Shown: positions 1 through 64,000 of the stretch, piece by piece
Layout of the letters: each line of letters opens with the position of its first letter
Numbering within the stretch: position 1 is the first letter of the stretch
Assembly: GCA_002839675.1 (NCBI GenBank)
Contig: PGYM01000001.1
Coordinates: 610,683-674,682, forward strand
Source of the DNA: Methanomicrobiales archaeon HGW-Methanomicrobiales-1
Lineage (GTDB): Archaea; Halobacteriota; Methanomicrobia; Methanomicrobiales; Methanospirillaceae
Length of the DNA stretch: 64,000 nucleotides
Reading direction: 5' to 3'
Program-made: the position numbers and the translations under genes
Notes under the pieces: generated by a model
Seen by the model: the letters and a program-made list of their open reading frames with translations, nothing else
What the model was told of the DNA's origin: nothing
The model's database searches: none

Positions 1-1
1 C

Positions 2-451
2 ATGCACTCGTTATTTTCTGCCGATAAGCAGGATATTGAGGATGCAATCCGGTGTACGGGTTTTTTCCGGATCAAGGCTCAGCGCCTGCAATCCCTTGCT
101 TCTCATGTTATGGAATCCTATGGCAGCGTGGACCGGATGCGGCAGATCCCTACAGAAAAACTCCGGGAAGGGTTGCTCAGTGTCAAAGGAATTGGTGAAG
201 AGACTGCTGACAGTATCCTCTGTTTTGGTTTTTTACGCACCAGTTTTGTGATTGATGCGTATACGGAAAAAATTGTGCGATGCGCAGGTGTGCAGGAAAA
301 ACGGCAGGAATTAAAACCCCTGTTTGAAAAAGTCCTGGCCTGTGACCCGGAGGTGTACCGGCAGACTCATGCTCATATGGTGGAATATGCAAAAGAATTC
401 TGTGGGAAGAAGAGGTGCAGTGAATGTATTCTGGTGAATTTGAACGGATAG
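2..451 (+). CDS. HhH-GPD DNA glycosylase, endonuclease III-like (5' partial)
   Basis: This is the C-terminal part of a base-excision-repair glycosylase; the gene begins before the window, so the ATG at position 2 is internal. A helix-hairpin-helix reads SVKGIGEETADSILCFGF and is followed by the catalytic Asp region FVIDAYTEKIV. The residue that is Lys in true endonuclease III (G-x-KTA) is Glu here (GEETAD), which resembles the endonuclease-III-related or MagIII 3-methyladenine glycosylase branch rather than Nth. The C-terminus has three cysteines (FCGKKRCSEC) but not the full C-x6-C-x2-C-x5-C iron-sulfur loop. It overlaps the downstream aldolase by 28 bases, so the two are probably co-transcribed. 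Substrate is not known. Confidence 0.8.
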   Translation: MHSLFSADKQDIEDAIRCTGFFRIKAQRLQSLASHVMESYGSVDRMRQIPTEKLREGLLSVKGIGEETADSILCFGFLRTSFVIDAYTEKIVRCAGVQEKRQELKPLFEKVLACDPEVYRQTHAHMVEYAKEFCGKKRCSECILVNLNG

Positions 452-960
452 GGAAACGATTGTTTGCCGAACACCTTGTGGGTGGCAACTTTGGCAATAT
501 GAGTGTGAGATCCGCAGATGGTGGTTTTTTCATCAAGCGCACCGGGACCTGTCTTGATGTTGCTACTGAACTGGTGCACGTACCGCTTTCGGGTGATGCG
601 CCCAAAGCTGCCTCCAGTGAGTACCGGGTGCATCGTGCTGTATATGCCACAACAAACCATGCCGCGATTGTTCACGCCCATCCCCCGTACGCGGTTGCAG
701 CATCGCTGGTCATGGATGCGATTGTCCCGGAAGACAGTGAAGGGGAGATGTTCTGCCCGCTGATTCCGGTGGTGACGGGTGCACCCGGCTCGCAGGAAGT
801 TGCCGATAATGTTGCGCGTGCCCTTTCCACTTCGAAACTGGTGATTGCCCGGGGACACGGCACGTTTGCCGCGGGTGCAACGCTCGATGACGCGTATGTG
901 TTGACTTCGCTTGCCGAACATTCCTGCCGGGTGCTCGCGCTCAAGCGGCAGTTTCTCTGA
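424..960 (+). CDS. class II aldolase/adducin family protein (fuculose-1-phosphate aldolase-like)
   Basis: A 178-residue protein of the class II aldolase family, zinc-dependent enzymes that cleave or form small sugar-phosphate carbon-carbon bonds. Zinc ligands are visible as HAHPP near residue 80 and the late GHG motif (ARGHGTFA) near residue 142, and the N-terminal GNFGNMSVR loop binds phosphate in the family. In methanogens a family member (MJ1418) makes lactaldehyde for coenzyme F420, which is a possible role but is not shown here. The start lies inside the end of the upstream glycosylase gene. Substrate assignment is uncertain; family assignment is firm. Confidence 0.82.
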   Translation: MYSGEFERIGKRLFAEHLVGGNFGNMSVRSADGGFFIKRTGTCLDVATELVHVPLSGDAPKAASSEYRVHRAVYATTNHAAIVHAHPPYAVAASLVMDAIVPEDSEGEMFCPLIPVVTGAPGSQEVADNVARALSTSKLVIARGHGTFAAGATLDDAYVLTSLAEHSCRVLALKRQFL

Positions 961-1814
961 TTATTTTTTGATAAGGAAAAATTGTACAAAAAATTCCTGA
1001 ACCGGATTTTTCCGGAATAAAAAAAACCGGGAATTCGTGATCCCGGGTTCCGGAAATAATTTTTTAAAAAATTCCTGGCGATTTTTTTTGAATGAAAAAA
1101 TATTTTTTTGGATATTCCGAAAAATAAAAAACCAAACGGCTCGGTGTTCCTGATAAAATCCTGAATCTTTCGTATCGGTCCCAGTCGCCCCCGGATAATC
1201 CCCAAAATCCACCCCCGTCAGGAGTTTATGGGGGTCATGAAAAAGGGGGGTTTGATCCCTCGAAAACCCTGTAAAATGCCCGGTTTGCCAAACGGAGCAT
1301 TTCCCAAAAACCCCGCAAAACGCCCGGATTCCATCAGGGCAATTAGCATGGAGAAAATTAAAAAAAGGGTTCATTCCGGGGTTTTCAGGATCTGGGTGGA
1401 TTTTCCTTCCGGATTTTCGGAAGATAGGAAGGTAGCGGCTCGGAAAAAAAGTGCTGCCAAAGCGCAATAATGTGCATCAGAATGCATTATATGCGCCTCA
1501 AATTGTGCCTATTTTTGTGATTGGAGCGATTTAAGCCGAAATAATTGGAGAATAACTGGGGGTGGCGGGATTTCAGGGTACCGGGTGGGATCCCCCGGGT
1601 CGGACTGGTGTGCGTGGCAGGCCGGGAATTTTTCCGGAAATTCTTATGAGAAAAATTTCCGGAATTTTCTAAAAATAATTTTCGGATCCGGATTTTTTCC
1701 TGTACAAAAAACCGGGCCGGGAAAAATTACGGATCGGATAATTGTTTGCTGGGAAAAAATCCAGATAACCCAATCAATCGTATGAGAATTTTTTTTCTGA
1801 TTAGTAAAAAAAAA
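961..1814. other. gene-free AT-rich gap with short repeats
   Basis: About 850 bases between the aldolase and the convergent glycosyltransferase. The open frames here (for example 1228-1470 plus and 961-1467 minus) are low-complexity, rich in Lys, Phe and Pro, and resemble no family I know. The DNA holds A/T homopolymers, four copies of the palindrome TTCCGGAA (1010, 1048, 1632, 1657), a near-tandem pair (1263-1285 and 1307-1329, consensus AAAACCCYGYAAAAYGCCCGG) and an imperfect inverted repeat at its ends. It looks like decayed or non-coding repeat DNA. Confidence 0.6.
1047..1690. repeat. imperfect inverted repeat flanking the gap core
   Basis: The bases from about 1047 to 1090 match the reverse complement of about 1690 to 1647 at roughly 80 percent; both arms contain TCCG-AAAT-ATTTTT-AAAATTCC-GG in that order. 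A second weak inverted match pairs about 1180-1200 (CCAGTCGCCCCCGG) with 1610-1590. The spacing differs between the arms, so this is either a decayed element or coincidental similarity of A/T-rich DNA. No transposase frame is inside. Confidence 0.35.
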
Positions 1815-2738
1815 TTACTTGGGATATTTCGGGGATTGCAGGATCTGTATCTCCCGGATGATCTCGCGGTGGAAGACCAGCAGCATATCGCTGATCATCC
1901 CAAACATGAAGATCTCAATACCCACCACGATCAGAAGCACGGTAAGGATAGTGAGCGGAATGTGTTCGATGTTGTGCATCCATTCGAGAACCACAAAGAC
2001 GCCGATGAGTAAACCCAGGATGGACGTAAAGACCCCCATCATGCCGAAATAGAACATCGGGTTGTTTACCCGCGCAAGCCGGTAGATGGTGCTGACAATC
2101 TTGATGCCATCGTGGAATGGGGAGAGTTTGGTGGCGGTTCCCGGGCGGTGGGAATATTTAATCGGCACAACCATGACCCGCTGGCCGTTTCTGACCGATT
2201 CAACAGAGATCTCGGTCTCGATCTCGAACCCTTTCTCTTTTAAGTGCATCTGCTGGATGGCAAGTTTGGTAAATGCCCTGTACCCGGAGAGAATATCGTG
2301 CAGGTCCCGGCTGTGGGCAACCTTGAAGAGAAGGTTGAGCATGTGGTTGCCGAAGAGATTGAGATGGGAAAATGAACCTTCTTCAGCATTGATGAGGCGA
2401 TCCCCGATCACCTGATCAAATCCCAGGAACAAGGGGGTGAGCATCTTCTCTGCATCTTTTGCAGAGTAGGTGCCATCACCGTCAAGCATGAGGATATAGG
2501 GCTGCTCTATGACCTCAAATGCCTCGATGATCGCATTTCCTTTTCCCTTACCGGATTGTGTGCGGACCGTTGCGCCGGCTTCCCGGGCGCTTTTTACGGT
2601 ATTGTCCGAGCTCTTACCATCAGCAACGAGGATATGGGTATACCCGAGTGCCGTGAACTCCCGCACGAGATTACCGATTGTCGGGCCTTCGTTCAAGGTG
2701 GGAATTAAAATGCAGACCTCATCTTTGTTGAACTTCAT
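1815..2738 (-). CDS. AglJ-like family 2 glycosyltransferase
   Basis: A 307-residue membrane glycosyltransferase of the dolichyl-phosphate hexose synthase type. The GT-A fold starts with ILIPTLNEGPTIGNL (residues 10-24), and the metal-binding acidic motif DGDGTY is at 86-91. Two hydrophobic segments near residues 230-250 and 262-290 anchor the C-terminus. The size, the SGYRAF motif and the C-terminal helices fit the archaeal AglJ family (TIGR04182), which adds the first sugar to dolichol phosphate for S-layer N-glycosylation. It is divergent from the DUF99 gene, with only 38 bases between starts. The family is secure; the exact sugar and acceptor are inferred. Confidence 0.78.
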   Translation of the reverse strand: MKFNKDEVCILIPTLNEGPTIGNLVREFTALGYTHILVADGKSSDNTVKSAREAGATVRTQSGKGKGNAIIEAFEVIEQPYILMLDGDGTYSAKDAEKMLTPLFLGFDQVIGDRLINAEEGSFSHLNLFGNHMLNLLFKVAHSRDLHDILSGYRAFTKLAIQQMHLKEKGFEIETEISVESVRNGQRVMVVPIKYSHRPGTATKLSPFHDGIKIVSTIYRLARVNNPMFYFGMMGVFTSILGLLIGVFVVLEWMHNIEHIPLTILTVLLIVVGIEIFMFGMISDMLLVFHREIIREIQILQSPKYPK

Positions 2739-2776
2739 TGGTATAGTATTTTTAATACGGTGGCATAAGTGCTTCT

Positions 2777-3355
2777 ATGCACATCCCGAAAAAAGGGTTG
2801 CGCGCATTGGGCATTGCAGAAAGTTTTTCCGGCCGTACCTGTTCCACACTGGCCGGTGTAGTGATGCGAAAGGATCTCCGGATCGATGGCTTTGCGTTTG
2901 GTAATGTAACTGTGGGGGGAATGGATGCTACAGACCGTATCCTTGGCATGGTTAAGGATCTTGACCGGAGTGACATCAATGTCATTATGCTCTCCGGTTG
3001 TGTTATTGCGTGGTTCAATGTGATCGATCCTGCCCGCATTGCACTTGATACCGGCATTCCGGTGATCTGTGTCACGTACGAAGACTCGGATGGACTGGAA
3101 GCAGATATCAGGTATCATTTTCCCGATGATGAAGAGAGAATCACTGCATACCGGAAACTGGGTGAACGCGTACCCGTAAAAATTCACACGCACCAGACCA
3201 TTTTCCTGCGTGCCTGGGGTTTATCCCAGAATGATGCTGAGCAACTATGCAAAGATTTCACCCTGGAAGGAAAGATTCCCGAACCTCTTCGTGTCGCCCG
3301 GCTTTGTTCGCGCCATCTGGTAAACTATCGAATGGGAAACCATCTCTCTAACTAA
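2777..3355 (+). CDS. DUF99 (UPF0215) family protein, endonuclease V-like fold
   Basis: A 192-residue soluble archaeal protein of the DUF99 family. Characteristic stretches are ALGIAESF near residue 11, IDGFAFGNVTVGG near 36 and VIMLSGCVIAWFNVID near 69. The family is related to endonuclease V and is sometimes labelled endonuclease dU, implying action on deaminated DNA, but I know of no demonstration that covers this protein. It is divergently transcribed from the glycosyltransferase and has no operon partner. Confidence 0.82.
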   Translation: MHIPKKGLRALGIAESFSGRTCSTLAGVVMRKDLRIDGFAFGNVTVGGMDATDRILGMVKDLDRSDINVIMLSGCVIAWFNVIDPARIALDTGIPVICVTYEDSDGLEADIRYHFPDDEERITAYRKLGERVPVKIHTHQTIFLRAWGLSQNDAEQLCKDFTLEGKIPEPLRVARLCSRHLVNYRMGNHLSN

Positions 3356-3440
3356 TACTACAGATTGCCTGAAGGAAAGTATTCATTAATATCCACAAAA
3401 AAAGAGAATAGCAGAAACAATTACTGGGAGTTGAGCAGAT

Positions 3441-3632
3441 TTGACACAGGATGAAAAAGGTGAGCGCTGGGTATGCCTTGAATGCCATTATATTTTTGAC
3501 CCGGTAAAGGGAGACCCGAAAAACGGTATTCCCTGCGGAACCCCCTGGAAGGATGTACCGGATTCATGGCGATGTCCCGAATGCAAAATCCTCAAGGCAA
3601 AAAAAGGTGTCTTCAAGCGGCTTGATGATTGA
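3441..3632 (+). CDS. rubredoxin-like protein
   Basis: A 63-residue one-iron electron carrier. The iron ligands are two CxxC pairs, Cys12/Cys15 and Cys45/Cys48, with the usual rubredoxin core (YIFDP, GDP.NGI, W.CPEC) between them. The position that is usually Pro in the GI-PGT loop is Cys32, an extra cysteine. The start is TTG at 3441, chosen because GGGAG lies about 10 bases upstream and no ATG precedes the first CxxC. In anaerobic archaea such proteins serve flavodiiron or rubrerythrin-type oxygen and peroxide reduction; no partner gene is adjacent. Confidence 0.88.
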   Translation: MTQDEKGERWVCLECHYIFDPVKGDPKNGIPCGTPWKDVPDSWRCPECKILKAKKGVFKRLDD

Positions 3633-3650
3633 GGTCAATAATCTTCATTC

Positions 3651-3657
3651 TTTTTTT
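3651..3657 (+). terminator. T-run terminator after rubredoxin
   Basis: Seven consecutive T residues, followed by ATTATTA, lie 19 bases past the rubredoxin stop and just before the convergent pilin gene. Archaeal RNA polymerase commonly terminates at such T tracts. Confidence 0.45.
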
Positions 3658-3661
3658 ATTA

Positions 3662-4156
3662 TTACGCTGTATACTTGTGGCGTGAGATGATCTGATCGGT
3701 TGAATTATCATATACTTCGAATGTGATCTCTTCATCCGGATGAAATGTTTTATCCTTATAATTGATGCTTATAGCCTGACCCGCATTCCATGTTTGTCCC
3801 GTCATTCCTTTGATATACTGGACACCAATATGGTGTGAACTGATAAAATCGTGCCCGTTCATTGTTGAAATGACTGAACCCAACGGAATGCCATTTTTGT
3901 AGGTTTTTGCGTAAAGGTTCTTGTTTTTATACCCCATCGCGTCGGTATTTTTTACTATCATGGTACTTTCAAAATTGGTGCCGTGAGTTACCCCGGTGAT
4001 TTTGAAAATCGCTGGTACAGGAGAATCCTGTAAGGTAAAATCAGGGATATGAAAGAGAAGGATAACGAGCGCTGCAAGGCTAATCGTTATCGCTATAGTA
4101 AGGATCCCGCCAATAACCGGAGAGGTTGCATCAGTATTCTCTGCAAATAATGACAA
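3662..4156 (-). CDS. archaeal type IV pilin-like protein
   Basis: A 164-residue secreted or surface protein. The N-terminus is the archaeal pilin class III-like signal: charged residues ENTDAT, then SPVIGGILTIAITISLAALV forming the hydrophobic assembly helix. The rest is a beta-rich extracellular domain. Methanomicrobiales carry many such single pilins (Pilin_N, formerly DUF1628), processed by a prepilin peptidase. It stands alone here with no assembly ATPase nearby. Whether it builds a pilus or is a minor surface protein cannot be told. Confidence 0.75.
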   Translation of the reverse strand: MSLFAENTDATSPVIGGILTIAITISLAALVILLFHIPDFTLQDSPVPAIFKITGVTHGTNFESTMIVKNTDAMGYKNKNLYAKTYKNGIPLGSVISTMNGHDFISSHHIGVQYIKGMTGQTWNAGQAISINYKDKTFHPDEEITFEVYDNSTDQIISRHKYTA

Positions 4157-4351
4157 TACCAGAAATAAAAGATATAAGATTATATTTTTATTGAAATCTT
4201 TCTGATATGGCTAATGATATTATGCTTCAGTAAATACAATGAAGCAAAAACACACTGAATCGCGTCGGTATGAGGAAAAACCGTGAGCATAAATATTCAC
4301 GGCACTAAGCATTCTCACTGGATAAATGTCTCCTTTATGGATTGCCCTTAA

Positions 4352-5317
4352 ATGTCTGTTCAGCCCGAAGTTTCCGAGACGATCGATTCACGGCAAAAAG
4401 GCCGGGAATTCTACCTTGAAGGTCTTGCACTTGGACGTGAAGGACGACACTCGGATGCGCTCGCTTCGTTCTCTCTTGCTCTTGCAGTTGACCCGACCCT
4501 TGCGCTTGCATGGGTTGGCAGGGGTTTTGCGCTGGGGAAGCTGGGCCGGTATGAAGAAGAGATCGAGTGCTGCGATAAAGCGATCGTTTTGGATTCCCGG
4601 TGTGTTGATGCATGGAACAACAAGGCATTTGCTTACGGTATGCTGGACCGGTTCCAGGAAAAGATCACCTGCTGTGATCAGGCACTTGCGATCGATCCGG
4701 AGAATGCCGCGGCATGGAATAACAAAGGTGTAGCCCTGGGGATGCTTGGCAGGTTTGAAGCCGAGATCCATTGCTGCGATCGTGCCATTGAACTCAGGCC
4801 CCGTTACCTTTCGGCATGGGTGAACAAAGGATTTGCCTTTGGAAAAATGAAATGGTATGAAGAAGAGATCATCTGCTATGATCGCGCCCTGAAAATTTAT
4901 CCGTTTTTCCTGTCCGCTCTTGTGAAAAAAGGCATGGCCCTCATCAACCTCAAACAATACCTTGAAGCGATCGAAGTCCTCGATCATGCCCTGGCAATCG
5001 ATCCCGGGAATGCCAAAGCCCTCTACCGGAAAGGCCTGTCGCTCAGCATGTTGTCCCGGCATGAAGATGCGATACGATGCCTTGAGAAAGCACTTGAGAT
5101 CGATCCAACCATTGCTGATGCATGGGTCGTGATGAGCAATTCCTGCTTTATGCTCGGCAAACTGGATGATTCAGCCCGTGCATTTGATAAAGCGTACTAT
5201 CTTGATGCAAAAGATGTCCGGACCGGGGTAGTCAAGGGTCTTTCATTGTTGAAAAGCGGGAAATTCGATGACGCTCTCCGGTGCTTTTCGGATGTGTATG
5301 GGATCCTTCTCCGGTAA
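4352..5317 (+). CDS. tetratricopeptide repeat protein
   Basis: A 321-residue protein built almost entirely of about nine 34-residue TPR units; the recurring pattern is AW.NKG.ALG.LGRYEEEI.CCD.A, and each unit ends in DP or an equivalent turn. There is no signal peptide or membrane segment, so it is a cytoplasmic scaffold. Cysteine pairs (CCD) recur at the same place in four adjacent repeats, which shows recent internal duplication. Partners are unknown; the next gene starts 62 bases downstream and may be co-transcribed. Confidence 0.85.
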   Translation: MSVQPEVSETIDSRQKGREFYLEGLALGREGRHSDALASFSLALAVDPTLALAWVGRGFALGKLGRYEEEIECCDKAIVLDSRCVDAWNNKAFAYGMLDRFQEKITCCDQALAIDPENAAAWNNKGVALGMLGRFEAEIHCCDRAIELRPRYLSAWVNKGFAFGKMKWYEEEIICYDRALKIYPFFLSALVKKGMALINLKQYLEAIEVLDHALAIDPGNAKALYRKGLSLSMLSRHEDAIRCLEKALEIDPTIADAWVVMSNSCFMLGKLDDSARAFDKAYYLDAKDVRTGVVKGLSLLKSGKFDDALRCFSDVYGILLR

Positions 5318-5379
5318 TCCGGCAGGGCTGTTGTCACGTATACTCCGCTTTTTTATGTCTCTCGCACGAACAGAAGTGT

Positions 5380-6702
5380 ATGGATGTTGAGGAGTATGTC
5401 CGCAGAAATATTACTGATGGTGCGGATCGGGAAACCTTACAAAAGAATCTTACCGATCGTATCCTTGAAATAAAAAATGTCAGGAAATCCTATGCCGATG
5501 CCTTTTCCCGCGCGGTGATTGAAGAAGTCAACAATACGCTTGGATTACACGGTGACTTTTTTGAGTTCGAGCCCGCCCAGGTAAAGATGGGAGAGTTCGG
5601 GGTCGGGTCAAGAGGGCAGGGAGATTTTTTTGCCCACCGCCAGATTGCCCGTATCATCGGGAAAACATCGGCTTCTGTTGGTGTCGATGAGATGGATGAT
5701 GCAGGTGCCGTTTGTGCCGAAGGAAAATATATTGTCTGTACCGTTGATGGCATGCACTCCCGCCTTTCCGATTACCCGTTCCTTGCAGGCTTTCATGTAA
5801 CCCGGGCAACGCTCCGCGATGCCTATGTGATGGGAGCAAAACCCGTTATGCTCTTTTCCGATATCCATGTCGCCGATGACGGTGACGTTGCGAAGATTTT
5901 TGACTATACTGCGGGAATTACCACCGTGGGCGAAGCAATGAATGTCCCCCTTGTTACGGGTTCAACATTGCGTATTGGCGGGGATATGGTATTGGGGAGT
6001 CGCCTGACCGGCTGTGTTGGTGCCGTTGGTGTTGCCGAACATCTCACTGCCCGCAAAGCAACAGAAGCCGGTGACGTGCTTCTCATGTCTGAGGGAGCCG
6101 GTGGGGGAACTATTGCGACTGCAGCGATATACTCGGGATTTCCGGATGTCGTGGAACACACCATCAATCTCAACTTCCTCATGGCCTGCGAAACCCTGAT
6201 GAAAAATAAAATTTTTCCCCGCATTCATGCTATGACCGATGTGACGAATGGGGGTCTGCGGGGTGATGTTTTCGAGATGGCAGAGACGGCGAATTGCCGT
6301 ATAATAATCGATGAATCCGCAACAACAACGCTCGTTGAGCCGCATGTCCGGGCAATGCTTGAGAAACTGGAGATCGACTACCTCGGTGTATCTCTCGATG
6401 CGCTTCTCATTGTTGCTCCCCCGGATGCCGCCGATGAGATCTGCCGGGTAGTAAAAACCGCGGGCGTCCGGATGCATAAGGTCGGGTATGTTGAAGCGGG
6501 CAGGCCGGAATCGGTTCTTCTCATGGATGGAAAGGAATGCGATTTCAACCCGAGGTTCAGGGAGTCTGCGTATACGCCGGTGAAAAAGGTTGCTGACACC
6601 GATACGCGAGATTTTGAGGCAATGAAGGAAGGGGTATTGCATGCTGCTGAAGCTGCCATACAGAAAAAAGAACGCGTTCTTCAGAAACTCCAGAAAAAAT
6701 AA
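5380..6702 (+). CDS. AIR synthase-related ATP-binding protein (PurM/SelD/HypE superfamily)
   Basis: About 440 residues. The N-terminal 90 residues are a helical extension, and the AIR-synthase core follows: DEMDDAGAV near 100, the GMHSRL and FHVTRATLRDAYVMGAKP strands, then the C-terminal half with SEGAGGGT and MTDVTNGGLRGD. This superfamily phosphorylates or dehydrates acyl and selenium substrates with ATP; HypE and SelD are relatives, but neither signature is complete, and methanogens have several uncharacterised members. The ATG at 5380 is preferred over an upstream in-frame ATG at 5281 because the earlier part runs through the preceding TPR gene and reads as non-protein-like sequence. Substrate unknown. 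Confidence 0.75.
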   Translation: MDVEEYVRRNITDGADRETLQKNLTDRILEIKNVRKSYADAFSRAVIEEVNNTLGLHGDFFEFEPAQVKMGEFGVGSRGQGDFFAHRQIARIIGKTSASVGVDEMDDAGAVCAEGKYIVCTVDGMHSRLSDYPFLAGFHVTRATLRDAYVMGAKPVMLFSDIHVADDGDVAKIFDYTAGITTVGEAMNVPLVTGSTLRIGGDMVLGSRLTGCVGAVGVAEHLTARKATEAGDVLLMSEGAGGGTIATAAIYSGFPDVVEHTINLNFLMACETLMKNKIFPRIHAMTDVTNGGLRGDVFEMAETANCRIIIDESATTTLVEPHVRAMLEKLEIDYLGVSLDALLIVAPPDAADEICRVVKTAGVRMHKVGYVEAGRPESVLLMDGKECDFNPRFRESAYTPVKKVADTDTRDFEAMKEGVLHAAEAAIQKKERVLQKLQKK

Positions 6703-6710
6703 TATTTTTA

Positions 6711-7439
6711 TTACTGTGGTTTCCTGCCACTCACACAAATGTTATACGCCAGTTGAGGAACCCGTTTCTCAACGAATGGTTCAACTTTCTGGGCGAAATT
6801 GAACAGTGGATCGATCATATCGATATGGGCAAAGGAGCACCATGACACCTCGACATCTGAAAATCCTGCCTCGGTGAAGAGAGCGGTCATCTCGTTCTTG
6901 TCATAATAATGCTCCCCGAAATTCTTCATCACGACATGCTTGATCTTCATCATCTCCCCGATTTGATAGATTGCCGGGATTCCCCGGGTGAGGAGTTTTT
7001 TTCCTAAGGTGCAGATGGAAATGGTTCCTCCCGGTTTTAATACCCGGAGGGATTCGCTGAGCATTGCCTGCGGATCTTTGACATAACTGAATGCGAGAAG
7101 ACTGGCAACGGCCTCGAATGAATCGTCACAAAAGGGGATCTTCTCTCCGGTGCCGAGAATAAATTCGCTGGTGGGACACCGGTGGTGTGCCCGCGAGATC
7201 ATTTTTCCGCTGATATCAAGGCCGACAGCAGTTCCCCCGTTTTTAATGAATTTTTCTACAAACAGTCCGGTTCCACACCCGATGTCGAGAAGTCTTCCGC
7301 CGCGGGGCAGGGGACGCATGAGCTGGCTGCTGATATGGGTGTGATATCTCCTTCCCCGGTGATGATCGTAATGATGATCATACACATCGGCGATGGAATC
7401 ATAATGGAGCTGGATTTTGTCGTGTCTGGTTGCGCTCAT
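6711..7439 (-). CDS. class I SAM-dependent methyltransferase
   Basis: A 242-residue methyltransferase of the UbiE/Methyltransf_11 type. The SAM-binding motif I is LLDIGCGTGLF near residues 49-59, the acidic residue of motif II is in GLDISG about 20 residues later, and the post-motif region contains VLKPGGTISI. A His-rich N-terminus (YDHHYDHHRGRRYHTH) is unusual. The start ATG overlaps the stop of the upstream clamp-loader-like gene by four bases (ATGA), so the two are translationally coupled. Substrate is unknown. Confidence 0.8.
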   Translation of the reverse strand: MSATRHDKIQLHYDSIADVYDHHYDHHRGRRYHTHISSQLMRPLPRGGRLLDIGCGTGLFVEKFIKNGGTAVGLDISGKMISRAHHRCPTSEFILGTGEKIPFCDDSFEAVASLLAFSYVKDPQAMLSESLRVLKPGGTISICTLGKKLLTRGIPAIYQIGEMMKIKHVVMKNFGEHYYDKNEMTALFTEAGFSDVEVSWCSFAHIDMIDPLFNFAQKVEPFVEKRVPQLAYNICVSGRKPQ

Positions 7440-8437
7440 GAAAACACCGTATGGACTTTAGTGGTAAATGCCCCGATCTGGACAAATTCGTTGTTGCTGT
7501 GTTGCATCCGCAATTCGGCATCTGCAAGTGCAATGGCAATTTCCGGGTGATTGTACTCCCTTCTGGTGATGATCCGGATCTGTTCGAGCACTTCACTGCC
7601 GGATAACCCGTAATCGATCATCAGTGATTCGAACCTTCTGACCGCCCCACGGATATCCCCGTCTTTTATTGCTTTTATCGCAGAACCTGACACATTTGCG
7701 GTCTCTGATTGATCGATCTCAAAGAGACTGTGGCATTTTCCTGTTTCAAGAGCCGCCTGCAGCAACAGGATTGCCCGCCGCATATCGCCACGGGCAGACT
7801 GGACAATCAGATCGAGATCATCGTCCGAGCAACCCTGTTTGCCGGTTTGTTCGATCTCCTTTATCCGGAGAAGGAATTGTAGCAGGGTGTCCTGATCAAC
7901 CGGGGCGAAGAACAGCGGAAGGCAGCGGGAGGCGATTGCGGGAATAATCGAACTCTGGTTTGTTGTCGTAAATATAAAACGACAGGTACCGCTCGAACGC
8001 TCCATAATCCTTCTTAACGCCTGCTGGGCATCAAGGGTCAGGGTATGTGCATCCTCAAAAACCATCAGCTTGAACTCGGTATCCAAAGGGCGCAGGGATG
8101 CATACCATTTGATAATATATTTGAAATTATTGATTAAAGACTGGTTTTTCTGGTAGAGATGGGAATAACGTTCATCCTGTTCAAGCAATGCTTTCCCCTG
8201 GGAAAAAAGATCGGCTGTCTGGAATATTGAAGTATTAAGTTCCCAATTCTCTTTGTACAGTGCACGCGCGAAACACTCGACCGCAACACTCTTTCCGGTA
8301 CCATGGGGGCCGGTGAGGATCAGGTGGGGCAGGGTTCGTTTCTCGGCAAAGGATGAGAGAACCCGGATTGAAGGCGCCTGCCCAAGAATGTCTGAAAATT
8401 CTTTCGGGCGGTATCGTTCAATCCATAGCATGGCCAA
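7436..8437 (-). CDS. replication factor C small-subunit paralogue with altered Walker B
   Basis: A 333-residue AAA+ clamp-loader subunit. The RFC box (WIERYRPKEFSDILGQ), Walker A (GPHGTGKS, residues 43-50) and the SRC arginine-finger motif (170-172) are present. The Walker B motif reads VFEDAH (126-131), where active small subunits have LDEAD, so the magnesium-binding Asp and catalytic Glu are exchanged. Some euryarchaea have a three-subunit RFC with two different small subunits, as shown for Methanosarcina, and this fits the second one beside the canonical subunit at 16882-17850. It overlaps the genes on both sides, by 20 and 4 bases. Confidence 0.8.
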   Translation of the reverse strand: MAMLWIERYRPKEFSDILGQAPSIRVLSSFAEKRTLPHLILTGPHGTGKSVAVECFARALYKENWELNTSIFQTADLFSQGKALLEQDERYSHLYQKNQSLINNFKYIIKWYASLRPLDTEFKLMVFEDAHTLTLDAQQALRRIMERSSGTCRFIFTTTNQSSIIPAIASRCLPLFFAPVDQDTLLQFLLRIKEIEQTGKQGCSDDDLDLIVQSARGDMRRAILLLQAALETGKCHSLFEIDQSETANVSGSAIKAIKDGDIRGAVRRFESLMIDYGLSGSEVLEQIRIITRREYNHPEIAIALADAELRMQHSNNEFVQIGAFTTKVHTVFS

Positions 8438-9149
8438 GCCTCAATGTTATCTCACGTATTGCTTCTGACAAAAGATAATGATTGTCAACTGACTTTATGA
8501 GGTGCTGGCATTCAGGTCCGGATATTGCTTTACAGGCACTCGTAATCCGGGGAAGCGCCCGGGTGAGTTCATCAACTATCGTCAGGGTTGCCGACCGGGC
8601 CGTTCGGGAGAGTGGGTTCAGATCGATTGCAATGACTGTTTTTCCCATTTCCACAAGTGCCTCGCACCGGTCCCCGTCTTCAAGGGGAACCAGCACGACA
8701 TCAGCAGAATACATCCCTTCACGCCTGCACCACGCACGGTCATGGGAGAGCGGGAGTAACCGCTCCGCATCTCCGGAAAAAACATCGGATCCTGTCTCGC
8801 GGAGCAGATCTTCGATCTGTTTTACCCGTTCTTCTGTCCTGTGGAACAGGTTTACTTCAACCATCGCCCCACTCGCTTTCTGGAGCGCCGCTATCTGTTC
8901 TCCGGCCAGGGCGGCAGTATTGCCATTCACCGATATAACCGGGTGGCGTGCGGAGATGAGCATTGCTGCGGCAATTCGCTCGGCAAGCCGGGCACTCTCC
9001 GTTGTCCGTTCACCAATCAGGTAATCGAATGCCTCACCTCTTCCATGGGCGGTAAGCCCTTCCCATGAAACAATACCGGTACGGGCGCAACAGGCAAGTT
9101 TTTCACGGGTAACCAGTGAGTGATATCGCGGATGATCCTCAGGAATCAT
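8418..9149 (-). CDS. 4-phosphopantoate--beta-alanine ligase
   Basis: A 243-residue archaeal phosphopantothenate synthetase (COG1701), joining 4-phosphopantoate and beta-alanine with ATP in the archaeal CoA pathway. Family stretches seen are MIPEDHPRYHSL at the start, HGRGEAFDYLIGE near residue 35, ISVNGNTAAL near 73 and VIAIDLNPLSRTA near 170. It follows the pantoate kinase gene with a four-base overlap, which puts consecutive pathway steps together, and coaBC lies just upstream. The short overlap with the clamp-loader gene suggests a common transcript. Confidence 0.92.
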   Translation of the reverse strand: MIPEDHPRYHSLVTREKLACCARTGIVSWEGLTAHGRGEAFDYLIGERTTESARLAERIAAAMLISARHPVISVNGNTAALAGEQIAALQKASGAMVEVNLFHRTEERVKQIEDLLRETGSDVFSGDAERLLPLSHDRAWCRREGMYSADVVLVPLEDGDRCEALVEMGKTVIAIDLNPLSRTARSATLTIVDELTRALPRITSACKAISGPECQHLIKSVDNHYLLSEAIREITLRLGHAMD

Positions 9150-10012
9150 ATTTCTTCACCTGTTATTTCTGGGCCGGTGGGAGATACCCGGAACTCGTAG
9201 ACTTCGCCAAAAGCGGAGAGTACGTGGCGTGCTTTCTTTCCATAAGCAAAAACACCGTTTCCGAGCATGGTCATGCCTACAGGAATATTCTCGTGTTCAC
9301 AAATGTTGAATACTTTTTTTACCTGGTCTGTTATCAATCCGCTTTGCTCTGCGAATTGTCTGGACGCTGTAAAAAATTCACCTGTATCATGGGGAACTAC
9401 TGAAGGAAAAGCTGATGATACCTGTTCCATCTGTGATGGAGAGCCAAGAACGGTTGGCGTATGAATCGGTCCAAAACTTATGGAATACAAGGATTCCGGA
9501 AGATCAAAATTCCGTTCAATCTTCGCATCGATCCCCGGGCCGTGACGGATGACACGCCCGCCACCCTGGGCTGCTGCCACATCGCCAAGCCCGGTCCTGT
9601 GTTCTACCTCAATCTCATGAGAATGGCGGGCAATGTCCCATGGGGTCAGCCCGAGACTGAAGAGGCGGTTTAAGGCTGTGGCGGAAGCAAGCAGTGCTGC
9701 GGCAGAAAGGCCGAATCCTGCACCAATCGGCAGACGGCATTCCGTTGTTATGGATGCAGTCACTCCCAATCGTTCCATGACTGAAGTCATAAGAGGTGAT
9801 TCACGTGCAATTATCGTGGTTGTACCATTCACTGCCCGGTGCATGATAACAACTGACGGGCTATCTGCAGGCATGACCGTTGCGGTCACCCCTTCCGTGA
9901 TGACAATTCCCGCTCCAATACTCCCCGTAGTTAACGATGTGCTCCCGCTTATCTTTTTGAAATAGCCGGATATATGGCCCGGGCAGAATGCTGAAACACT
10001 GTTTGGTCTGAT
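9146..10012 (-). CDS. pantoate kinase, probable ATC start
   Basis: Archaeal GHMP kinase that makes 4-phosphopantoate for CoA. The ATP loop PIGAGFGLSAAA is clear. A canonical start would be the ATG at 9889, or nearby GTG codons, but the frame upstream still reads SVSAFCPGHISGYFKK, matching the conserved pantoate-kinase N-terminus (F-PGHI-GFF). Between the in-frame TAA before this and the conserved block there is no ATG, GTG or TTG; the codon at 10012-10010 is ATC, seven bases after GGAGG, so I place the start there (about 288 residues). A sequencing error or strain-specific mutation in the start codon is the alternative. It overlaps the ligase gene by four bases. Confidence 0.8.
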   Translation of the reverse strand: MRPNSVSAFCPGHISGYFKKISGSTSLTTGSIGAGIVITEGVTATVMPADSPSVVIMHRAVNGTTTIIARESPLMTSVMERLGVTASITTECRLPIGAGFGLSAAALLASATALNRLFSLGLTPWDIARHSHEIEVEHRTGLGDVAAAQGGGRVIRHGPGIDAKIERNFDLPESLYSISFGPIHTPTVLGSPSQMEQVSSAFPSVVPHDTGEFFTASRQFAEQSGLITDQVKKVFNICEHENIPVGMTMLGNGVFAYGKKARHVLSAFGEVYEFRVSPTGPEITGEEI

Positions 10013-10114
10013 GGGAAGCCCTCCTTAGATCTGTGAAATTGTTGGGTGTTTTTCCCTCATTAATGAATCCTGTCAGGAAATGCTGGAAATCTATCGGAAA
10101 TGATCCCTAAAAAT

Positions 10115-10137
10115 TCGCAATCCGCTGGAGATTGCGA
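10115..10137 (-). terminator. hairpin downstream of coaBC
   Basis: Perfect eight-base inverted repeat, TCGCAATC at 10115-10122 and GATTGCGA at 10130-10137, with a seven-base loop. Read on the minus strand it follows coaBC by about 55 bases and is trailed by AATTTTTA. It could end the coaBC transcript or be a processing site before the pantoate kinase gene. Confidence 0.4.
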
Positions 10138-10191
10138 GAAATTTTCCTAGTTGTTGCAGACCTGTTACATGAGATAATTTAATCGAGGGTG

Positions 10192-11337
10192 TTACTGCAA
10201 CATTTTTTCCCAGATGGCGGCTGCGATCTCCTCTTTCGTTCCGCTTACTCTGGATGTATGGCCCTGCATCAGGAGAGTATACTCGCCCTGTTCGCTGTCC
10301 ATGGTTTCCGGTCCATTCACCAGCACCATAGCGATATCCCCCTTTGCAATCATTTCCTTCCCCATTTTTTCCTGGTCCCTTCCCAGTTTGAAGGCAATGA
10401 TCTTTGGTGAATATTTTGTTATCACTTCGTTCAGCAGTTTGGGGAGTGGTGCAAGATCCAGGTTTGCTGGTTTCCCGCTGGGAATTTTACCCTCGATTTT
10501 CCGGGGTGCAAAGTCAGAGATCGCAGCTGCGCTGATGTATAGATCAGCCCCTTTGCCGGCAAAGCAATCGTGAACTGCAATGCGCATCTCTTCGGCAGTT
10601 TCGATGTGCATATTGTTTACGCAGGGAAACGTATCCCGGTGCACAACCGTCACGTCCGCTCCAAGACGGTATGCCTGGAGCGCAAGCGCCCTGCCCATGC
10701 GTCCGCTCGACCGGGTTGTCAGCACGCGGACATCGTCTACCGGTTCCCGGCAGGGGCCGCTGGTGATCAATACCCGTTTTCCTTTGAGTGGTTTTGGCAG
10801 GATTGCCCGTTCGCACCGGAGGACAATCTCTTCGGTATCAGCAATTTTTGCCTTTCCTTCTTCAATCCTGGGTTCCGCACACTCAATTCCCCAGAGCTGC
10901 AGGCGCGCAATATTTTCCACAACTGCCGGGTGACGGTACATGCTGTGATGCATGGCAGGAACGATCACTACCGGTTTTTTACTGCCAATCGCCGTTGTTG
11001 CAAAGGTTGTTACTGTAGTGTCGTCGATTCCGGCAGCAATTTTTCCCAGCGTGTTTGCCGTGCACGGGGCGATGAGCAGCAGGTCCGCACTTCCCTCGTC
11101 CCCGCAATACTGCACGTGTTCTACCATACCGGATATTCGCTGGATGGTCTCGCGTCCGCTGGCGTAAGTGAGTGCGTCCGGGTGGATGATACCGGTTGCC
11201 GCGGGACTCATCACCGGCTGGACCATTGCGCCGCGCCGTCGCAGGGCATGGATGAGTTTTACCGTTTCTACCGCAGCAATACTGCCGGTAACGGCAACAA
11301 TGATCTGCTTTCCGGCAAGGGTTTGTACAAGGGTCAT
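10192..11337 (-). CDS. coaBC: bifunctional phosphopantothenoylcysteine decarboxylase/phosphopantothenate-cysteine ligase
   Basis: A 381-residue two-domain CoA enzyme. The N-terminal flavin-binding decarboxylase half has VAVTGSIAA near residue 14, the histidine in MVEHVQYC and an active-site-type loop PAMHHSMYRHP, where the usual PxMN Asn is His. The C-terminal ligase half begins at KGKRVLITSGPCREPVD and contains TTRSSGRMG and the lysine-containing AFKLGRD. Together with the next two genes this gives four consecutive activities of CoA synthesis. Its ATG overlaps the taw2 stop by four bases. Confidence 0.95.
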   Translation of the reverse strand: MTLVQTLAGKQIIVAVTGSIAAVETVKLIHALRRRGAMVQPVMSPAATGIIHPDALTYASGRETIQRISGMVEHVQYCGDEGSADLLLIAPCTANTLGKIAAGIDDTTVTTFATTAIGSKKPVVIVPAMHHSMYRHPAVVENIARLQLWGIECAEPRIEEGKAKIADTEEIVLRCERAILPKPLKGKRVLITSGPCREPVDDVRVLTTRSSGRMGRALALQAYRLGADVTVVHRDTFPCVNNMHIETAEEMRIAVHDCFAGKGADLYISAAAISDFAPRKIEGKIPSGKPANLDLAPLPKLLNEVITKYSPKIIAFKLGRDQEKMGKEMIAKGDIAMVLVNGPETMDSEQGEYTLLMQGHTSRVSGTKEEIAAAIWEKMLQ

Positions 11338-12212
11338 GCGAGGGTCACGTCCTGCACCACATGCCAGGCATGCGGCCGGTATTTCTTCACTTTATGTACA
11401 CATATGGTGGGAGAAAAACCTGCGCTCTCACAATGTGTTCGGATCTGCTCTTCCACGCTTCCGATACTGTGGACATGGATGGTGCTTCCTGCTTCAGCAT
11501 ACTGCAAGGCAGATGGCAGCATAGTAATTGCATCGAAATGTCCCATGATGATACGCGTATAGGTTCCCGAGAGGAGATCCCGGCAATCGCCAACGGATGC
11601 CGTCACAAGATCGGATAACTCGTTTGCGATGACATTCCGTTTTAAGTAATCGAATGCCACCGGATTGATCTCCATTGCATGGACGAGTGCCCCGCTCCCT
11701 GCAACAGGTAGGGTGAAATAACCGATGCCTGCGAACATGTCAGCCACCCGTTCACGCTGGTTGCTCTTCTGCACCAGTGCTGCCATGCGCAGTTTTTCGG
11801 GTCGGTTTCCCTGCGAAAACATCACTTTGCGGGGATCTAAAAAAAAGCTATACCCGTTCTCCTTGTGCCGGACATCTCCGACCTCTCCCCAGAGCACTTC
11901 AGTAGATGGTGTTCGGGTCACCTCATTGAGCGATTCGATCCAGAGTACGCCTTGTGGGTGGCGGAACCCAACGATCTCTTCAACCTCCGGATGAGTGGGT
12001 CTCTCTCCATGAATCACGGCAATTTCACCGATCATGAAAAATCCTCTTCCGCAATATCGTTGTTTTTCTGGAATCTCCCGGTCGGATGCGGCATCGTCTT
12101 TGACCGGCACCCAGATTGTATCGCCCTCAGCGTAGGGACTCCGGCTCCGGTCGATCCAGTCCTCACCCTGGATCGATTGTACCTTTTCCCTTGGCACCGC
12201 TCTGACGCGCAT
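11334..12212 (-). CDS. Taw2-like tRNA wybutosine aminocarboxypropyltransferase
   Basis: A 292-residue SAM-binding protein of the Trm5/Tyw2 family, modifying G37 of tRNA-Phe on the wyosine path. The Rossmann motif is VADMFAGIGYFTLP near residue 157, followed by HAMEINPVAF. The motif-IV loop reads RIIMGHFDA rather than the NLP or NPP of the Trm5 N1-methyltransferase, which favours the aminocarboxypropyltransferase Taw2 (which uses SAM as a 3-carbon donor). It lies three bases after nmd3 and overlaps coaBC by four, so it belongs to the DUF424-nmd3-taw2-coaBC operon. Confidence 0.8.
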   Translation of the reverse strand: MRVRAVPREKVQSIQGEDWIDRSRSPYAEGDTIWVPVKDDAASDREIPEKQRYCGRGFFMIGEIAVIHGERPTHPEVEEIVGFRHPQGVLWIESLNEVTRTPSTEVLWGEVGDVRHKENGYSFFLDPRKVMFSQGNRPEKLRMAALVQKSNQRERVADMFAGIGYFTLPVAGSGALVHAMEINPVAFDYLKRNVIANELSDLVTASVGDCRDLLSGTYTRIIMGHFDAITMLPSALQYAEAGSTIHVHSIGSVEEQIRTHCESAGFSPTICVHKVKKYRPHAWHVVQDVTLA

Positions 12213-12215
12213 TCC

Positions 12216-13256
12216 TTACCTGACGACTACGATCTGCTCCCCATCGTAGAGAATATTGAGATGGTCCCCCGGTCGGGCACACATCCACGCGAGTTTCTTG
12301 AATTCACGGGTATGGTTTGTGGCCGGATCGAGAATCCCGATCACGTCCTTATCGGAAAAGACCACGAGTGCCTGTCGGGAATCCCGGGAATTGCCTATGA
12401 GACGCTCCACATCATCGTCTTTTATTGCATGGAAATTACCCTCGGCAAGGTCCATCACCCGGATATGATTGGATTCCACGCGCTCCACCTCGGCATACTT
12501 GCCTTTGGACAGTATTACATCGTATTTCTGGAACCGGGGAAACCGCATGGAGTAGGTGATCCGGAAGAGCTGGCGCCCGTTCTTTTCCCCGACCAGTTTT
12601 GGATGGGTGGTGTATCTTCCTCCTAACTGGGCGATAAGTGCCTTGCAGATCAGGACGCCGATATGCTGGGATCCAAGGATGATGTCAATGCCGTCGTGAA
12701 TTTCGTTCATATCCGATATGAAGGAAAGTCGTTCACCGCCAGACTGGAGATTATCTTCCACCTGCTGGGCGATGCTCATGGTCATCTGCATCTCGTACGT
12801 GCTGGGAATCCTGCCGTCCGCGCGTACCTGAACGACTCCTTCATAGTAACTGCCGCTGATCCGGTTGCACCGGTCACACTGCTCTTTATGCCAGACGAGT
12901 TCGACCTTGCAGGAGTCTTCTACAAATTTCTTGTATAACTGTCCCTTGATTACAAGAGATGCCCGCGACCGGTTCTGGCTGATATCGACAATCGAAACAT
13001 CAATGGTTGCATTTTTTACATCCGGGTGCAGGTGCACGGCAGATTTCGCCAGGTCCGGTGCAAGATCAGACCGCTCCTTGGAAGAATCCGTCCAGGTGTT
13101 TCCTACTTTGATAGCACCGCAGCTCGGGCAGTGCGTGCTCAAGGCACGCGGGTCGCAGGTAAACCATTTGGTGCTTCCCACCAGGCAGTCACTGCAAAGC
13201 CCGTCATTTTCCGTTGGCTTGCCACATTTCGGGCAGAATCGATCCTGAATACTCAT
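12216..13256 (-). CDS. NMD3 family ribosome-associated protein
   Basis: Archaeal homologue of the eukaryotic 60S export adaptor Nmd3. The N-terminus carries zinc-ribbon cysteines (FCPKCGKP, LCSDC, HCPSCG) and a further CDRC pair near residue 125, followed by beta-rich domains including the YTTHPKLVGEK segment typical of the family. I place the start at ATG 13256 (MSIQDRFCPKCG), two bases after the DUF424 stop; an ATG 17 codons upstream would read back into that gene. In archaea its role, probably in large-subunit maturation, is inferred by homology. 346 residues. Confidence 0.9.
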   Translation of the reverse strand: MSIQDRFCPKCGKPTENDGLCSDCLVGSTKWFTCDPRALSTHCPSCGAIKVGNTWTDSSKERSDLAPDLAKSAVHLHPDVKNATIDVSIVDISQNRSRASLVIKGQLYKKFVEDSCKVELVWHKEQCDRCNRISGSYYEGVVQVRADGRIPSTYEMQMTMSIAQQVEDNLQSGGERLSFISDMNEIHDGIDIILGSQHIGVLICKALIAQLGGRYTTHPKLVGEKNGRQLFRITYSMRFPRFQKYDVILSKGKYAEVERVESNHIRVMDLAEGNFHAIKDDDVERLIGNSRDSRQALVVFSDKDVIGILDPATNHTREFKKLAWMCARPGDHLNILYDGEQIVVVR

Positions 13257-13258
13257 AG

Positions 13259-13552
13259 TTAAACCTTGTATATTTGTGCGTGCGGCACGTTTCCGATCAT
13301 GATACATTCTGAACGGGTGATAAGCCCCAGAGAGATCGCTACAGAAACCGCACGCTCACCCATAAGATTGATATTTCCCGCTTTTTCCAGTGCAGATCGC
13401 ACTTCTTCCTGGCTAACCTGAGTCGTGCCATAGAATGAATCATGGACTCTCACGGTGAGCTTATCATCGCTGATACTCGTGTTGAGAAGCTCACGGTCGC
13501 AGACCGCAACCACATCCGCCACTCCCGGCGAATGATGAATTTTTATAAACAT
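13259..13552 (-). CDS. DUF424 family protein
   Basis: A 97-residue archaeal protein of the DUF424 family: FIKIHHSPGVADVVAVCDRELL at the start, then GTTQVSQEEV and a late hydrophobic MGERAVSVAISLGLI. The family is widespread in euryarchaea, and its position directly ahead of nmd3 suggests a link to ribosome or translation functions, but I know of no established biochemical role. First gene of the DUF424-nmd3-taw2-coaBC cluster, 45 bases after the TatD-like gene. Confidence 0.85.
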   Translation of the reverse strand: MFIKIHHSPGVADVVAVCDRELLNTSISDDKLTVRVHDSFYGTTQVSQEEVRSALEKAGNINLMGERAVSVAISLGLITRSECIMIGNVPHAQIYKV

Positions 13553-13597
13553 TGTATATTCATTGGGGTGGTGGTATGAAAAAGGTAAGCAGGATAA

Positions 13598-14428
13598 TTA
13601 TCCTACCGTGATTACAACCCCATACACTTTCTCTATTGTTTCGGCATGTATCCGGAAACAGTCATCCTCAGTAATCAGGCCGCTTTTGAGCAGCTTATTC
13701 GTGTACCGGGGCACAGATTTGGGGCCTATCACGGCACCCGGGCGTGAATTTTCATCCATGTAATCACTCTCCATGGTAAACGGTCGTTTCTCGCGTGCCA
13801 GCTGGGATATTGCCTCGTGCTTTGCAATGAGTGATGGGTGAAGGGGCGTATCCGGGGAGCCGTAGTGTTTTACCACCCGCTCCACGGGCACCTTTGAGCG
13901 TTGTGCCATCTCCACGACATCAGCGCAGGGTCCGGTTTCCGCATGGATCTGGAGTGCGCATTTGCATTCAGCAGCGAGATCGAGCGCGTGCGCCAGCACT
14001 TCATTGGATGCAGCAAGGATGTCCGGGTGTACCTCATAGTGCGGTCTCCCGCTCTTGAGAGCAACCGCTTTTCCTTCCTGCACATACCGGGCAGCGCAGT
14101 CAAGTCCGCCTTTCATGACGGTAACTGCCTGTTCCAGGCTCATGCGTTCGGTAAGCCGGCTGATCTCTGCCGGGTGAACTCCAAGGATCGTATGGACTCC
14201 AAGCCCAATCCCCTTTACCATCTCTGCAACCCGCAAGGTTTCATCAAAGACTTTCTGGTAATCGGCACCGCAGGTGGGGTGTACGGAAAGGGACCAGGAC
14301 GGTTTTGAGACCAGAAAGATATGGGTCCCTCCGGCCCTGAGAAAATCTTTAGCGGCTTCTATGCCGCGCCCATTGACCGGATCAAAATGGATATGATCGT
14401 CAGTGATGGGAAATGCCGGTGATTTCAT
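13598..14428 (-). CDS. TatD-like metal-dependent hydrolase (archaeal COG1099 type)
   Basis: A 276-residue TIM-barrel amidohydrolase. Metal ligands visible are the N-terminal DDHIHFD, LGVHPAEI near residue 83, LQIHAETG near 160, VVKHYGSP near 185 and the late acidic MESDYMDE. This archaeal branch of the TatD family is uncharacterised; bacterial TatD is a DNase. The start lies inside the mptD gene (29-base overlap), tying it to the rfcS-mcm-mptD transcript. Confidence 0.8.
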   Translation of the reverse strand: MKSPAFPITDDHIHFDPVNGRGIEAAKDFLRAGGTHIFLVSKPSWSLSVHPTCGADYQKVFDETLRVAEMVKGIGLGVHTILGVHPAEISRLTERMSLEQAVTVMKGGLDCAARYVQEGKAVALKSGRPHYEVHPDILAASNEVLAHALDLAAECKCALQIHAETGPCADVVEMAQRSKVPVERVVKHYGSPDTPLHPSLIAKHEAISQLAREKRPFTMESDYMDENSRPGAVIGPKSVPRYTNKLLKSGLITEDDCFRIHAETIEKVYGVVITVG

Positions 14429-14753
14429 TGCACTCCATAATTTTCATGAGTGGGTACCCGTTTTCGGCAGCAAGTCGGGCGCGGCAGTAGGTAAACCCGA
14501 CGCGGGTGATGATCTCCACATCATACATCAGCCCGGACAATTCACTGTACCCAAACGCATTTTCTGTCATCAGGTCCCGGTTCAGCCGAACGGTGATCTC
14601 TTCGACAAACGGCTGGAGTATTACTGCCTGTTCTATTGCACGTTCAACTGATGCTGCAGAATTCCGTGAAATGGGCGTGCCTACCCACTGGTGGTACAGT
14701 GCTCCCAGCTTAATACCGGCCTCAAAGACGGCTTGTTCCCTGTCAGTTTTCAT
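14400..14753 (-). CDS. mptD: archaeal dihydroneopterin aldolase
   Basis: A 117-residue protein of the archaeal MptD family, which cleaves 7,8-dihydroneopterin to 6-hydroxymethyl-dihydropterin and glycolaldehyde in methanopterin synthesis and is unrelated to bacterial FolB. The family signature is EAGIKLGALYHQWVGTP near residues 11-27, followed by the AIEQAVILQPFV helix. It sits eight bases after mcm, a replication gene, and overlaps the TatD-like gene. Methanopterin carries the one-carbon unit in methanogenesis, so this gene supports a methanogen assignment. Confidence 0.85.
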   Translation of the reverse strand: MKTDREQAVFEAGIKLGALYHQWVGTPISRNSAASVERAIEQAVILQPFVEEITVRLNRDLMTENAFGYSELSGLMYDVEIITRVGFTYCRARLAAENGYPLMKIMECNEITGISHH

Positions 14754-14761
14754 AATCTACC

Positions 14762-16885
14762 TCAGATTAACTGGATGATCCCCGCCTTAGGTTCCATTGC
14801 CTCACCATGGCGCAGGAGCATGTCAATGCCATCTCTTACTTTGTCCCGGCTGAATCCTTTGGATGAAACTGCCTCAATCACCTGATCGATGGGGGCGCGC
14901 CGGCCTTCCCCACCGATGTCACGGATCGCATCCTTGATTACCCGGACAATATCCCTCTTCTCTTTGGAAATGCCCGTAGTGACTTTGTCAATATCGAATG
15001 TACCGGTCTTTGCATCGTAGGCAACCTGTCGCAGGCAGGCGTCAACGATATGGACGACCCGTTCTGCATCGCCAATCTCGATGGTGTTCGAGAGCCGGAT
15101 ACGGGCACTGGCCTCGGCAAGCCGGACCAGGGCTTCGAGTTGTCGTGCCGTTACCGGGACTGCTTTGTTGGGTTCGGCAAGTCCCCTGAGACGGAGATAG
15201 TACCCGATAAGTGCTTCCTTTGCCTCAGGGGAGAGCATAGGAAAACAGGTGCGTTTGGCATAGGCGATATATTTCCTGAACAGGGTGGGGTCAACATCCG
15301 GCATCACCGGCTTGAGCTGCTGGAGAATATACTCCTGGGTGACGCCGGGAATGGGGGATTTCTTATGCTGGGCGATCAGTTCCCCGACGCTGTGTGTTTT
15401 GATGATGTGTTCAGCAATGGCAAGGTCCCGCTTCTGTTCGGGCTGATCGGTCATGATAAAGATCAGGTCAAACCGCGAAAGCAGGGACGGGGGCATATTG
15501 ATCTGGTCGGCGATATCGCCAAACATATCGAATCGCCCATATTTCGGGTTTGCCGCACCGAGGAGTGCACAGCGTGTCTTGAGTGTCGCCGTTATGCCCG
15601 CCTTTGCAATGCTGACCGTCTGCTGCTCCATGGCTTCATGCAGGGCGGAGCGATCATCCTTGCTCATCTTGTCCATCTCATCGACTGCGGCCACACCCAT
15701 GTCGGCAAGGACAAGCGCTCCTGCTTCAAGGGTCCATCGCCCTTCGCCAAATTCATCCTTGACTGCTGCTGCTGTCAGCCCGGCAGAGGTTGAGGACTGG
15801 CCGCTCGTATAGATGGCACGGGGAGAGAGCTTTACCACATACCTGAGCAGCTGACTTTTTGCGATACCGGGATCTCCGATTAGCAGGACATGGATATCTC
15901 CCCTGAGCCGGCTCCCGTCGGGCATCTCTTTAGCAATCCCTCCGAATAGCTGCAGGACAATTGCCTGTTTCACATCTTCGCTGCCATAGATGGTGGGGGC
16001 AACGGAGTGCGTGATCATCCGGTAGATCATCGGGTCTTTGCTCAGGGCGAGAATTTCGTTTTCCGCTTCCTCGCTGATCTCGACTTCCTCGAACTCTTTC
16101 TCAGCGATCTCGATGGAATTGCATTCCAGAAATATATCAAAGACGGTACTTTTCTCGCCTTTGACTACCCGCTGCATTGAGCGGAGGATGCCGTTGATGA
16201 TGACCCGGTCTCCCGGGGAGACCTTTCCCGAGAGATCATCGGTCACATCGATGTCCAGGGTCTGCGGTTGTTCGCCCCCCCTGAGCCCTTCAGGGGATTC
16301 CTGGATCCTGAGTTTCTGCGAGTCAACAAACTTCGAACGTTTGGGCAGCAGTTCGAGTTTCTTGAACGTACACCCATCGGTAGCACACCCGTCGGGTTCG
16401 ATGAATTTCCCGTACTTCTGTTTCCTGACCGTGAAATGGCCTGCAGGGCATTTGAAAACGGCTTCAACCACGCGCGGGCGGACTTCGGTCGTTTTCCGCA
16501 GGATACCTTCTGCTGAGACAAACGTATTGATATCATCCGACCTGATGTTCCGGATAGCGATTTTTTTCGGGAGATTGGTGAAACGGATGTTGATGCCTTT
16601 GGGCTCTTTGCCGTCCTTTATCCGGATGAGCTGGCCGCTTTTTATCGCTTCCCCGACATCTTCTAAAACTTTCCCGGGATTTTCGAGAAGCTCGTCGGCC
16701 ATCGCGATACCGGCTTTGCCGAACCGCTCAACCTCGCGGTAATCGATATAGAGCGAGCGCTTATGGGGATATTCCCGCGAGATCTCGCCGAGTTCTTTTT
16801 TATACCGGGTTTTGAGCAGCCGGCTCCAGTCCCCGGTCCGGTCCGATTCCTGGAGATCTGGTGTTTTGTCCATCCACAGCCTCAC
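14762..16885 (-). CDS. mcm: replicative DNA helicase MCM
   Basis: A 707-residue minichromosome maintenance helicase. The N-terminal domain (1-250) carries a zinc site made of C-x3-H (CPAGH) and C-x4-C (CATDGC) around residues 146-171. The AAA+ core has Walker [13 protein letters not shown] at 334-345, Walker B with AAVDEMDKM about 60 residues later and the arginine finger LLSRFD. The C-terminal 70 residues form a winged helix. No intein is present. It overlaps the upstream clamp-loader gene by four bases, joining two replication factors in one operon. Confidence 0.96.
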
Positions 16886-17850
16886 TGGTTCTTCTGGGCG
16901 GTGAGCACAAACCGTGCAATGAGCGCCTCTAACTGAATATCGCTGTTCGCACCTTCAGAAATCCGGAAATCTGTTTCGCCGATATGGTCTATCAACTGTA
17001 CTTTTAAGTTCCGGTTCATATCCCGTTTGACCAGTGCCCGGTAACACTGGTTGATCAATTCGTTGGGGGCGATACCGCGATCGTGCAGCAGCTGGTGAAG
17101 AACCGATTCGGCAGCGTCAAAGTCGCTGTTAAGGGAAAGATCCAGCAGTTCATTGATCTCATCCGGACGCGCGGTGGAGGTGATCGCATAGATCATCTTC
17201 TCATCGATTGTAGCGCTGATGATTGCCCCGCCCTGAAGCGCGTTGATTGCTTTGCGCATATCGCCCTGGGCAATGTACACGATCGCATCCATTGCCCCGG
17301 AAGTGATACTGAGTCCTTCCTTGCCGGCAATTCTCCGGACTTCCTCTTTTACCGCATCTGCGCCCAGCGGTTTGAACCGGTAAATGGCACACCTGCTCTG
17401 GATGGGATCAATGATCTTTGAGGAATAGTTGCACGAGAGGATGAACCGGCAGGTCTGGGCATAGGTTTCCATCGTCCTTCTCAGGGCAGACTGCGCATCG
17501 GTGGTCAGGGCATCGGCTTCGTCGAGGAACAGGATCTTGAATGTAGCATCCCCGAGCGGCGTGGTGCGGGCAAACTGCTTGATCTGGTTGCGCACCACAT
17601 CGATCCCGCGCTCATCAGAAGCGTTCATCTCGCGGAAGTTCATCTGCCAGGAATCCTTGAAAAATTCCCGGGCCAGTGTGACTGCCGCAGTGGTTTTACC
17701 CACACCGGCACTTCCCGTGAACAGGAGGTGGGGGAGATTGCCGCTCTTTACGTATGATGACAACCGTTCCACGATCTCATCCTGGCCGACGATATCGGCG
17801 AGTCGGGACGGGCGGTATTTTTCTATCCAGATGGTGTGGCTCTCCTCCAT
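16882..17850 (-). CDS. rfcS: replication factor C small subunit
   Basis: A 322-residue canonical clamp-loader small subunit that opens PCNA with ATP. RFC box [16 protein letters not shown], Walker A GSAGVGKT (46-53), intact Walker B FLDEAD (108-113), sensor SCNYSSKII and SRC finger are all present. First gene of the long minus-strand run and co-transcribed with mcm. Compare the second, altered paralogue at 7436-8437; the two probably assemble with a large subunit encoded elsewhere. Confidence 0.95.
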
Positions 17851-17991
17851 GGGTGTCCTCTCTTCTGCTGGTAATGTTATGGTGATGTATTGTATTTTTT
17901 ATGGTTATACTCATTTTCATGCATGGGGAAAACGATTCTATCTTTTTATGAATGTCATAATGTTTATCATAATGGTTTTGAAATTACTCTC

Positions 17992-19014
17992 ATGCAAGGA
18001 AAAAATCTTTTGATCATTTTTTGTGTCCTGGTTCTGCTTGTTGCCCCCGCTGCTGCAAGTCTGAATAAAATTGCGGCTGGTGCGCCGGTCTTCATCGGTG
18101 AAAATGACGTGGATATATCTTCCGCACTGAACGGTTGCCGAACGATCGCCTGGCTGCAGAACGGAAGCAGCATGGATGATTCCCCTGCAAAAACGGTGAC
18201 TCTCTTTGAGCTTAATACCGCTTCTGAAAAAATTTATCACTTCAATATCAGCCCGGAACTATTTACCGGGTATACCGGTACCTGGTATTGTGTGGATAAG
18301 ATGCCCCATTATCCCGTGCTTGATGTTCGCGATCCCCAGATGACTATCAAAGTCTGGGATCTGGATCAGAACATGGATGTCACGGGACAGTCAATTCCCC
18401 GCGCGACAAATATCACCTACCGCATAGACACAAATCTCTACCCGGCACTGAATTACCTTAACCGTCCCAACTCAAACCCCTCCGATAGTTTTTTTACCGC
18501 AAAACTGACCGATCCCCTGGGGCGGAATATTCCCACTATCTATACCGGAAGTTATGGTAAGGCAGATACCGTTATCCTGCCTTTCGAAAGCACCCCTTAT
18601 ATCTCGTCCACGCCCTATCTCTGGAAAAACGGGAATGCCTGGGATCATGCAGCCCGGAACATCCAGGGCGATCCGGTTTACCCCCCCGGTACCTATACAT
18701 TCACCATAACCCAGAATCTCAACCGTATGCAGGAGAGTTATCCGGCTGCTGAAGGAAAGACGACATCATCGGCAACGGTTACGTTCCTTGCAGCAGAGCC
18801 ATTGGTGGTACCGACAACTTCAGTCACCGTTGCGGCAACAGTACCTGAAGCGACCATCTCACCCGCAGCAACACTGGTTACTGCGACTTCTCCAGCAATA
18901 CCGACCTCATCTCCCGTCCCGAAAAAGACAACATATGCTCCCCTGCCGGGCTGGATTGCACTGCTCGGTGTAGGGATTGCGGGATTCGTGGTAATGGTCC
19001 GGCGCGATCAATGA
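17992..19014 (+). CDS. DUF3821 cell-surface protein
   Basis: A 340-residue surface protein. A signal peptide (LLIIFCVLVLLVAPAAAS) is followed by a DUF3821-like domain with AGAPVFIGENDVDIS and AWLQNG near its start, which is typical of Methanomicrobiales envelope proteins. A Thr/Pro/Val-rich linker (about residues 255-310) leads to a C-terminal membrane helix (GWIALLGVGIAGFVVMV) and a short basic tail. I use the ATG at 17992 because the signal peptide begins there; an in-frame ATG at 17890 would add a Tyr/Phe-rich non-signal stretch. Function unknown, probably S-layer or envelope. Confidence 0.78.
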   Translation: MQGKNLLIIFCVLVLLVAPAAASLNKIAAGAPVFIGENDVDISSALNGCRTIAWLQNGSSMDDSPAKTVTLFELNTASEKIYHFNISPELFTGYTGTWYCVDKMPHYPVLDVRDPQMTIKVWDLDQNMDVTGQSIPRATNITYRIDTNLYPALNYLNRPNSNPSDSFFTAKLTDPLGRNIPTIYTGSYGKADTVILPFESTPYISSTPYLWKNGNAWDHAARNIQGDPVYPPGTYTFTITQNLNRMQESYPAAEGKTTSSATVTFLAAEPLVVPTTSVTVAATVPEATISPAATLVTATSPAIPTSSPVPKKTTYAPLPGWIALLGVGIAGFVVMVRRDQ

Positions 19015-19073
19015 CCGGGCTCTCTGCTATTTTTATCATATCCGATATCAAAGAATAATGAAGGTAGATAGTC

Positions 19074-19640
19074 ATGAATTTTCGTTTGGTTTCAGTATGT
19101 ATCATACTCCTGCTCGCGGTTTCTGGTCTGGTGAATGCAGCAGAATCTTCCGCAGAAAGCCAGTCAGCAGAACTCCAGTCCGCAGGTGCGCTTTACTCAA
19201 AAAGTGTGGACCTTGCCAATGAGGGAAATTACCAGGAAGCATTGCAGGCAGCAGATCAGGCACTCGCGCTCAATGTAACTTCCTTAACTCCTGTTATTCA
19301 GGCCAACCGTGCGGGAATCCTTACCGTGATCGGACGATACGATGAAGCAATTATTGCCGCAGATGTTGCCCTGGCCTCGGAAGGTAATATGACCACGACG
19401 CATTCCATTGCCTGGTATAACAAAGGTGATGCGCTCCGGCACCTTGGTAAAGTTGACGAAGCGGTACGCGCATTTGCACAGGCTTATGCGCTGGATCCGA
19501 CCCTTCTTCCTCCTGCTGATATGACTTCCTTTGTTACGCCAGTTCCTACAACTGCAAAGTCACCTCTTCCCTGGTCTCTTGCAGCCGGAGCACTCGCATT
19601 AGTGTTCCTTATTGGCGGCGTTTTTTCCCGTAACAAATAG
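19074..19640 (+). CDS. membrane-anchored extracellular TPR protein
   Basis: A 188-residue protein with an N-terminal signal peptide (VCIILLLAVSGLVNAAES), three TPR units (residues about 40-145, with NEGNYQEALQAADQAL and IGRYDEAIIAADVAL) and a C-terminal transmembrane helix (LAAGALALVFLIGGVF). The topology places the TPRs outside the membrane. It follows the DUF3821 protein by 59 bases and may assist its assembly, which is inference. Confidence 0.72.
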   Translation: MNFRLVSVCIILLLAVSGLVNAAESSAESQSAELQSAGALYSKSVDLANEGNYQEALQAADQALALNVTSLTPVIQANRAGILTVIGRYDEAIIAADVALASEGNMTTTHSIAWYNKGDALRHLGKVDEAVRAFAQAYALDPTLLPPADMTSFVTPVPTTAKSPLPWSLAAGALALVFLIGGVFSRNK

Positions 19641-19649
19641 TACATAAAC

Positions 19650-19657
19650 TTTTTTTT
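19650..19657 (+). terminator. T-run terminator
   Basis: Eight consecutive T residues ten bases past the stop of the TPR gene, followed by a second CTTTTTC tract; consistent with archaeal termination. Confidence 0.5.
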
Positions 19658-19703
19658 ATCGCCTTTTTCACCATCAAAGTGAAAATCCTTGACAATTTAG
19701 TAT

Positions 19704-19728
19704 GCCCGAAAAATGCTGTTATTCGGGC
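19704..19728 (+). promoter_or_regulatory. hairpin upstream of the RPA-associated OB gene
   Basis: Perfect seven-base inverted repeat GCCCGAA at 19704-19710 and TTCGGGC at 19722-19728 with an 11-base loop, 78 bases before the next start codon. It may end the upstream transcript or act as an operator. Confidence 0.35.
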
Positions 19729-19806
19729 GTCCGGTCACGTGGCTGAACTGTGGCACTGGTAATGACTATATCTTGAATACCTCCCGCCAACCATTTTAAT
19801 GGGACT

Positions 19807-20577
19807 ATGGAAGGTGCAGCACGGGTATTTGCCGGGGATTTTTCCGGTTCAACCCTCTCGGTTCCGGATGATGACGGGCAGAGTGCAGCCTGGGTAGTAA
19901 CTCCCGGTGCAGCCTGGTGCCGGCTTGTGTATCTTGCAGGGGCTATAACTGAGCTGACTGAAGATGGGGATATGCTGCGATGCCGGCTTGCCGATCCTAC
20001 CGGCGCATTCAATCTGGTTATCGGCGGCAGGAATTCGCCGCTTGCTGAACTGTTCAGAAAAATTCCCGTTCCTTCCTTTGTGACGGTAACTGGTCGTGCG
20101 CAGTTATACCGCAGGAACGATATGGTGGATCTTTCCATTCGTCCCGATCATGTGGTTGTCGTGGATCGTGCAGTACGGGACCAATGGACCCTTGCAACTG
20201 CCGAAGCAACCCTTGGGCGACTTGAACAGGTACGTCTTGCTATGCAGGGCCAGTGCACTGACAATCACATCCACATCGCACACCGTCACTATGCCCACAC
20301 CGCAGAACACCTGCATACCCTCGCTGACATGACTGGCTGTGCCATACAGAGTATAAAGCCCCCGGAAATTATTGCTGCAATCCAGTCTGATGCCCGCGAG
20401 CTGGTGATGGAGATCATGAAAGGAACCAGCAGTCCCCGGGGAATTGCGGTCGAAGAGGTTATCAGTCTGGCTGGTGAGCGCGGGATTGTCCAGGCTGACG
20501 TGCTCTCAGCGATAGAATCGCTTATCGTTGAGGATGAATGCTACCAGCCCCAGAAAGGATTTGTCAAACTGTTATGA
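19807..20577 (+). CDS. RPA-associated OB-fold protein (COG3390 family)
   Basis: A 256-residue DNA-binding accessory protein. The N-terminal half holds an OB fold (strands around WCRLVYLAGAITEL, DMLRCRLADPTGAFNLVI and FVTVTGRAQLYR), and the C-terminal 60 residues form a winged-helix-like domain (SPRGIAVEEVISLAGERGI). In haloarchaea such RPA-associated proteins are co-transcribed with RPA and with a calcineurin-type phosphoesterase; here the phosphoesterase is next with a four-base overlap, but no RPA gene precedes it. A single-strand DNA-binding or repair role is inferred. Confidence 0.75.
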   Translation: MEGAARVFAGDFSGSTLSVPDDDGQSAAWVVTPGAAWCRLVYLAGAITELTEDGDMLRCRLADPTGAFNLVIGGRNSPLAELFRKIPVPSFVTVTGRAQLYRRNDMVDLSIRPDHVVVVDRAVRDQWTLATAEATLGRLEQVRLAMQGQCTDNHIHIAHRHYAHTAEHLHTLADMTGCAIQSIKPPEIIAAIQSDARELVMEIMKGTSSPRGIAVEEVISLAGERGIVQADVLSAIESLIVEDECYQPQKGFVKLL

Positions 20578-21329
20578 AAATGGAATTTATCGGGGAGGGC
20601 CCGGCACTTATCATCGAAGGCGAACAGCGCATGCTGGTTGTTGCAGATCTCCATTTCGGGATAGAAGCGGATCTGGCAGCACATGGCCTGCATTTTAAAA
20701 GCCGGAGTGAACGCAGGCTTGAACGCCTCCATTCGATTATCGATTCAACAAAACCGGATGCGCTCGTGCTGCTGGGCGATGTCAAACACAGCATCCCCTC
20801 CCTGACGTGGCAGGAGTTTCACGAGATGCCAAAAATTCTCGATTCATTACGGGCGAGATTACCGCTCCACGTGTTTCCGGGTAACCATGACATCGGCATC
20901 GAACGGTTCCTGCACGAAGGGGAGGTCCAGCCCAAGGACGGGGCGGTCCTGGATGGTGTGGGATATCTTCACGGGCACATGATCCCCTCACCTGCATTGG
21001 CCGGCCACCTGATGGTAATCGGTCACCACCATCCCCTGTTCTCGCTCCGGGATGAGGTAGGCTGTGCTGTGCAGACTCCCGCTTACCTGCGGGCCGGCAT
21101 CGATGCAAAAGATCCTGATGGCAAAACCCTTTCCGGTAATGGCACTCCTACCCGGGTGCTGTTTGTGCCGTCATTCAATGAGTTAGCCGGGTACGATATC
21201 CTCCAGATCATCAAAAAACCGTTCTCACCGCTCTCGCGGCTGATGCGGAAGGAAGATACCGAGATCATCCTTGCCGATGGGACGTACATCGGGCCCCTGC
21301 GAGCGCTGATTCCCGATGAAGCAGATTGA
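20574..21329 (+). CDS. calcineurin-like metallophosphoesterase
   Basis: A 251-residue binuclear metal phosphoesterase. Ligand motifs in order: DLHFGIE near residue 26, LLGDVKHS near 65, GNHDIG near 103 and a late GHHHP near 150. The start ATG at 20574 overlaps the OB gene stop (ATGA); an upstream ATG at 20538 lies inside that gene. This matches the RPA-associated phosphoesterase of haloarchaea. It overlaps the helicase gene by 14 bases, so OB protein, phosphoesterase and helicase form one operon, probably for DNA repair. Confidence 0.88.
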   Translation: MKMEFIGEGPALIIEGEQRMLVVADLHFGIEADLAAHGLHFKSRSERRLERLHSIIDSTKPDALVLLGDVKHSIPSLTWQEFHEMPKILDSLRARLPLHVFPGNHDIGIERFLHEGEVQPKDGAVLDGVGYLHGHMIPSPALAGHLMVIGHHHPLFSLRDEVGCAVQTPAYLRAGIDAKDPDGKTLSGNGTPTRVLFVPSFNELAGYDILQIIKKPFSPLSRLMRKEDTEIILADGTYIGPLRALIPDEAD

Positions 21330-24012
21330 GTTGCTGCATCCAAAGGTGCAGGAATGTATCCGGAAGCGCGGGTTTACCCGCTTGTCCGATGCGCAGAGCC
21401 ATGCAATCCCGTTGATCGTAAACGGGAACCATCTCGTCCTGATCGCCCCCACCGGTACCGGGAAAACTGAGAGTGCGATGTTTCCGGTCTTTAATGGCCT
21501 GCTGTCGCTTCCCGCTGGCGGGGGTTTCAAGGCGCTCTACATCACCCCGCTGCGTGCACTGAACCGCGATATCCTGTCCCGCATGCAATGGTGGTGCGGG
21601 GAACTTGGCCTGACCGTGGGCGTGCGGCATGGTGATACCCCTATGGCAGAGCGCCGCAAACAGGCGCTCCATCCTCCTGATCTCCTTATTACCACTCCTG
21701 AAACGGTTCAGGCACTCTTCATGGGAAAGCGCCTCCGGGAGCATCTCAAACAGGTAAAGTATGTAATCGTGGATGAAGTCCACGAACTGGCGGGGAGCAA
21801 GCGGGGTGCACAGCTTGCTGTTGCGCTGGAACGACTGCATGTGTATGCCGGGGAATTCCAGCGCATCGGCCTCTCGGCAACGGTGGGAAACCCTGAAGAG
21901 ATTGCCCGCTTCCTCTGCGGGGCCCGGCCGTGTTCGGTTGTGCAGGTACCGGTAGCAAAACACCTTGAGATTTCGGTCAAATACGTTGGTGATGATTTCA
22001 AACACCAGACGGATGTGCTCTCAAAAGCGCTGAAGCGTGAAGGTTCCACGCTGGTCTTTGTCAATACCCGGGTGACTGCCGAGGCGCTGGGACACGCGCT
22101 CTTTGAGCACGGGGATGTCGAGGTGCACCATGGATCGCTCTCAAAAGAGGTGAGGATCGATGCGGAAGAGCGGTTCAAAAAGGGCGAGATCCGGACCCTC
22201 ATCTGCACCTCATCCATGGAACTGGGGATCGATATCGGCCGGGTCGATCACGTGATCCAGTTCGGTTCCCCCCGTGAAGTGGCCCGGCTGGTGCAGCGGG
22301 TGGGACGTGCCGGGCACCAGCTGAATACCATCTCCCGGGGCACCATTTTTGCCACCGGTTTTGACGACCTGCTGGAATCCCTTGTCATCGCAAAAAAAGC
22401 CAAGGGAAACGATATCGAACCGGTTGTTCTTCCCCGAAATGCGGCAGACGTGCTCGCCAACCAGGTGGCAGCGATCGCCGTCGAGTACGGGGAGATCGAG
22501 CGCTCAGCTATTGTCGATATCCTTGAACGCACTGCGCTCTATCCGCGGTGCGAGGCACTGCTGGAAGATGTTTGCAGGCAGATGGAAGAACACCGCCTCA
22601 TCCGCAATGACGGGGGACGTATAATTACCACGGGACGGGCGCGGCGGTACCTTTCCAACAATCTCTCGATGATCCACGATGAACGGAAAGTGCCGGTCTT
22701 TGATATGGTGTCCCGGAGAACCGTGGGCACGCTCGATGAGTCGTTTGTGGTTGGCTGGGTACACACCGGTGCAGTCTTCATCACCAAGGGGCAGCTCTGG
22801 CGCGTGCTGGAGATCGCTGACGGGAAGCTGACGGTAGAACCGGCAAAAAAAGCACTCGGCGAACTGCCCTCATGGGAAGGAGAACAGATCCCGGTACCGT
22901 TCAATGTTGCCCGTGAGGTTGGTGAAATGCGCAGGACCCGGAAGATTGTCGATTATACTGCCGGAGAAGAAGGGATTGCATTTGCTGAAGCGTTCCTTTC
23001 CGAGATGGACAAGAACCGGTCACTCGTTCCCACCGATCACCTCATCACGCTTGAGAATACGGATGACGGTGTGGTCTGCAATGTCTGTGCCGGGCACAAG
23101 GCAAACGAAGCGCTCGGGCGCGTGCTTTCCATCCTGATCTCTGCCCGTTATGGCACAACGGTCGGGCTCGAACTCGATGCCTACCGGATGCTCCTGCGCC
23201 TCCCCTCGTCCATCCGGGCTGCTGATGTGCGTGACCTGCTGCTCACGCTCAACCCGGCGCACATGTCCGGTATCCTGCGACTTGCCCTGAAACGCACGGC
23301 ACTGTTCAAATGGAAACTGGTGCAGATCGCAAAGAAGTTCGGGGCGATCGATGCGGATGCGGATTACGAGAAGATCAGCATTCACCGCCTGCTCGATTTC
23401 TTTGATAACACCGTTGTCCAGCAGGAAGCGTACCGCGAGCTGCTCTCGGAATACATGGATATCGACACCGCTGCTGCACTCGTTGCCCTGGTAAAACAGG
23501 AAACGATCCAGGTAGCGCTGGGCCCCCATTCGCTCATCGGCGCCGGTGGACTACTCTCGTCCCGGGACCAGATTCCTCCGCCAACGGCAGATCATGCGGT
23601 GATCGCAACGCTGAAGCGCAGGCTTGAGCAGGACGATGTGGTGCTTGCCTGTATGAATTGCCGGGACTGGAAGAGCAGGACCGTTGTCTCCCGGGTTCCG
23701 GATCAACCGCAGTGCCCGAAATGCGGGGCCCGCCTGATTGCAGCGCTCAAACCGTTTGACGAGGAGCAGTATGCTATGATCCGAAAACCGAAGAAGAATG
23801 CCGACGAGCGTGCGATTGAACAGCGGCTGAAAAAAAATGCCAATATCGTTCTCTCCAGCGGGAAAAAAGCCGTTATCGCGCTTGCAGCCCGGGGGGTTGG
23901 CCCGGAGAATGCGTCGCGGATCCTAGGAACCCAGACCGAGGGTGATGCGTTCTACCGTGAGATCCTCAAGGCAGAGCGCACGTTCATCCAGACGCACCGG
24001 TACTGGTCATAA
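21316..24012 (+). CDS. Lhr-type DEAD/DEAH-box helicase
   Basis: An 898-residue superfamily 2 helicase of the Lhr core type. Motif I is APTGTGKTE near residue 44, motif II VDEVHEL near 153, motif III LSATVGN near 185, motif V CTSSMELGIDIGRVDHVIQ near 300 and motif VI QRVGRAGH near 330. The Lhr winged-helix and beta-barrel regions follow, and a C-terminal zinc ribbon (CMNC, CPKCG) lies near residues 778-808. Lhr enzymes unwind DNA with 3'-5' polarity and act in repair of stalled forks. Operon with the OB protein and phosphoesterase supports that role. Confidence 0.9.
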   Translation: MKQIELLHPKVQECIRKRGFTRLSDAQSHAIPLIVNGNHLVLIAPTGTGKTESAMFPVFNGLLSLPAGGGFKALYITPLRALNRDILSRMQWWCGELGLTVGVRHGDTPMAERRKQALHPPDLLITTPETVQALFMGKRLREHLKQVKYVIVDEVHELAGSKRGAQLAVALERLHVYAGEFQRIGLSATVGNPEEIARFLCGARPCSVVQVPVAKHLEISVKYVGDDFKHQTDVLSKALKREGSTLVFVNTRVTAEALGHALFEHGDVEVHHGSLSKEVRIDAEERFKKGEIRTLICTSSMELGIDIGRVDHVIQFGSPREVARLVQRVGRAGHQLNTISRGTIFATGFDDLLESLVIAKKAKGNDIEPVVLPRNAADVLANQVAAIAVEYGEIERSAIVDILERTALYPRCEALLEDVCRQMEEHRLIRNDGGRIITTGRARRYLSNNLSMIHDERKVPVFDMVSRRTVGTLDESFVVGWVHTGAVFITKGQLWRVLEIADGKLTVEPAKKALGELPSWEGEQIPVPFNVAREVGEMRRTRKIVDYTAGEEGIAFAEAFLSEMDKNRSLVPTDHLITLENTDDGVVCNVCAGHKANEALGRVLSILISARYGTTVGLELDAYRMLLRLPSSIRAADVRDLLLTLNPAHMSGILRLALKRTALFKWKLVQIAKKFGAIDADADYEKISIHRLLDFFDNTVVQQEAYRELLSEYMDIDTAAALVALVKQETIQVALGPHSLIGAGGLLSSRDQIPPPTADHAVIATLKRRLEQDDVVLACMNCRDWKSRTVVSRVPDQPQCPKCGARLIAALKPFDEEQYAMIRKPKKNADERAIEQRLKKNANIVLSSGKKAVIALAARGVGPENASRILGTQTEGDAFYREILKAERTFIQTHRYWS

Positions 24013-24050
24013 GTCTGGTGAAGTAAGGAAAAATTCAGAAAGAAAAATTA

Positions 24051-24056
24051 TTTTTT
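24051..24056. terminator. T/A-rich terminator between convergent genes
   Basis: AAAAATTATTTTTTATTATTA between the helicase stop and the convergent tbp stop gives T tracts on both strands and probably ends both transcripts. Confidence 0.35.
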
Positions 24057-24060
24057 ATTA

Positions 24061-24615
24061 TTACAAGATACTTTCGAGTTTCTGCTCGAGGAAGTCAAGT
24101 CCCCTCTTGATATCTTCCATGTTCTTTCCTCCGGTGAGGATGATCTTTCCTGAAGAGAAGAGCAGGGCAACAATCTTCGGATCCTTGATGCGGTAAACAA
24201 GGCCGGGGAACTGCTCGGGTTCGTACTCGATATTTTCGAGATTGAGCGTGATGACCACTTTGTTGAGATTGATGTATTTGCCGAGATCGTACGAACAGAC
24301 AATATTGGTGATGTTAACGTTCGGTTTCGCATGGGTTGCAACACCGGCTGCTTTTAAGGATTTGATAATCAGTGCAAGGCCATCGGTAAGTGCTTTTTTA
24401 TCCCGGATACCGGTAAGGACTACCTTTCCAGAAGAAAAGATCAGGGAGGCGATCTTGGGTTTTTCTATACGATATACTGCCCCGGGGAACCGTTTTGTAT
24501 TGAGTTCGCAGTTCTTGACCTTTTTTGATACCTCGATAAGGTCAATGGAATCGGCGATTACACCGGAGGCTACGATGTTCTCAATCTTCAATGATTCGTA
24601 CTTTTTATCAGCCAT
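24061..24615 (-). CDS. tbp: TATA-box-binding protein
   Basis: A 184-residue general transcription factor made of two imperfect repeats of about 90 residues; each repeat contains the paired signature LIFSSGKVVLTGIRDKK or LLFSSGKIILTGGKNM with FPG-VYRI before it. It binds TATA elements and recruits TFB and RNA polymerase. There is no acidic C-terminal tail. Single gene, convergent with the helicase. Confidence 0.97.
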   Translation of the reverse strand: MADKKYESLKIENIVASGVIADSIDLIEVSKKVKNCELNTKRFPGAVYRIEKPKIASLIFSSGKVVLTGIRDKKALTDGLALIIKSLKAAGVATHAKPNVNITNIVCSYDLGKYINLNKVVITLNLENIEYEPEQFPGLVYRIKDPKIVALLFSSGKIILTGGKNMEDIKRGLDFLEQKLESIL

Positions 24616-24851
24616 CTCTTGTACTATGATTTGGCTTTTACCATAATACTAATGGAAAATTTTTATGCTTTTCTTTTTCAGTTCTGCTGACATTACCGGA
24701 AGGTTCGGATTCGGGACCTGTCTCTTTTTAGAGGCCTGATATGAGAATACCTGCATTTGAGCCGTTTTTTATATGGCCCCTCTTCCGGGAGATTTTCCCT
24801 TCATGCTCCATAGTCCGCTTGGTCCGGGGAATCATCCCTCACCTACATTTT

Positions 24852-24869
24852 GTACCCACGCGACCCCCC
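24852..24869 (+). repeat. C-rich repeat, family 1 copy A
   Basis: GTACCCACGCGACCCCCC. Its first 17 bases are the exact reverse complement of copy B, 80 bases downstream. Confidence 0.7.
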
Positions 24870-24949
24870 ACATCAACACCCGTTGGGTAAAAGCCGGCTT
24901 ATCGGCGTTAATCATGGCAAAATTCGCTCAAAATCCGGGAGAGGCGGGA

Positions 24950-24966
24950 GGGGGTCGCGTGGGTAC
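24950..24966 (-). repeat. C-rich repeat, family 1 copy B (inverted)
   Basis: GGGGGTCGCGTGGGTAC on the plus strand, a perfect 17-base inverted match of copy A. About 20 bases before it stands AAAATCCGG, which also precedes the inverted copy of family 2. Confidence 0.7.
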
Positions 24967-25093
24967 AGCTGATAATTGCTGCCATGTTCTCCAGCAACTC
25001 CGGGTGATCTATTGGCATGATTTCTCTGTCGCTAATCGGTCGGAATCGGGTGGTTGATTCCCGAATCCGGTTCTGTGTTTGGATCTGCGAGTT

Positions 25094-25113
25094 GTACCCA
25101 TGCGACCCCCCCC
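25094..25113 (+). repeat. C-rich repeat, family 1 copy C
   Basis: GTACCCATGCGACCCCCCCC, one mismatch to copy A in the same orientation; 188 bases before the acyl-CoA synthetase start. Confidence 0.65.
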
Positions 25114-25301
25114 ATCATCGCCGGTGACCTGAATGTGCGAATGCTGGGAAAGTACTCATGGACACGGGATAATGAAGTGAATGAGAAGAACCGCAGGACT
25201 GCTTCTGTGCAGAAGATGAAAAACCGCAGGAACCTTTTCATTCTGCACGTTTCGTACTTCATACCAAAACGACAACCTGAAAAAGATCCGCATGAAACAT
25301 T

Positions 25302-26981
25302 ATGCCTGATTGTATGGGCAAACGCGCGATTACCAAAGAGAGTTATGAAGAGATGTGCGCACACTTCTCCATCGACGTCCCGGAATTCTACAATTTCGGT
25401 TTTGATGTTATCGATGCCTGGGCGAAAAAAGACAGAAACAAACTTGCCATGATCTGGGTGAACCAGGAAGGCGAGGAAAAAAAATACAGTTACCTGGATC
25501 TTGCAAATCTCTCCAACCAGGCTGCAAATATCCTCCTGAAATACGGGATCAACAAAGGAGATCGCGTGCTGGTGATGCTTCCCCGTATTCCTGAATGGTG
25601 GATCTTTGCCATTGCCTTAATCAAGCTCGGTGCCGTGTTTGCGCCCTGCCCGACCATGCTCACCCCGCGCGATATCAAGTACCGGGTGAACAAGGGTAAA
25701 TTCCGGATGGTCATCACCGATCTTGAAAACGCATCGAAAGTCGAAGAGATCTGTGACGAATGCCCCACGCTGACCTCCCGCATGGTAGCTGATGGCGAGC
25801 GGCAGGGATGGGCAAGCTTCCCGTACGAGTTGCTCTACCCGGCACCGGTCTCGCACCGTTCCGTCAGCATTCCCGATCAGCGGAAGACAAAAAGTACCGA
25901 TCCGATGCTGATCTATTTCACCTCCGGCACAACCGGAGAACCCAAGATGGTGCTGCATGATCACAGTTACCCGCTCGGGCATATCGTCACTGCCCGGCTC
26001 TGGCAGGACATCCGACACAATGATCTGCATTTCACGGTTGCCGATACCGGCTGGGCAAAATGCGCATGGGGGAAGATCTTCGGGCAATGGATAGAAGGTG
26101 CCTGTATCTTTGTTTACAATTTCACCGGTAAGTTCCAGGCAACAGAAGTCCTGCCCCTGCTGGAAAAATACATGGTCACAACCTTCTGTTGTCCGCCAAC
26201 GATCTACCGCATGCTGATCCTCGCTGACCTGGAGCGGTTCGATCTTTCGAGCCTCCGTCACTGCACCAGTGCGGGAGAACCGCTCAATCCCGAAGTGATC
26301 CGGGTCTGGAAAGAGGGCACGGGCCTGACCATCTGCGAAGGCTATGGGCAGACCGAGACTGCGTGTTGCGTTGCCGCGTTTCCCAATGTTGAACCTCGCC
26401 CGGGTTCCATGGGCAAACCGTCGCCCGGCTGGAAGATAGAGGTACATGATGATGACGGGAAACCTGTGGCAGAGCATGAAGAGGGAAGACTGGGAATCAG
26501 CACCAATCCCTGGCCACCCGGCCTTTTTACCGAGTATATCGACAATCCCGAAGAGAACAAGAAGTCCTTTGTGAACGGCTGGTATTATACCGGTGACAAA
26601 GTCTACCGTGACGATGATGGCTACTTCTGGTTCGTGGGCAGGGACGATGATGTGATCAAGAGTTCCGGTTACCGTATCGGGCCCTTTGAAGTCGAGAGTG
26701 CGTTGATCGAACATCCTGCGGTCCAGGAAGCAGCGGTCGTGGGATCGCCCGACCGTATCCGGGGAATGATTGTAAAGGCATTTGTCGTTCTCAACGCGGG
26801 GTACGATCCTTCAGAATCGCTGATCAAAGATATCAAAACCTATGTGAAACGGACCACCGCCCCGTACAAGTATCCCCGCGAGATCGAGTTTGTCCCGGAA
26901 CTTCCCAAAACCATATCCGGTAAGATCAAGCGCAATGAACTGCGTGCAGCCGAGCTGAAAAAATACCTGAATCACAAGTAA
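25302..26981 (+). CDS. AMP-forming acyl-CoA synthetase
   Basis: A 559-residue adenylate-forming ligase that activates a carboxylic acid with ATP and CoA. The P-loop signature is YFTSGTTGEPKM near residues 206-217, the adenine-binding motif YGQTE is near 348, the hinge region contains WYYTGD and GRDDDVIKSSGYRIGP, and the acetylation-prone lysine is in KTISGKIKR near the C-terminus. It resembles the medium-chain acyl-CoA synthetase group (MacS of Methanosarcina) more than classic acetyl-CoA synthetase. Tandem duplicate of the next gene, but without its DNA-binding domain. Start ATG 25302; substrate inferred only at class level. Confidence 0.88.
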   Translation: MPDCMGKRAITKESYEEMCAHFSIDVPEFYNFGFDVIDAWAKKDRNKLAMIWVNQEGEEKKYSYLDLANLSNQAANILLKYGINKGDRVLVMLPRIPEWWIFAIALIKLGAVFAPCPTMLTPRDIKYRVNKGKFRMVITDLENASKVEEICDECPTLTSRMVADGERQGWASFPYELLYPAPVSHRSVSIPDQRKTKSTDPMLIYFTSGTTGEPKMVLHDHSYPLGHIVTARLWQDIRHNDLHFTVADTGWAKCAWGKIFGQWIEGACIFVYNFTGKFQATEVLPLLEKYMVTTFCCPPTIYRMLILADLERFDLSSLRHCTSAGEPLNPEVIRVWKEGTGLTICEGYGQTETACCVAAFPNVEPRPGSMGKPSPGWKIEVHDDDGKPVAEHEEGRLGISTNPWPPGLFTEYIDNPEENKKSFVNGWYYTGDKVYRDDDGYFWFVGRDDDVIKSSGYRIGPFEVESALIEHPAVQEAAVVGSPDRIRGMIVKAFVVLNAGYDPSESLIKDIKTYVKRTTAPYKYPREIEFVPELPKTISGKIKRNELRAAELKKYLNHK

Positions 26982-26982
26982 C

Positions 26983-27141
26983 TGCACCATACTCATCCTT
27001 CTTTTTTAAAGCGTCCGATTTTTGTTTCAACAATATTCTGAATCACAATATTTGCAAAACTTTTTAGAAAAAATGTGGTGTGGTGCAGAAGTCGATCGAA
27101 ATACTCATCTTCTGCACCACTAAACATTGTAGTATGGTGCG
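26983..27141 (+). promoter_or_regulatory. cluster of inverted TGGTGCA sites, candidate operator
   Basis: Four copies of one heptamer flank and overlap the start of the next gene: TGCACCA at 26983, TGGTGCA at 27081, TGCACCA at 27113 and TGGTGCG at 27135. The middle two sit in a perfect 12-base inverted repeat (GTGGTGCAGAAG 27080-27091, CTTCTGCACCAC 27109-27120). The outer two belong to a 10-base inverted pair (GCACCATACT 26984, AGTATGGTGC 27131). ATACTCATC plus TTCT repeats at 26989 and 27101. The next gene encodes a ribbon-helix-helix domain, which binds such paired sites, so autorepression is likely. Confidence 0.6.
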
Positions 27142-28996
27142 GTATTCTGTCACTATGGACGATTCTCTTGCAGAAAGCATAGACAAATCGTGTGAGAAGC
27201 GTGATATTTCCCGGTCCGACTGGATAAACGAGGCGTGCACCACCCAGCTCACCAAAAGTACGGGAACGAGCAGGATTGGCGCAACAACACTTCCCTCCGC
27301 AGGTCCGGTTTTCGGACCAGATGATCATAACATGCCGGATTACGATGAGATGTTCCGGAAATTTGCCATTGAAGTTCCTGAATATTTCAACTTCGGTTTT
27401 GATGTCATCGATGCCTGGGCGAACAAGGACCGGAACAAACTTGCCATGCTCTGGCTGAACCAGGAAGGCAAGGAGAAGACGTTTACGTTCTGGGACCTGA
27501 TGCGGCTCTCGAACCAGATTGTAAACATCCTCATCAAGTATGGCGTTGGCAAGGGTGATCGGGTACTGATCATGCTCCCCCGGGTTCCTGAGTGGTGGAC
27601 CTTTACTCTCGGTCTGATCAAGCGTGGTGCAGTATATGTTCCTGCTCCCACGATGCTTACCCCAAAAGACCTGAAATACCGGATCAATATTGCCGATATC
27701 AAGATGGTCATCACCATGGAAGAGCAGGCGGACAAGATCGAAGAGATCGCAAAAGAGTGCCCGTCCCTTTCGTGTAAAGTATTGATTGACGGAAAGCGGC
27801 CGGGATGGATCAGTTACCTGACTGAACTTGACTATCCGGCACCGGTATCTGCCAAGATTGTTAACTTTCCCAGTATGAAAAAGACCAAGAGCACCGATCC
27901 GCTCGTGATCTTCTTTACTTCCGGCACAACCGGCGAGCCCAAGATGGTGGTGCACGAGCAGAGTTACCCGCTGGGACATATTGTTACTGCACGGTTCTGG
28001 CACGATCTGCGCACCAATGATCTCCACTTCACGCTTTCCGACACCGGATGGGCAAAGAGTGCCTGGGGAAAATTCTATGGCCAGTGGATCGAAGGTTCGG
28101 CCATCTTCGTGTACGATATACGAAGCCGTTTCAATGCAACCGAGATCCTCCCGCTCATAGAAAAATATGGCATCACCACGTTCTGCTGCCCACCGACTAT
28201 TTACCGGATGCTGATCTTAGCCGATCTCGACAAGTTCGATTTCTCCGAGCTCCGCCACTGCGTAAGTGCCGGTGAGCCGCTCAACCCGGAAGTGATCAAG
28301 GCATGGAAGGATGCCACGGGAATGACCATTTACGAAGGATACGGGCAGACGGAAACGGTGCTCTGCATCGGGACTTTCCCTGGCATGACGCCAAAGTATG
28401 GTTCCATGGGAAAACCCTCGCCCGGCTGGAATATTGAACTCCACGATGACAACGGTAAACCGGTCCCCATCCACGAAGAAGGCAGAATTGCGATCAAAAC
28501 GGATAAGCGTCCTGTCGGTATGTTCCGGGAATACCTGAACAATCCTGAAGAGAATAAGAAATCATTTGTCAACGGGTATTACTATACCGGTGATAAAGCC
28601 TACAAGGATGAAGACGGGTACTTCTGGTTTATCGGGCGCGATGACGATGTGATTAAATCATCCGGCTACCGGATCGGACCCTTTGAAGTAGAGAGTGCGC
28701 TTATCGAGCACCCCTCGGTACAGGAAGCTGCGGTTGTAGGATCCCCGGATGATGTCCGCGGGCTCGTTGTCAAGGCATTCGTGATCCTTAAACCCGGGTT
28801 TCAGCCCTCCGAAACACTGGTTAAGGATATCCAGAACCATGTAAAGAAGGTCACCGCCCCGTACAAATATCCCCGTATTATCGATTTTGTGGATTCCCTG
28901 CCAAAGACCATATCCGGAAAGATCCGACGCAAAGAGCTCCGTGAGCAGGAAATGAAGAAAGTATCGAATGAGAATGGTGACCACAAAAAGGTGTAA
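27134..28996 (+). CDS. ribbon-helix-helix domain fused to AMP-forming acyl-CoA synthetase
   Basis: A 620-residue fusion. Residues 1-40 (MVRYSVTMDDSLAESI, then SCEKRDISRSDWINEA) fit a CopG/MetJ-type ribbon-helix-helix: one beta strand, helix, turn with Ser-Arg-Ser, and second helix. A Thr/Ser/Pro linker (about 41-68) leads to a full acyl-CoA synthetase with FTSGTTGEPKM, YGQTE, GRDDDVIKSSGYRIGP and KTISGKIRR, closely similar to the preceding gene. The ATG at 27134 begins the domain; a GTG at 27080 lies within the inverted repeat and gives an unlikely N-terminus. The design suggests an enzyme that binds its own promoter. Substrate and effector are unknown. Confidence 0.85.
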   Translation: MVRYSVTMDDSLAESIDKSCEKRDISRSDWINEACTTQLTKSTGTSRIGATTLPSAGPVFGPDDHNMPDYDEMFRKFAIEVPEYFNFGFDVIDAWANKDRNKLAMLWLNQEGKEKTFTFWDLMRLSNQIVNILIKYGVGKGDRVLIMLPRVPEWWTFTLGLIKRGAVYVPAPTMLTPKDLKYRINIADIKMVITMEEQADKIEEIAKECPSLSCKVLIDGKRPGWISYLTELDYPAPVSAKIVNFPSMKKTKSTDPLVIFFTSGTTGEPKMVVHEQSYPLGHIVTARFWHDLRTNDLHFTLSDTGWAKSAWGKFYGQWIEGSAIFVYDIRSRFNATEILPLIEKYGITTFCCPPTIYRMLILADLDKFDFSELRHCVSAGEPLNPEVIKAWKDATGMTIYEGYGQTETVLCIGTFPGMTPKYGSMGKPSPGWNIELHDDNGKPVPIHEEGRIAIKTDKRPVGMFREYLNNPEENKKSFVNGYYYTGDKAYKDEDGYFWFIGRDDDVIKSSGYRIGPFEVESALIEHPSVQEAAVVGSPDDVRGLVVKAFVILKPGFQPSETLVKDIQNHVKKVTAPYKYPRIIDFVDSLPKTISGKIRRKELREQEMKKVSNENGDHKKV

Positions 28997-29040
28997 TCAC
29001 CCCCTATCTTTATTTAATTTCAATCGTAATCTATACAGGC

Positions 29041-29125
29041 GCGAGGGTAGCCAAGCCCGGTCAACGGCGCCAGGTTCAGGGCCTGGTCTCGCAGGAGTTC
29101 TTGGGTTCGAATCCCATCCCTCGCA
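29041..29125 (+). tRNA. tRNA-Leu (CAG)
   Basis: A type II tRNA with acceptor GCGAGGG/CCCTCGC, D-stem GCC/GGC, anticodon stem CCAGG/CCTGG enclosing TTCAGGG (anticodon CAG, reads CUG Leu), a long variable arm with stem CTC/GAG, and T-loop TTCGAAT. The outer T-stem pair looks like T-T. Discriminator is A, and the CCA end is not encoded. Confidence 0.93.
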
Positions 29126-29280
29126 TCCATCGCGATTATCGAATCGCTCATCATCTTTTTTAAGAGGTTTTTTCGCCAATTATTTACCCCCTTCGGCACC
29201 CGAAAACCCTGCAGGAACGTGAATGTGGGTTTTTTTCCCTGCGTTGTCAATTATTAGAAAAAAGGAAAGAAATTCGCCAC

Positions 29281-29658
29281 TCACATTTTTTTCGAGACAT
29301 CTCCCTTCATGATATACTTCACAAGGATGAAGATTACCAGCGCGATGATGATAAAGTCAATAATTGCACCGGCAAAATCGCCCAGCAGGAATTTGATGGG
29401 ACCTGCCTGAAATATAGCCTCCCTCCAGTTTCCTCCGGGAATAATCACCGCAATGATAGGCATGATGATGTCGGATACGGTTGAATTGACCAGTTTTGTG
29501 GCAGCAGCACCGATGACGAACGCAACCGCAAGCCCGATCACCTGGTATTTCTGGAGGAAATCCATGAACTCCTTATTAAAGCCCTGGGCACCCTTTCCCA
29601 GTGCCATAACACCACCTTCAAGTGCCTTTTCAGCATCGCCGATTTTTTTGTCAACCAT
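29281..29658 (-). CDS. mscL: large-conductance mechanosensitive channel
   Basis: A 125-residue MscL-family channel that releases osmolytes under hypo-osmotic stress. TM1 reads VIGLAVAFVIGAAATKLVNS with the gate-region Gly/Ala pattern, the conserved SDIIMPII follows, and TM2 is AIIDFIIIALVIFILVKY. The N-terminus is extended by about 25 residues (EKALEGGVMALGKGAQG) compared with the bacterial protein. Monocistronic. Confidence 0.9.
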   Translation of the reverse strand: MVDKKIGDAEKALEGGVMALGKGAQGFNKEFMDFLQKYQVIGLAVAFVIGAAATKLVNSTVSDIIMPIIAVIIPGGNWREAIFQAGPIKFLLGDFAGAIIDFIIIALVIFILVKYIMKGDVSKKM

Positions 29659-29858
29659 AGAATATCACCCCGGGAACATGATTGCCCCCATAATCACAAG
29701 AATATATTTTCTCATCCATTATTCTTTCGGTGATTGTTGCCCCGCATATTTGCAATAAAAGAATCCGGTAAGGATTATCGGAATAAAAAAAGCATATTTG
29801 ATTAATCTCTTAATAAGGAAATTTTTAAAATTATCAGGCAAAAAGCCGGCCTAAAAGA

Positions 29859-30719
29859 TCAGACCAGCGGTGAAGGTTCTTTATCGCCAGTGACAGGAAG
29901 CTTCGTGGGTTTGATGAGAACCGGCTCACTGGACGAGCGGATCTTCTCGATAACAAGCGCTTTTCCAACCGGGGTCATGGCAAAGACGGGTATCGCGATT
30001 CCTGCCTGGACAAGTGCGAGCGGGCCGGCGATCTCCCGGATGGGTTTTGATGCACAGGAAGTTACCAGATCGGATGCCCCGACCAATCGTGCTGCTTCGA
30101 CCCGGGTCAGGCCGCTGACATGAACGGCGATGATCAATGTGTCCGGGTAGGCGGCTCGGATCGCCTCTGCCTCTGCGGGTAACGCTACGGTAACGGCTAT
30201 GCGCCGGAATCCTTTGAGGTGCGCGAGTGCAACACCCGACTGCTGATCCATCCTGGCATTGACCGGATCCAGGACATATCCCCCGTTTTGCTCGATCCTG
30301 TCAATCACCGATTGGTGCGGTGACGTGCTTACGAGCCCGGACATACGGCCGCCAATTCCCTGCACCATTTCCGGCCGGGTAGCAACTACAGTCCCGGCGC
30401 CATCACACGCGATAACTGCGGCGTCAAGCATGCCGGACTGGATGCCGAAACTGATCAGTTCCGATGCCCCGAACCCGACAAACGGCCGGGTATCGAGTAT
30501 CTCGCGTTCGGGAGTGCACATCCCGAATGCCTGGATCCGGTGTTCAATGTTTGCCTTGATCGCTTCCGGGGTAATCTCCGGCACGGGAAAGGCGAATCGT
30601 TTTGCCAGGGGGCAGTCATTGATGATCGGTTTTCCGACTTCGACTACCTTCCCGTCACGCACAACAACGCGGCATTTTCCTATTGCTTCGATGATGTGTT
30701 CGTCTTTAATTGCTGTCAT
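29859..30719 (-). CDS. methanogenesis marker 8-like protein (DUF2099)
   Basis: A 286-residue protein found almost only in methanogens. Recognisable stretches are the N-terminal HIIEAIGKCRVVVRDGKVVEV, the MCTPEREILDTRPFVGFGASE block near residue 95, and the late DLVTSCASKPIREIAG near 220. Three conserved-type cysteines (Cys36, Cys93 and one in SCASK) could bind metal. Function is not established; distribution links it to methyl-coenzyme M chemistry. Divergent from the next gene. Confidence 0.75.
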   Translation of the reverse strand: MTAIKDEHIIEAIGKCRVVVRDGKVVEVGKPIINDCPLAKRFAFPVPEITPEAIKANIEHRIQAFGMCTPEREILDTRPFVGFGASELISFGIQSGMLDAAVIACDGAGTVVATRPEMVQGIGGRMSGLVSTSPHQSVIDRIEQNGGYVLDPVNARMDQQSGVALAHLKGFRRIAVTVALPAEAEAIRAAYPDTLIIAVHVSGLTRVEAARLVGASDLVTSCASKPIREIAGPLALVQAGIAIPVFAMTPVGKALVIEKIRSSSEPVLIKPTKLPVTGDKEPSPLV

Positions 30720-30810
30720 GAGATCAGTTCCTTAAGCATAATATCTATCATCAGTATTTAGGTGCATGGTGTTGGGTAATTTTTCCCATCATTGCAACCG
30801 GTACGAATAC

Positions 30811-30833
30811 ATATCAGACAACAATACTGATAT
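30811..30833. promoter_or_regulatory. palindrome in the divergent promoter region
   Basis: Perfect seven-base inverted repeat ATATCAG (30811-30817) and CTGATAT (30827-30833) ending six bases before the start at 30840. It may be an operator or part of the TATA region for the divergent gene. Confidence 0.35.
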
Positions 30834-30839
30834 TTTTGT

Positions 30840-31580
30840 ATGGATATGGGATCACGGCTCTGGGAGATTGACCTGTTCCGTGGCATCGCGATTCTTATGA
30901 TGGTTGTGTTCCATACGGTGTTTGACATCAGCTTTTTGGGGATCGCTCCTGTTGATGTCGCGACCGGATTCTGGCGGTACTTTGCTTATCTGACCGCCTC
31001 GCTTTTCCTCCTGATTGTGGGAGTGTCGCTGATCATCAGTCATGCCCGGGCAGTGCAGAAACTTTCCGGTTTTCCGCTGGTGAAGAAATATTTTCTCCGG
31101 GGCGCAGGAATTTTTGCGCTCGGGCTTTTGGTAACGCTTGGTACCTGGTGGTACCTGCATGAAGGGTATGTTATCTTTGGTATCCTGCACCTGATCGGGA
31201 TCTCGATTATGCTCTCGCCGCTCTTCTTCAGGTTCGGGAAACTGAATATCCTGCTCGGGCTCGCTTGCATTCCGGTCGGCTGGATCATTTCAGGTTTGGG
31301 CGGTCCTGCATTCCTGCTGCCCTTAGGAATAATACCGTCCGGTTTTGCTTCCGTTGATTACACACCGCTCTTCCCCTGGTTCGGGATGGTGCTGATCGGT
31401 ATGGGGCTGGGCGAGTGTCTCTATACCGGAGGTGTGCGGCAGTTTTCCCTCCGGTCATTGCCGGATCTGCTGGTCAGGCCGCTCTCGTTTCTTGGCCGTC
31501 ACTCACTGGTGATATATCTCGTCCACCAACCGGTAATAGTTCTCCTGCTGGCTCTGGTAACCGGTGCAAAGATTCTCTGA
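30840..31580 (+). CDS. DUF1624 / HGSNAT-like membrane acyltransferase family protein
   Basis: A 246-residue polytopic membrane protein with about seven hydrophobic helices. The start RLWEIDLFRGIAILMMVVFH has the family-typical E.D..RG...M..FH motif, followed by HILHLIGIS-like helix ends and a late GRHSLVIYLVHQP motif. Relatives acetylate lumenal or extracytoplasmic sugars from cytosolic acetyl-CoA. The archaeal members are uncharacterised, so the acyl acceptor is unknown. An alternative start is the ATG two codons downstream. Confidence 0.8.
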   Translation: MDMGSRLWEIDLFRGIAILMMVVFHTVFDISFLGIAPVDVATGFWRYFAYLTASLFLLIVGVSLIISHARAVQKLSGFPLVKKYFLRGAGIFALGLLVTLGTWWYLHEGYVIFGILHLIGISIMLSPLFFRFGKLNILLGLACIPVGWIISGLGGPAFLLPLGIIPSGFASVDYTPLFPWFGMVLIGMGLGECLYTGGVRQFSLRSLPDLLVRPLSFLGRHSLVIYLVHQPVIVLLLALVTGAKIL

Positions 31581-31710
31581 GTAGCCAGCGAGATCCTTTT
31601 TTCCGATCATCTCCTCACGCCAATATCCCCGGGACCATGATATTTTACCGGAACTCTCTCCGGGAAATTACCTTTGAAATGCGGACCGTATGGTTATGCT
31701 ATTTTCAAAG

Positions 31711-31730
31711 TGCCCCCACAGACCCCCCTC
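31711..31730 (+). repeat. C-rich repeat, family 2 copy A
   Basis: TGCCCCCACAGACCCCCCTC; reverse complement of copy B with one mismatch. The match continues weakly into TCA-CCAT. Confidence 0.7.
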
Positions 31731-31827
31731 ACCCATTTTGATATAAAAGAGCCTTCAATGCGGATGATGTTCCCTCGTTAAAACCACTAATATTACACAA
31801 AAATCCGGACCGTGGAGCAGATGGATT

Positions 31828-31847
31828 GAGGGGGGTCAGTGGGGGCA
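31828..31847 (-). repeat. C-rich repeat, family 2 copy B (inverted)
   Basis: GAGGGGGGTCAGTGGGGGCA on the plus strand, inverted relative to copies A and C. AAAATCCGG stands about 20 bases before it, as before the inverted copy of family 1. Confidence 0.7.
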
Positions 31848-31937
31848 TTTGCGATTATTACGAGACGGGACATTCAGGTTCTCTTAAAAATTTACGGAGA
31901 CCGTGTTCAGATTTTCCCAGTCAATATCAAACAATAA

Positions 31938-31957
31938 TGCCCCCACTGACCCCTTTC
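31938..31957 (+). repeat. C-rich repeat, family 2 copy C
   Basis: TGCCCCCACTGACCCCTTTC, two mismatches to the reverse complement of copy B; 142 bases before the lipoprotein start. Confidence 0.65.
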
Positions 31958-32099
31958 AACCGGAAAAGATCCTGACCTCATCATTCCTACCACACCGCAC
32001 GACAACCGGGTGGAAAAGGATCAACAACTCCACCTTCACAACCTATTTACCGACCCGCTCCCCATTTTTCGTATCGGTTGGTAAAAGAATGGTGACCTC

Positions 32100-32942
32100 A
32101 TGACTCGCATATCCACAACTCTTCTCCTGATTATTGCCATAGCCTGCATAGTTCTTGTGGCCGGGTGCACTTTGCCGTTCGATCAGACCAACCAGTCCGG
32201 AAATGCAACTGCCGCAATACAACCGCTCCCGGCCAGTTACAAAGTGACGATAGCCCAGCCGGATGAACGATCCCGGTTCCTCCACATGGATACCGATGTG
32301 TACAACCAGGGTGAGGTTGTTGAATTTTTTATTGCTGATGATAATGGCAGAATGCCTTCCTGTGCAAACGATACCCCGGCATTTTCCGTAAAATTCCAGA
32401 AAGGCAATGGTGCCTGGGCAACCAAAATGGAGATCGGCACTCCCCCGGGAACCAATGAATCCTACCCGGGGACCGGAAAAACCTCCCCCCGGTACGGGTT
32501 TGTCACTACCGGCTTTGAACCTAACCGCTACCGCATTGTATCGGATTGCGGGATATCCCGGGAATTCATTGTCAGGGTCCTGCCCACACTGGAGCCAACA
32601 ATCTGCCCCGATATTGTCAATGAACCATTGTGGGTTCGCATAAACCCAATTGACGAGCAGTATGCCGGCAATAAATTTTCCATCACCGGGACAACAAACC
32701 GTGCTGCGGGTGAAGAACTCAAATACCTGGTATTTCCCGGCGGAATGCTGCCAAAAAACCTGACCGCAGGAAATGAAAAACCTTTGTCGCTATGGGCATC
32801 GGGGGGTGCGTGCGGAGAGAATACCTGGTCAGTTGATCTCGATATGACCATTCCCCAGGAGTATTTTTTCATGATCTCGGCGGGTTCCCAGAATGCCACG
32901 GCAATCCAGCGTTTTAACGTTTTCCCGATCCCCCCGCCATAA
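32100..32942 (+). CDS. secreted lipoprotein of unknown function
   Basis: A 280-residue exported protein with a lipobox: hydrophobic LLLIIAIACIVLVAGC with Cys23 as the likely lipidated residue, then a Thr/Gln/Asn-rich tether. The remainder is beta-rich with scattered cysteines and no motif I recognise. Two similar segments around AVKFQKGNG and FSITGTTN suggest immunoglobulin-like domains. Probably membrane-anchored on the outside. It is followed 79 bases later by the Cas6b-like gene, with no evident functional link. Confidence 0.7.
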   Translation: MTRISTTLLLIIAIACIVLVAGCTLPFDQTNQSGNATAAIQPLPASYKVTIAQPDERSRFLHMDTDVYNQGEVVEFFIADDNGRMPSCANDTPAFSVKFQKGNGAWATKMEIGTPPGTNESYPGTGKTSPRYGFVTTGFEPNRYRIVSDCGISREFIVRVLPTLEPTICPDIVNEPLWVRINPIDEQYAGNKFSITGTTNRAAGEELKYLVFPGGMLPKNLTAGNEKPLSLWASGGACGENTWSVDLDMTIPQEYFFMISAGSQNATAIQRFNVFPIPPP

Positions 32943-33021
32943 CCCGCAATCCTTTTACCTAAGGCCCCGGGGGATAACTCCATGAAGATGGCCGGCAAAA
33001 ATGGTGTGAGCAGCGTCATCC

Positions 33022-33726
33022 ATGATCCTGAAAATATTCACCCTTACTCTTGAACCAGCGAAACCGGTGCAATTCTCCCTCACTGAATTCCGGTCATATC
33101 TCACCGGGAAACTCGGTGAATATACTGCGCTTCACAAAGAGAGTACAGCCGGGTTCATTCATCGTTACCCGGTGGTCCAGTGCAAACAGATCCGGAATTC
33201 GTTGATTGTCATGGGTATCAGCCAGGGGGCAGATTTCCTTTTTCTGCTCGGAGAGGGACGGAAAGAAATTTCGAACGGCAACACTGCCTGCACGATCCTT
33301 GAGCGTGATGCCTCTGTCAGGACCGAAGAGTTTGGGATCTCCGGCACAACCTTCACGTATGAGTTCCTGACGCCGTGGCTTGCCCTGAACCAGCAGAATG
33401 CAAAGAAGTTTTATGATCTCAAAGGCAAGCCGGACCGGGATGCATTCATGCACAGGATCCTTGTCGGAAATCTCGAAACGCTGGCAAAATCCCTTGATTA
33501 TAAAGCGCCTGTTCCTATCAGTTGCGAGGCAAAGCTAAAGTTCCGGATAGACCGGATCGATCGGGAAAATGTCATCGTCTTTTTAGGGAAGTTCCGGACG
33601 AATCTGCGGATCCCGGATTATTTCGGCATCGGCCAGTCCGTGTCGCAGGGATTTGGCACAATACGGTGTATCCCGGACATTCCTGTACCGGAAGACGAGG
33701 GGGACGCACCCCCGGATTCAGGGTAA
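33022..33726 (+). CDS. Cas6b-like CRISPR RNA endoribonuclease, stand-alone
   Basis: A 234-residue RAMP protein. The C-terminal glycine-rich loop (LRIPDYFGIGQSVSQGFGTI, residues about 194-213) is the Cas6 hallmark and specifically resembles Cas6b of type I-B systems. The N-terminus has the family HRYPVVQCK block at 47-55. His38 aligns by position with the first catalytic histidine reported for Methanococcus maripaludis Cas6b; the second (two residues later) is Glu40 here, so activity is uncertain. The gene has no cas neighbour and no repeat array in the window. It could act on arrays elsewhere or have a different RNA target. Confidence 0.72.
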   Translation: MILKIFTLTLEPAKPVQFSLTEFRSYLTGKLGEYTALHKESTAGFIHRYPVVQCKQIRNSLIVMGISQGADFLFLLGEGRKEISNGNTACTILERDASVRTEEFGISGTTFTYEFLTPWLALNQQNAKKFYDLKGKPDRDAFMHRILVGNLETLAKSLDYKAPVPISCEAKLKFRIDRIDRENVIVFLGKFRTNLRIPDYFGIGQSVSQGFGTIRCIPDIPVPEDEGDAPPDSG

Positions 33727-33772
33727 AAAACATTTATGCAATAATCTGTCGATATATTTTCACGTTATACTC

Positions 33773-34258
33773 ATGATTGCCCTGAGGAAATTTACTGATG
33801 AAGATATTCCCGGTATAAAATCCTGGCCTCCTTATCCTCCGGAGTTTTCCGAGCTGGATTACTCCCTGCGGGATGGTGGCTGGCTTGATGAGTACCGCAC
33901 AAAAGCCGGTACGAATATTTTCGTGGTAACGGATCCGAGCGGGTTAGCGGGTTTTTCCATAATTACCAAAGAGGATACCGGCATAGCAGAATTCCGGATA
34001 GCCCTTCACCCTGACAATCTTGGCAAGGGAATAGGAAAGACCGCGACGCTCCTCACGCTTCAGCAGGGTTTTTCGGACCCTGATATTACCCGAATCCGGT
34101 TAATCGTGCGGAAGAATAATCCGCGTGCCAGGAAATTGTATGAAACTCTCCGGTTCAGACATACCGGTGAATGCATTTCGGTGGTCAATGGAAAGAATGT
34201 GGAATTTTTCACTATGGTGATTGACAGAAAAACATTTTTTACGGTGGATAAAACATGA
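33773..34258 (+). CDS. GNAT family N-acetyltransferase
   Basis: A 161-residue acetyltransferase. The acetyl-CoA-binding motif A reads [19 protein letters not shown] near residues 78-96, followed by [20 protein letters not shown], the usual N-A-R-LYE motif B. Start ATG 33773 begins [13 protein letters not shown], a typical GNAT N-terminus; an upstream ATG in frame reads through the previous gene. Its stop overlaps the next start by four bases. Acceptor unknown. Confidence 0.85.
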
Positions 34259-34797
34259 AAGAAGCTTTACTCGTAATTGACGTCCAGAACGAATATTTTA
34301 CCGGGAAACTTCCCGTTACGTTTCCTGAGCGAAGTTTTGAAAAAATTCTTCTGGCAATGGATCATGCCAGCGTAGCGCACATGCCGGTTATCGTCATCCA
34401 GCACACAAATCCTGCACCGGAATCGCCAACATTCCGGAAGGGAACGATGGGATGGGAACTTCACGATGAGATCAAACGGCGACATGCTGATGTCATCATC
34501 GAGAAAAACCTGCCCGGAAGTTTTACCGGGACAAATCTCGGCGACTGGTTAAAGGAGAAGGGCATCTCGATCGTAACTATTGCCGGCTACATGACCCAGA
34601 TGTGCTGCGATACGACCTCACGGCAGGCATTTCATCGCGGGTACACCGTGAACTTCCTGTCGGATGCAACCGGAACCCTCGGGATCACCAACAATGCAGG
34701 AACGGTGACTGGTGAGGAACTGCACCGAGCGATTCTTGTTACCCAGGCGATGCGCTTCTCGCGGGTCCTGACAACTGCTGAATGGATCCGGCAGTGA
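34255..34797 (+). CDS. isochorismatase-like cysteine hydrolase
   Basis: A 180-residue hydrolase of the nicotinamidase/isochorismatase family. The catalytic triad is visible as Asp9 (VIDVQNEYF), Lys84 (IEKNLPGSF) and Cys117 (TQMCCDTT), and the non-proline cis-peptide region precedes the cysteine. Nicotinamidase-specific metal ligands (DxHxxxH) are not evident, so the substrate is undefined. Translationally coupled to the GNAT gene by an ATGA overlap. Confidence 0.87.
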
Positions 34798-34848
34798 TGA
34801 CACCGGCCGGATCGTGTACAGAGGCCGCAGGTTTTTGTTTTAATCCGC

Positions 34849-36516
34849 TTATTTCCCGGAAAAAAACAATGGCACATCCCTGAACTCATTTACATCGAAC
34901 ACACCTCGGTCCGTGATACGCAGCGAGGGAATTACGGTTAATGAGAGGAATGAAAGGTACATGAACGGATCGTCAATGCCGCCCATTTTTCTTGTGACCG
35001 CATGGAGTTTCTCCAGGCGGGACGCAACCTCCGGGTAGGGCAGTGTTGACATAAGCCCGCCACAGTCAAGCGGGAGTCTGACTTCCTGTTCTCCGGCAAT
35101 TGCGACCATGCCGCCGTTCATATGTATCACGGCATCAATTGCCCGCAGGATTTCTGCATCGCTGCAACCGACCGCGATCAGGTTGTGTGCATCATGGGCA
35201 ACACTGGATGTGATTGCACCCTGACTGAACTTAAATCCCTGGACAAGGCCGACCCCACAGGCACCGGTTCCGTACCGGTTGCAGACCACTACTTTGAGTA
35301 TGTCGTTTTCAGTGCGGGCATGTTCATTGATGGGGACCTTGAGAGAATCCGTTACGATCTGGTGCGGCACAATCCCGATAACCCGTGCCGTGCCGTTGCC
35401 ATGAATCCTGATTGCATCCGCGGAAGGAACCGTGCACCGGAAAGCTGGTGGCAACGTGGGTCCCTGGACTGGCATCGAATCTGCCAGAACTTTTCCGGCA
35501 ACAAATACCTTTAGTACCGTAAATTTCTGCGGGTCATCAATGATGCAGAAATCCGCCCGGCATCCGGGTGCAAGTGCGCCGCGATCCGTAAGCCTGAACC
35601 GTTCTGCTGCGGAGAGCGTGGCCATACGGATCGCCAGTTCCGGTGCTACGCCGCAGGCAATGGCCTTTCGTATGCAACGATCGATGTGCCCGTCTGCCAT
35701 CAGCAGGTCAACATGGCAGTCATCGGTGGCAAAGCAGCAGCGGGGAGCGGTGACTGGCGTGATAAGGGAGGCGAGTTCTTCGATATTGTGTTCTGTCGAA
35801 CCTTCCCGGATATAGATATACATCCCTTTTTTCAGTTTTTCTTCCGCCTCGTCCCGGCGGGTGCATTCATGGTCGCTCTGGAGTCCGGCAAGAATATAGG
35901 CATTCAGGTCTTTTCCCGAAAGCAGGGGGGCGTGGCCATCGCGGACAGTGAAAAGTTCCAGTTTCTTTCCAATCCCGGGATCTGCGCCAAGAACACCGGG
36001 AAAGTTCATCACCTCGCCAAGCCCTGAAACCCCCTCACGATCTTTAAACCGTGCGAGATCGGCAGCGTCCAGGACTGCCCCGCCGACATCCATTGGTGTT
36101 GCCGGCACGCAGGAAGGCAGCATATACCGGATATCTACGGGAAGCCCTGCCCGGTGGGCCAGCATCCAGTCAATACCGGCAATACCTGCTACATTGGCAA
36201 TCTCATGGGGATCTGCAACAACGGTTGCTGTCCCGTGCTGCGCCACCAGCCTTGTGTATTCTCCGGGAGTGAGCAGCGAGCTTTCGATATGGACATGGGC
36301 ATCGATCAATCCGGGAACAATGTACCTGTCGGCAAGATCGTACTCAGTTTTCCCGGTATAATCCCCGATGCCAAGGATAATCCCGTCTTTTACGGCAAGG
36401 GTTCCTTCATCCCACGTGCAGGTGAACGGGTTGAAGAGCTTTGCGTTTTTAAATACTGCATCCGCAGGTGCATTGCCCCGGGCTGCATTGATTGTGTCCA
36501 GAGAAAAAACTGTCAT
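34849..36516 (-). CDS. ade: adenine deaminase
   Basis: A 555-residue amidohydrolase that converts adenine to hypoxanthine for purine salvage. Metal ligands: IDAHVHIESS near residue 73, DPHEIAN near 101, and the TDDCHVDLL block near 265; the C-terminal half contains the family GGMVAIAGEQEVRLPLDCGGLM. Length and motif order match the Ade family rather than adenosine deaminase. Its start overlaps the upstream small secreted-protein gene by four bases. Confidence 0.93.
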   Translation of the reverse strand: MTVFSLDTINAARGNAPADAVFKNAKLFNPFTCTWDEGTLAVKDGIILGIGDYTGKTEYDLADRYIVPGLIDAHVHIESSLLTPGEYTRLVAQHGTATVVADPHEIANVAGIAGIDWMLAHRAGLPVDIRYMLPSCVPATPMDVGGAVLDAADLARFKDREGVSGLGEVMNFPGVLGADPGIGKKLELFTVRDGHAPLLSGKDLNAYILAGLQSDHECTRRDEAEEKLKKGMYIYIREGSTEHNIEELASLITPVTAPRCCFATDDCHVDLLMADGHIDRCIRKAIACGVAPELAIRMATLSAAERFRLTDRGALAPGCRADFCIIDDPQKFTVLKVFVAGKVLADSMPVQGPTLPPAFRCTVPSADAIRIHGNGTARVIGIVPHQIVTDSLKVPINEHARTENDILKVVVCNRYGTGACGVGLVQGFKFSQGAITSSVAHDAHNLIAVGCSDAEILRAIDAVIHMNGGMVAIAGEQEVRLPLDCGGLMSTLPYPEVASRLEKLHAVTRKMGGIDDPFMYLSFLSLTVIPSLRITDRGVFDVNEFRDVPLFFSGK

Positions 36517-36890
36517 GATGGTTGCACTACGATATCCTTGATTATGGCGGATTTTCGTTTTCCGTTCTGTACCAGGTAAATTGAGCGTTTGTAACTGCCG
36601 GGTTCAAGCAGAGCCGGCAGGAACAATTCATTGTCACCTTTTTTTAAGGTAACCGGAGCATTGACGACAGTGTCCTCGGTCAGGTGAAGATCCCTGATCT
36701 GGTAGATGGTCACCTGCATTCGTGCATCAACAACATCCCGACTGCTTGTCAACCTGACCGATATCCCCCCACAGTGGTAACGGGTTTCATTGTTCGCCGG
36801 AGAAGTGTAGCCGGAACTTACAACGAGCGGTGTGCAGAGAAGAAGTAATAATCCATGCAGCCCGTTCATGATCCAATGGTAAAACTGCAA
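36513..36890 (-). CDS. small exported protein of unknown function
   Basis: A 125-residue protein with an N-terminal signal-like segment (GLHGLLLLLCTPLVVSS) and a beta-rich remainder including VTLKKGDNELFLPALLEPGSY, resembling an immunoglobulin-like fold. No family recognised. It overlaps the adenine deaminase start by four bases (ATGA), an odd pairing of an exported protein with a cytosolic enzyme. Confidence 0.65.
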   Translation of the reverse strand: MQFYHWIMNGLHGLLLLLCTPLVVSSGYTSPANNETRYHCGGISVRLTSSRDVVDARMQVTIYQIRDLHLTEDTVVNAPVTLKKGDNELFLPALLEPGSYKRSIYLVQNGKRKSAIIKDIVVQPS

Positions 36891-37046
36891 GCTTAAAAAC
36901 GATATGGTTTCCCTTCATAAACGGCCCGTGTGAAAAAAAGTTACAGGGCTATTTTTTTAAAAATAAAAAAAAGGTTTTTTTCTGTGCTGCTTCCATTCAG
37001 CACAGATTTCATGGAAAAAATTTTCCCGGTTCAGGCAACCGTCTTT

Positions 37047-37628
37047 TTAGCAGATATCTTTGAGCAGGTACTTGATATCAATCCAGATGATAAGATCATT
37101 CTTCTCAAGATCCTTATCCCTGACTTTCTTTTTGATGATACCGAGAATCGCCGCATCCTCATGATTGTCAGCTGCCGATGTCTTGTCGATATCACTCATA
37201 TCGAATGTAGAAACCGATAATACATCGTCAACCATAATCCCGGTCTTTGCGTTTGTAATCTTCTCATCGAGTACAATGATCCGGCAGTTCTCTTCCGGTA
37301 TCGTTGATCCAGCGTTGATGTGAAGCCGCTCTTTCAGGTCGATGATTGTGGTGATTTCACCGCGGAGATCGATAATGCCTTTCATATAGGAGGCAGTGTT
37401 TGGGAGCTTGGTGACGGTCGTGTACTCCACAACCTCTTTGACATCGAAAAGATCGATAGCATATCGTTCGTTTCCGAGCAGGAACTCGACGATCTGCAGC
37501 ATCCCTTTTTCATGTTTTCCCGCTTGTGCCTCCTTTTTGGATTGGGTATTATCGATACAATCTGGGCCTGCAGTAACAGGGGAAGAAAGGATCTTCTCTT
37601 CATCTGCCGGCTTTGTAGATTTTGCCAT
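37047..37628 (-). CDS. cheW: CheW-like chemotaxis coupling protein (module 1)
   Basis: A 193-residue CheW. After a variable, charged 45-residue N-terminus the SH3-like double barrel begins at IVEFLLGNERYAIDLFDVKEVVEY; the conserved GIIDLRGEITTIIDLKERL follows, then ITNAKTGIMVDDVLSV. It couples receptors to CheA at the membrane. It follows the receptor at 37644-39296 by 15 bases. About 80 percent similar to the other two receptor-linked CheW proteins in its core, so the trio arose by duplication. Confidence 0.93.
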   Translation of the reverse strand: MAKSTKPADEEKILSSPVTAGPDCIDNTQSKKEAQAGKHEKGMLQIVEFLLGNERYAIDLFDVKEVVEYTTVTKLPNTASYMKGIIDLRGEITTIIDLKERLHINAGSTIPEENCRIIVLDEKITNAKTGIMVDDVLSVSTFDMSDIDKTSAADNHEDAAILGIIKKKVRDKDLEKNDLIIWIDIKYLLKDIC

Positions 37629-37643
37629 GCCATACCTCCCGAA

Positions 37644-39296
37644 TCAGCACTTGAACCGGGATACTTCTTTGGATACATTGTCTACAACGGTATTGACATT
37701 GCCGACAACCCGTGTAATCTGGTCAATTGCTGCACTGGATTCTTCGGATGCAGCTGCAGAGTCCATGGCCTCTTTGGAACTGTTGTTGATCAATGTCATA
37801 ACTTCGCTTACACTGGCTGCAACCTCTTCTATGGATGCTGCCTGCTCTTCTGCCGCTGCCGCTACTTCGCTTACATGCTGGCTGATCTTATCAATTGATT
37901 CGGCGATCTTGCTGAAACTTGCGATAGTTTCCCCGAGTGCACGGCTCCCTTCATTGACTCCTGAGTTTGCTGCTGATACAGCATCGACTGCACTGTTTGT
38001 CTGGGCCTGGAGTTTATCGATCATGCCGGCGATGCGCTCTGCGGATGAACGTGATTCAACAGCAAGCGACTTGACCTCGGTTGCCACTACAGCAAATCCC
38101 CGTCCTGCATCTCCTGCCCGTGCTGCCTCAATAGCTGCGTTGAGTGCTAGCAGGTTGGTCTGGTTTGCAAGATCCGTAATCAGGTCGACAATCTCGCTGA
38201 TCTGATCCATCTGGCCTTTGATCCCGGTAATGATCAGATTTACATCGTTAGAGGATTTGGTTATGCCCTGCATACCGCCTTCGGTTTTCTTTGCAAGTTC
38301 CATCCCTTCACGGCTGTAATTTGTCGATTGCGTAGTGAGCTGGGCCACTGATTCGGATTTCGTGGCAACTTCCTGGATTGCCCGGGAAAGATCATCCATT
38401 GCCTGCTGCACTTGTCCAATACCCTGGGCGGACTTTTCCGTATTTACACTGACTGCGGTAGCGTTCTTTGCAATCTGGTTTGCCCCGGCTGAAATCTCCT
38501 GGACACTGGCATTTGCCTCTTCAGCATTTGCTGCAAGATTTGTTACCTGCTGGTTAACACCCTGCATTGCTTTTGATACTTCAGTACCTATGCTGTCCAG
38601 GGAATTTTTGAAGTTCTTGTAATCCCCTCTCGTTTTCACCGATTCATCGAACCGGGCGGTGAAGTCACCGGTCGCGTACTCGTGTGAGACCCGCATGCCT
38701 TCATTAAGCGGAAGCATGACGCTGTCAAACGTCTTGTTGATACCGGCAATAATCTCCCAGTACCCACCCTTGAATTTTTCAGCATCTCCGCGGACGGAAA
38801 GTTTTCCTTCTACTGCGGCAATCGAGAGTTTATTCGATTCAGCTATAAGGCCTCTCAACGTATCGATGGTCTTTTTAAGGGCAGGAACGATCTCATCCTT
38901 GTCATCCCGGATTTTGAGTTCACGGGAGAGGTCACCATCGGCAATCATCTTCATGGTGCCGACAACATATTTCTGGAGATCTTCAGAGAATTTGTCCATC
39001 TCTTCAGCCATCGCACCAATCTCATCCTTGCGGTTGAGTTTGATTCGATCGCCGAGGTGACCTTTGTGAATCTCGCCAATGTTCTTTGTCACCCGCTGAA
39101 CGGGTTCTGCGATGCTCTGGGTAAGGAGGATCCCCATGCCAATTGCACCAATAAAACCGATGATACTTAACAGGACTACAGTTCCTGCACTGTACATAGT
39201 GAATTCAACGAACGCTACGATAGCAAAGATCAGTCCGATTACAAGAAATGATCCGGTGATCTTTTTTCCGAGAGGAAGGTTGTCAATAAATTCCAT
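37644..39296 (-). CDS. methyl-accepting chemotaxis protein without an extracellular domain (module 1)
   Basis: A 550-residue receptor. Two adjacent membrane helices ([20 protein letters not shown] and [19 protein letters not shown]) are joined by a few residues only, so no outside sensor exists. A HAMP and HAMP-like linker region (about 60-240) leads to the long signalling coiled coil with the invariant tip [20 protein letters not shown] and [16 protein letters not shown]. Sensing is likely intracellular or from the membrane itself. A linker block ([19 protein letters not shown]) recurs in the receptor of module 3. Confidence 0.9.
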
Positions 39297-39436
39297 GGTA
39301 TCTTGCCTGAATGGGTAATTTTTGTGTGTTTTTTTGAAGTTTGGAAGTTTTTTTGTTTATCTGGATAAAGAATGATAGAAATTTTAATCCGGTGGATCAG
39401 GGGCGTGTCCCCATCACTTCCGCCGGTTTGGCCGAT

Positions 39437-40003
39437 CTAGACATTTTTTTCGATATGGCTGAGTGTTTCCCGGATATCTATCCAGATGACCAGTTCATGC
39501 ACGGAGTTATCCTTGTCCTTTGCACGCTTTTTGATGATACCGAGAATCGCGGCATCATCGCCGGCCCCGGCCGTTGATGCAGCGTCTACATCACATTTTT
39601 CAAAGGTGGAGACGGCCAGTACATCATCGACCAGGATGCCGGTCTTTGCCCCGGTCAGTTTTTCATCGAGGACAATAATCCTGCCCGTCTCATCGGATTG
39701 TTCCGGTTCGCGGGGGATGTGGAGTCGCTCCTTGAGATCGATGATCGTGGTAATTTCACCACGAAGATCAATGATTCCTTTCATGTAGGGAAGGGTGTTG
39801 GGAAGTTTGGTGATTGTGGTATACTCTACCACTTCCCGCACATCGAAGAGATCGATTGCAAAGTGCTCTTTTCCCAGGAGGAATTCCAGTACCTGGAATG
39901 AATCCTGCTGCCGTGCAATACCAGTGCTCCCGTTAGACAACGGCGGTGTAACCGTTCCCGCAGTTTCGTGGGATTTTACTGATCCTGTGCTGTCAGCGGT
40001 CAT
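39437..40003 (-). CDS. cheW: CheW-like chemotaxis coupling protein (module 2)
   Basis: A 188-residue CheW. The N-terminal 35 residues (Ser/Thr/Gly-rich) differ from the other copies; the barrel starts at VLEFLLGKEHFAIDLFDVREVVEY and has GIIDLRGEITTIIDLKERLHI and LTGAKTGILVDDVLAVS. It is 12 bases after the receptor at 40016-42610 and so is expressed with it. Confidence 0.93.
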   Translation of the reverse strand: MTADSTGSVKSHETAGTVTPPLSNGSTGIARQQDSFQVLEFLLGKEHFAIDLFDVREVVEYTTITKLPNTLPYMKGIIDLRGEITTIIDLKERLHIPREPEQSDETGRIIVLDEKLTGAKTGILVDDVLAVSTFEKCDVDAASTAGAGDDAAILGIIKKRAKDKDNSVHELVIWIDIRETLSHIEKNV

Positions 40004-40015
40004 TTTTCCCCCTCC

Positions 40016-42610
40016 TTACTTGAAATTGTTAATCTCCTTTTTGACATTCTCGACAACTTCGGAAACATTGCCAATGACTTTACTGATCTGCTCGATTGCC
40101 GCAGAGGACTCTTCACTTGCTGCCGCGGCATCAGTGGATTCCTTTGCCGTGTTCTGCATAAGTTCATTAACCTCGTTAACGCTGGCAGTGATCTCTTCAA
40201 CAGAGGCTGCCTGCTCTTCTGTAGCGGATGCGACATCGCCCACATTGTGGGTAATCTGGTCAATGGAGCCTGCAATCTTTGAGAAACTTGCAACCGTTTC
40301 CTGTAGTGCGAGACTGCCTTCCTTGACCCCGGCGTTGGCTGCGGAGACCGCATCAACCGCATGCTGGGTCTGGCTCTGCAGGTTCTCAATCATACCCGAG
40401 ATACGTTCTGCGGATGCACGGGATTCGACTGCAAGTGATTTGACTTCGGTTGCGACAACGGCAAACCCGCGTCCTGCATCGCCAGCCCGGGCAGCCTCAA
40501 TCGCTGCATTCAATGCGAGCAGATTTGTCTGGTTAGCCAGGTCGGTGATGAGGTTTACGATCTCGCTGATCTTGTCCATCTGGCCCTTAATATCAAGGAT
40601 GATGACATTCACGTCATTTGAGGATTTGGTAATGCCCTGCATGCCCTGCTCGGTCTTCCGTGCGAGTGCCATGCCTTCCTTGCTGTAATCATCGGTGTCG
40701 TGGACAATCTGTGCCGTGGCTTCAGCCCGGGTTGCAACATCCTGGATGGTACGCGACAGGTCTTCCATGGCTTTCTGTACCTGGATAATACCCTCCATGG
40801 ATTTTTCCACGTTCACGCTGACGGCGGTTGCATTCTTTGCTACCTGTCCGGCACCGGCAGAGACCTCTTCAACATTTGCGTTTGCCTCTTCCGTACCACG
40901 CGAGATCCTGGTCATCTCGTTGTTGATCATCGCGAGTGCATCTTCAATTCTCTTCTGTGCCTGGCGGGCAGCATCCTTAACATCGGTCAGGTCAGTGAAG
41001 AATTCCATTGATCCGATGACCGTTCCTTTGGTATCCTTAATCGGAACGCCGGTATATGCGATATCATACGTGCGTCCTTTCGGATTTGCCTGTGTCTCGG
41101 AAGTGGCCATCTGTCCAGACTGCATGCACTGGCCGGATGCGCATTTCTGCGAACGGCAGTCCGGTGTCTTGAAGTGATCGAAGCACTTTGCGCCGATCAT
41201 GTCCTTTACGGTTACACCGGCCATGGTGGCTGATGCCTTGTTGGCGTAGAGGATCGAGAACTCCTTGTTGATGATGAATGCCGGGACGGGAATCGTGTCA
41301 AGGTGACCCACTACGGCATTGATCGTGTTGTTAAGGCCGGTGATCATAGTGGCGTATTCGCCCTTGAACTTGCCACTGTCACCCCGTGAGGTGAGTTTTC
41401 CCTCAACAGCCGCATTGCTAATCGCGGTAATTTCATTGCTGAACTGCTGGATGTTATTGACCACGCCGCTAAATGCTTCTGAAACTTCGCCGATCTCGTC
41501 GCCGCCGCTGACCATCCGTGCGTTGGAGTCGATCTCCTTTGCCGCATCGGATATTTCACCGTTCATTACCTTACGGCCAAGATTGACAAGGTCTCCCATT
41601 CTCTGGGCGATTGACTTGCCAAAGATTGTTGCAATAGCAGCACCTGCACCAATGCTGATGATCAGGATGATGATAATCGCATTTCTCAGGCTGTCAACGG
41701 GACCGCTGAAGTCCGACGGATCAACATGGGATGCAATGATCCAGCCCGTGGGTGCATAATAGGTGTAATAGGTTACTACTTCCTTGCCGTTTTCATTATA
41801 GGCAATACGAGCATTTTTGGTGGATACTGCTGCAGTGTTTGCCATTATCTTCTTGGCAAAATCTGCGTCAGCAACGCTGGTACCCTGTGCAACCGGTGAG
41901 ACCAGCAGGGTGCCCTTGGTGTCCATAACATAGAGATAGCCGTTCGTACCGATTTCTGTATCCAGGATCTGTTGCTTCAACGGACCATAGACGGTATCTT
42001 CGGGGACACCTACAAAGAGGATACCAATAATGTCTCCTTTTGTATTCTTAATCGGATCGTAAACGGTTACATATTTTTTACCAAGTACATCGGCAGTCCC
42101 ATAAAATGTCTGGCCTTTGTTGATGACGGTATCATATACTGCATCTGAGACCGGGGTGCCAATGGCACGTTTTCCGTCAGCGCCGACAATGTTTGTTGAG
42201 ACGCGGATTGCCTGGCTGCCTATTTTCTGGAAGACGGTAGCCTTGCTGCCCATGTCCTTTTCTATGGAGTCGACAATCTGGAAGTTGTCATTGACAACCT
42301 GGCCCCCATATGCGATCTTGTCTCCTACAAGAGCAGGGGCTCCGTTCGCGGTGAACCTGCTTTTTAAGAGGTTTAAATCCCCGTTCAGTTTGTCCTTCGA
42401 GAGATCATAGGAATTGGATGTCATTCCCCGGAAATCGCTGATCTGCGTGTTCAGGGTCATGTCGAGCTGGTCGTTGATCGCGTTGCTTGCCGTGATGTAG
42501 GCAACGGTTCCGAGCAGAAGGGTCGGGACTATAACAAGTACAAGACATATGATCAGGATTTTCGTCCCGATCTTCATGCGGTTGAATTTTTCTGTCATTT
42601 CTTCAAACAT
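40016..42610 (-). CDS. Cache- and Cys-rich PAS-containing methyl-accepting chemotaxis protein (module 2)
   Basis: An 864-residue receptor. TM1 is near residues 17-40; an extracellular double Cache region spans about 45-300 ([18 protein letters not shown] and [19 protein letters not shown]); TM2 is near 310-332, followed by HAMP. An intracellular PAS domain (about 438-560) contains a cysteine set at 476, 485, 490 and 495 ([17 protein letters not shown]) that could bind a metal, cluster or redox signal. The signalling domain has the standard tip. It therefore has both an outside ligand sensor and an inside, perhaps redox, sensor. Confidence 0.9.
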
Positions 42611-42702
42611 TATTTACATCTCCTGTTGTTTCAGTGTGAATTTTATTTTTTTATGGTGAACAATCGTTGTTAAAGGAAATTGAAGAATTTGAAAAAAACC
42701 CA

Positions 42703-43272
42703 TCATCCTTCTCCTATATCCCTGAGCAGATGCCGGATATCGATCCAGATGATCAGCTCGTGACGCTCGTGCTCCTTTTCCTTGATCTTCTTTTTGATGA
42801 TACCAAGGATTGCAGCATCTTCGCGGGCACCGGATGCCGATGTAGAATCAATGTCTCCGCGCTCGAACGTCGAAACGGCGAGCACATCATCAACCATGAT
42901 ACCGGTCTTTGCCTTGGTGATCTTTTCATCGAGGACAATAATCCGGCTGTTCTCTTCAGGGATATCCGATTTTTCAAGAATGTTGAGTCGCTCCTTGAGA
43001 TCAATGATCGTGGTGATTTCTCCACGAAGATCGATGATCCCTTTCATGTAGGAAGGTGTGTTGGGAAGCTTGGTGATGGAGGTGTACTCCACCACTTCCC
43101 GCACATCGAAGAGGTCAACTGCGTAATGTTCTTTTCCCAGAAGGAACTCCACAACCTGGAGTTTGCCTTTCTGGTGTTGATCTTTTTTTGTTTCCGCCAG
43201 TTCTGCCGGGGGAACACTGCCCGATAGGGAGGGGGTGTGTTTTACCTCTTTTTCACCTGCTGTTTTTGCCAT
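42703..43272 (-). CDS. cheW: CheW-like chemotaxis coupling protein (module 3)
   Basis: A 189-residue CheW. The barrel starts at VVEFLLGKEHYAVDLFDVREVVEY, with GIIDLRGEITTIIDLKERLNI and ITKAKTGIMVDDVLAVSTF; the N-terminal 45 residues are low-complexity and copy-specific. It lies 18 bases after the receptor of module 3 and 92 bases before the receptor of module 2. Confidence 0.93.
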   Translation of the reverse strand: MAKTAGEKEVKHTPSLSGSVPPAELAETKKDQHQKGKLQVVEFLLGKEHYAVDLFDVREVVEYTSITKLPNTPSYMKGIIDLRGEITTIIDLKERLNILEKSDIPEENSRIIVLDEKITKAKTGIMVDDVLAVSTFERGDIDSTSASGAREDAAILGIIKKKIKEKEHERHELIIWIDIRHLLRDIGEG

Positions 43273-43290
43273 GGGACTGTTCCTCCGTAA

Positions 43291-45417
43291 TCATACCCTG
43301 AACCGTGACACTTCTTTTGTCACCTTGTCAACGATGGAATTCACGTTTGCTACCACTTTGGTGATCTGGTCGATTGCCGCGCTGGACTCTTCGCTTGCTG
43401 CAGCCGCGTCAGTTGCCTCCCTCGTGGTGTTCTGCATCAGTCCGCCGACTTCATTGACGCTTGCCGTAACTTCCTCAACCGATGCAGCCTGTTCTTCTGC
43501 CGCAGCAGCAACATCGCTGACATTTCGGCTGATCTGATCGATTGAAGCGACAATCTTGCTGAAGCTGGTGAGTGTTTCGTGGAGGGCTTCACTGCCTTCC
43601 CGGACTCCGTTATTTGATGCGGTGACTGCATCGACTGCGCTCATGGTCTGTTTCTGGAGGTTGTCGATCATCTCCGATATCCGCTCAGCGGAAGCACGGG
43701 ACTCAACGGCAAGGGACTTGACTTCAGTTGCTACAACTGCAAATCCGCGTCCTGCATCACCGGCCCGGGCTGCTTCAATTGCCGCGTTCAGTGCGAGCAG
43801 GTTCGTCTGGTTTGCAAGGTCCGTGATCAGGTTGACGATCTCGCTGATCTTGTCCATCTGGCCTTTGATATCTCCAATGATCTGGTTCACATCATTCGAT
43901 GATTTGGTGATTCCCTGCATACCCTGTTCGGTCTTCTGGGCAAGTTCCATACCTTCCCTGCTGAAGTCCGTTGTATCCTGGACTATCTTTGCCACAGCCT
44001 CGGATTTTGTTGCTACATCCTGGATGGTGCGGGAGAGATCTTCCATTGCTTTCTGCACCTGTTCGATGCCCAGTGTCGCCTTCTCGGCATTATTGCTGAC
44101 CCCGCTTGCATTCTTCGCAACCTGGGCAGAACCGGCGGAGACTTCTTCGACACTGGCATTTGCCTCTTCTGCGCTTGCAGCAAGGTTACCGACCTGCTGG
44201 TTAATTGCTGTCAGCGATTTCGAGACTTCGATGCCGATGTTGTCCAATGCCTGTTTGAATTTGACAAAGTCCCCCTGCACATTGAGTTTCTCATCAAAGC
44301 GGGCGGTAAAGTTGCCCTCCGCATATTCATCGGATACCCGCATTGCTTCATTGACAGGACCGACTACGGAATCAAGGGTCTTGTTGACGCCGGCAATAAT
44401 CTCCCAGTACCCGCCTTTGAACTTGTCCGCATTTCCCCTTTTGGAAAGCTGACCTGCAACCGCTGTTTTTGAAAGCATATTTGCTTCTTCGACAAGCGAT
44501 TTGAGCGATGAATTTATTGTGTTCAGTGCGGGAGATACCTCATCTTTCTCGTCCTGGACCCTGCAGGTTACCGAAAGATCACCCTCGGCAATCTTTTTCA
44601 TACTGCCTACAACAAATTTCTGGAGGCCGATTGCATAGGAATCCATCACCCGGGCCAAATCGCCGATCTCATCTTTCCTCGTCATGTTCAGGCGCGTGCT
44701 GACAATTCCTTTGCTGAGCCGGCGGAAGTTGCCCGATACGTCTGCTAATGGAGTGGTGATACTGCGGCCGATAAAGAGAGTAACTGATGCGATGACAATT
44801 ATTGCAGCGATCCCGGTCAGCATCAGCAGTAATGTTGCTGTGGAAATCGCACCCATGGCATTGGTCTCTGTCTGTTTATTGCGGGTGTTTGCCAACTGAA
44901 CCGAATTATCGATTGCCGCACGGTGTGCCTCATACTCCGGCTGCATAAGAGTTCGAATAATGGTTTTTGATTTGGTTGAATCCCCGGCACGGATCGCCGG
45001 AATAAGTTGTGAATCTCTGATGGTGTAGAATTTTTCTGCAGAATTATATGAGGTTACGGTCAGGGCAGTTTTCAACTCCCCTTCGGGCAGGTTTTTTACC
45101 CAGTATAAATGCCGGTCTTCATAATCTGCTTTCAGCTGAGTTCCCTGGCTGATTAATTTCTCTATAGTGGCCTGATCTGCTTTCTTATCAACTGCATCTA
45201 TCATTTGAAAGGCATTCAGGTCTGATTCAATAATATACTCCGGCGGTGGAAGAATGTCTGCGACCAGGTCTTTGCCCTCTCCAATATCTTTGTTTGATTG
45301 TAATGCAGTTCCTAAGCTGCTATAGGCAATCATGCCAAATATCGCAAAGCCGATTATCACGACAATGATTACCCCAATCAGTTTTTTCCCAATTTTCATA
45401 TCGTCGATGAAACTCAT
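43291..45417 (-). CDS. methyl-accepting chemotaxis protein with helical extracellular domain (module 3)
   Basis: About 708 residues from ATG 45417; an in-frame ATG six codons upstream gives an alternative start. TM1 ([22 protein letters not shown]) and TM2 ([21 protein letters not shown], near residue 205) bracket a roughly 160-residue helical sensor with [21 protein letters not shown] at its start, resembling a four-helix-bundle ligand domain. HAMP and linker domains follow, with [19 protein letters not shown] shared with module 1, then the canonical signalling tip. First gene of the six-gene receptor run; its promoter lies in the divergent region. Confidence 0.9.
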
Positions 45418-45435
45418 AATCACACACATCTCCAT

Positions 45436-45710
45436 TTGTTAATTCTACACCGGCACTGTGGTGCACCGATTTCCTGTTATTGTTGAGTTTACAATCATGT
45501 GCACCCACGGGGGCACACCCAAAACCCTCATTACTTGTGCTCATCAAAGGGGCTAGGGTAACATAGACGTTCATCATCAATGGTATATAAATGTTAGGCT
45601 TTTGCTCATCAAAAGCAATGTTTAATACTGTTGAGCAATAATGATGAATACTTACTGGGTGACAGGACCGCTATGAATACACAAAATAGTATATACAGGA
45701 CGTAGGTACC
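45436..45710. promoter_or_regulatory. divergent control region between receptor run and histidine kinase
   Basis: A TATA element reads TATATAAA on plus (45584-45591), and equally TTTATATA on minus, so either direction could use it. The decamer TGCTCATCAA occurs at 45538 and 45603 in the same orientation on both sides of the TATA, and an inverted relative (TTGAGCA) lies near 45630. Such paired sites suggest shared control of the receptor run and the kinase operon. Confidence 0.45.
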
Positions 45711-47369
45711 ATGGTGCGAGAGGTAGAAATTAACCGGATTACTCAATTGCTTGCGGAAAACCCGGCAGGCCTGACTATAGAGCAGGTCTCCCGCCAGCTC
45801 GCAATTAACCGGACCACTGCAGCAAAGTACCTTAACTTCTTAATCGCATCCGGGAAAATTGAGAAACGCAATCTCGGTCCTGCAAAAATCTTTACCCTGT
45901 CGCCCCGCATACCGCTCTCCCATTTCCTGAATCTCTGGCAGGATGGGATCATCATTCTTGATAATAATCTCCTGATCCAGCAGGTGAACGATCCTATACT
46001 TGCCCTTCTGTCCCTGAAGCGTGAGGATCTTGTTGGCATGCAGATCGACAAGTCCCCCATGGCGGTAATGCTTACCCCTCAAGGTATGAATCATCTGCAG
46101 AAAGCGCGTGAAGGTCACGAACAGTTACATGTTGTTCAGTTCATGGTCCAGGATCAGGCACAACATTTCCGCGTGAAGATGATACCCCTTGTTCTTGACC
46201 ATGGAGAGCAGGGACTCGGGATAATCTTTGAACAGGTTCCCCATGTACCGGAAACATCCCCGGAACCCGATCCGGTAAAAGAGACTGATACCGGGAAGAT
46301 ATTGGAAAAGGATGAGTTCGAACGCAGGATATCCGAACACCGGAAGATCGAAAAGGCACTCATTGAATCCGAAGCCAAGTACCGGGCACTTGTGGAGAAT
46401 ATCACAGAAGTTATCTTCACGCTCAATGATCAGAACCAGATCACCTATGTCAGCCCGGCAATAACGAACCTGTCAGGAAACGATCCGTCTGTATTTCTTG
46501 GGCATCCCATCCAGGAATTTGTCTATAATGAAGATATTGTTCCCTTTGAAAAAGGTCTTGAACGAAATCGCCGCGGTATCTTTGAACCGTTTGAATTCCG
46601 TTTCCTGACAAAGGACCGGGCGGTGCGCTGGGTTCAGGTATCCGGAAAAACCCTCCCGGGAAAAGAGGCAGGCATCGGATATCATGGCGTCATTGCTGAT
46701 ATTCATGAGCGCAAACGCATGGAAGATGCGCTTCGTCATGCAAACAAACAGATTATCCTCTTAACCAGTATCACGCGGCATGATATTCTCAATGATATTA
46801 CGAAGATGCGGTTATCTCTGGATCTTGCGAAAAATGAAACAAGGGACGAAAAACTCCTCCGCTTCTTTGAACAACAGGAAACAATCATCGCCTCTATACA
46901 ACACCAGATTAACTTTACCCGGGATTATCAGAGTATTGGCATCCGTCCTCCCCAGTGGAAGGACATCGCAGAACGGTTCCATACCGCAGTTGCATCGGTC
47001 CCGCTTGGAAAAATCTCGGTCTCCGTAGATATTAAAAATACTGAGGTCTTTGCCGATAATTTAATTGAACGTGTATTTTCGAACCTTATTGAAAACACGC
47101 TCGAACATGGCGTCAAGACAACGACTATCAGGTTTTTTTCCGAACCGCAGGGCAGGGACCTGATCCTGGTCTATGAAGACGACGGTGTTGGTATACCCGT
47201 AGATGAAAAAGAGCTGGTTTTTGAACATACCCGCAGGGGACGCATAAGTTACGGGCTGTTTTTCTCCCGGGAAGTGCTCGCGATTACGGGTCTTACTATT
47301 ACAGAAACCGGGCAAACCGGTAAAGGAGCACGGTTTGAGATCCTGGTACCTGAAGGGATGTACCGGTAA
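45711..47369 (+). CDS. HTH-PAS-PAS sensor histidine kinase
   Basis: A 552-residue soluble kinase with no membrane helix. Residues 1-66 fit a winged helix-turn-helix (ITQLLAENPAGLTIEQVSRQ, then NRTTAAKYLNFLIASGKIEKR). A degenerate PAS domain (about 70-170), a Pro/Glu linker and a clear PAS (about 218-335, ending GVIADIHERKRM) follow. The phospho-acceptor is probably His357 in TRHDILND, and the ATPase has an N box (NLIENTLEHG) and G box (EDDGVGIP). A DNA-binding domain in cis makes it a hybrid one- and two-component regulator. It is followed by cheW and cheR; no response regulator is nearby. Confidence 0.85.
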   Translation: MVREVEINRITQLLAENPAGLTIEQVSRQLAINRTTAAKYLNFLIASGKIEKRNLGPAKIFTLSPRIPLSHFLNLWQDGIIILDNNLLIQQVNDPILALLSLKREDLVGMQIDKSPMAVMLTPQGMNHLQKAREGHEQLHVVQFMVQDQAQHFRVKMIPLVLDHGEQGLGIIFEQVPHVPETSPEPDPVKETDTGKILEKDEFERRISEHRKIEKALIESEAKYRALVENITEVIFTLNDQNQITYVSPAITNLSGNDPSVFLGHPIQEFVYNEDIVPFEKGLERNRRGIFEPFEFRFLTKDRAVRWVQVSGKTLPGKEAGIGYHGVIADIHERKRMEDALRHANKQIILLTSITRHDILNDITKMRLSLDLAKNETRDEKLLRFFEQQETIIASIQHQINFTRDYQSIGIRPPQWKDIAERFHTAVASVPLGKISVSVDIKNTEVFADNLIERVFSNLIENTLEHGVKTTTIRFFSEPQGRDLILVYEDDGVGIPVDEKELVFEHTRRGRISYGLFFSREVLAITGLTITETGQTGKGARFEILVPEGMYR

Positions 47370-47386
47370 GGAGGAATGGTGGTCAA

Positions 47387-47461
47387 ATGTGCCAGAGTAA
47401 CAGTAAAATAACAAATCCAGAATGGCAGGAGAAAATGACTGATGAGCAGGAGGGCAGATAA
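47387..47461 (+). CDS. possible 24-residue peptide coupled to cheW
   Basis: An ATG at 47387 opens a 24-codon frame (MCQSNSKITNPEWQEKMTDE and on) whose TAA overlaps the cheW ATG in TAATG. GGAGG stands about 12 bases before the ATG. The stop-start overlap suggests coupling or a leader peptide, but short frames like this arise by chance. Confidence 0.25.
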   Translation: MCQSNSKITNPEWQEKMTDEQEGR

Positions 47462-47931
47462 TGGCAGATGAAGGAGAAGTTTTGGAATTTACCCTGGGTA
47501 CTGAGCATTATGCACTCGATATAACCCCGGTTCGTGAGATCGTTGAAATGACACCTATCACGGTTATTCCCCGTGCCCCCGGACACATTACCGGGGTAAT
47601 CAACCTGCGCGGGGAGATTGTCAATATTCTCAATCTTAACTCGTTCCTCAAGTTACCCAACCAGCCGATTACTGAATCACAGAAAATTATTGTATTCATG
47701 GCAGATGCAGCAAAAGGCAACAATGTTGGTGTAATCGTCGATAATGTCAGTAGTGTTACTGAAATTTCTGCAGCCCAGGTTGATTTAATGACTGAAGGGA
47801 TTGCCGGGAATGAATCAAGATATATCAAGGGGATTATCAACACCCGCACCGATGATGGAGAGAATGCTGGAAAGGGATTGATCATCTGGCTGGATATACA
47901 AAAAATGTTTAACGATATAGAAAATACTTAA
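47461..47931 (+). CDS. cheW: CheW-like chemotaxis coupling protein
   Basis: A 156-residue CheW with a short N-terminus: VLEFTLGTEHYALDITPVREIVEM begins the barrel, then GVINLRGEIVNILNLNSFLKL. It differs more from the three receptor-paired copies than they do from each other, and it lacks their long N-terminal tails. GGAGG lies eight bases upstream of the start. Probably co-transcribed with the kinase and cheR. Confidence 0.92.
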   Translation: MADEGEVLEFTLGTEHYALDITPVREIVEMTPITVIPRAPGHITGVINLRGEIVNILNLNSFLKLPNQPITESQKIIVFMADAAKGNNVGVIVDNVSSVTEISAAQVDLMTEGIAGNESRYIKGIINTRTDDGENAGKGLIIWLDIQKMFNDIENT

Positions 47932-47953
47932 TCCTCATCAGGGAACTACCATT

Positions 47954-48784
47954 ATGGAAGAGTCGGCAACTGAATTTAATCAATTAAAACGGCATGTTGA
48001 GCAGCTGCTCAAAATCCAGTGCTCAAATTATAAGGAAGATTATATCAAAAGACGTTTTTTGTCCCGTATGCGTTCAACGAATTCGGCAACTTACGCAGAT
48101 TACCTGCGGTATCTCAAAGCACATCCTGCGGAAAATGAGCCTTTACGCAATGCACTCACGATCAATGTAACTGAATTTTTCCGGGACAAGGAGGTTTTTG
48201 ATGAGATTAAGAACACGGTTCTTCCTGCTCTCTTCCAGCTGAGGAAACGTATCTCCATCTGGTGTGCCGGCAGTTCGACCGGTGAAGAACCCTATTCCCT
48301 TGCCATTATCCTGTACGACATACTTTCCACTCATAAGGACTGGTCCGGTCATATCATCGCTACCGATATCGATGAAGTTGTTCTGGGAAAGGCAAAAGCA
48401 GGAATTTTTGAAGAAAAAGCTATCGCCAAATTAAATACCCTGCAGATCCAGCGCCATTTTACCAAACGACCGGATGGCACCTATGAAGCCAAGCAGCACT
48501 TAAAAGACCTGATCCGGTTCCGGCCTCACGATCTTATGAGCGGTGTCCCTCCTGCTCGGTACAATGATCTTATCACCTGCCGCAATGTTACGATCTACTT
48601 TACGGAAAAACAGAAAGATGATCTTGCGCGTACCTTCCACTCAGCGCTCATTACTGATGGCTATTACATCATGGGTAAGACAGAATATCTCGGGCGCCAG
48701 GTTGAGGACCTGTTTGTATCAAAGAATACAGCCCAGAAAATTTTTATGAAAAAGGAGAAAACCGCGCCACCAAGGGCCGGTTAA
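47954..48784 (+). CDS. cheR: chemotaxis protein methyltransferase CheR
   Basis: A 276-residue SAM-dependent enzyme that methylates receptor glutamates for adaptation. The N-terminal helical domain (1-80) ends at TINVTEFFRDKEVF; the SAM motif reads IWCAGSSTGEEPYSLA near residue 96, and DLITCRNVTIYF near 205 is the usual CheR CRNV motif. The substrate receptors are likely the three encoded next door. No cheB or cheD is present, so demethylation must be encoded elsewhere. Confidence 0.93.
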   Translation: MEESATEFNQLKRHVEQLLKIQCSNYKEDYIKRRFLSRMRSTNSATYADYLRYLKAHPAENEPLRNALTINVTEFFRDKEVFDEIKNTVLPALFQLRKRISIWCAGSSTGEEPYSLAIILYDILSTHKDWSGHIIATDIDEVVLGKAKAGIFEEKAIAKLNTLQIQRHFTKRPDGTYEAKQHLKDLIRFRPHDLMSGVPPARYNDLITCRNVTIYFTEKQKDDLARTFHSALITDGYYIMGKTEYLGRQVEDLFVSKNTAQKIFMKKEKTAPPRAG

Positions 48785-49047
48785 TGTTTTTGCCGGTCGT
48801 CCCGTTCCAGTTCCTCACCACGAATGAAATCCTTGGTGAGTTCAGATTGTATTTGTTTGCGGGACGCGTGCAGCTTGATCTGGGAAAACACCACGTAGAA
48901 ATTGACCCCGACAATCACAATGACAAGCATCAGGCTCACCCAGAGCATGATACCCTGCGCAGAGAGAAATGCAGCCCAGAGTAAAACAACAAACGAAATA
49001 AGATAGAATATAACCCACGTCTGAAGTCCCGGCAGTTCCATACTCAT
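48781..49047 (-). CDS. small membrane protein, two helices
   Basis: An 88-residue protein with two hydrophobic helices (WVIFYLISFVVLLWAAFL and IMLWVSLMLVIVIVGVNFYVVF) and a basic-acidic cytoplasmic tail. No family recognised. Its 3' end overlaps the convergent cheR by four bases. Confidence 0.6.
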   Translation of the reverse strand: MSMELPGLQTWVIFYLISFVVLLWAAFLSAQGIMLWVSLMLVIVIVGVNFYVVFSQIKLHASRKQIQSELTKDFIRGEELERDDRQKH

Positions 49048-49203
49048 CAGTTATTCGCCGAATGCATAAAAAATATCTGTGACATTTTATGGTGCGTTCG
49101 TCAACTATGGAACAGCCATTCAAACAGTACCGGGCTTTTAAGTTTTGATAATTATCAGGTTAATACCGCCATCATTTTTATAGACCCTCACCCAGTACTT
49201 TGT

Positions 49204-49851
49204 GTGGAAAAAGGCGATATTCTTACCCTTTTTGGGGGTCTTCTCATCGTGCTCGTCATAGCAGTAGTTGCAAATCCCCAATACTTAACCTCCATTAAAA
49301 GTGTTGGTGTGAAGGTAACCCCCACCCCTATCCCGGTTCCGGTTCCAACGGTTATTCACCAGACCCCGGTTACCCCTGTCTATATCGAACCGACCCCTAC
49401 TCCAATACCCGCGGATGCACCGCCGTATCAGATCTTCTATACTGATAAACCGTTCACGTACCCGGTCTTCAAACTCCCCGAGAACATGGAGACATTCGGG
49501 GGATCGGATATTATTGCGCGGAACCGGGAGATGGTTCCGTTTGCATTTGTGAATGAAAAACGAGGGGGCCTGACTCAGGTATTCTCTGTACCTTATCCTG
49601 TTTGGATACTCAATACCACCGTTACTGCAAATCTAACTCCGCAATATGGCAGGTTCCGCATGGCACTCTGCTATGCAGATAATGGCTCTATCATTGAAGG
49701 AGAAGAGATCTTTAACCGTGGTTCTTCGTACCGTGTTGTTCAGACATCCAACACTGATATGTATATGATTATCAGTACAGCATATATCGATGGTTATTAT
49801 ATTAGTCTTGAAACCCCCAGGGATTATTACGATCTCTACCGGCTCCGGTAG
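49204..49851 (+). CDS. membrane-anchored extracellular protein of unknown function
   Basis: A 215-residue protein. One N-terminal helix (LTLFGGLLIVLVIAVVA) is followed by a Pro/Thr/Val-rich spacer (about 38-75) and a beta-rich domain of about 130 residues. The start is a GTG at 49204; TTTTTATAGA at 49175 looks like a TATA box about 25 bases before it, which suggests a leaderless message. Related proteins are known in Methanomicrobiales, but no function is assigned. Confidence 0.68.
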   Translation: MEKGDILTLFGGLLIVLVIAVVANPQYLTSIKSVGVKVTPTPIPVPVPTVIHQTPVTPVYIEPTPTPIPADAPPYQIFYTDKPFTYPVFKLPENMETFGGSDIIARNREMVPFAFVNEKRGGLTQVFSVPYPVWILNTTVTANLTPQYGRFRMALCYADNGSIIEGEEIFNRGSSYRVVQTSNTDMYMIISTAYIDGYYISLETPRDYYDLYRLR

Positions 49852-50020
49852 TGCCTCGTAAAATCAATATTTTTACCTATTGCCGCCCGGACGCAAAATC
49901 TTCGTATCCTTTTTGCCGATGATCTGAAGCTCAGGCTGGATACTGATATAAGGGAAATGATTATTAGTCCCCAATGAGGAATAGGAAGATAATCTTCGGT
50001 TTTTCTAAGGATGTTTTACG

Positions 50021-50971
50021 ATGTATACCATTACCCTGATCTCCACTGATGAAAACGAGCGCCTGATGGAACTCTATAGTCCCAAGGTCCTCTATGAGAT
50101 CAAATCGGAAATATATGGATGCTGTATCAAACTCCTCTCAGATGATCATAGCGTAAAGGAAACCTGGCAGGAGAATTTTTACCCCATGTCCCAGAATATC
50201 CGGTCACATGGCAGGCTTTTTGTATTCAAAGATTCTTCCTGCGCTCCGGACTCGGTGTTTTTCGATCCGCATTCCCGGTCAGCGTACCTGATAAATTTCA
50301 ATTATTATGGCTGGATAAAATCCATTGCCCTCAGTCTTGCCGGGGATATCCTGGAAGATGAACATAACATCTATTCTGTGCACGGCGCCTGCATAGATTT
50401 AGACGGGAAAGGTCTCTGCCTGATCGGGAATTCCGGAGCAGGTAAAACAACCCAGACGTACGGGCTCTTAAAAGATCCCCATACCCGGATTGTATCGGAC
50501 GACTGGTTCTTTTCACGAGTATATGGGCCGGACATCCTTGCCTATGGATCGGAAAAAAATTTCTATATCCGGAAGGATCTCGCAACCGTATGGAAGGAAT
50601 ACAACGGGCTTGTTCCGGAGAGTGATTTTGATAAGGAAGGCAGGGCTGTTGCAGACCTGCGGTGGGTGATTGGAAAAGGACGAATTCTTCCCATGACTAC
50701 CTTAAAGATGATGATTATCCTCAAAAGGGATCCGGAAGATTCCAACGAGGCCCGCTCACTGCTTCCGGAGGATGGCCTTGAGTTATTCGAGGAAAATAAC
50801 TATTTCAATCCGCACATTCTCGTCAATAATTCTTATAAAAAACATATACGGAAACGCTATATTACCAATCTCCTTGAACGGACTGCCGTTTATCTCGTGA
50901 ACACGACAAATACAGCGCAGGCAACCCAGAGACTGATACGTTCACTGGCAAACGTTCCACAAACCCCGTGA
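50021..50971 (+). CDS. HPr kinase-like P-loop ATPase
   Basis: A 316-residue protein. The P-loop GNSGAGKTT at 136-144 is preceded by VHGACIDLDGKG and followed by VSDDWFF, the arrangement seen in HPr kinase/phosphorylase and PEP-carboxykinase-type folds. The N-terminal 100 residues are not HPr-kinase-like. Methanogens have no sugar phosphotransferase system, so HPr is not the substrate; small-molecule or other protein phosphorylation is possible. Monocistronic. Confidence 0.7.
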   Translation: MYTITLISTDENERLMELYSPKVLYEIKSEIYGCCIKLLSDDHSVKETWQENFYPMSQNIRSHGRLFVFKDSSCAPDSVFFDPHSRSAYLINFNYYGWIKSIALSLAGDILEDEHNIYSVHGACIDLDGKGLCLIGNSGAGKTTQTYGLLKDPHTRIVSDDWFFSRVYGPDILAYGSEKNFYIRKDLATVWKEYNGLVPESDFDKEGRAVADLRWVIGKGRILPMTTLKMMIILKRDPEDSNEARSLLPEDGLELFEENNYFNPHILVNNSYKKHIRKRYITNLLERTAVYLVNTTNTAQATQRLIRSLANVPQTP

Positions 50972-51293
50972 AGAATAATCACATTATCCGTAGTGATGTT
51001 GGCACGAGCAATTCACCGGAATTAGAAGGTTATGGGTTAATTCCGGAGGACATGGTTTTGTCCCATCCACTTCATGCTTAATGTTTTCTATCGTTGGAAA
51101 AAATGATTAGTTATCAGAGCGGTCATTTTTTTCTCATACGCATATATGTACAGTCCCGATTCGAAACAGGGAATTAGAAAAATTTATCTTTTCTCGTGAG
51201 GCTCCTTTGCTTACCGAAATCGCATCTGAATCGGTAAGTGTTGAAATAGCACTGAAATCCAAACGGAACTCCCGGATTGTTTTTACCTGATAC
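50972..51293. other. gap before phosphoribulokinase
   Basis: A 322-base region without a gene. It carries the hairpin at 51210-51238 and A/T-rich stretches; TCATACGCATATATGTACA near 51132 could be a TATA region (CATATATG). Confidence 0.5.
51210..51238 (+). promoter_or_regulatory. hairpin upstream of phosphoribulokinase
   Basis: Perfect eight-base inverted repeat CTTACCGA (51210-51217) and TCGGTAAG (51231-51238) with a 13-base loop, 55 bases before the start codon. It could be an operator or a leader hairpin. Confidence 0.4.
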
Positions 51294-52280
51294 ATGACTA
51301 TAGAGGAATTACGCATGCATCATCCGAACTTTAAAGAGAAAATAGCAGCATCGCCGTGTATCTTTACCATCGGGGTTGCAGGGGACAGCGGTTCAGGAAA
51401 GACTACGTTTACGCAAGGTGTGCGGAACATTTTTGGCAATGATCTCGTCTCGACTATTACTCTTGATGATTACCATAGTCTGGACCGTGACGGGCGGAAG
51501 GAGCAGGGCATCACGGCTTTGAACCCCAGGGCAAACCGTATTGGGCAACTTGAGCAGGATCTCATCTCCCTCAAACGAGGGGTTCCGGTTGAAAAGCCAT
51601 CCTACAACCATGCCACGGGCACATTTGATCCTCCCGCTGTTTTTAGGCCTAAGAAAATTCTCATACTGGAGGGACTTCACACGCTGTTCACCCCCACTTT
51701 GCGAAAATATCTTGATTTCACTCTTTTTGTGGATCCGGCAAAATCAGTGAAATATGACTGGAAGATCCTACGGGATGTAAAACAGCGGGGGTATTCTCAT
51801 GACACCGTCATAAAAGAGATTGCCGAACGGGAACCGGAGTATGAACGTTACATCGCCCCTCAAAAGGAGTACGCGGATGCCGTGATCGGTATCGATTATT
51901 CCCGGTACGGGCAGCAGTTAGGAAAAGAGCGGAATGTGTACAAGGTCACCCTCTCCCAGGACCGGATGAAGCAGAGCATCGAAAATATCGATCTTTCTTT
52001 GGACCTGTATTCCATCCTCTCGTTATCTGATCGGAATTTCTCTTTGGAGTTTGTAACAAATGAGCAGGATGGTCACAGGATGGGTAACCTTATTATTGAT
52101 GGGGAACTGAGCGAACATGTGGTGAAAAAGCTTGAGCATAGTATTGAGGAACAGACCCGGGTTCATCCGATCTCCATCTTCAAACAACGGAACTATGTGA
52201 CCGCTGGAGATCTTGCCCAGCTGATTCTTTGCTGGCGCATTATTCACCGTCGGATTTTCATAGAAACCTGCCGGTATTAA
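51294..52280 (+). CDS. prk: phosphoribulokinase
   Basis: A 328-residue kinase of the phosphoribulokinase/uridine kinase family. The Walker A loop is GVAGDSGSGKTTFTQG near residues 28-43, TITLDDYHSLDRDGR carries the catalytic acidic residues near 60, and ILILEGLHTLFTP near 122 resembles the second acidic motif. In Methanomicrobiales such as Methanospirillum this enzyme makes ribulose bisphosphate for the reductive hexulose-phosphate pathway with archaeal RuBisCO. RuBisCO is not in the window. It is followed by a phosphofructokinase gene 169 bases downstream. Confidence 0.85.
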   Translation: MTIEELRMHHPNFKEKIAASPCIFTIGVAGDSGSGKTTFTQGVRNIFGNDLVSTITLDDYHSLDRDGRKEQGITALNPRANRIGQLEQDLISLKRGVPVEKPSYNHATGTFDPPAVFRPKKILILEGLHTLFTPTLRKYLDFTLFVDPAKSVKYDWKILRDVKQRGYSHDTVIKEIAEREPEYERYIAPQKEYADAVIGIDYSRYGQQLGKERNVYKVTLSQDRMKQSIENIDLSLDLYSILSLSDRNFSLEFVTNEQDGHRMGNLIIDGELSEHVVKKLEHSIEEQTRVHPISIFKQRNYVTAGDLAQLILCWRIIHRRIFIETCRY

Positions 52281-52449
52281 TACAGCATTGTATACCCGCA
52301 TCCAAAAATGGAATAAACGGTGAATCAAAAGAAACGTTTTGGATGCCCTCATGAAAAAGGCACTGCCCCAAAAATTTGTTTAATGTGCCTTCTGATAACC
52401 ATTCTGATATATCGAGGCTGGGAACTATGAACTCAGGAAGTGACAAGGA

Positions 52450-53490
52450 ATGAAAACCATCGGAGTCCTTACCGGGGGTGGTGATTGTCCCGGGCTTAAT
52501 GCGGTGATCCGTGCTGTTGTGAGAGCGGGAATAAAATATGAATTTGAAACGCTTGGCATCCAAAACGGGTGGCAGGGTCTCATTGATGGCAATGTCGAGC
52601 CACTTACCGATTTCTCTGTATCAGGTATCCTGCCTAAAGGGGGAACAATTCTCGGCACCTCCCGCACAGACCCGCTGAAAAATACATCGGATTTCCAGAA
52701 GATCAAAGCCAACATAAAAAAATACGGCATTCATGCACTGGTAGTCATTGGTGGTGACGGGACACTATCGGCTGCCCGGGACGTAGCAAAGCTGGGGATT
52801 CCTGTTGTGGGAATTCCCAAAACGATTGATAATGATATCAGCGGAACCGATATGACAGTTGGTTTTGATACTGCGGTTGCCACGGTAACTGAAGCGATCG
52901 ATAGACTTCATACTACTGCTGAATCACACCACCGGATTATTGTTGTTGAAGTAATGGGTCGAAATGTCGGCTGGATCGCTGTTACCGCAGGGATAGCCGG
53001 AGGAGCTGATGAGATCCTTATTCCCGAAGTGCACTTTACCCTTGAGGGGGTCTGTAAAAAATTAAAAGGCCGTTATGAAGCGGGCAAAAAATTTTCGATC
53101 GTGGTGATTGCAGAAGGGGCTCATGAGGAAGATCTTGTTTTATCCACAGTTCCTGAGAATGAACGGAATGAATGCGGTCATGAGAAGTTTGTTGGTGTCG
53201 GTAATATCCTGGGAAAAGAACTTGAACGGCGGATGGGAATTGAAACAAGGGTTACCATACTCGGGCATGTCCAGCGAGGTGGATCGCCAACTGCATTTGA
53301 TCGAGTCCTTGCCACGCGGTTTGGTGTTGCTGCAATCCAACTCGTGCATGCCGGGGATTTCGGGAAGATGGTTGCCCTGCAGGGAAACAGGATAGTAAGC
53401 ATCCCTCTTGAAACAGCGGTTAACCCGCTAAAAACGGTTGACCCTGATTTCTATGAACTGGCAATGACCGTAATCGGGGGTCGGAAATAA
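52450..53490 (+). CDS. pfkA: 6-phosphofructokinase, bacterial PfkA type
   Basis: A 346-residue phosphofructokinase. GVLTGGGDCPGLNAVIRA opens the protein, GGDGTLSAA holds the Gly that marks ATP use (PPi enzymes have Asp there), and IPKTIDNDISG holds a Lys that PPi-dependent and actinobacterial ATP enzymes share. The Gly/Lys pair therefore fits the mixed (group III) class, so the phosphoryl donor is probably ATP but PPi is possible. Most euryarchaeal phosphofructokinases belong to the ADP-dependent family, so this gene may have been acquired from bacteria. Confidence 0.9.
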   Translation: MKTIGVLTGGGDCPGLNAVIRAVVRAGIKYEFETLGIQNGWQGLIDGNVEPLTDFSVSGILPKGGTILGTSRTDPLKNTSDFQKIKANIKKYGIHALVVIGGDGTLSAARDVAKLGIPVVGIPKTIDNDISGTDMTVGFDTAVATVTEAIDRLHTTAESHHRIIVVEVMGRNVGWIAVTAGIAGGADEILIPEVHFTLEGVCKKLKGRYEAGKKFSIVVIAEGAHEEDLVLSTVPENERNECGHEKFVGVGNILGKELERRMGIETRVTILGHVQRGGSPTAFDRVLATRFGVAAIQLVHAGDFGKMVALQGNRIVSIPLETAVNPLKTVDPDFYELAMTVIGGRK

Positions 53491-53589
53491 TCCATCCCCA
53501 TCACCCTCAAGAAGTCCTGCCCTTGAAACCAATCTTTATGGGCCGTTTTAATGGATCTCTGCCATGACCTTATGTCAGAACAGGAAAAA

Positions 53590-53778
53590 TTAGAGTTTTT
53601 CCACAGTGATCCGGATTCGGTCACCTGCTTTTAAATTGTGGCCCTTTGGAATGTCAATGTTGTACCAGAGAGCGTTCGGTGTCTCCTGCGTGGGATCCTG
53701 TGACATCAGGCAATCCTTGTGGTCGTTAATATCTGCCACAAATTCTATATCAGATTCGAATTCCAGAACTTTAGCCAT
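53590..53778 (-). CDS. small acidic protein of unknown function
   Basis: A 62-residue protein from ATG 53778 (MAKVLEFESDIEFVADINDH) ending LKAGDRIRITVEKL; the ending suggests a small beta barrel. An in-frame ATG upstream at 53859 lies inside the preceding gene and gives an unconvincing extension. It follows the winged-helix protein by 29 bases, so the pair is probably co-transcribed. No family recognised. Confidence 0.55.
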   Translation of the reverse strand: MAKVLEFESDIEFVADINDHKDCLMSQDPTQETPNALWYNIDIPKGHNLKAGDRIRITVEKL

Positions 53779-53807
53779 GATAAAAAGAGTGAGAATAATG
53801 GATGGAT

Positions 53808-54059
53808 TCAGCACGCCCTTGGCGTGACCATCCATGTTGTACTGTTCGAATAGCTCCACCGTATGATGTCCAGTTCCTTACAGTTGTCTGCAAGGATCGC
53901 CATGTTGGTTCCTACCTCTTTGGGTGATAAACCAAGGTCTTTGGCAATGTATTTCGATTTGAAATAGTGCTTGCCCAAGGTTATACCTGAATTGAGGTAC
54001 TGGACGATCTTGTGCTGGGTCTCATTATACGTTTCACGTAACTTTTTGGTAGTTGACAT
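53808..54059 (-). CDS. small winged-helix-like protein (DUF7123-like)
   Basis: An 83-residue protein (ATG 54059). Helix QHKIVQYLNSGITLGKHYFKSKYIAKDLGLSPKEVGTNMAIL fits a helix-turn-helix with a following beta hairpin (IIRWSYSNSTTWMVT). It resembles small archaeal proteins grouped as DUF7123, also seen in haloarchaea, which are thought to bind DNA. Function is not established. Confidence 0.65.
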   Translation of the reverse strand: MSTTKKLRETYNETQHKIVQYLNSGITLGKHYFKSKYIAKDLGLSPKEVGTNMAILADNCKELDIIRWSYSNSTTWMVTPRAC

Positions 54060-54283
54060 GTTGTGCCTCAGCATTAGAAACTCATATAATTTAACTACTA
54101 TATATACATATCTGATTTTGAGGTCAAATATTCGGTCTTTTTTCCTTTACTACACCATAATTCAGACCAGAAAGAATTTACCGGGCGCTCCGGTCGAGCG
54201 GTTTTTAAAATTAAAGATTTCCGGGCATGTTTCAACTTTTACGGCGATATTTAAGCAAAATTGGGAATAATCGCTAAAAAAAA

Positions 54284-56131
54284 TTATTGCTGTACCTGTG
54301 CATCGGCAATTTTGTTGATTAATGCTTCGATAACTACAGAGCGCATACCTTCAACAAATTTTATACTGCCAACAACAAGGTGCCCGCCACCGCTGATTCC
54401 GCCACCCGGAATCTCGACACGTAATTCCCGGACCATTTTGGGTATATTCATCAGTACGCCACGGGACCGGAGCACGGCAAAGTCCGGACCAAACCCGATA
54501 GTAACAACCGGTTTTCCGACATTCTGCTGGCAGAGCCGGTCATGCACTTCACCGGAGGTTTTCCCTGGGGGTGGGAAGGTGAACTTGTGGGCATGGATCT
54601 CCACATCGAGGAGGAAGAGGCGGGTATCGTTCTTCAGTACGCGGGGATCGATGTGGGCCATGCAGGCGCTCATCTGATCGGCGATCATGGTATTAGCCCC
54701 ATCGATTAAGAGGGTTAAGAGTTTCTTGTGGCGTTCGGTATTTCCGGTCAGGTTTAAGATATCCTTAACAATCTCCCTGCCATCGTTAAACCGGAGCCAG
54801 AACTGCTCATAGTCGAGCGCAAGGGCAATATCCTTGCAGTGCTGTTCGGGGAAGTTGTCCTGAACCAGAGCCAGATATAATCCCCGTTCTGGTGCCTCGC
54901 TTCGGTCTCCGACTGCTGCAACCGCCGGGAGGTGGCGGATCAACGACTCGACCTTGGGGTTGATCAACCGTGCAACTTCAGTTCCGAGCATACCGGCAGT
55001 GATACCGAAGTCTCCCCCGACATGGTAGGGGTTGACATGAGCCTGGAGGTATTTGTCGATAGAGGTATCCGGGTGATGGTGATCGATCACCACAAACGGG
55101 ATATCGTAGACACTGGCAATCTTGTAGGATGGTTCATCTTCCTCGGTTGATCCATTGTCGGTAAGGATCACCAGGGGCATCTTCTGGCCGAAACGGACAT
55201 GGTCTTTTAACGAGAAGTCAAGATCCCTTGTAATATCTTCTATTTCATAGAACGGTGCTTTTGAAGGAGCCCGCTTGAATAAGAAGTATTCCGCGTCAAA
55301 GTCACCGCCACTCTCGCGGATCAGCGAAACGACTGCCTGTTCGATTGCGACTGCTGAGCAGATACCGTCAGCGTCAGCATGGTGCCGCAGGATGATTGGC
55401 TGGGAGGTAAAGACCGCTTTTCTGATGATCTTTGCGACTTTCCTCATCTCGGGACGGAGTTTCTCCATGACCTCGCTCTGGATAAGAAGCGGAATATTCT
55501 CCGGCTCTGAACGGAGATCTAAGGCTTTTTCGATCCTCACCTTGACAACAGCCGCTTCTTCATCCGTGAGAATGGACAATCCGTCCACTTCAATCTGGAG
55601 CTGGCCGTTTCTCATCATCACTTCTCCGATGAGCTTGACCATGTTCCCAAGTTCCGCTTCGGGATACGCCCGAACACCGGCTTCGATAAATGCAGCGCCG
55701 TTCTGGGTCCCGGTTTCATCAACGATTGTAAAGATGGTAGGACCGCTGGTCTGCTTGATCTGGGCGATTTCTCCTTCGATGGCAACCGTCTTTCCGAGTT
55801 TTGAGGGAAGATCGATTATTCTCACCGTTGTGGATTTCCGCTCAACGTTCTCTACCTGGTAAACCTGGTACTGCACTTCTTCGAGATCGATATTCCCATT
55901 TGGCCTGACTTCACGGACTCTGACCAGCACGGAATCGCGTTCCTTGTGTTCTGCCTTTACATTGCTCTTATGCACAAGTCCCTTGATCCGGTCATTTAAC
56001 TGCACAAACATACCAAAGGTTGCAAAACCCTGCACTTTTCCCTGGTAGATATTTCCTGCTTCGACATCAGCAAGATCACAGCCGGTGCCGAGCCGGTAGA
56101 CGAGCACATCGTTTGAATCATTATTTTCCAT
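54284..56131 (-). CDS. archaeal RecJ-like DHH exonuclease with S1 and OB domains
   Basis: A 615-residue single-strand nuclease. The N-terminus is an S1 domain (GNIYQGKVQGFATFGMFVQL, near 27-46), followed by an OB fold (VAIEGEIAQIKQTSGPTIFTI, about 115-180), then the DHH domain with RHHADADGICSA (near 249) and VIDHHHPDT (near 345), and the DHHA1 domain with GGGISGGGHLVVG near 580. Archaeal RecJ homologues work with the CMG-like helicase (GAN) or in RNA/DNA repair. Monocistronic. Confidence 0.9.
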   Translation of the reverse strand: MENNDSNDVLVYRLGTGCDLADVEAGNIYQGKVQGFATFGMFVQLNDRIKGLVHKSNVKAEHKERDSVLVRVREVRPNGNIDLEEVQYQVYQVENVERKSTTVRIIDLPSKLGKTVAIEGEIAQIKQTSGPTIFTIVDETGTQNGAAFIEAGVRAYPEAELGNMVKLIGEVMMRNGQLQIEVDGLSILTDEEAAVVKVRIEKALDLRSEPENIPLLIQSEVMEKLRPEMRKVAKIIRKAVFTSQPIILRHHADADGICSAVAIEQAVVSLIRESGGDFDAEYFLFKRAPSKAPFYEIEDITRDLDFSLKDHVRFGQKMPLVILTDNGSTEEDEPSYKIASVYDIPFVVIDHHHPDTSIDKYLQAHVNPYHVGGDFGITAGMLGTEVARLINPKVESLIRHLPAVAAVGDRSEAPERGLYLALVQDNFPEQHCKDIALALDYEQFWLRFNDGREIVKDILNLTGNTERHKKLLTLLIDGANTMIADQMSACMAHIDPRVLKNDTRLFLLDVEIHAHKFTFPPPGKTSGEVHDRLCQQNVGKPVVTIGFGPDFAVLRSRGVLMNIPKMVRELRVEIPGGGISGGGHLVVGSIKFVEGMRSVVIEALINKIADAQVQQ

Positions 56132-56283
56132 TTTCTCTCACCACACACAGCGAAACGGGCATTTTTGCTTTTTGTTAATGCCACGCGATTGGATATTGCT
56201 CTGTATATTCATGAATGGGTGTCTGAAGATTTAATTTACTTGTTATCCGCAAAAAAGAAAAAATGCAAAAAAGAATGGCCGGA

Positions 56284-57231
56284 TCAATCCCTGAAAGGAA
56301 CTTCTACCATATCAAGGTCATTGGGAGCCAAAATCGTGCCGGAGAATTTTTTCTTTGCATCGCCCACGTGAGCCTGTGCATCGATATAACGGGAACTTAT
56401 GTGGACTAAAACAAGGGTTTTGGCGGAAAGGATGGATGCTGCCTCGCCTGCCTGTGCTGCAGTAGCATGGTAAAATTCCATTGCCCGGGCCGCTTCTGAT
56501 TCATCGTAGGTAGCATCATGGATCAGCAGATCCGCATTTCGGGCAATCTCTCCGAGTGTTGTATGGACAGCCCGGGTGTCTCCGGTGTACACAATCTTTC
56601 GTCCGGGGCGGGCGGGGCCCAGGACTTCTTCAGGTTTTACATCGCGCCGTTGCCCCTCGACCCCAATGGTAACCGTTTCTCCGCGCTGGAGCCGGCCGAA
56701 CAGGGGGCCCGGAGGAACTCCCAGCGCAATCGCACCCTCGCGGTCGAACCGACCCGGGCGCGGGTCTTCTTCCAGCGAGTATCCCAGTGCCGGCATGCCA
56801 TGACTTACGGCAAAGGCAGTGACCGTGTAACCGTCAAACCGAACCCACGAGCCATGCGTGAGTTCAACCGCGTCGATGGAAAATTTCAGGTTAAATCGTG
56901 TTACATGACGCAGCGTTGTGACAAAATCCTGCACCCATTCCGGCCCATAGATCGTGAGGGGTTCGGTGCGTCCATTGAATGACATTGTCTGGACAAGGCC
57001 GAATATCCCAAGGAAGTGATCAGCGTGCCAGTGGGTGACAAATATCGCATTGACCAAAAACCCGCACCGCGCTCGCATCATCTGCTGCTGGGCGCCTTCC
57101 CCACAGTCAAAAAGGAGGGTATCCGCACCACGCCGTACCATGATGCAGGGGGGGTTACGCTGCGGTGTTGGCAGGGCACCGGCAGTGCCAAGGAAATAGA
57201 CGTGCAGGGTCTCGCCGCTCATATGAAACAC
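56284..57231 (-). CDS. rnz: ribonuclease Z
   Basis: A 315-residue beta-lactamase-fold tRNA 3' endonuclease that removes the tRNA trailer. The metal motif THWHADHFLGIFG is near residues 64-76, the PxKxGxL-like substrate loop is replaced by GVPPGPLFGRLQRGE near 190, YTGDT is near 235 and LVHISSRY near 285. The short form (about 310 residues) is usual for archaea. Its start overlaps the TIM-barrel gene by 13 bases. The tRNA-Leu gene here lacks encoded CCA, consistent with RNase Z processing. Confidence 0.92.
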   Translation of the reverse strand: MFHMSGETLHVYFLGTAGALPTPQRNPPCIMVRRGADTLLFDCGEGAQQQMMRARCGFLVNAIFVTHWHADHFLGIFGLVQTMSFNGRTEPLTIYGPEWVQDFVTTLRHVTRFNLKFSIDAVELTHGSWVRFDGYTVTAFAVSHGMPALGYSLEEDPRPGRFDREGAIALGVPPGPLFGRLQRGETVTIGVEGQRRDVKPEEVLGPARPGRKIVYTGDTRAVHTTLGEIARNADLLIHDATYDESEAARAMEFYHATAAQAGEAASILSAKTLVLVHISSRYIDAQAHVGDAKKKFSGTILAPNDLDMVEVPFRD

Positions 57232-57992
57232 TTCCGGAATATTGGCAGGCTCTTTTTTGCCTCTTCAATGGATCTCCCTTCTATCACAACAACACCGGAA
57301 TAGTTGTCTGCAACTGTTTTTCCCACTACGGTCCAGTTGATATTACCGTCCCCCAGAGCAAGGTGCTCATCGGACATGCCGTGATTGTCATGAATATGGA
57401 TATGACTGGCTTTTTTGACATACGGCAGGAAACTGTTTACTTTTCCCCGGGTATTTGCATGCCCGAAATCAAAGGTCATACCTATTCCTTCCATCCCGTC
57501 AGTCATGCCCATCAGCTCTTCGGGAAGCTGGCAGAGAAACTCTTTTACCCCAATCATATTTTCAAGGCATGCAATGACTGAATGTTCAACAGCACATCTT
57601 CCGATCTGTCGGAGTGCCTCTTTCTGGAGATCCCAGACTTTCTGGGGCATCAGTTTTCCGACAGGAGAAAGATAGCCGGGATGGATGGTGACCCTGTCAG
57701 TGATTGCGGATGCATGGGTTATACAGGTACATATCTGCCGGATCGATTCGCGCCATATGGGGTCGTTTAAGGTAGCAAGGTTCAGATCCCCAAAAGGGGC
57801 GTGCACTGAAATACCCAGGTGGGTGCTCGCAATCACCTCTTCAATTTTTTTGAAGCACTCTGCATTGTCCAGTTTGTAATTGCCATCTGCTACAATCTCC
57901 CAACCGTCATAACCCGCATCTTCAATCCCGTATACCCATGCGATGTCATCCCAGACTTTTGATGAGGAAGAGAAATATGGTTTAAGGCTCAT
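57219..57992 (-). CDS. xylose-isomerase-like TIM-barrel protein
   Basis: A 257-residue protein of the AP-endonuclease-2/sugar isomerase superfamily. Metal-ligand-like positions are VHAPFGDLN near 66, TIHPGYLSP near 97, CLENMIG near 141, TFDFGHANT near 175 and HIHDNHG near 195. The superfamily includes endonuclease IV and several isomerases. The archaeal branch is uncharacterised. It overlaps the UPF0200 gene by four bases and rnz by 13. Confidence 0.82.
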   Translation of the reverse strand: MSLKPYFSSSSKVWDDIAWVYGIEDAGYDGWEIVADGNYKLDNAECFKKIEEVIASTHLGISVHAPFGDLNLATLNDPIWRESIRQICTCITHASAITDRVTIHPGYLSPVGKLMPQKVWDLQKEALRQIGRCAVEHSVIACLENMIGVKEFLCQLPEELMGMTDGMEGIGMTFDFGHANTRGKVNSFLPYVKKASHIHIHDNHGMSDEHLALGDGNINWTVVGKTVADNYSGVVVIEGRSIEEAKKSLPIFRKCFI

Positions 57993-58537
57993 GGATCACG
58001 CCCCAAAGAGGCAAGGACAGAAATTACCTCAGTTGAAAACTCCTCAAGACTGCCTTCATTTTTTATATTGATATCCGCCAGAGCAAGTGCGTTACCCAGC
58101 CCCCAGTTCATCTCGCGTTCATCCCGGTTACGCAGGGATTCGGGGAGGACAAAATCATCTGAACGACCCCGTGCCCTGATCCGGTCCAGCCGTTTTTCAA
58201 ATGAGGAATCGATACTGATGAGAATAAACCCGGAAAAGTGCTTCCGGAACAGGTTCACTTCAGCATCTCCCCGTATTCCATCAACAAGTACCAAAGGAGC
58301 GGTCTGGCGCTTTATCTCGGGTATACACAATGCAGCAATTGCATCCATACCTCCTTCTGCCCGAAGCCTGTTTGCTGTTGCCCCGAAATTGGTATCCGTG
58401 GGTTCCAGTCCCGCTTTTTTGACTTCAGCCCGGATCATATCTCCCATGACAATGACCGGAATACCCGCTTCTGCTGCAATCTTTGAAAATTCACCTTTGC
58501 CGCTTGCGGGAAGCCCGACAACTCCTATTACTTTCAC
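57989..58537 (-). CDS. UPF0200 family P-loop kinase-like protein
   Basis: A 182-residue protein with GVVGLPASGKGEFSKIA (Walker A) near residues 5-21, MGDMIRAEVK near 31 and DGIRGDAEV near 87, a nucleoside-monophosphate- or dephospho-CoA-kinase-like arrangement. This family is common in archaea and has no settled substrate; dephospho-CoA kinase has been proposed for unrelated families. Coupled to both neighbours by four-base overlaps. Confidence 0.82.
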   Translation of the reverse strand: MKVIGVVGLPASGKGEFSKIAAEAGIPVIVMGDMIRAEVKKAGLEPTDTNFGATANRLRAEGGMDAIAALCIPEIKRQTAPLVLVDGIRGDAEVNLFRKHFSGFILISIDSSFEKRLDRIRARGRSDDFVLPESLRNRDEREMNWGLGNALALADINIKNEGSLEEFSTEVISVLASLGRDP

Positions 58538-59328
58538 AGAATATGTCTCCAGTTATACGATATTTCCCCGATATCCCGTGTCCTGATCCGTACCGTCTTT
58601 TTCAGGGTATCTGCAATATCTTTAATCTCTTTTAGTCTTAGTGGGGGATGTTTATTCTGTTCGTTTTGTTTTTTGCAGATATATTCCCCATTGGTCATTT
58701 CAGGATCTGCACTATGCATTGATGCAATCTTATGTTCACCCTGCTGAAGAACAAGTGGCACATCCCCGATTTTTTCTGAGATCTGCCTGATATATTCCCG
58801 GTTTTCATAAAATATGGTAAACACTACTTCAAATTCTGCTAACGTTTTATTTTCCCATGCCTTTTTGCAGATGCCAATCGATTTCAGGACATTTCTATCA
58901 TAATTATCTTTTGCCGCAGGGCGGTAACCCCCCGTTGTACCTGAATATCCTTCCCATGTTGATTTGTAATCAATGGCGACTTTATCCACCAGCCCTTCAG
59001 AAATTAATGCTTCAAGGGTTTCCGGAAAAAAACCATTAGTCTGGATCCCTACTTCAAGGTTTATTTTTTTTGCATACCGGGCCAGGGCAATCAATGCATC
59101 TTTCTGCCCCGTTGGTTCCCCTCCGGAAAAGACCACGCCGCTGATAAATGGCGATGAGGTTTTAATCATTTCAGTGATCTCTCCGATGTCTCGTAAATCC
59201 TCCCCGGTCTGGATGGATTCATTATGGCAGTACGTGCACCGTAACGGGCAACCCCGCAAAAAAAGCGTGCAGACTGCCTTTCCCCGCCAGTCGATTGTAG
59301 AGAGGGAAACAAATCCCCCGAAGTTCAG
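58534..59328 (-). CDS. radical SAM activating protein, anaerobic ribonucleotide-reductase activase type, probable CTG start
   Basis: A 264-residue radical SAM enzyme. CPLRCTYC (27-34) binds the iron-sulfur cluster, and VVFSGGEPTGQ near 65 is the SAM GGE motif. Before it the frame reads NFGGFVSLSTIDWRGKAVCT, the usual start of archaeal NrdG-type proteins. No ATG, GTG or TTG exists between the upstream in-frame stop and this block; CTG at 59328-59326 stands eight bases after GGTGATC, which complements the 16S 3' end, so I take CTG as start. A TTG at 59259 would remove the conserved N-terminus. Activates a glycyl radical enzyme by family inference; nrdD is not in the window. Confidence 0.83.
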   Translation of the reverse strand: MNFGGFVSLSTIDWRGKAVCTLFLRGCPLRCTYCHNESIQTGEDLRDIGEITEMIKTSSPFISGVVFSGGEPTGQKDALIALARYAKKINLEVGIQTNGFFPETLEALISEGLVDKVAIDYKSTWEGYSGTTGGYRPAAKDNYDRNVLKSIGICKKAWENKTLAEFEVVFTIFYENREYIRQISEKIGDVPLVLQQGEHKIASMHSADPEMTNGEYICKKQNEQNKHPPLRLKEIKDIADTLKKTVRIRTRDIGEISYNWRHIL

Positions 59329-59533
59329 TTGTATAGGATCACCGTGCCTGATTATTTTAGCAGATAGATTATTTTACTGTATTGAGTCGGGATTGCAGGA
59401 TTGTTATTGTGGCGTGCATCCTCGTGGCTTTCATTCAAATATTGTCTGTATAATCCAATAAGGGTGACGATAAGAAAAAGCGCTCAAAAAAGGGGGGGGT
59501 GATGTCGTGGCAGATAAATGAGGAGAATCCAGA

Positions 59534-60811
59534 TCAGAACTGGAAATGCTTATTCACAATCTTGATCGCACAGTAGTCACCGCACATAGTGCAACCATCT
59601 TTGTCTGCAGGCATACGCTCATCGCGGATGGCTTTTGCACGGGCCGGGTTCATGGCAACCGCAAACTGGCGGTCCCAGTCAAGATCCCTGCGTGCATGTC
59701 CCATCTCAAGATCGAGGTCACGGGTCTTTTTGAGTTTGATCATGTCCCCGACATGGGCGGCTATGCGTGAACTCATGACTCCTTCATAGACCTCTTCGGG
59801 GGTTGGGAGTGCAAGGTGTTCGGCAGGAGTAACGTAACAGATGAAATCCGCGCCGAGTGAGGACGAGATTGCAGCACCGATCGCAGCAACCCTGTCATCG
59901 TAACCGGGGGCAATGTCGGTGACGATGGGGCCGAGCATGTAGAACGGCTTGTTGTTGGTGACACGTTTCATCAGCGTAACATTGGCTGCGATTTCGTCGA
60001 TTGGTACATGGCCCGGGCCTTCGACAATGACCGGGACATTTTGTTTGTGCGCAATGTCGGCAAGTTCTGCATTGATGAGCAGTTCCTGGACCGCTGCCCG
60101 ATCGGTCGCGTCATGGATTGCGCCGGCCCGCATACCGTTACCCATGGAGAGCGTGACATCGTGTTCCTTCATGATCTCCAGCAGGTAGTCAAACTCGCTG
60201 TACAGCGGGTTCTCCTTTTCATTGTGGAGCATCCACGCGGTCATGAATGCACCTCCGCGTGAGACCAGTCCGCCATGACGGCCCTGGTTTTTCAGGCGCT
60301 TGACCGTCTCAAAGTTGATGCCGGTATGGATGGCCATGAAGTTAGTTCCGAGTTTGGCCTGCTCGGCAGTAATGCGGAAGAGGTCGTCTTCTTTCATGTT
60401 GACGACAGCGCCATCCTTGATAGCCGCTTCAATGAATGCCTGGTAGAGGGGGACACATCCAACAGAAAGGGTAGTGTTTGCGATCACCTGTTTGCGGATC
60501 TCGACAAAATCGCCACCGGTTGAGAGTTCCATGAGGGTGTCGGCACCGGCACGCTCTGCTTGTTTTGCCTTTTCAATTTCCTCGGGGATATTTACAATAT
60601 CGGTGGATGTTCCTATCGAAGCATTAACCTTGGTGCGGAGACCTTCGCCAATACCACAGATTTTGACTTTCCGGTAGGGTGAGACCGGGATGACAATATG
60701 GCCTCCTGCAACGCCGCGCCTTACGAAGTCTTCGGTGACTCCTTCCTGTTTAGCGACGATCTTCATCTCTTCGGTAATGATACCTCGTTTGGCATCAGCG
60801 ACAATACTCAT
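59534..60811 (-). CDS. thiC: phosphomethylpyrimidine synthase ThiC
   Basis: A 425-residue radical SAM enzyme converting aminoimidazole ribotide to the thiamine pyrimidine. The C-terminal cluster motif CTMCGDYC near residues 409-416 is the ThiC type, and GPGHVPIDE near 252 and EGLRTKVNASIGTS near 54 are family blocks. Methanogens often have more than one ThiC paralogue. I looked for a TPP riboswitch upstream and saw none with the conserved CTGAGA and ACCTGA pair in proper order. Confidence 0.95.
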   Translation of the reverse strand: MSIVADAKRGIITEEMKIVAKQEGVTEDFVRRGVAGGHIVIPVSPYRKVKICGIGEGLRTKVNASIGTSTDIVNIPEEIEKAKQAERAGADTLMELSTGGDFVEIRKQVIANTTLSVGCVPLYQAFIEAAIKDGAVVNMKEDDLFRITAEQAKLGTNFMAIHTGINFETVKRLKNQGRHGGLVSRGGAFMTAWMLHNEKENPLYSEFDYLLEIMKEHDVTLSMGNGMRAGAIHDATDRAAVQELLINAELADIAHKQNVPVIVEGPGHVPIDEIAANVTLMKRVTNNKPFYMLGPIVTDIAPGYDDRVAAIGAAISSSLGADFICYVTPAEHLALPTPEEVYEGVMSSRIAAHVGDMIKLKKTRDLDLEMGHARRDLDWDRQFAVAMNPARAKAIRDERMPADKDGCTMCGDYCAIKIVNKHFQF

Positions 60812-61124
60812 GGCATACTGGTTGCAGTAAAGACAAGATAAAGGCTTGTTTTTTCAATTCTGGAGTAAAACTGGCTTGTCTACTCAACAAGTAAAGTTGA
60901 TTTGGACTAACGCAGAATTTTTTGTTTATATTTCCATCACTATTTTTTAGTCTTCTCACGGGAACAAGGCAGAATTGATCTTGGGAAATGGAGATATCCG
61001 CCCTGTTTCAGGTTTATATTCCATCAGATGCATCTAGGAAGAAAATTGGCCGAATCAGACAATTGTTTTATATAGTATTGAACGCTAACTTATGGTAAAC
61101 CTTGAATGGACGAGGTGTTTTACG
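60812..61124. other. divergent intergenic region thiC / cdc48
   Basis: A 313-base A/T-rich control region with promoters for both genes. A clear TATA lies on the cdc48 side (61067). No other gene or hairpin stands out. Confidence 0.55.
61067..61074 (+). promoter_or_regulatory. TATA box of cdc48
   Basis: TTTATATA, a consensus archaeal TATA element. Transcription about 25 bases downstream would start near 61097, leaving a short leader with GAGGTG eight bases before the ATG at 61125. Confidence 0.65.
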
Positions 61125-63500
61125 ATGACAGAAACAGATTACGCAGAAGTTTTAGTAAAAGAAGCAACTCACGATGATGCCGGCCGGGGTATTGCACGGG
61201 TGAGCATCGAAGTGATGAAGAAGCTCGGGCTGGTATCCGGCGATGTTGTTGAGATCCAGGGAAAAAAGAAGGCAGCGGCCGTTGTCTGGCCCGGGTTTGC
61301 GCAGGATACCGGGTACTCCATCCTTCGCATCGACGGAAACATCCGTGGAAACGCCGGAACCGGTATTGACGAGCGGGTAAAGATAAAAAAATCCGAGGCC
61401 GTGTATGCCAAAAAGGTGGTAATCCAGCCTACCCAGCCGATACGTCTCGTCGGGGGTGAACAGTACCTTGCACGGGTCTTGCGCGGCCGGTCAGTGATGG
61501 AAGGACAGACTGTCCGCGTGGATGTGATCGGAAACTCGATTACGCTGGTGATTGCCAAAGTCGCTCCAAAAGGAATTGCAATTGTCACCGATGAGACTGA
61601 GATTGAACTCAAGGAAGAGCCCTATAAACCTGAAGAGGGAATGAGGGAAGTCTCCGATATCCACTACGAAGATATCGGCGGGCTTGGGAGGGAGCTGCAA
61701 CTTGTGCGGGAGATGATCGAACTTCCGCTGCGGCACCCCGAGATCTTTGAGCGCCTTGGTATCCAGCCCCCAAAAGGCGTATTACTTTACGGTCCGCCCG
61801 GAACGGGAAAGACCCTGATCGCAAAAGCGGTTGCAAATGAAGTGGATGCTCATTTCATCACCATCTCCGGCCCGGAGATTGTGAGTGGAACGTATGGGGC
61901 AAGCGAGGGGAAACTCCGGGAAGTCTTTGAAGAAGCGCAGGCGAATGCACCGGCAATTATCTTTATCGATGAAATTGATTCCATTGCTCCCAAGCGAGAA
62001 GACACCAAAGGAGAACTCGAGCGGCGCGTTGTTGCCCAGCTCCTGGCCCTCATGGATGGGTTAAAGGGGCGTGGGCAGGTCATCGTGATCGCTGCAACCA
62101 ACCTGCCGGATTCCATTGACCCTGCACTCCGCCGTGGAGGCAGGTTTGACCGGGAGATCGAGATCGGTATCCCGGACAAAAAAGGTCGCATGGAGATCTT
62201 CCAGGTCCACACTCGGGGAGTGCCGCTGGCAGATGATGTAAAAATTGAGGAATATGCAAATTCCACTCACGGGTTTGTAGGAGCAGATGTAGCGCTGCTG
62301 GTAAAAGAAGCAGCAATGCATGCGCTTAGAAAGGTAATTCCCCAGATCAAGATCGATGAGGAGATTCCCAATGAAGTGCTTGATGCCCTCAGGGTTACCA
62401 ACGCTGACTTCACTGAAGCACGAAAGCATGTCGAGCCTTCAGCAATGCGCGAGGTCCTTGTCGAAGTTCCTGACATCACCTGGAAACAGATTGGTGGTCT
62501 GGAAGCGACCAAGCAGGAACTTAAAGAGGCTGTTGAATGGCCACAAAAGTATCCCGATGTCTTTGAGCGGCTCCAGACCAAACCCCCGAAAGGCATTCTC
62601 CTCTTTGGTCCGCCCGGTACCGGTAAGACCCTGCTTGCAAAAGCAGTGGCAAACGAGAGTGAATGCAATTTCATTGCGGTAAAAGGCCCCGAGCTTCTCT
62701 CGAAATGGGTGGGAGAATCCGAAAAAGGTGTCAGGGAGATATTCCGGAAAGCGCGACAGGCGTCACCGTCAATCATCTTCTTCGATGAGATCGATGCGCT
62801 CGTGCCCAAACGGGGAAGCTTCGAAGGTTCATCTCATGTAACCGAAAGTGTGGTCTCCCAGATCTTAACGGAACTTGACGGCATGGAAGAACTCAAAAAT
62901 GTTACCATCCTTGCAGCAACGAACCGTCCGGACATGCTGGATGATGCCCTGCTCCGCCCTGGCCGCCTGGAACGGCATATCTACGTACCGGCCCCGGATG
63001 AAGAGAGCCGGAAGAAGATCTTCGAAGTCTATCTCGGTGGCGATACCGGAAGTATCCTTTCTAAGGATGTGGATATCGATGCACTGGTGAAACAGACTGA
63101 GGGTTATGTGGGTGCGGATATCGAATCGCTCGTCCGGGAAGCCAAGATGGCGGCCATGCGCGAATTCATCGTCCTTATGGGTGACCGCAGTGAGCAGGAA
63201 CGCAAGGATGCCATCATCAACGTGATGATCACCCAGGCACACTTCGATGCCGCACTGCTCAATGTGCGGGGGTCCTTAAACCGTGAAGCCATAGAAACTT
63301 CAGAACAACAGGCATGGCAGATGCTGTATAACGAAGAGCAGCGAACCATCCTGAAAAACGCATCGGCAGCAATCAACCGAGCCGGCATGAAACAAAAAGA
63401 TAAGCCGGTTCCGGCTGTCGAAGCGCTCCGTAAGGCAATCTATCACGACAAAAAAGACTTTGCAGCGATCAAAAAACTGACTGATGATATGGATAAATGA
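61125..63500 (+). CDS. Cdc48/VAT AAA+ ATPase
   Basis: A 791-residue protein unfoldase. The N domain (1-180, double-psi barrel plus VDVIGNSI region) is followed by two AAA modules: Walker [18 protein letters not shown] near 223, Walker [16 protein letters not shown] near 283, and second-module [17 protein letters not shown] near 498 with [15 protein letters not shown] near 555. The start at 61125 (MTETDYAEV) is preferred over ATG 61092 because the TATA box and ribosome binding site fit it. It feeds substrates to the proteasome or acts alone. The C-terminus lacks the usual HbYX-like end. Confidence 0.95.
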
Positions 63501-63547
63501 AGCGTGAGTGAACACAAAAAACCAAAAAAAAACTAGGAGGAAATGCG

Positions 63548-63970
63548 ATGAACGATGATGCACAGGATATATTCCGGGAGATGGACACCCTTGCTGACCA
63601 TCTCTTTGCCCGCATGGCCCGGGATTTTGGAACCGGAATGCCACATGGATTCAGCTATAATGTTGTTATCCAGAACGGAGGCAACCTGCTTAAACCTCGT
63701 GAGGAATACGATAGTATTTCCCCGCGTTCAGGTGCAGAACCCATTCCGGAAGTGCACCTGATTGAAGACGAGGTGATGGTGATTGCCGAGTTGCCCGGTG
63801 CAACCCGGGATAGTGTCAGGCTCACAGTAGTGGGAAATGAACTCGTCATTGATGCAGAAGGGGGTATCCGGCAGTATCATACCACTGCAGCACTCCCCCC
63901 GGTAGATCCGGGCTCGATGCAGACATCGATCAAGAACGGTGTCCTTGAAGTGAAGTTCAGGATCTTATAA
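63548..63970 (+). CDS. Hsp20/alpha-crystallin family small heat-shock protein
   Basis: A 140-residue protein with a compact alpha-crystallin domain: IPEVHLIEDEVMVIAELPGATRDSVRLTVVGNELVIDAEG is the core, ending NGVLEVKFRIL. The N-terminal 60 residues are variable. The I-X-I C-terminal anchor is absent apart from the final FRIL. GGAGG stands seven bases before the ATG. It follows cdc48 by 47 bases, placing a small chaperone with an unfoldase in a likely protein-quality operon. Confidence 0.85.
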   Translation: MNDDAQDIFREMDTLADHLFARMARDFGTGMPHGFSYNVVIQNGGNLLKPREEYDSISPRSGAEPIPEVHLIEDEVMVIAELPGATRDSVRLTVVGNELVIDAEGGIRQYHTTAALPPVDPGSMQTSIKNGVLEVKFRIL

Positions 63971-64000
63971 ATCCCGTAAGAACGCGAACAATCAAAAAAC

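Follow-up and report, generated by a model that had tools for sequence, protein, structure and literature searches.

Three-box intergenic elements of Methanoregula genomes have box types that track paralogs of a small protein

The chromosomal sites of MatP (matS) and ParB (parS) are single short palindromes of one type. Dispersed repeats whose types are tied to gene paralogs are known from the REPIN-RAYT systems (PMC3116915, PMC2817692, PMC8049555). REPINs are paired inverted repeats with a spacing of 71 to 110 bp that are tied to one gene (PMC3116915), and inverted repeats lie to either side of the RAYT gene (PMC2817692). Here we describe intergenic elements made of three boxes, for which a literature search found no paper. 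The window, meaning the whole stretch of 64,000 nucleotides that was analysed (G000:C1:610683-674682), comes from a 2.47-Mb genome in five contigs and holds two such trios. The one under study spans 31710-31954 and, with its boxes read in an 18-nt register, is made up as follows, with the boxes of the second trio listed below it.

31710-31727, plus strand: box M1, GTGCCCCCACA followed by GACCCCC, a variant of type T
31728-31830, no strand: loop 1, 103 bp, about 20 bp over the usual 78-84 bp
31776-31783: centre motif of loop 1, CGTTAAAA
31801-31809: AAAATCCGG, inside loop 1
31831-31848, minus strand: box M2, inverted, ATGCCCCCACT followed by GACCCCC
31849-31936, no strand: loop 2, 88 bp, of the usual short class
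about 31887-31897: centre motif of loop 2, AAAATTTACGG
31937-31954, plus strand: box M3, ATGCCCCCACT followed by GACCCCT, one change in the constant part
24851-24868, plus strand: second trio (type G), box M1, TGTACCCACGC followed by GACCCCC
24950-24967, minus strand: second trio (type G), box M2
25093-25110, plus strand: second trio (type G), box M3, TGTACCCATGC followed by GACCCCC

An earlier note on this DNA had reported three copies in direct-inverted-direct order at the first locus, and all three are where it placed them; the AAAATCCGG that it saw ahead of the inverted copy is present at both window loci. Its statement that the copies end in GACCCCCC is true of two, the third ending in GACCCCTT, and the spacing match that it drew between the trios is a similarity and not an identity, with start-to-start distances of 121 and 106 bp at 31710-31954 versus 99 and 143 bp at 24851-25110. 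A Cas6b gene lies near the first trio (window 33022-33726); the genes scanned around it encode a GNAT acetyltransferase, an isochorismatase, and an adenine deaminase, and none is a cas gene.

The proposal that both loci belong to one intergenic element family, with the architecture kept and the motif differing, was borne out by many further loci with the same layout in this genome and its relatives. Counts for this genome come from genome-wide pattern searches. The pattern GACCCCC-N(66-96)-GGGGGTC matched 10 times in 2.47 Mb, far more than chance would give, compared to 0 for a reversed-pattern control, and type-specific box searches gave 13 loci (12 trios and one pair, at C4:116703), inside which nearly all box copies fall. 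Across 20 Methanoregula genomes, more than 120 trios (121) repeat the geometry, in the order M1(+), loop 1, M2(-), loop 2, M3(+), with fixed spacing. Each box is an asymmetric 18-nt sequence consisting of a variable 11-mer and then the constant GACCCCC. In dispersed trios, the M1 and M2 starts are 96-104 bp apart (mode, 99), while the M2 and M3 starts are mostly 104-107 bp apart (mode, 107); smaller numbers of trios have 142-143 or about 150-165 bp. The centre midway between boxes is A/T-rich; among 37 diverged short-class trios, the loop centres read CGTAAAA in loop 1 and AAAATTACGAC in loop 2. The boxes fall into discrete types, including rarer ones besides the eight given here by their variable parts.

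Type G (this genome): TGTACCCAYGC
Type T (this genome): TGTCCCTCACT and TGCCCCCACT
Type C: TGCCCCTGCCC
Type P: GTACACCGYCC
Type S: TTATCCCCACT
Type F: TTTTCACCACA
Type K: AAAAGTGGTCC
Type A: AAAATAAATTC

Loops, like boxes, follow type. Dispersed trios of one type number about 5-15 per genome, and inner box pairs range from 0 to 19 per genome. These trios lie between unrelated, mixed housekeeping genes in every orientation, and we found no association with a gene class and no fixed relation to promoters. Two other arrangements were also noted: a variant with back-to-back boxes, GGGGGTC-N16-GACCCCC (L094, L353), and a different repeat ending in AAGGGGGACCCCC that is paired at about 98 bp in one genome (L078 and L106, G011).

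A comparison of the neighbors of 143 loci singled out one gene. It lies shortly after trios whose M2-M3 spacing is long, its orientation never varies, and its paralogs adjoin trios of different type within one genome; we call the trios upstream of these genes master trios. The product is a small protein of 167 amino acids (ORF167), for which Pfam and NCBIfam gave no match and PHROG none of significance. Its AlphaFold2 model is confident (mean pLDDT, 85.5) and had no significant structural match in Foldseek. In a profile search over 150 genomes of the order, 124 had ORF167 relatives, at 1-11 copies each, and this genome had six. Here the type G protein is encoded at C1:423809-424306 and the type T protein at C5:30438-30935. 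A maximum-likelihood tree separates clade I (51 sequences; basic, pI 7.3-9.9) from clade II (30 sequences; acidic, pI 4.3-5.5) with 100/100 support, and the median pI is 9.4 for trio-linked proteins versus 4.7 for unlinked paralogs. A full trio in the fixed geometry, allowing at most two mismatches in 21 constant positions, is present upstream of 34 of the 40 clade I gene entries whose upstream sequence was long enough (L303 and L343 among them being one gene), and 22 of these trios are perfect. None was found upstream of 29 clade II genes or in 200 shuffled upstream sequences. M3 of the master trio ends about 50-170 bp ahead of the clade I start codon, and boxes are found only on the upstream side of clade I genes. 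The acidic clade II paralogs, likewise of 167 amino acids, occur throughout the order with neither a trio nor a known family, and four loci of this kind (L363-L366) are in this genome. A viral origin was considered and rejected, viral contigs holding neither an ORF167 relative nor a type G box.

Box type follows the ORF167 tree closely. Mapping the types on the tree takes 11 changes, near the minimum of 9, compared to a mean of 24.9 after shuffling, and none of 200 shuffles was as low. Each box type has a master trio upstream of a clade I gene, except for type P in G034 and type A in G019, dispersed types for which no master was identified. Within single genomes, dispersed and master types coincide: G and T in this genome, G, K, and P in G025, and G and F in G018; the masters of G034 (G and C) and of G019 (C and S) each match a dispersed type. 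As with an operator and its regulator, the type of the site evolves together with the protein paralog and is found in the same genomes, and this linkage suggests a hitherto unrecognised partnership between a DNA-binding protein and genomic sites.

The boxes are also better conserved than the DNA between them. In 10 ortholog pairs from the sister species G018 and G021, boxes are 95.7% identical versus 89.8% for loops (P = 5e-6); the seven pairs that are not borne by miniature inverted-repeat elements (MITEs; see below) show the same excess (P = 8e-6). Two pairs with disagreeing flanks, L149/L134 and L153/L138, were left out of this test. At the type G master locus in four species, boxes are 96.3% and loops 57% identical, the pairs compared being non-independent. 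Trios of different types moreover occupy equivalent positions across species, for example types T, F, K, and C downstream of hisD; types P and K and a GGTGT type downstream of serA; and types G, K, P, and C beside a SIS-domain gene. By hand count, orientation between loci of different type is the same in about 19 cases and flipped in 3 (sign test, 0.0009). Loops at equivalent positions go with type, which suggests the exchange of entire elements. The shared positions might stem from hot spots for insertion. Non-MITE trios and masters are confined to 29% of the chromosome in G018 and to 32% in G021 (P = 4e-5 and 1e-4), which counts as one observation because these are sister species; in G034 they show no clustering (P = 0.31).

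How these elements arose and what they do can be read in several ways. The direct-inverted-direct order permits two mutually exclusive stems, as in an RNA switch that forms either an M1:M2 or an M2:M3 hairpin, and the earlier note had attributed the matching of copies to mutual pairing kept by compensatory change. That part of its interpretation, which was partly supported overall, did not hold up: with type held fixed, copies do not co-vary locus by locus, and same-locus copies are no closer than copies from different loci. Over 24 type G loci, M1-M2 differences average 0.75 within a locus versus 0.747 when M2 is taken from another locus (P = 0.67), and the same within-type shuffle of 16 type C loci gave P = 0.74. 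Differences of the wobble type between M1 and M2 are balanced between strands (27 versus 34), without the asymmetry that G-U pairing would leave. Together, the shuffle and the wobble counts reject hairpin pairing as the reason why copies match. Within-locus likeness comes from type, so there is no evidence of pairing at the level of the locus, and type tracks the protein paralog. In subfamily K of G025 (AAAAGTGGTCC), 6-8 of the 11 variable positions differ between M1 and M2 of a locus, and up to 8 of 11 among its three copies; such copies cannot pair across the greater part of the 11-mer, even though GACCCCC and the spacing remain intact. The covarying base pairs between box copies that mark an attenuator or riboswitch were not seen, trio neighbors lie in all orientations, and an Rfam search with the element gave no match above any family's gathering score. 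An RNA switch is thus hardly credible and is refuted unless pairing is limited to the GACCCCC part. Only slightly less improbable is that the trios are ordinary IS5-family MITEs whose old copies have lost their ends. This does describe a subset. Recent copies in G018, G021, and G025 are longer than the trio and finish in terminal inverted repeats (TGCTCTGTAGAAA...TTTCTACAGAGCA); some are bordered by 8-bp direct repeats rich in A/T. Two copies, L156 and L158, have no counterpart at the equivalent G021 sites, and the same terminal repeats bound a 1-kb autonomous element encoding an IS5-family transposase. At 76 other trios, however, IS5-type ends do not rise above control (right, P = 0.95; left, P = 0.013, a slight excess). 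The MITE is thus the carrier of some trios and no explanation of the family. Boxes that are kept while the remainder decays, and a box type that tracks a different protein, also speak against it; as a reading of the whole family it is largely refuted, and we retain it for the subset.

A third reading makes the trios a selfish system resembling REPIN-RAYT, in which clade I ORF167 would move them, the master carrying the gene and the dispersed trios being non-autonomous copies. One master per type with dispersed same-type copies, loops that also go by type, copy numbers varying from 0 to 19 pairs per genome, and the likeness to REPINs, which are also inverted pairs at 71-110 bp tied to one gene, all favor it. 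Nevertheless, ORF167 has no match to a transposase family, its invariant columns contain no H-hydrophobic-H motif, and the boxes are non-palindromic. The turnover observed is in MITE-borne copies, non-MITE trios showed no insertion polymorphism, and most of the non-MITE trios compared between G018 and G021 are common to both, L149/L134 being a doubtful case. Equivalent positions and orientation despite different types argue for sites that are kept. We therefore consider a selfish origin unlikely, although far less so than either of the readings above. Because the compared non-MITE trios are mostly shared and equivalent positions keep their orientation, we prefer a regulatory or chromosome-architectural role over mobility: the trios are probably the type-specific cognate DNA sites of the small basic clade I proteins, and a role of one of these two kinds is likely.

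If the trios are such sites, each clade I paralog would recognise one box type through an 11-bp type-specific half and a shared GACCCCC half. As ORF167 matches no sequence family or known structure, the putative binding rests on charge and linkage. The master trio, upstream of the paralog's own gene, is in a position suited to autoregulation, which the clade I proteins may exert. At dispersed trios, bound protein might form nucleoprotein complexes of fixed geometry, in which the three boxes are spaced by about 100 bp with an A/T-rich centre halfway between them, and could in this way serve the host. More tentatively, and with somewhat less confidence than we place in the trios being binding sites, the whole may constitute an undescribed archaeal system in which basic paralogs, derived from an acidic order-wide ancestor, differ in DNA specificity, each with its own master and dispersed three-box sites; a change of protein type would go along with joint replacement of the sites at fixed positions, and the system may organise part of the chromosome. 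For an archaeal order, an undescribed protein family would then be tied to its probable DNA targets, natural variation would offer several protein/site pairs in which specificity changes in concert, and methanogens would have a candidate site-specific regulator of chromosome or genes.

IS5-type ends turned up elsewhere as well. The IS5-family terminal repeat GCTCTGTAGAAA lies at contig ends of this genome (C2:86, C2:609367, C3:73, C4:79, C4:194134, and C5:73), so the assembly probably breaks at copies of the IS5-family element. G053, from another family of the order, has about 179 GCTCTGTAGAAA ends and 30 GACCCCC pairs. Its L114 and L115 are MITEs whose terminal repeats are GGCTCTGTAGAAA or close to it, with ATTTTTTC and ATTCTTTC as their 8-bp direct repeats; GACCCCC pairs of this sort are MITEs of a different make and were excluded from the trio count. 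L218, L227, and L236 are further MITEs with the same IS5-type ends and other contents, also with GACCCCC.

Among described systems, the trios and ORF167 come closest to REPIN-RAYT. In both, one genome harbours several kinds of repeat, every kind goes with a gene paralog of its own and has further copies scattered outside genes, and inverted repeats lie about 100 bp from each other. They differ in that a REPIN has two repeats and about 100 or more copies whereas a trio has three and about 5-19, and in that REPIN-RAYT is bacterial and the trio system archaeal. By Pfam search, ORF167 is unrelated to the IS200/IS605-like (Y1, HUH) tyrosine transposases; the asymmetric boxes do not form the short palindrome with a GTAG-like tag; and inverted repeats do not flank the gene on both sides. 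For these reasons we describe the trios as a separate system that works in part like REPIN-RAYT, an independent counterpart with which the distinction between selfish and host-serving repeat/protein pairs would become testable. IS5-family MITEs carry a subset of trios, but most trios are without terminal repeats and track another gene. Enterobacterial BIMEs are also regularly spaced intergenic repeats of alternating orientation; unlike trios, they are built of palindromic REPs and have no such pairing of type with paralog. The matS/MatP and parS/ParB systems likewise pair a small protein that binds DNA with several sites scattered over the chromosome, whereas the trios consist of three oriented boxes in several paralog-specific types.
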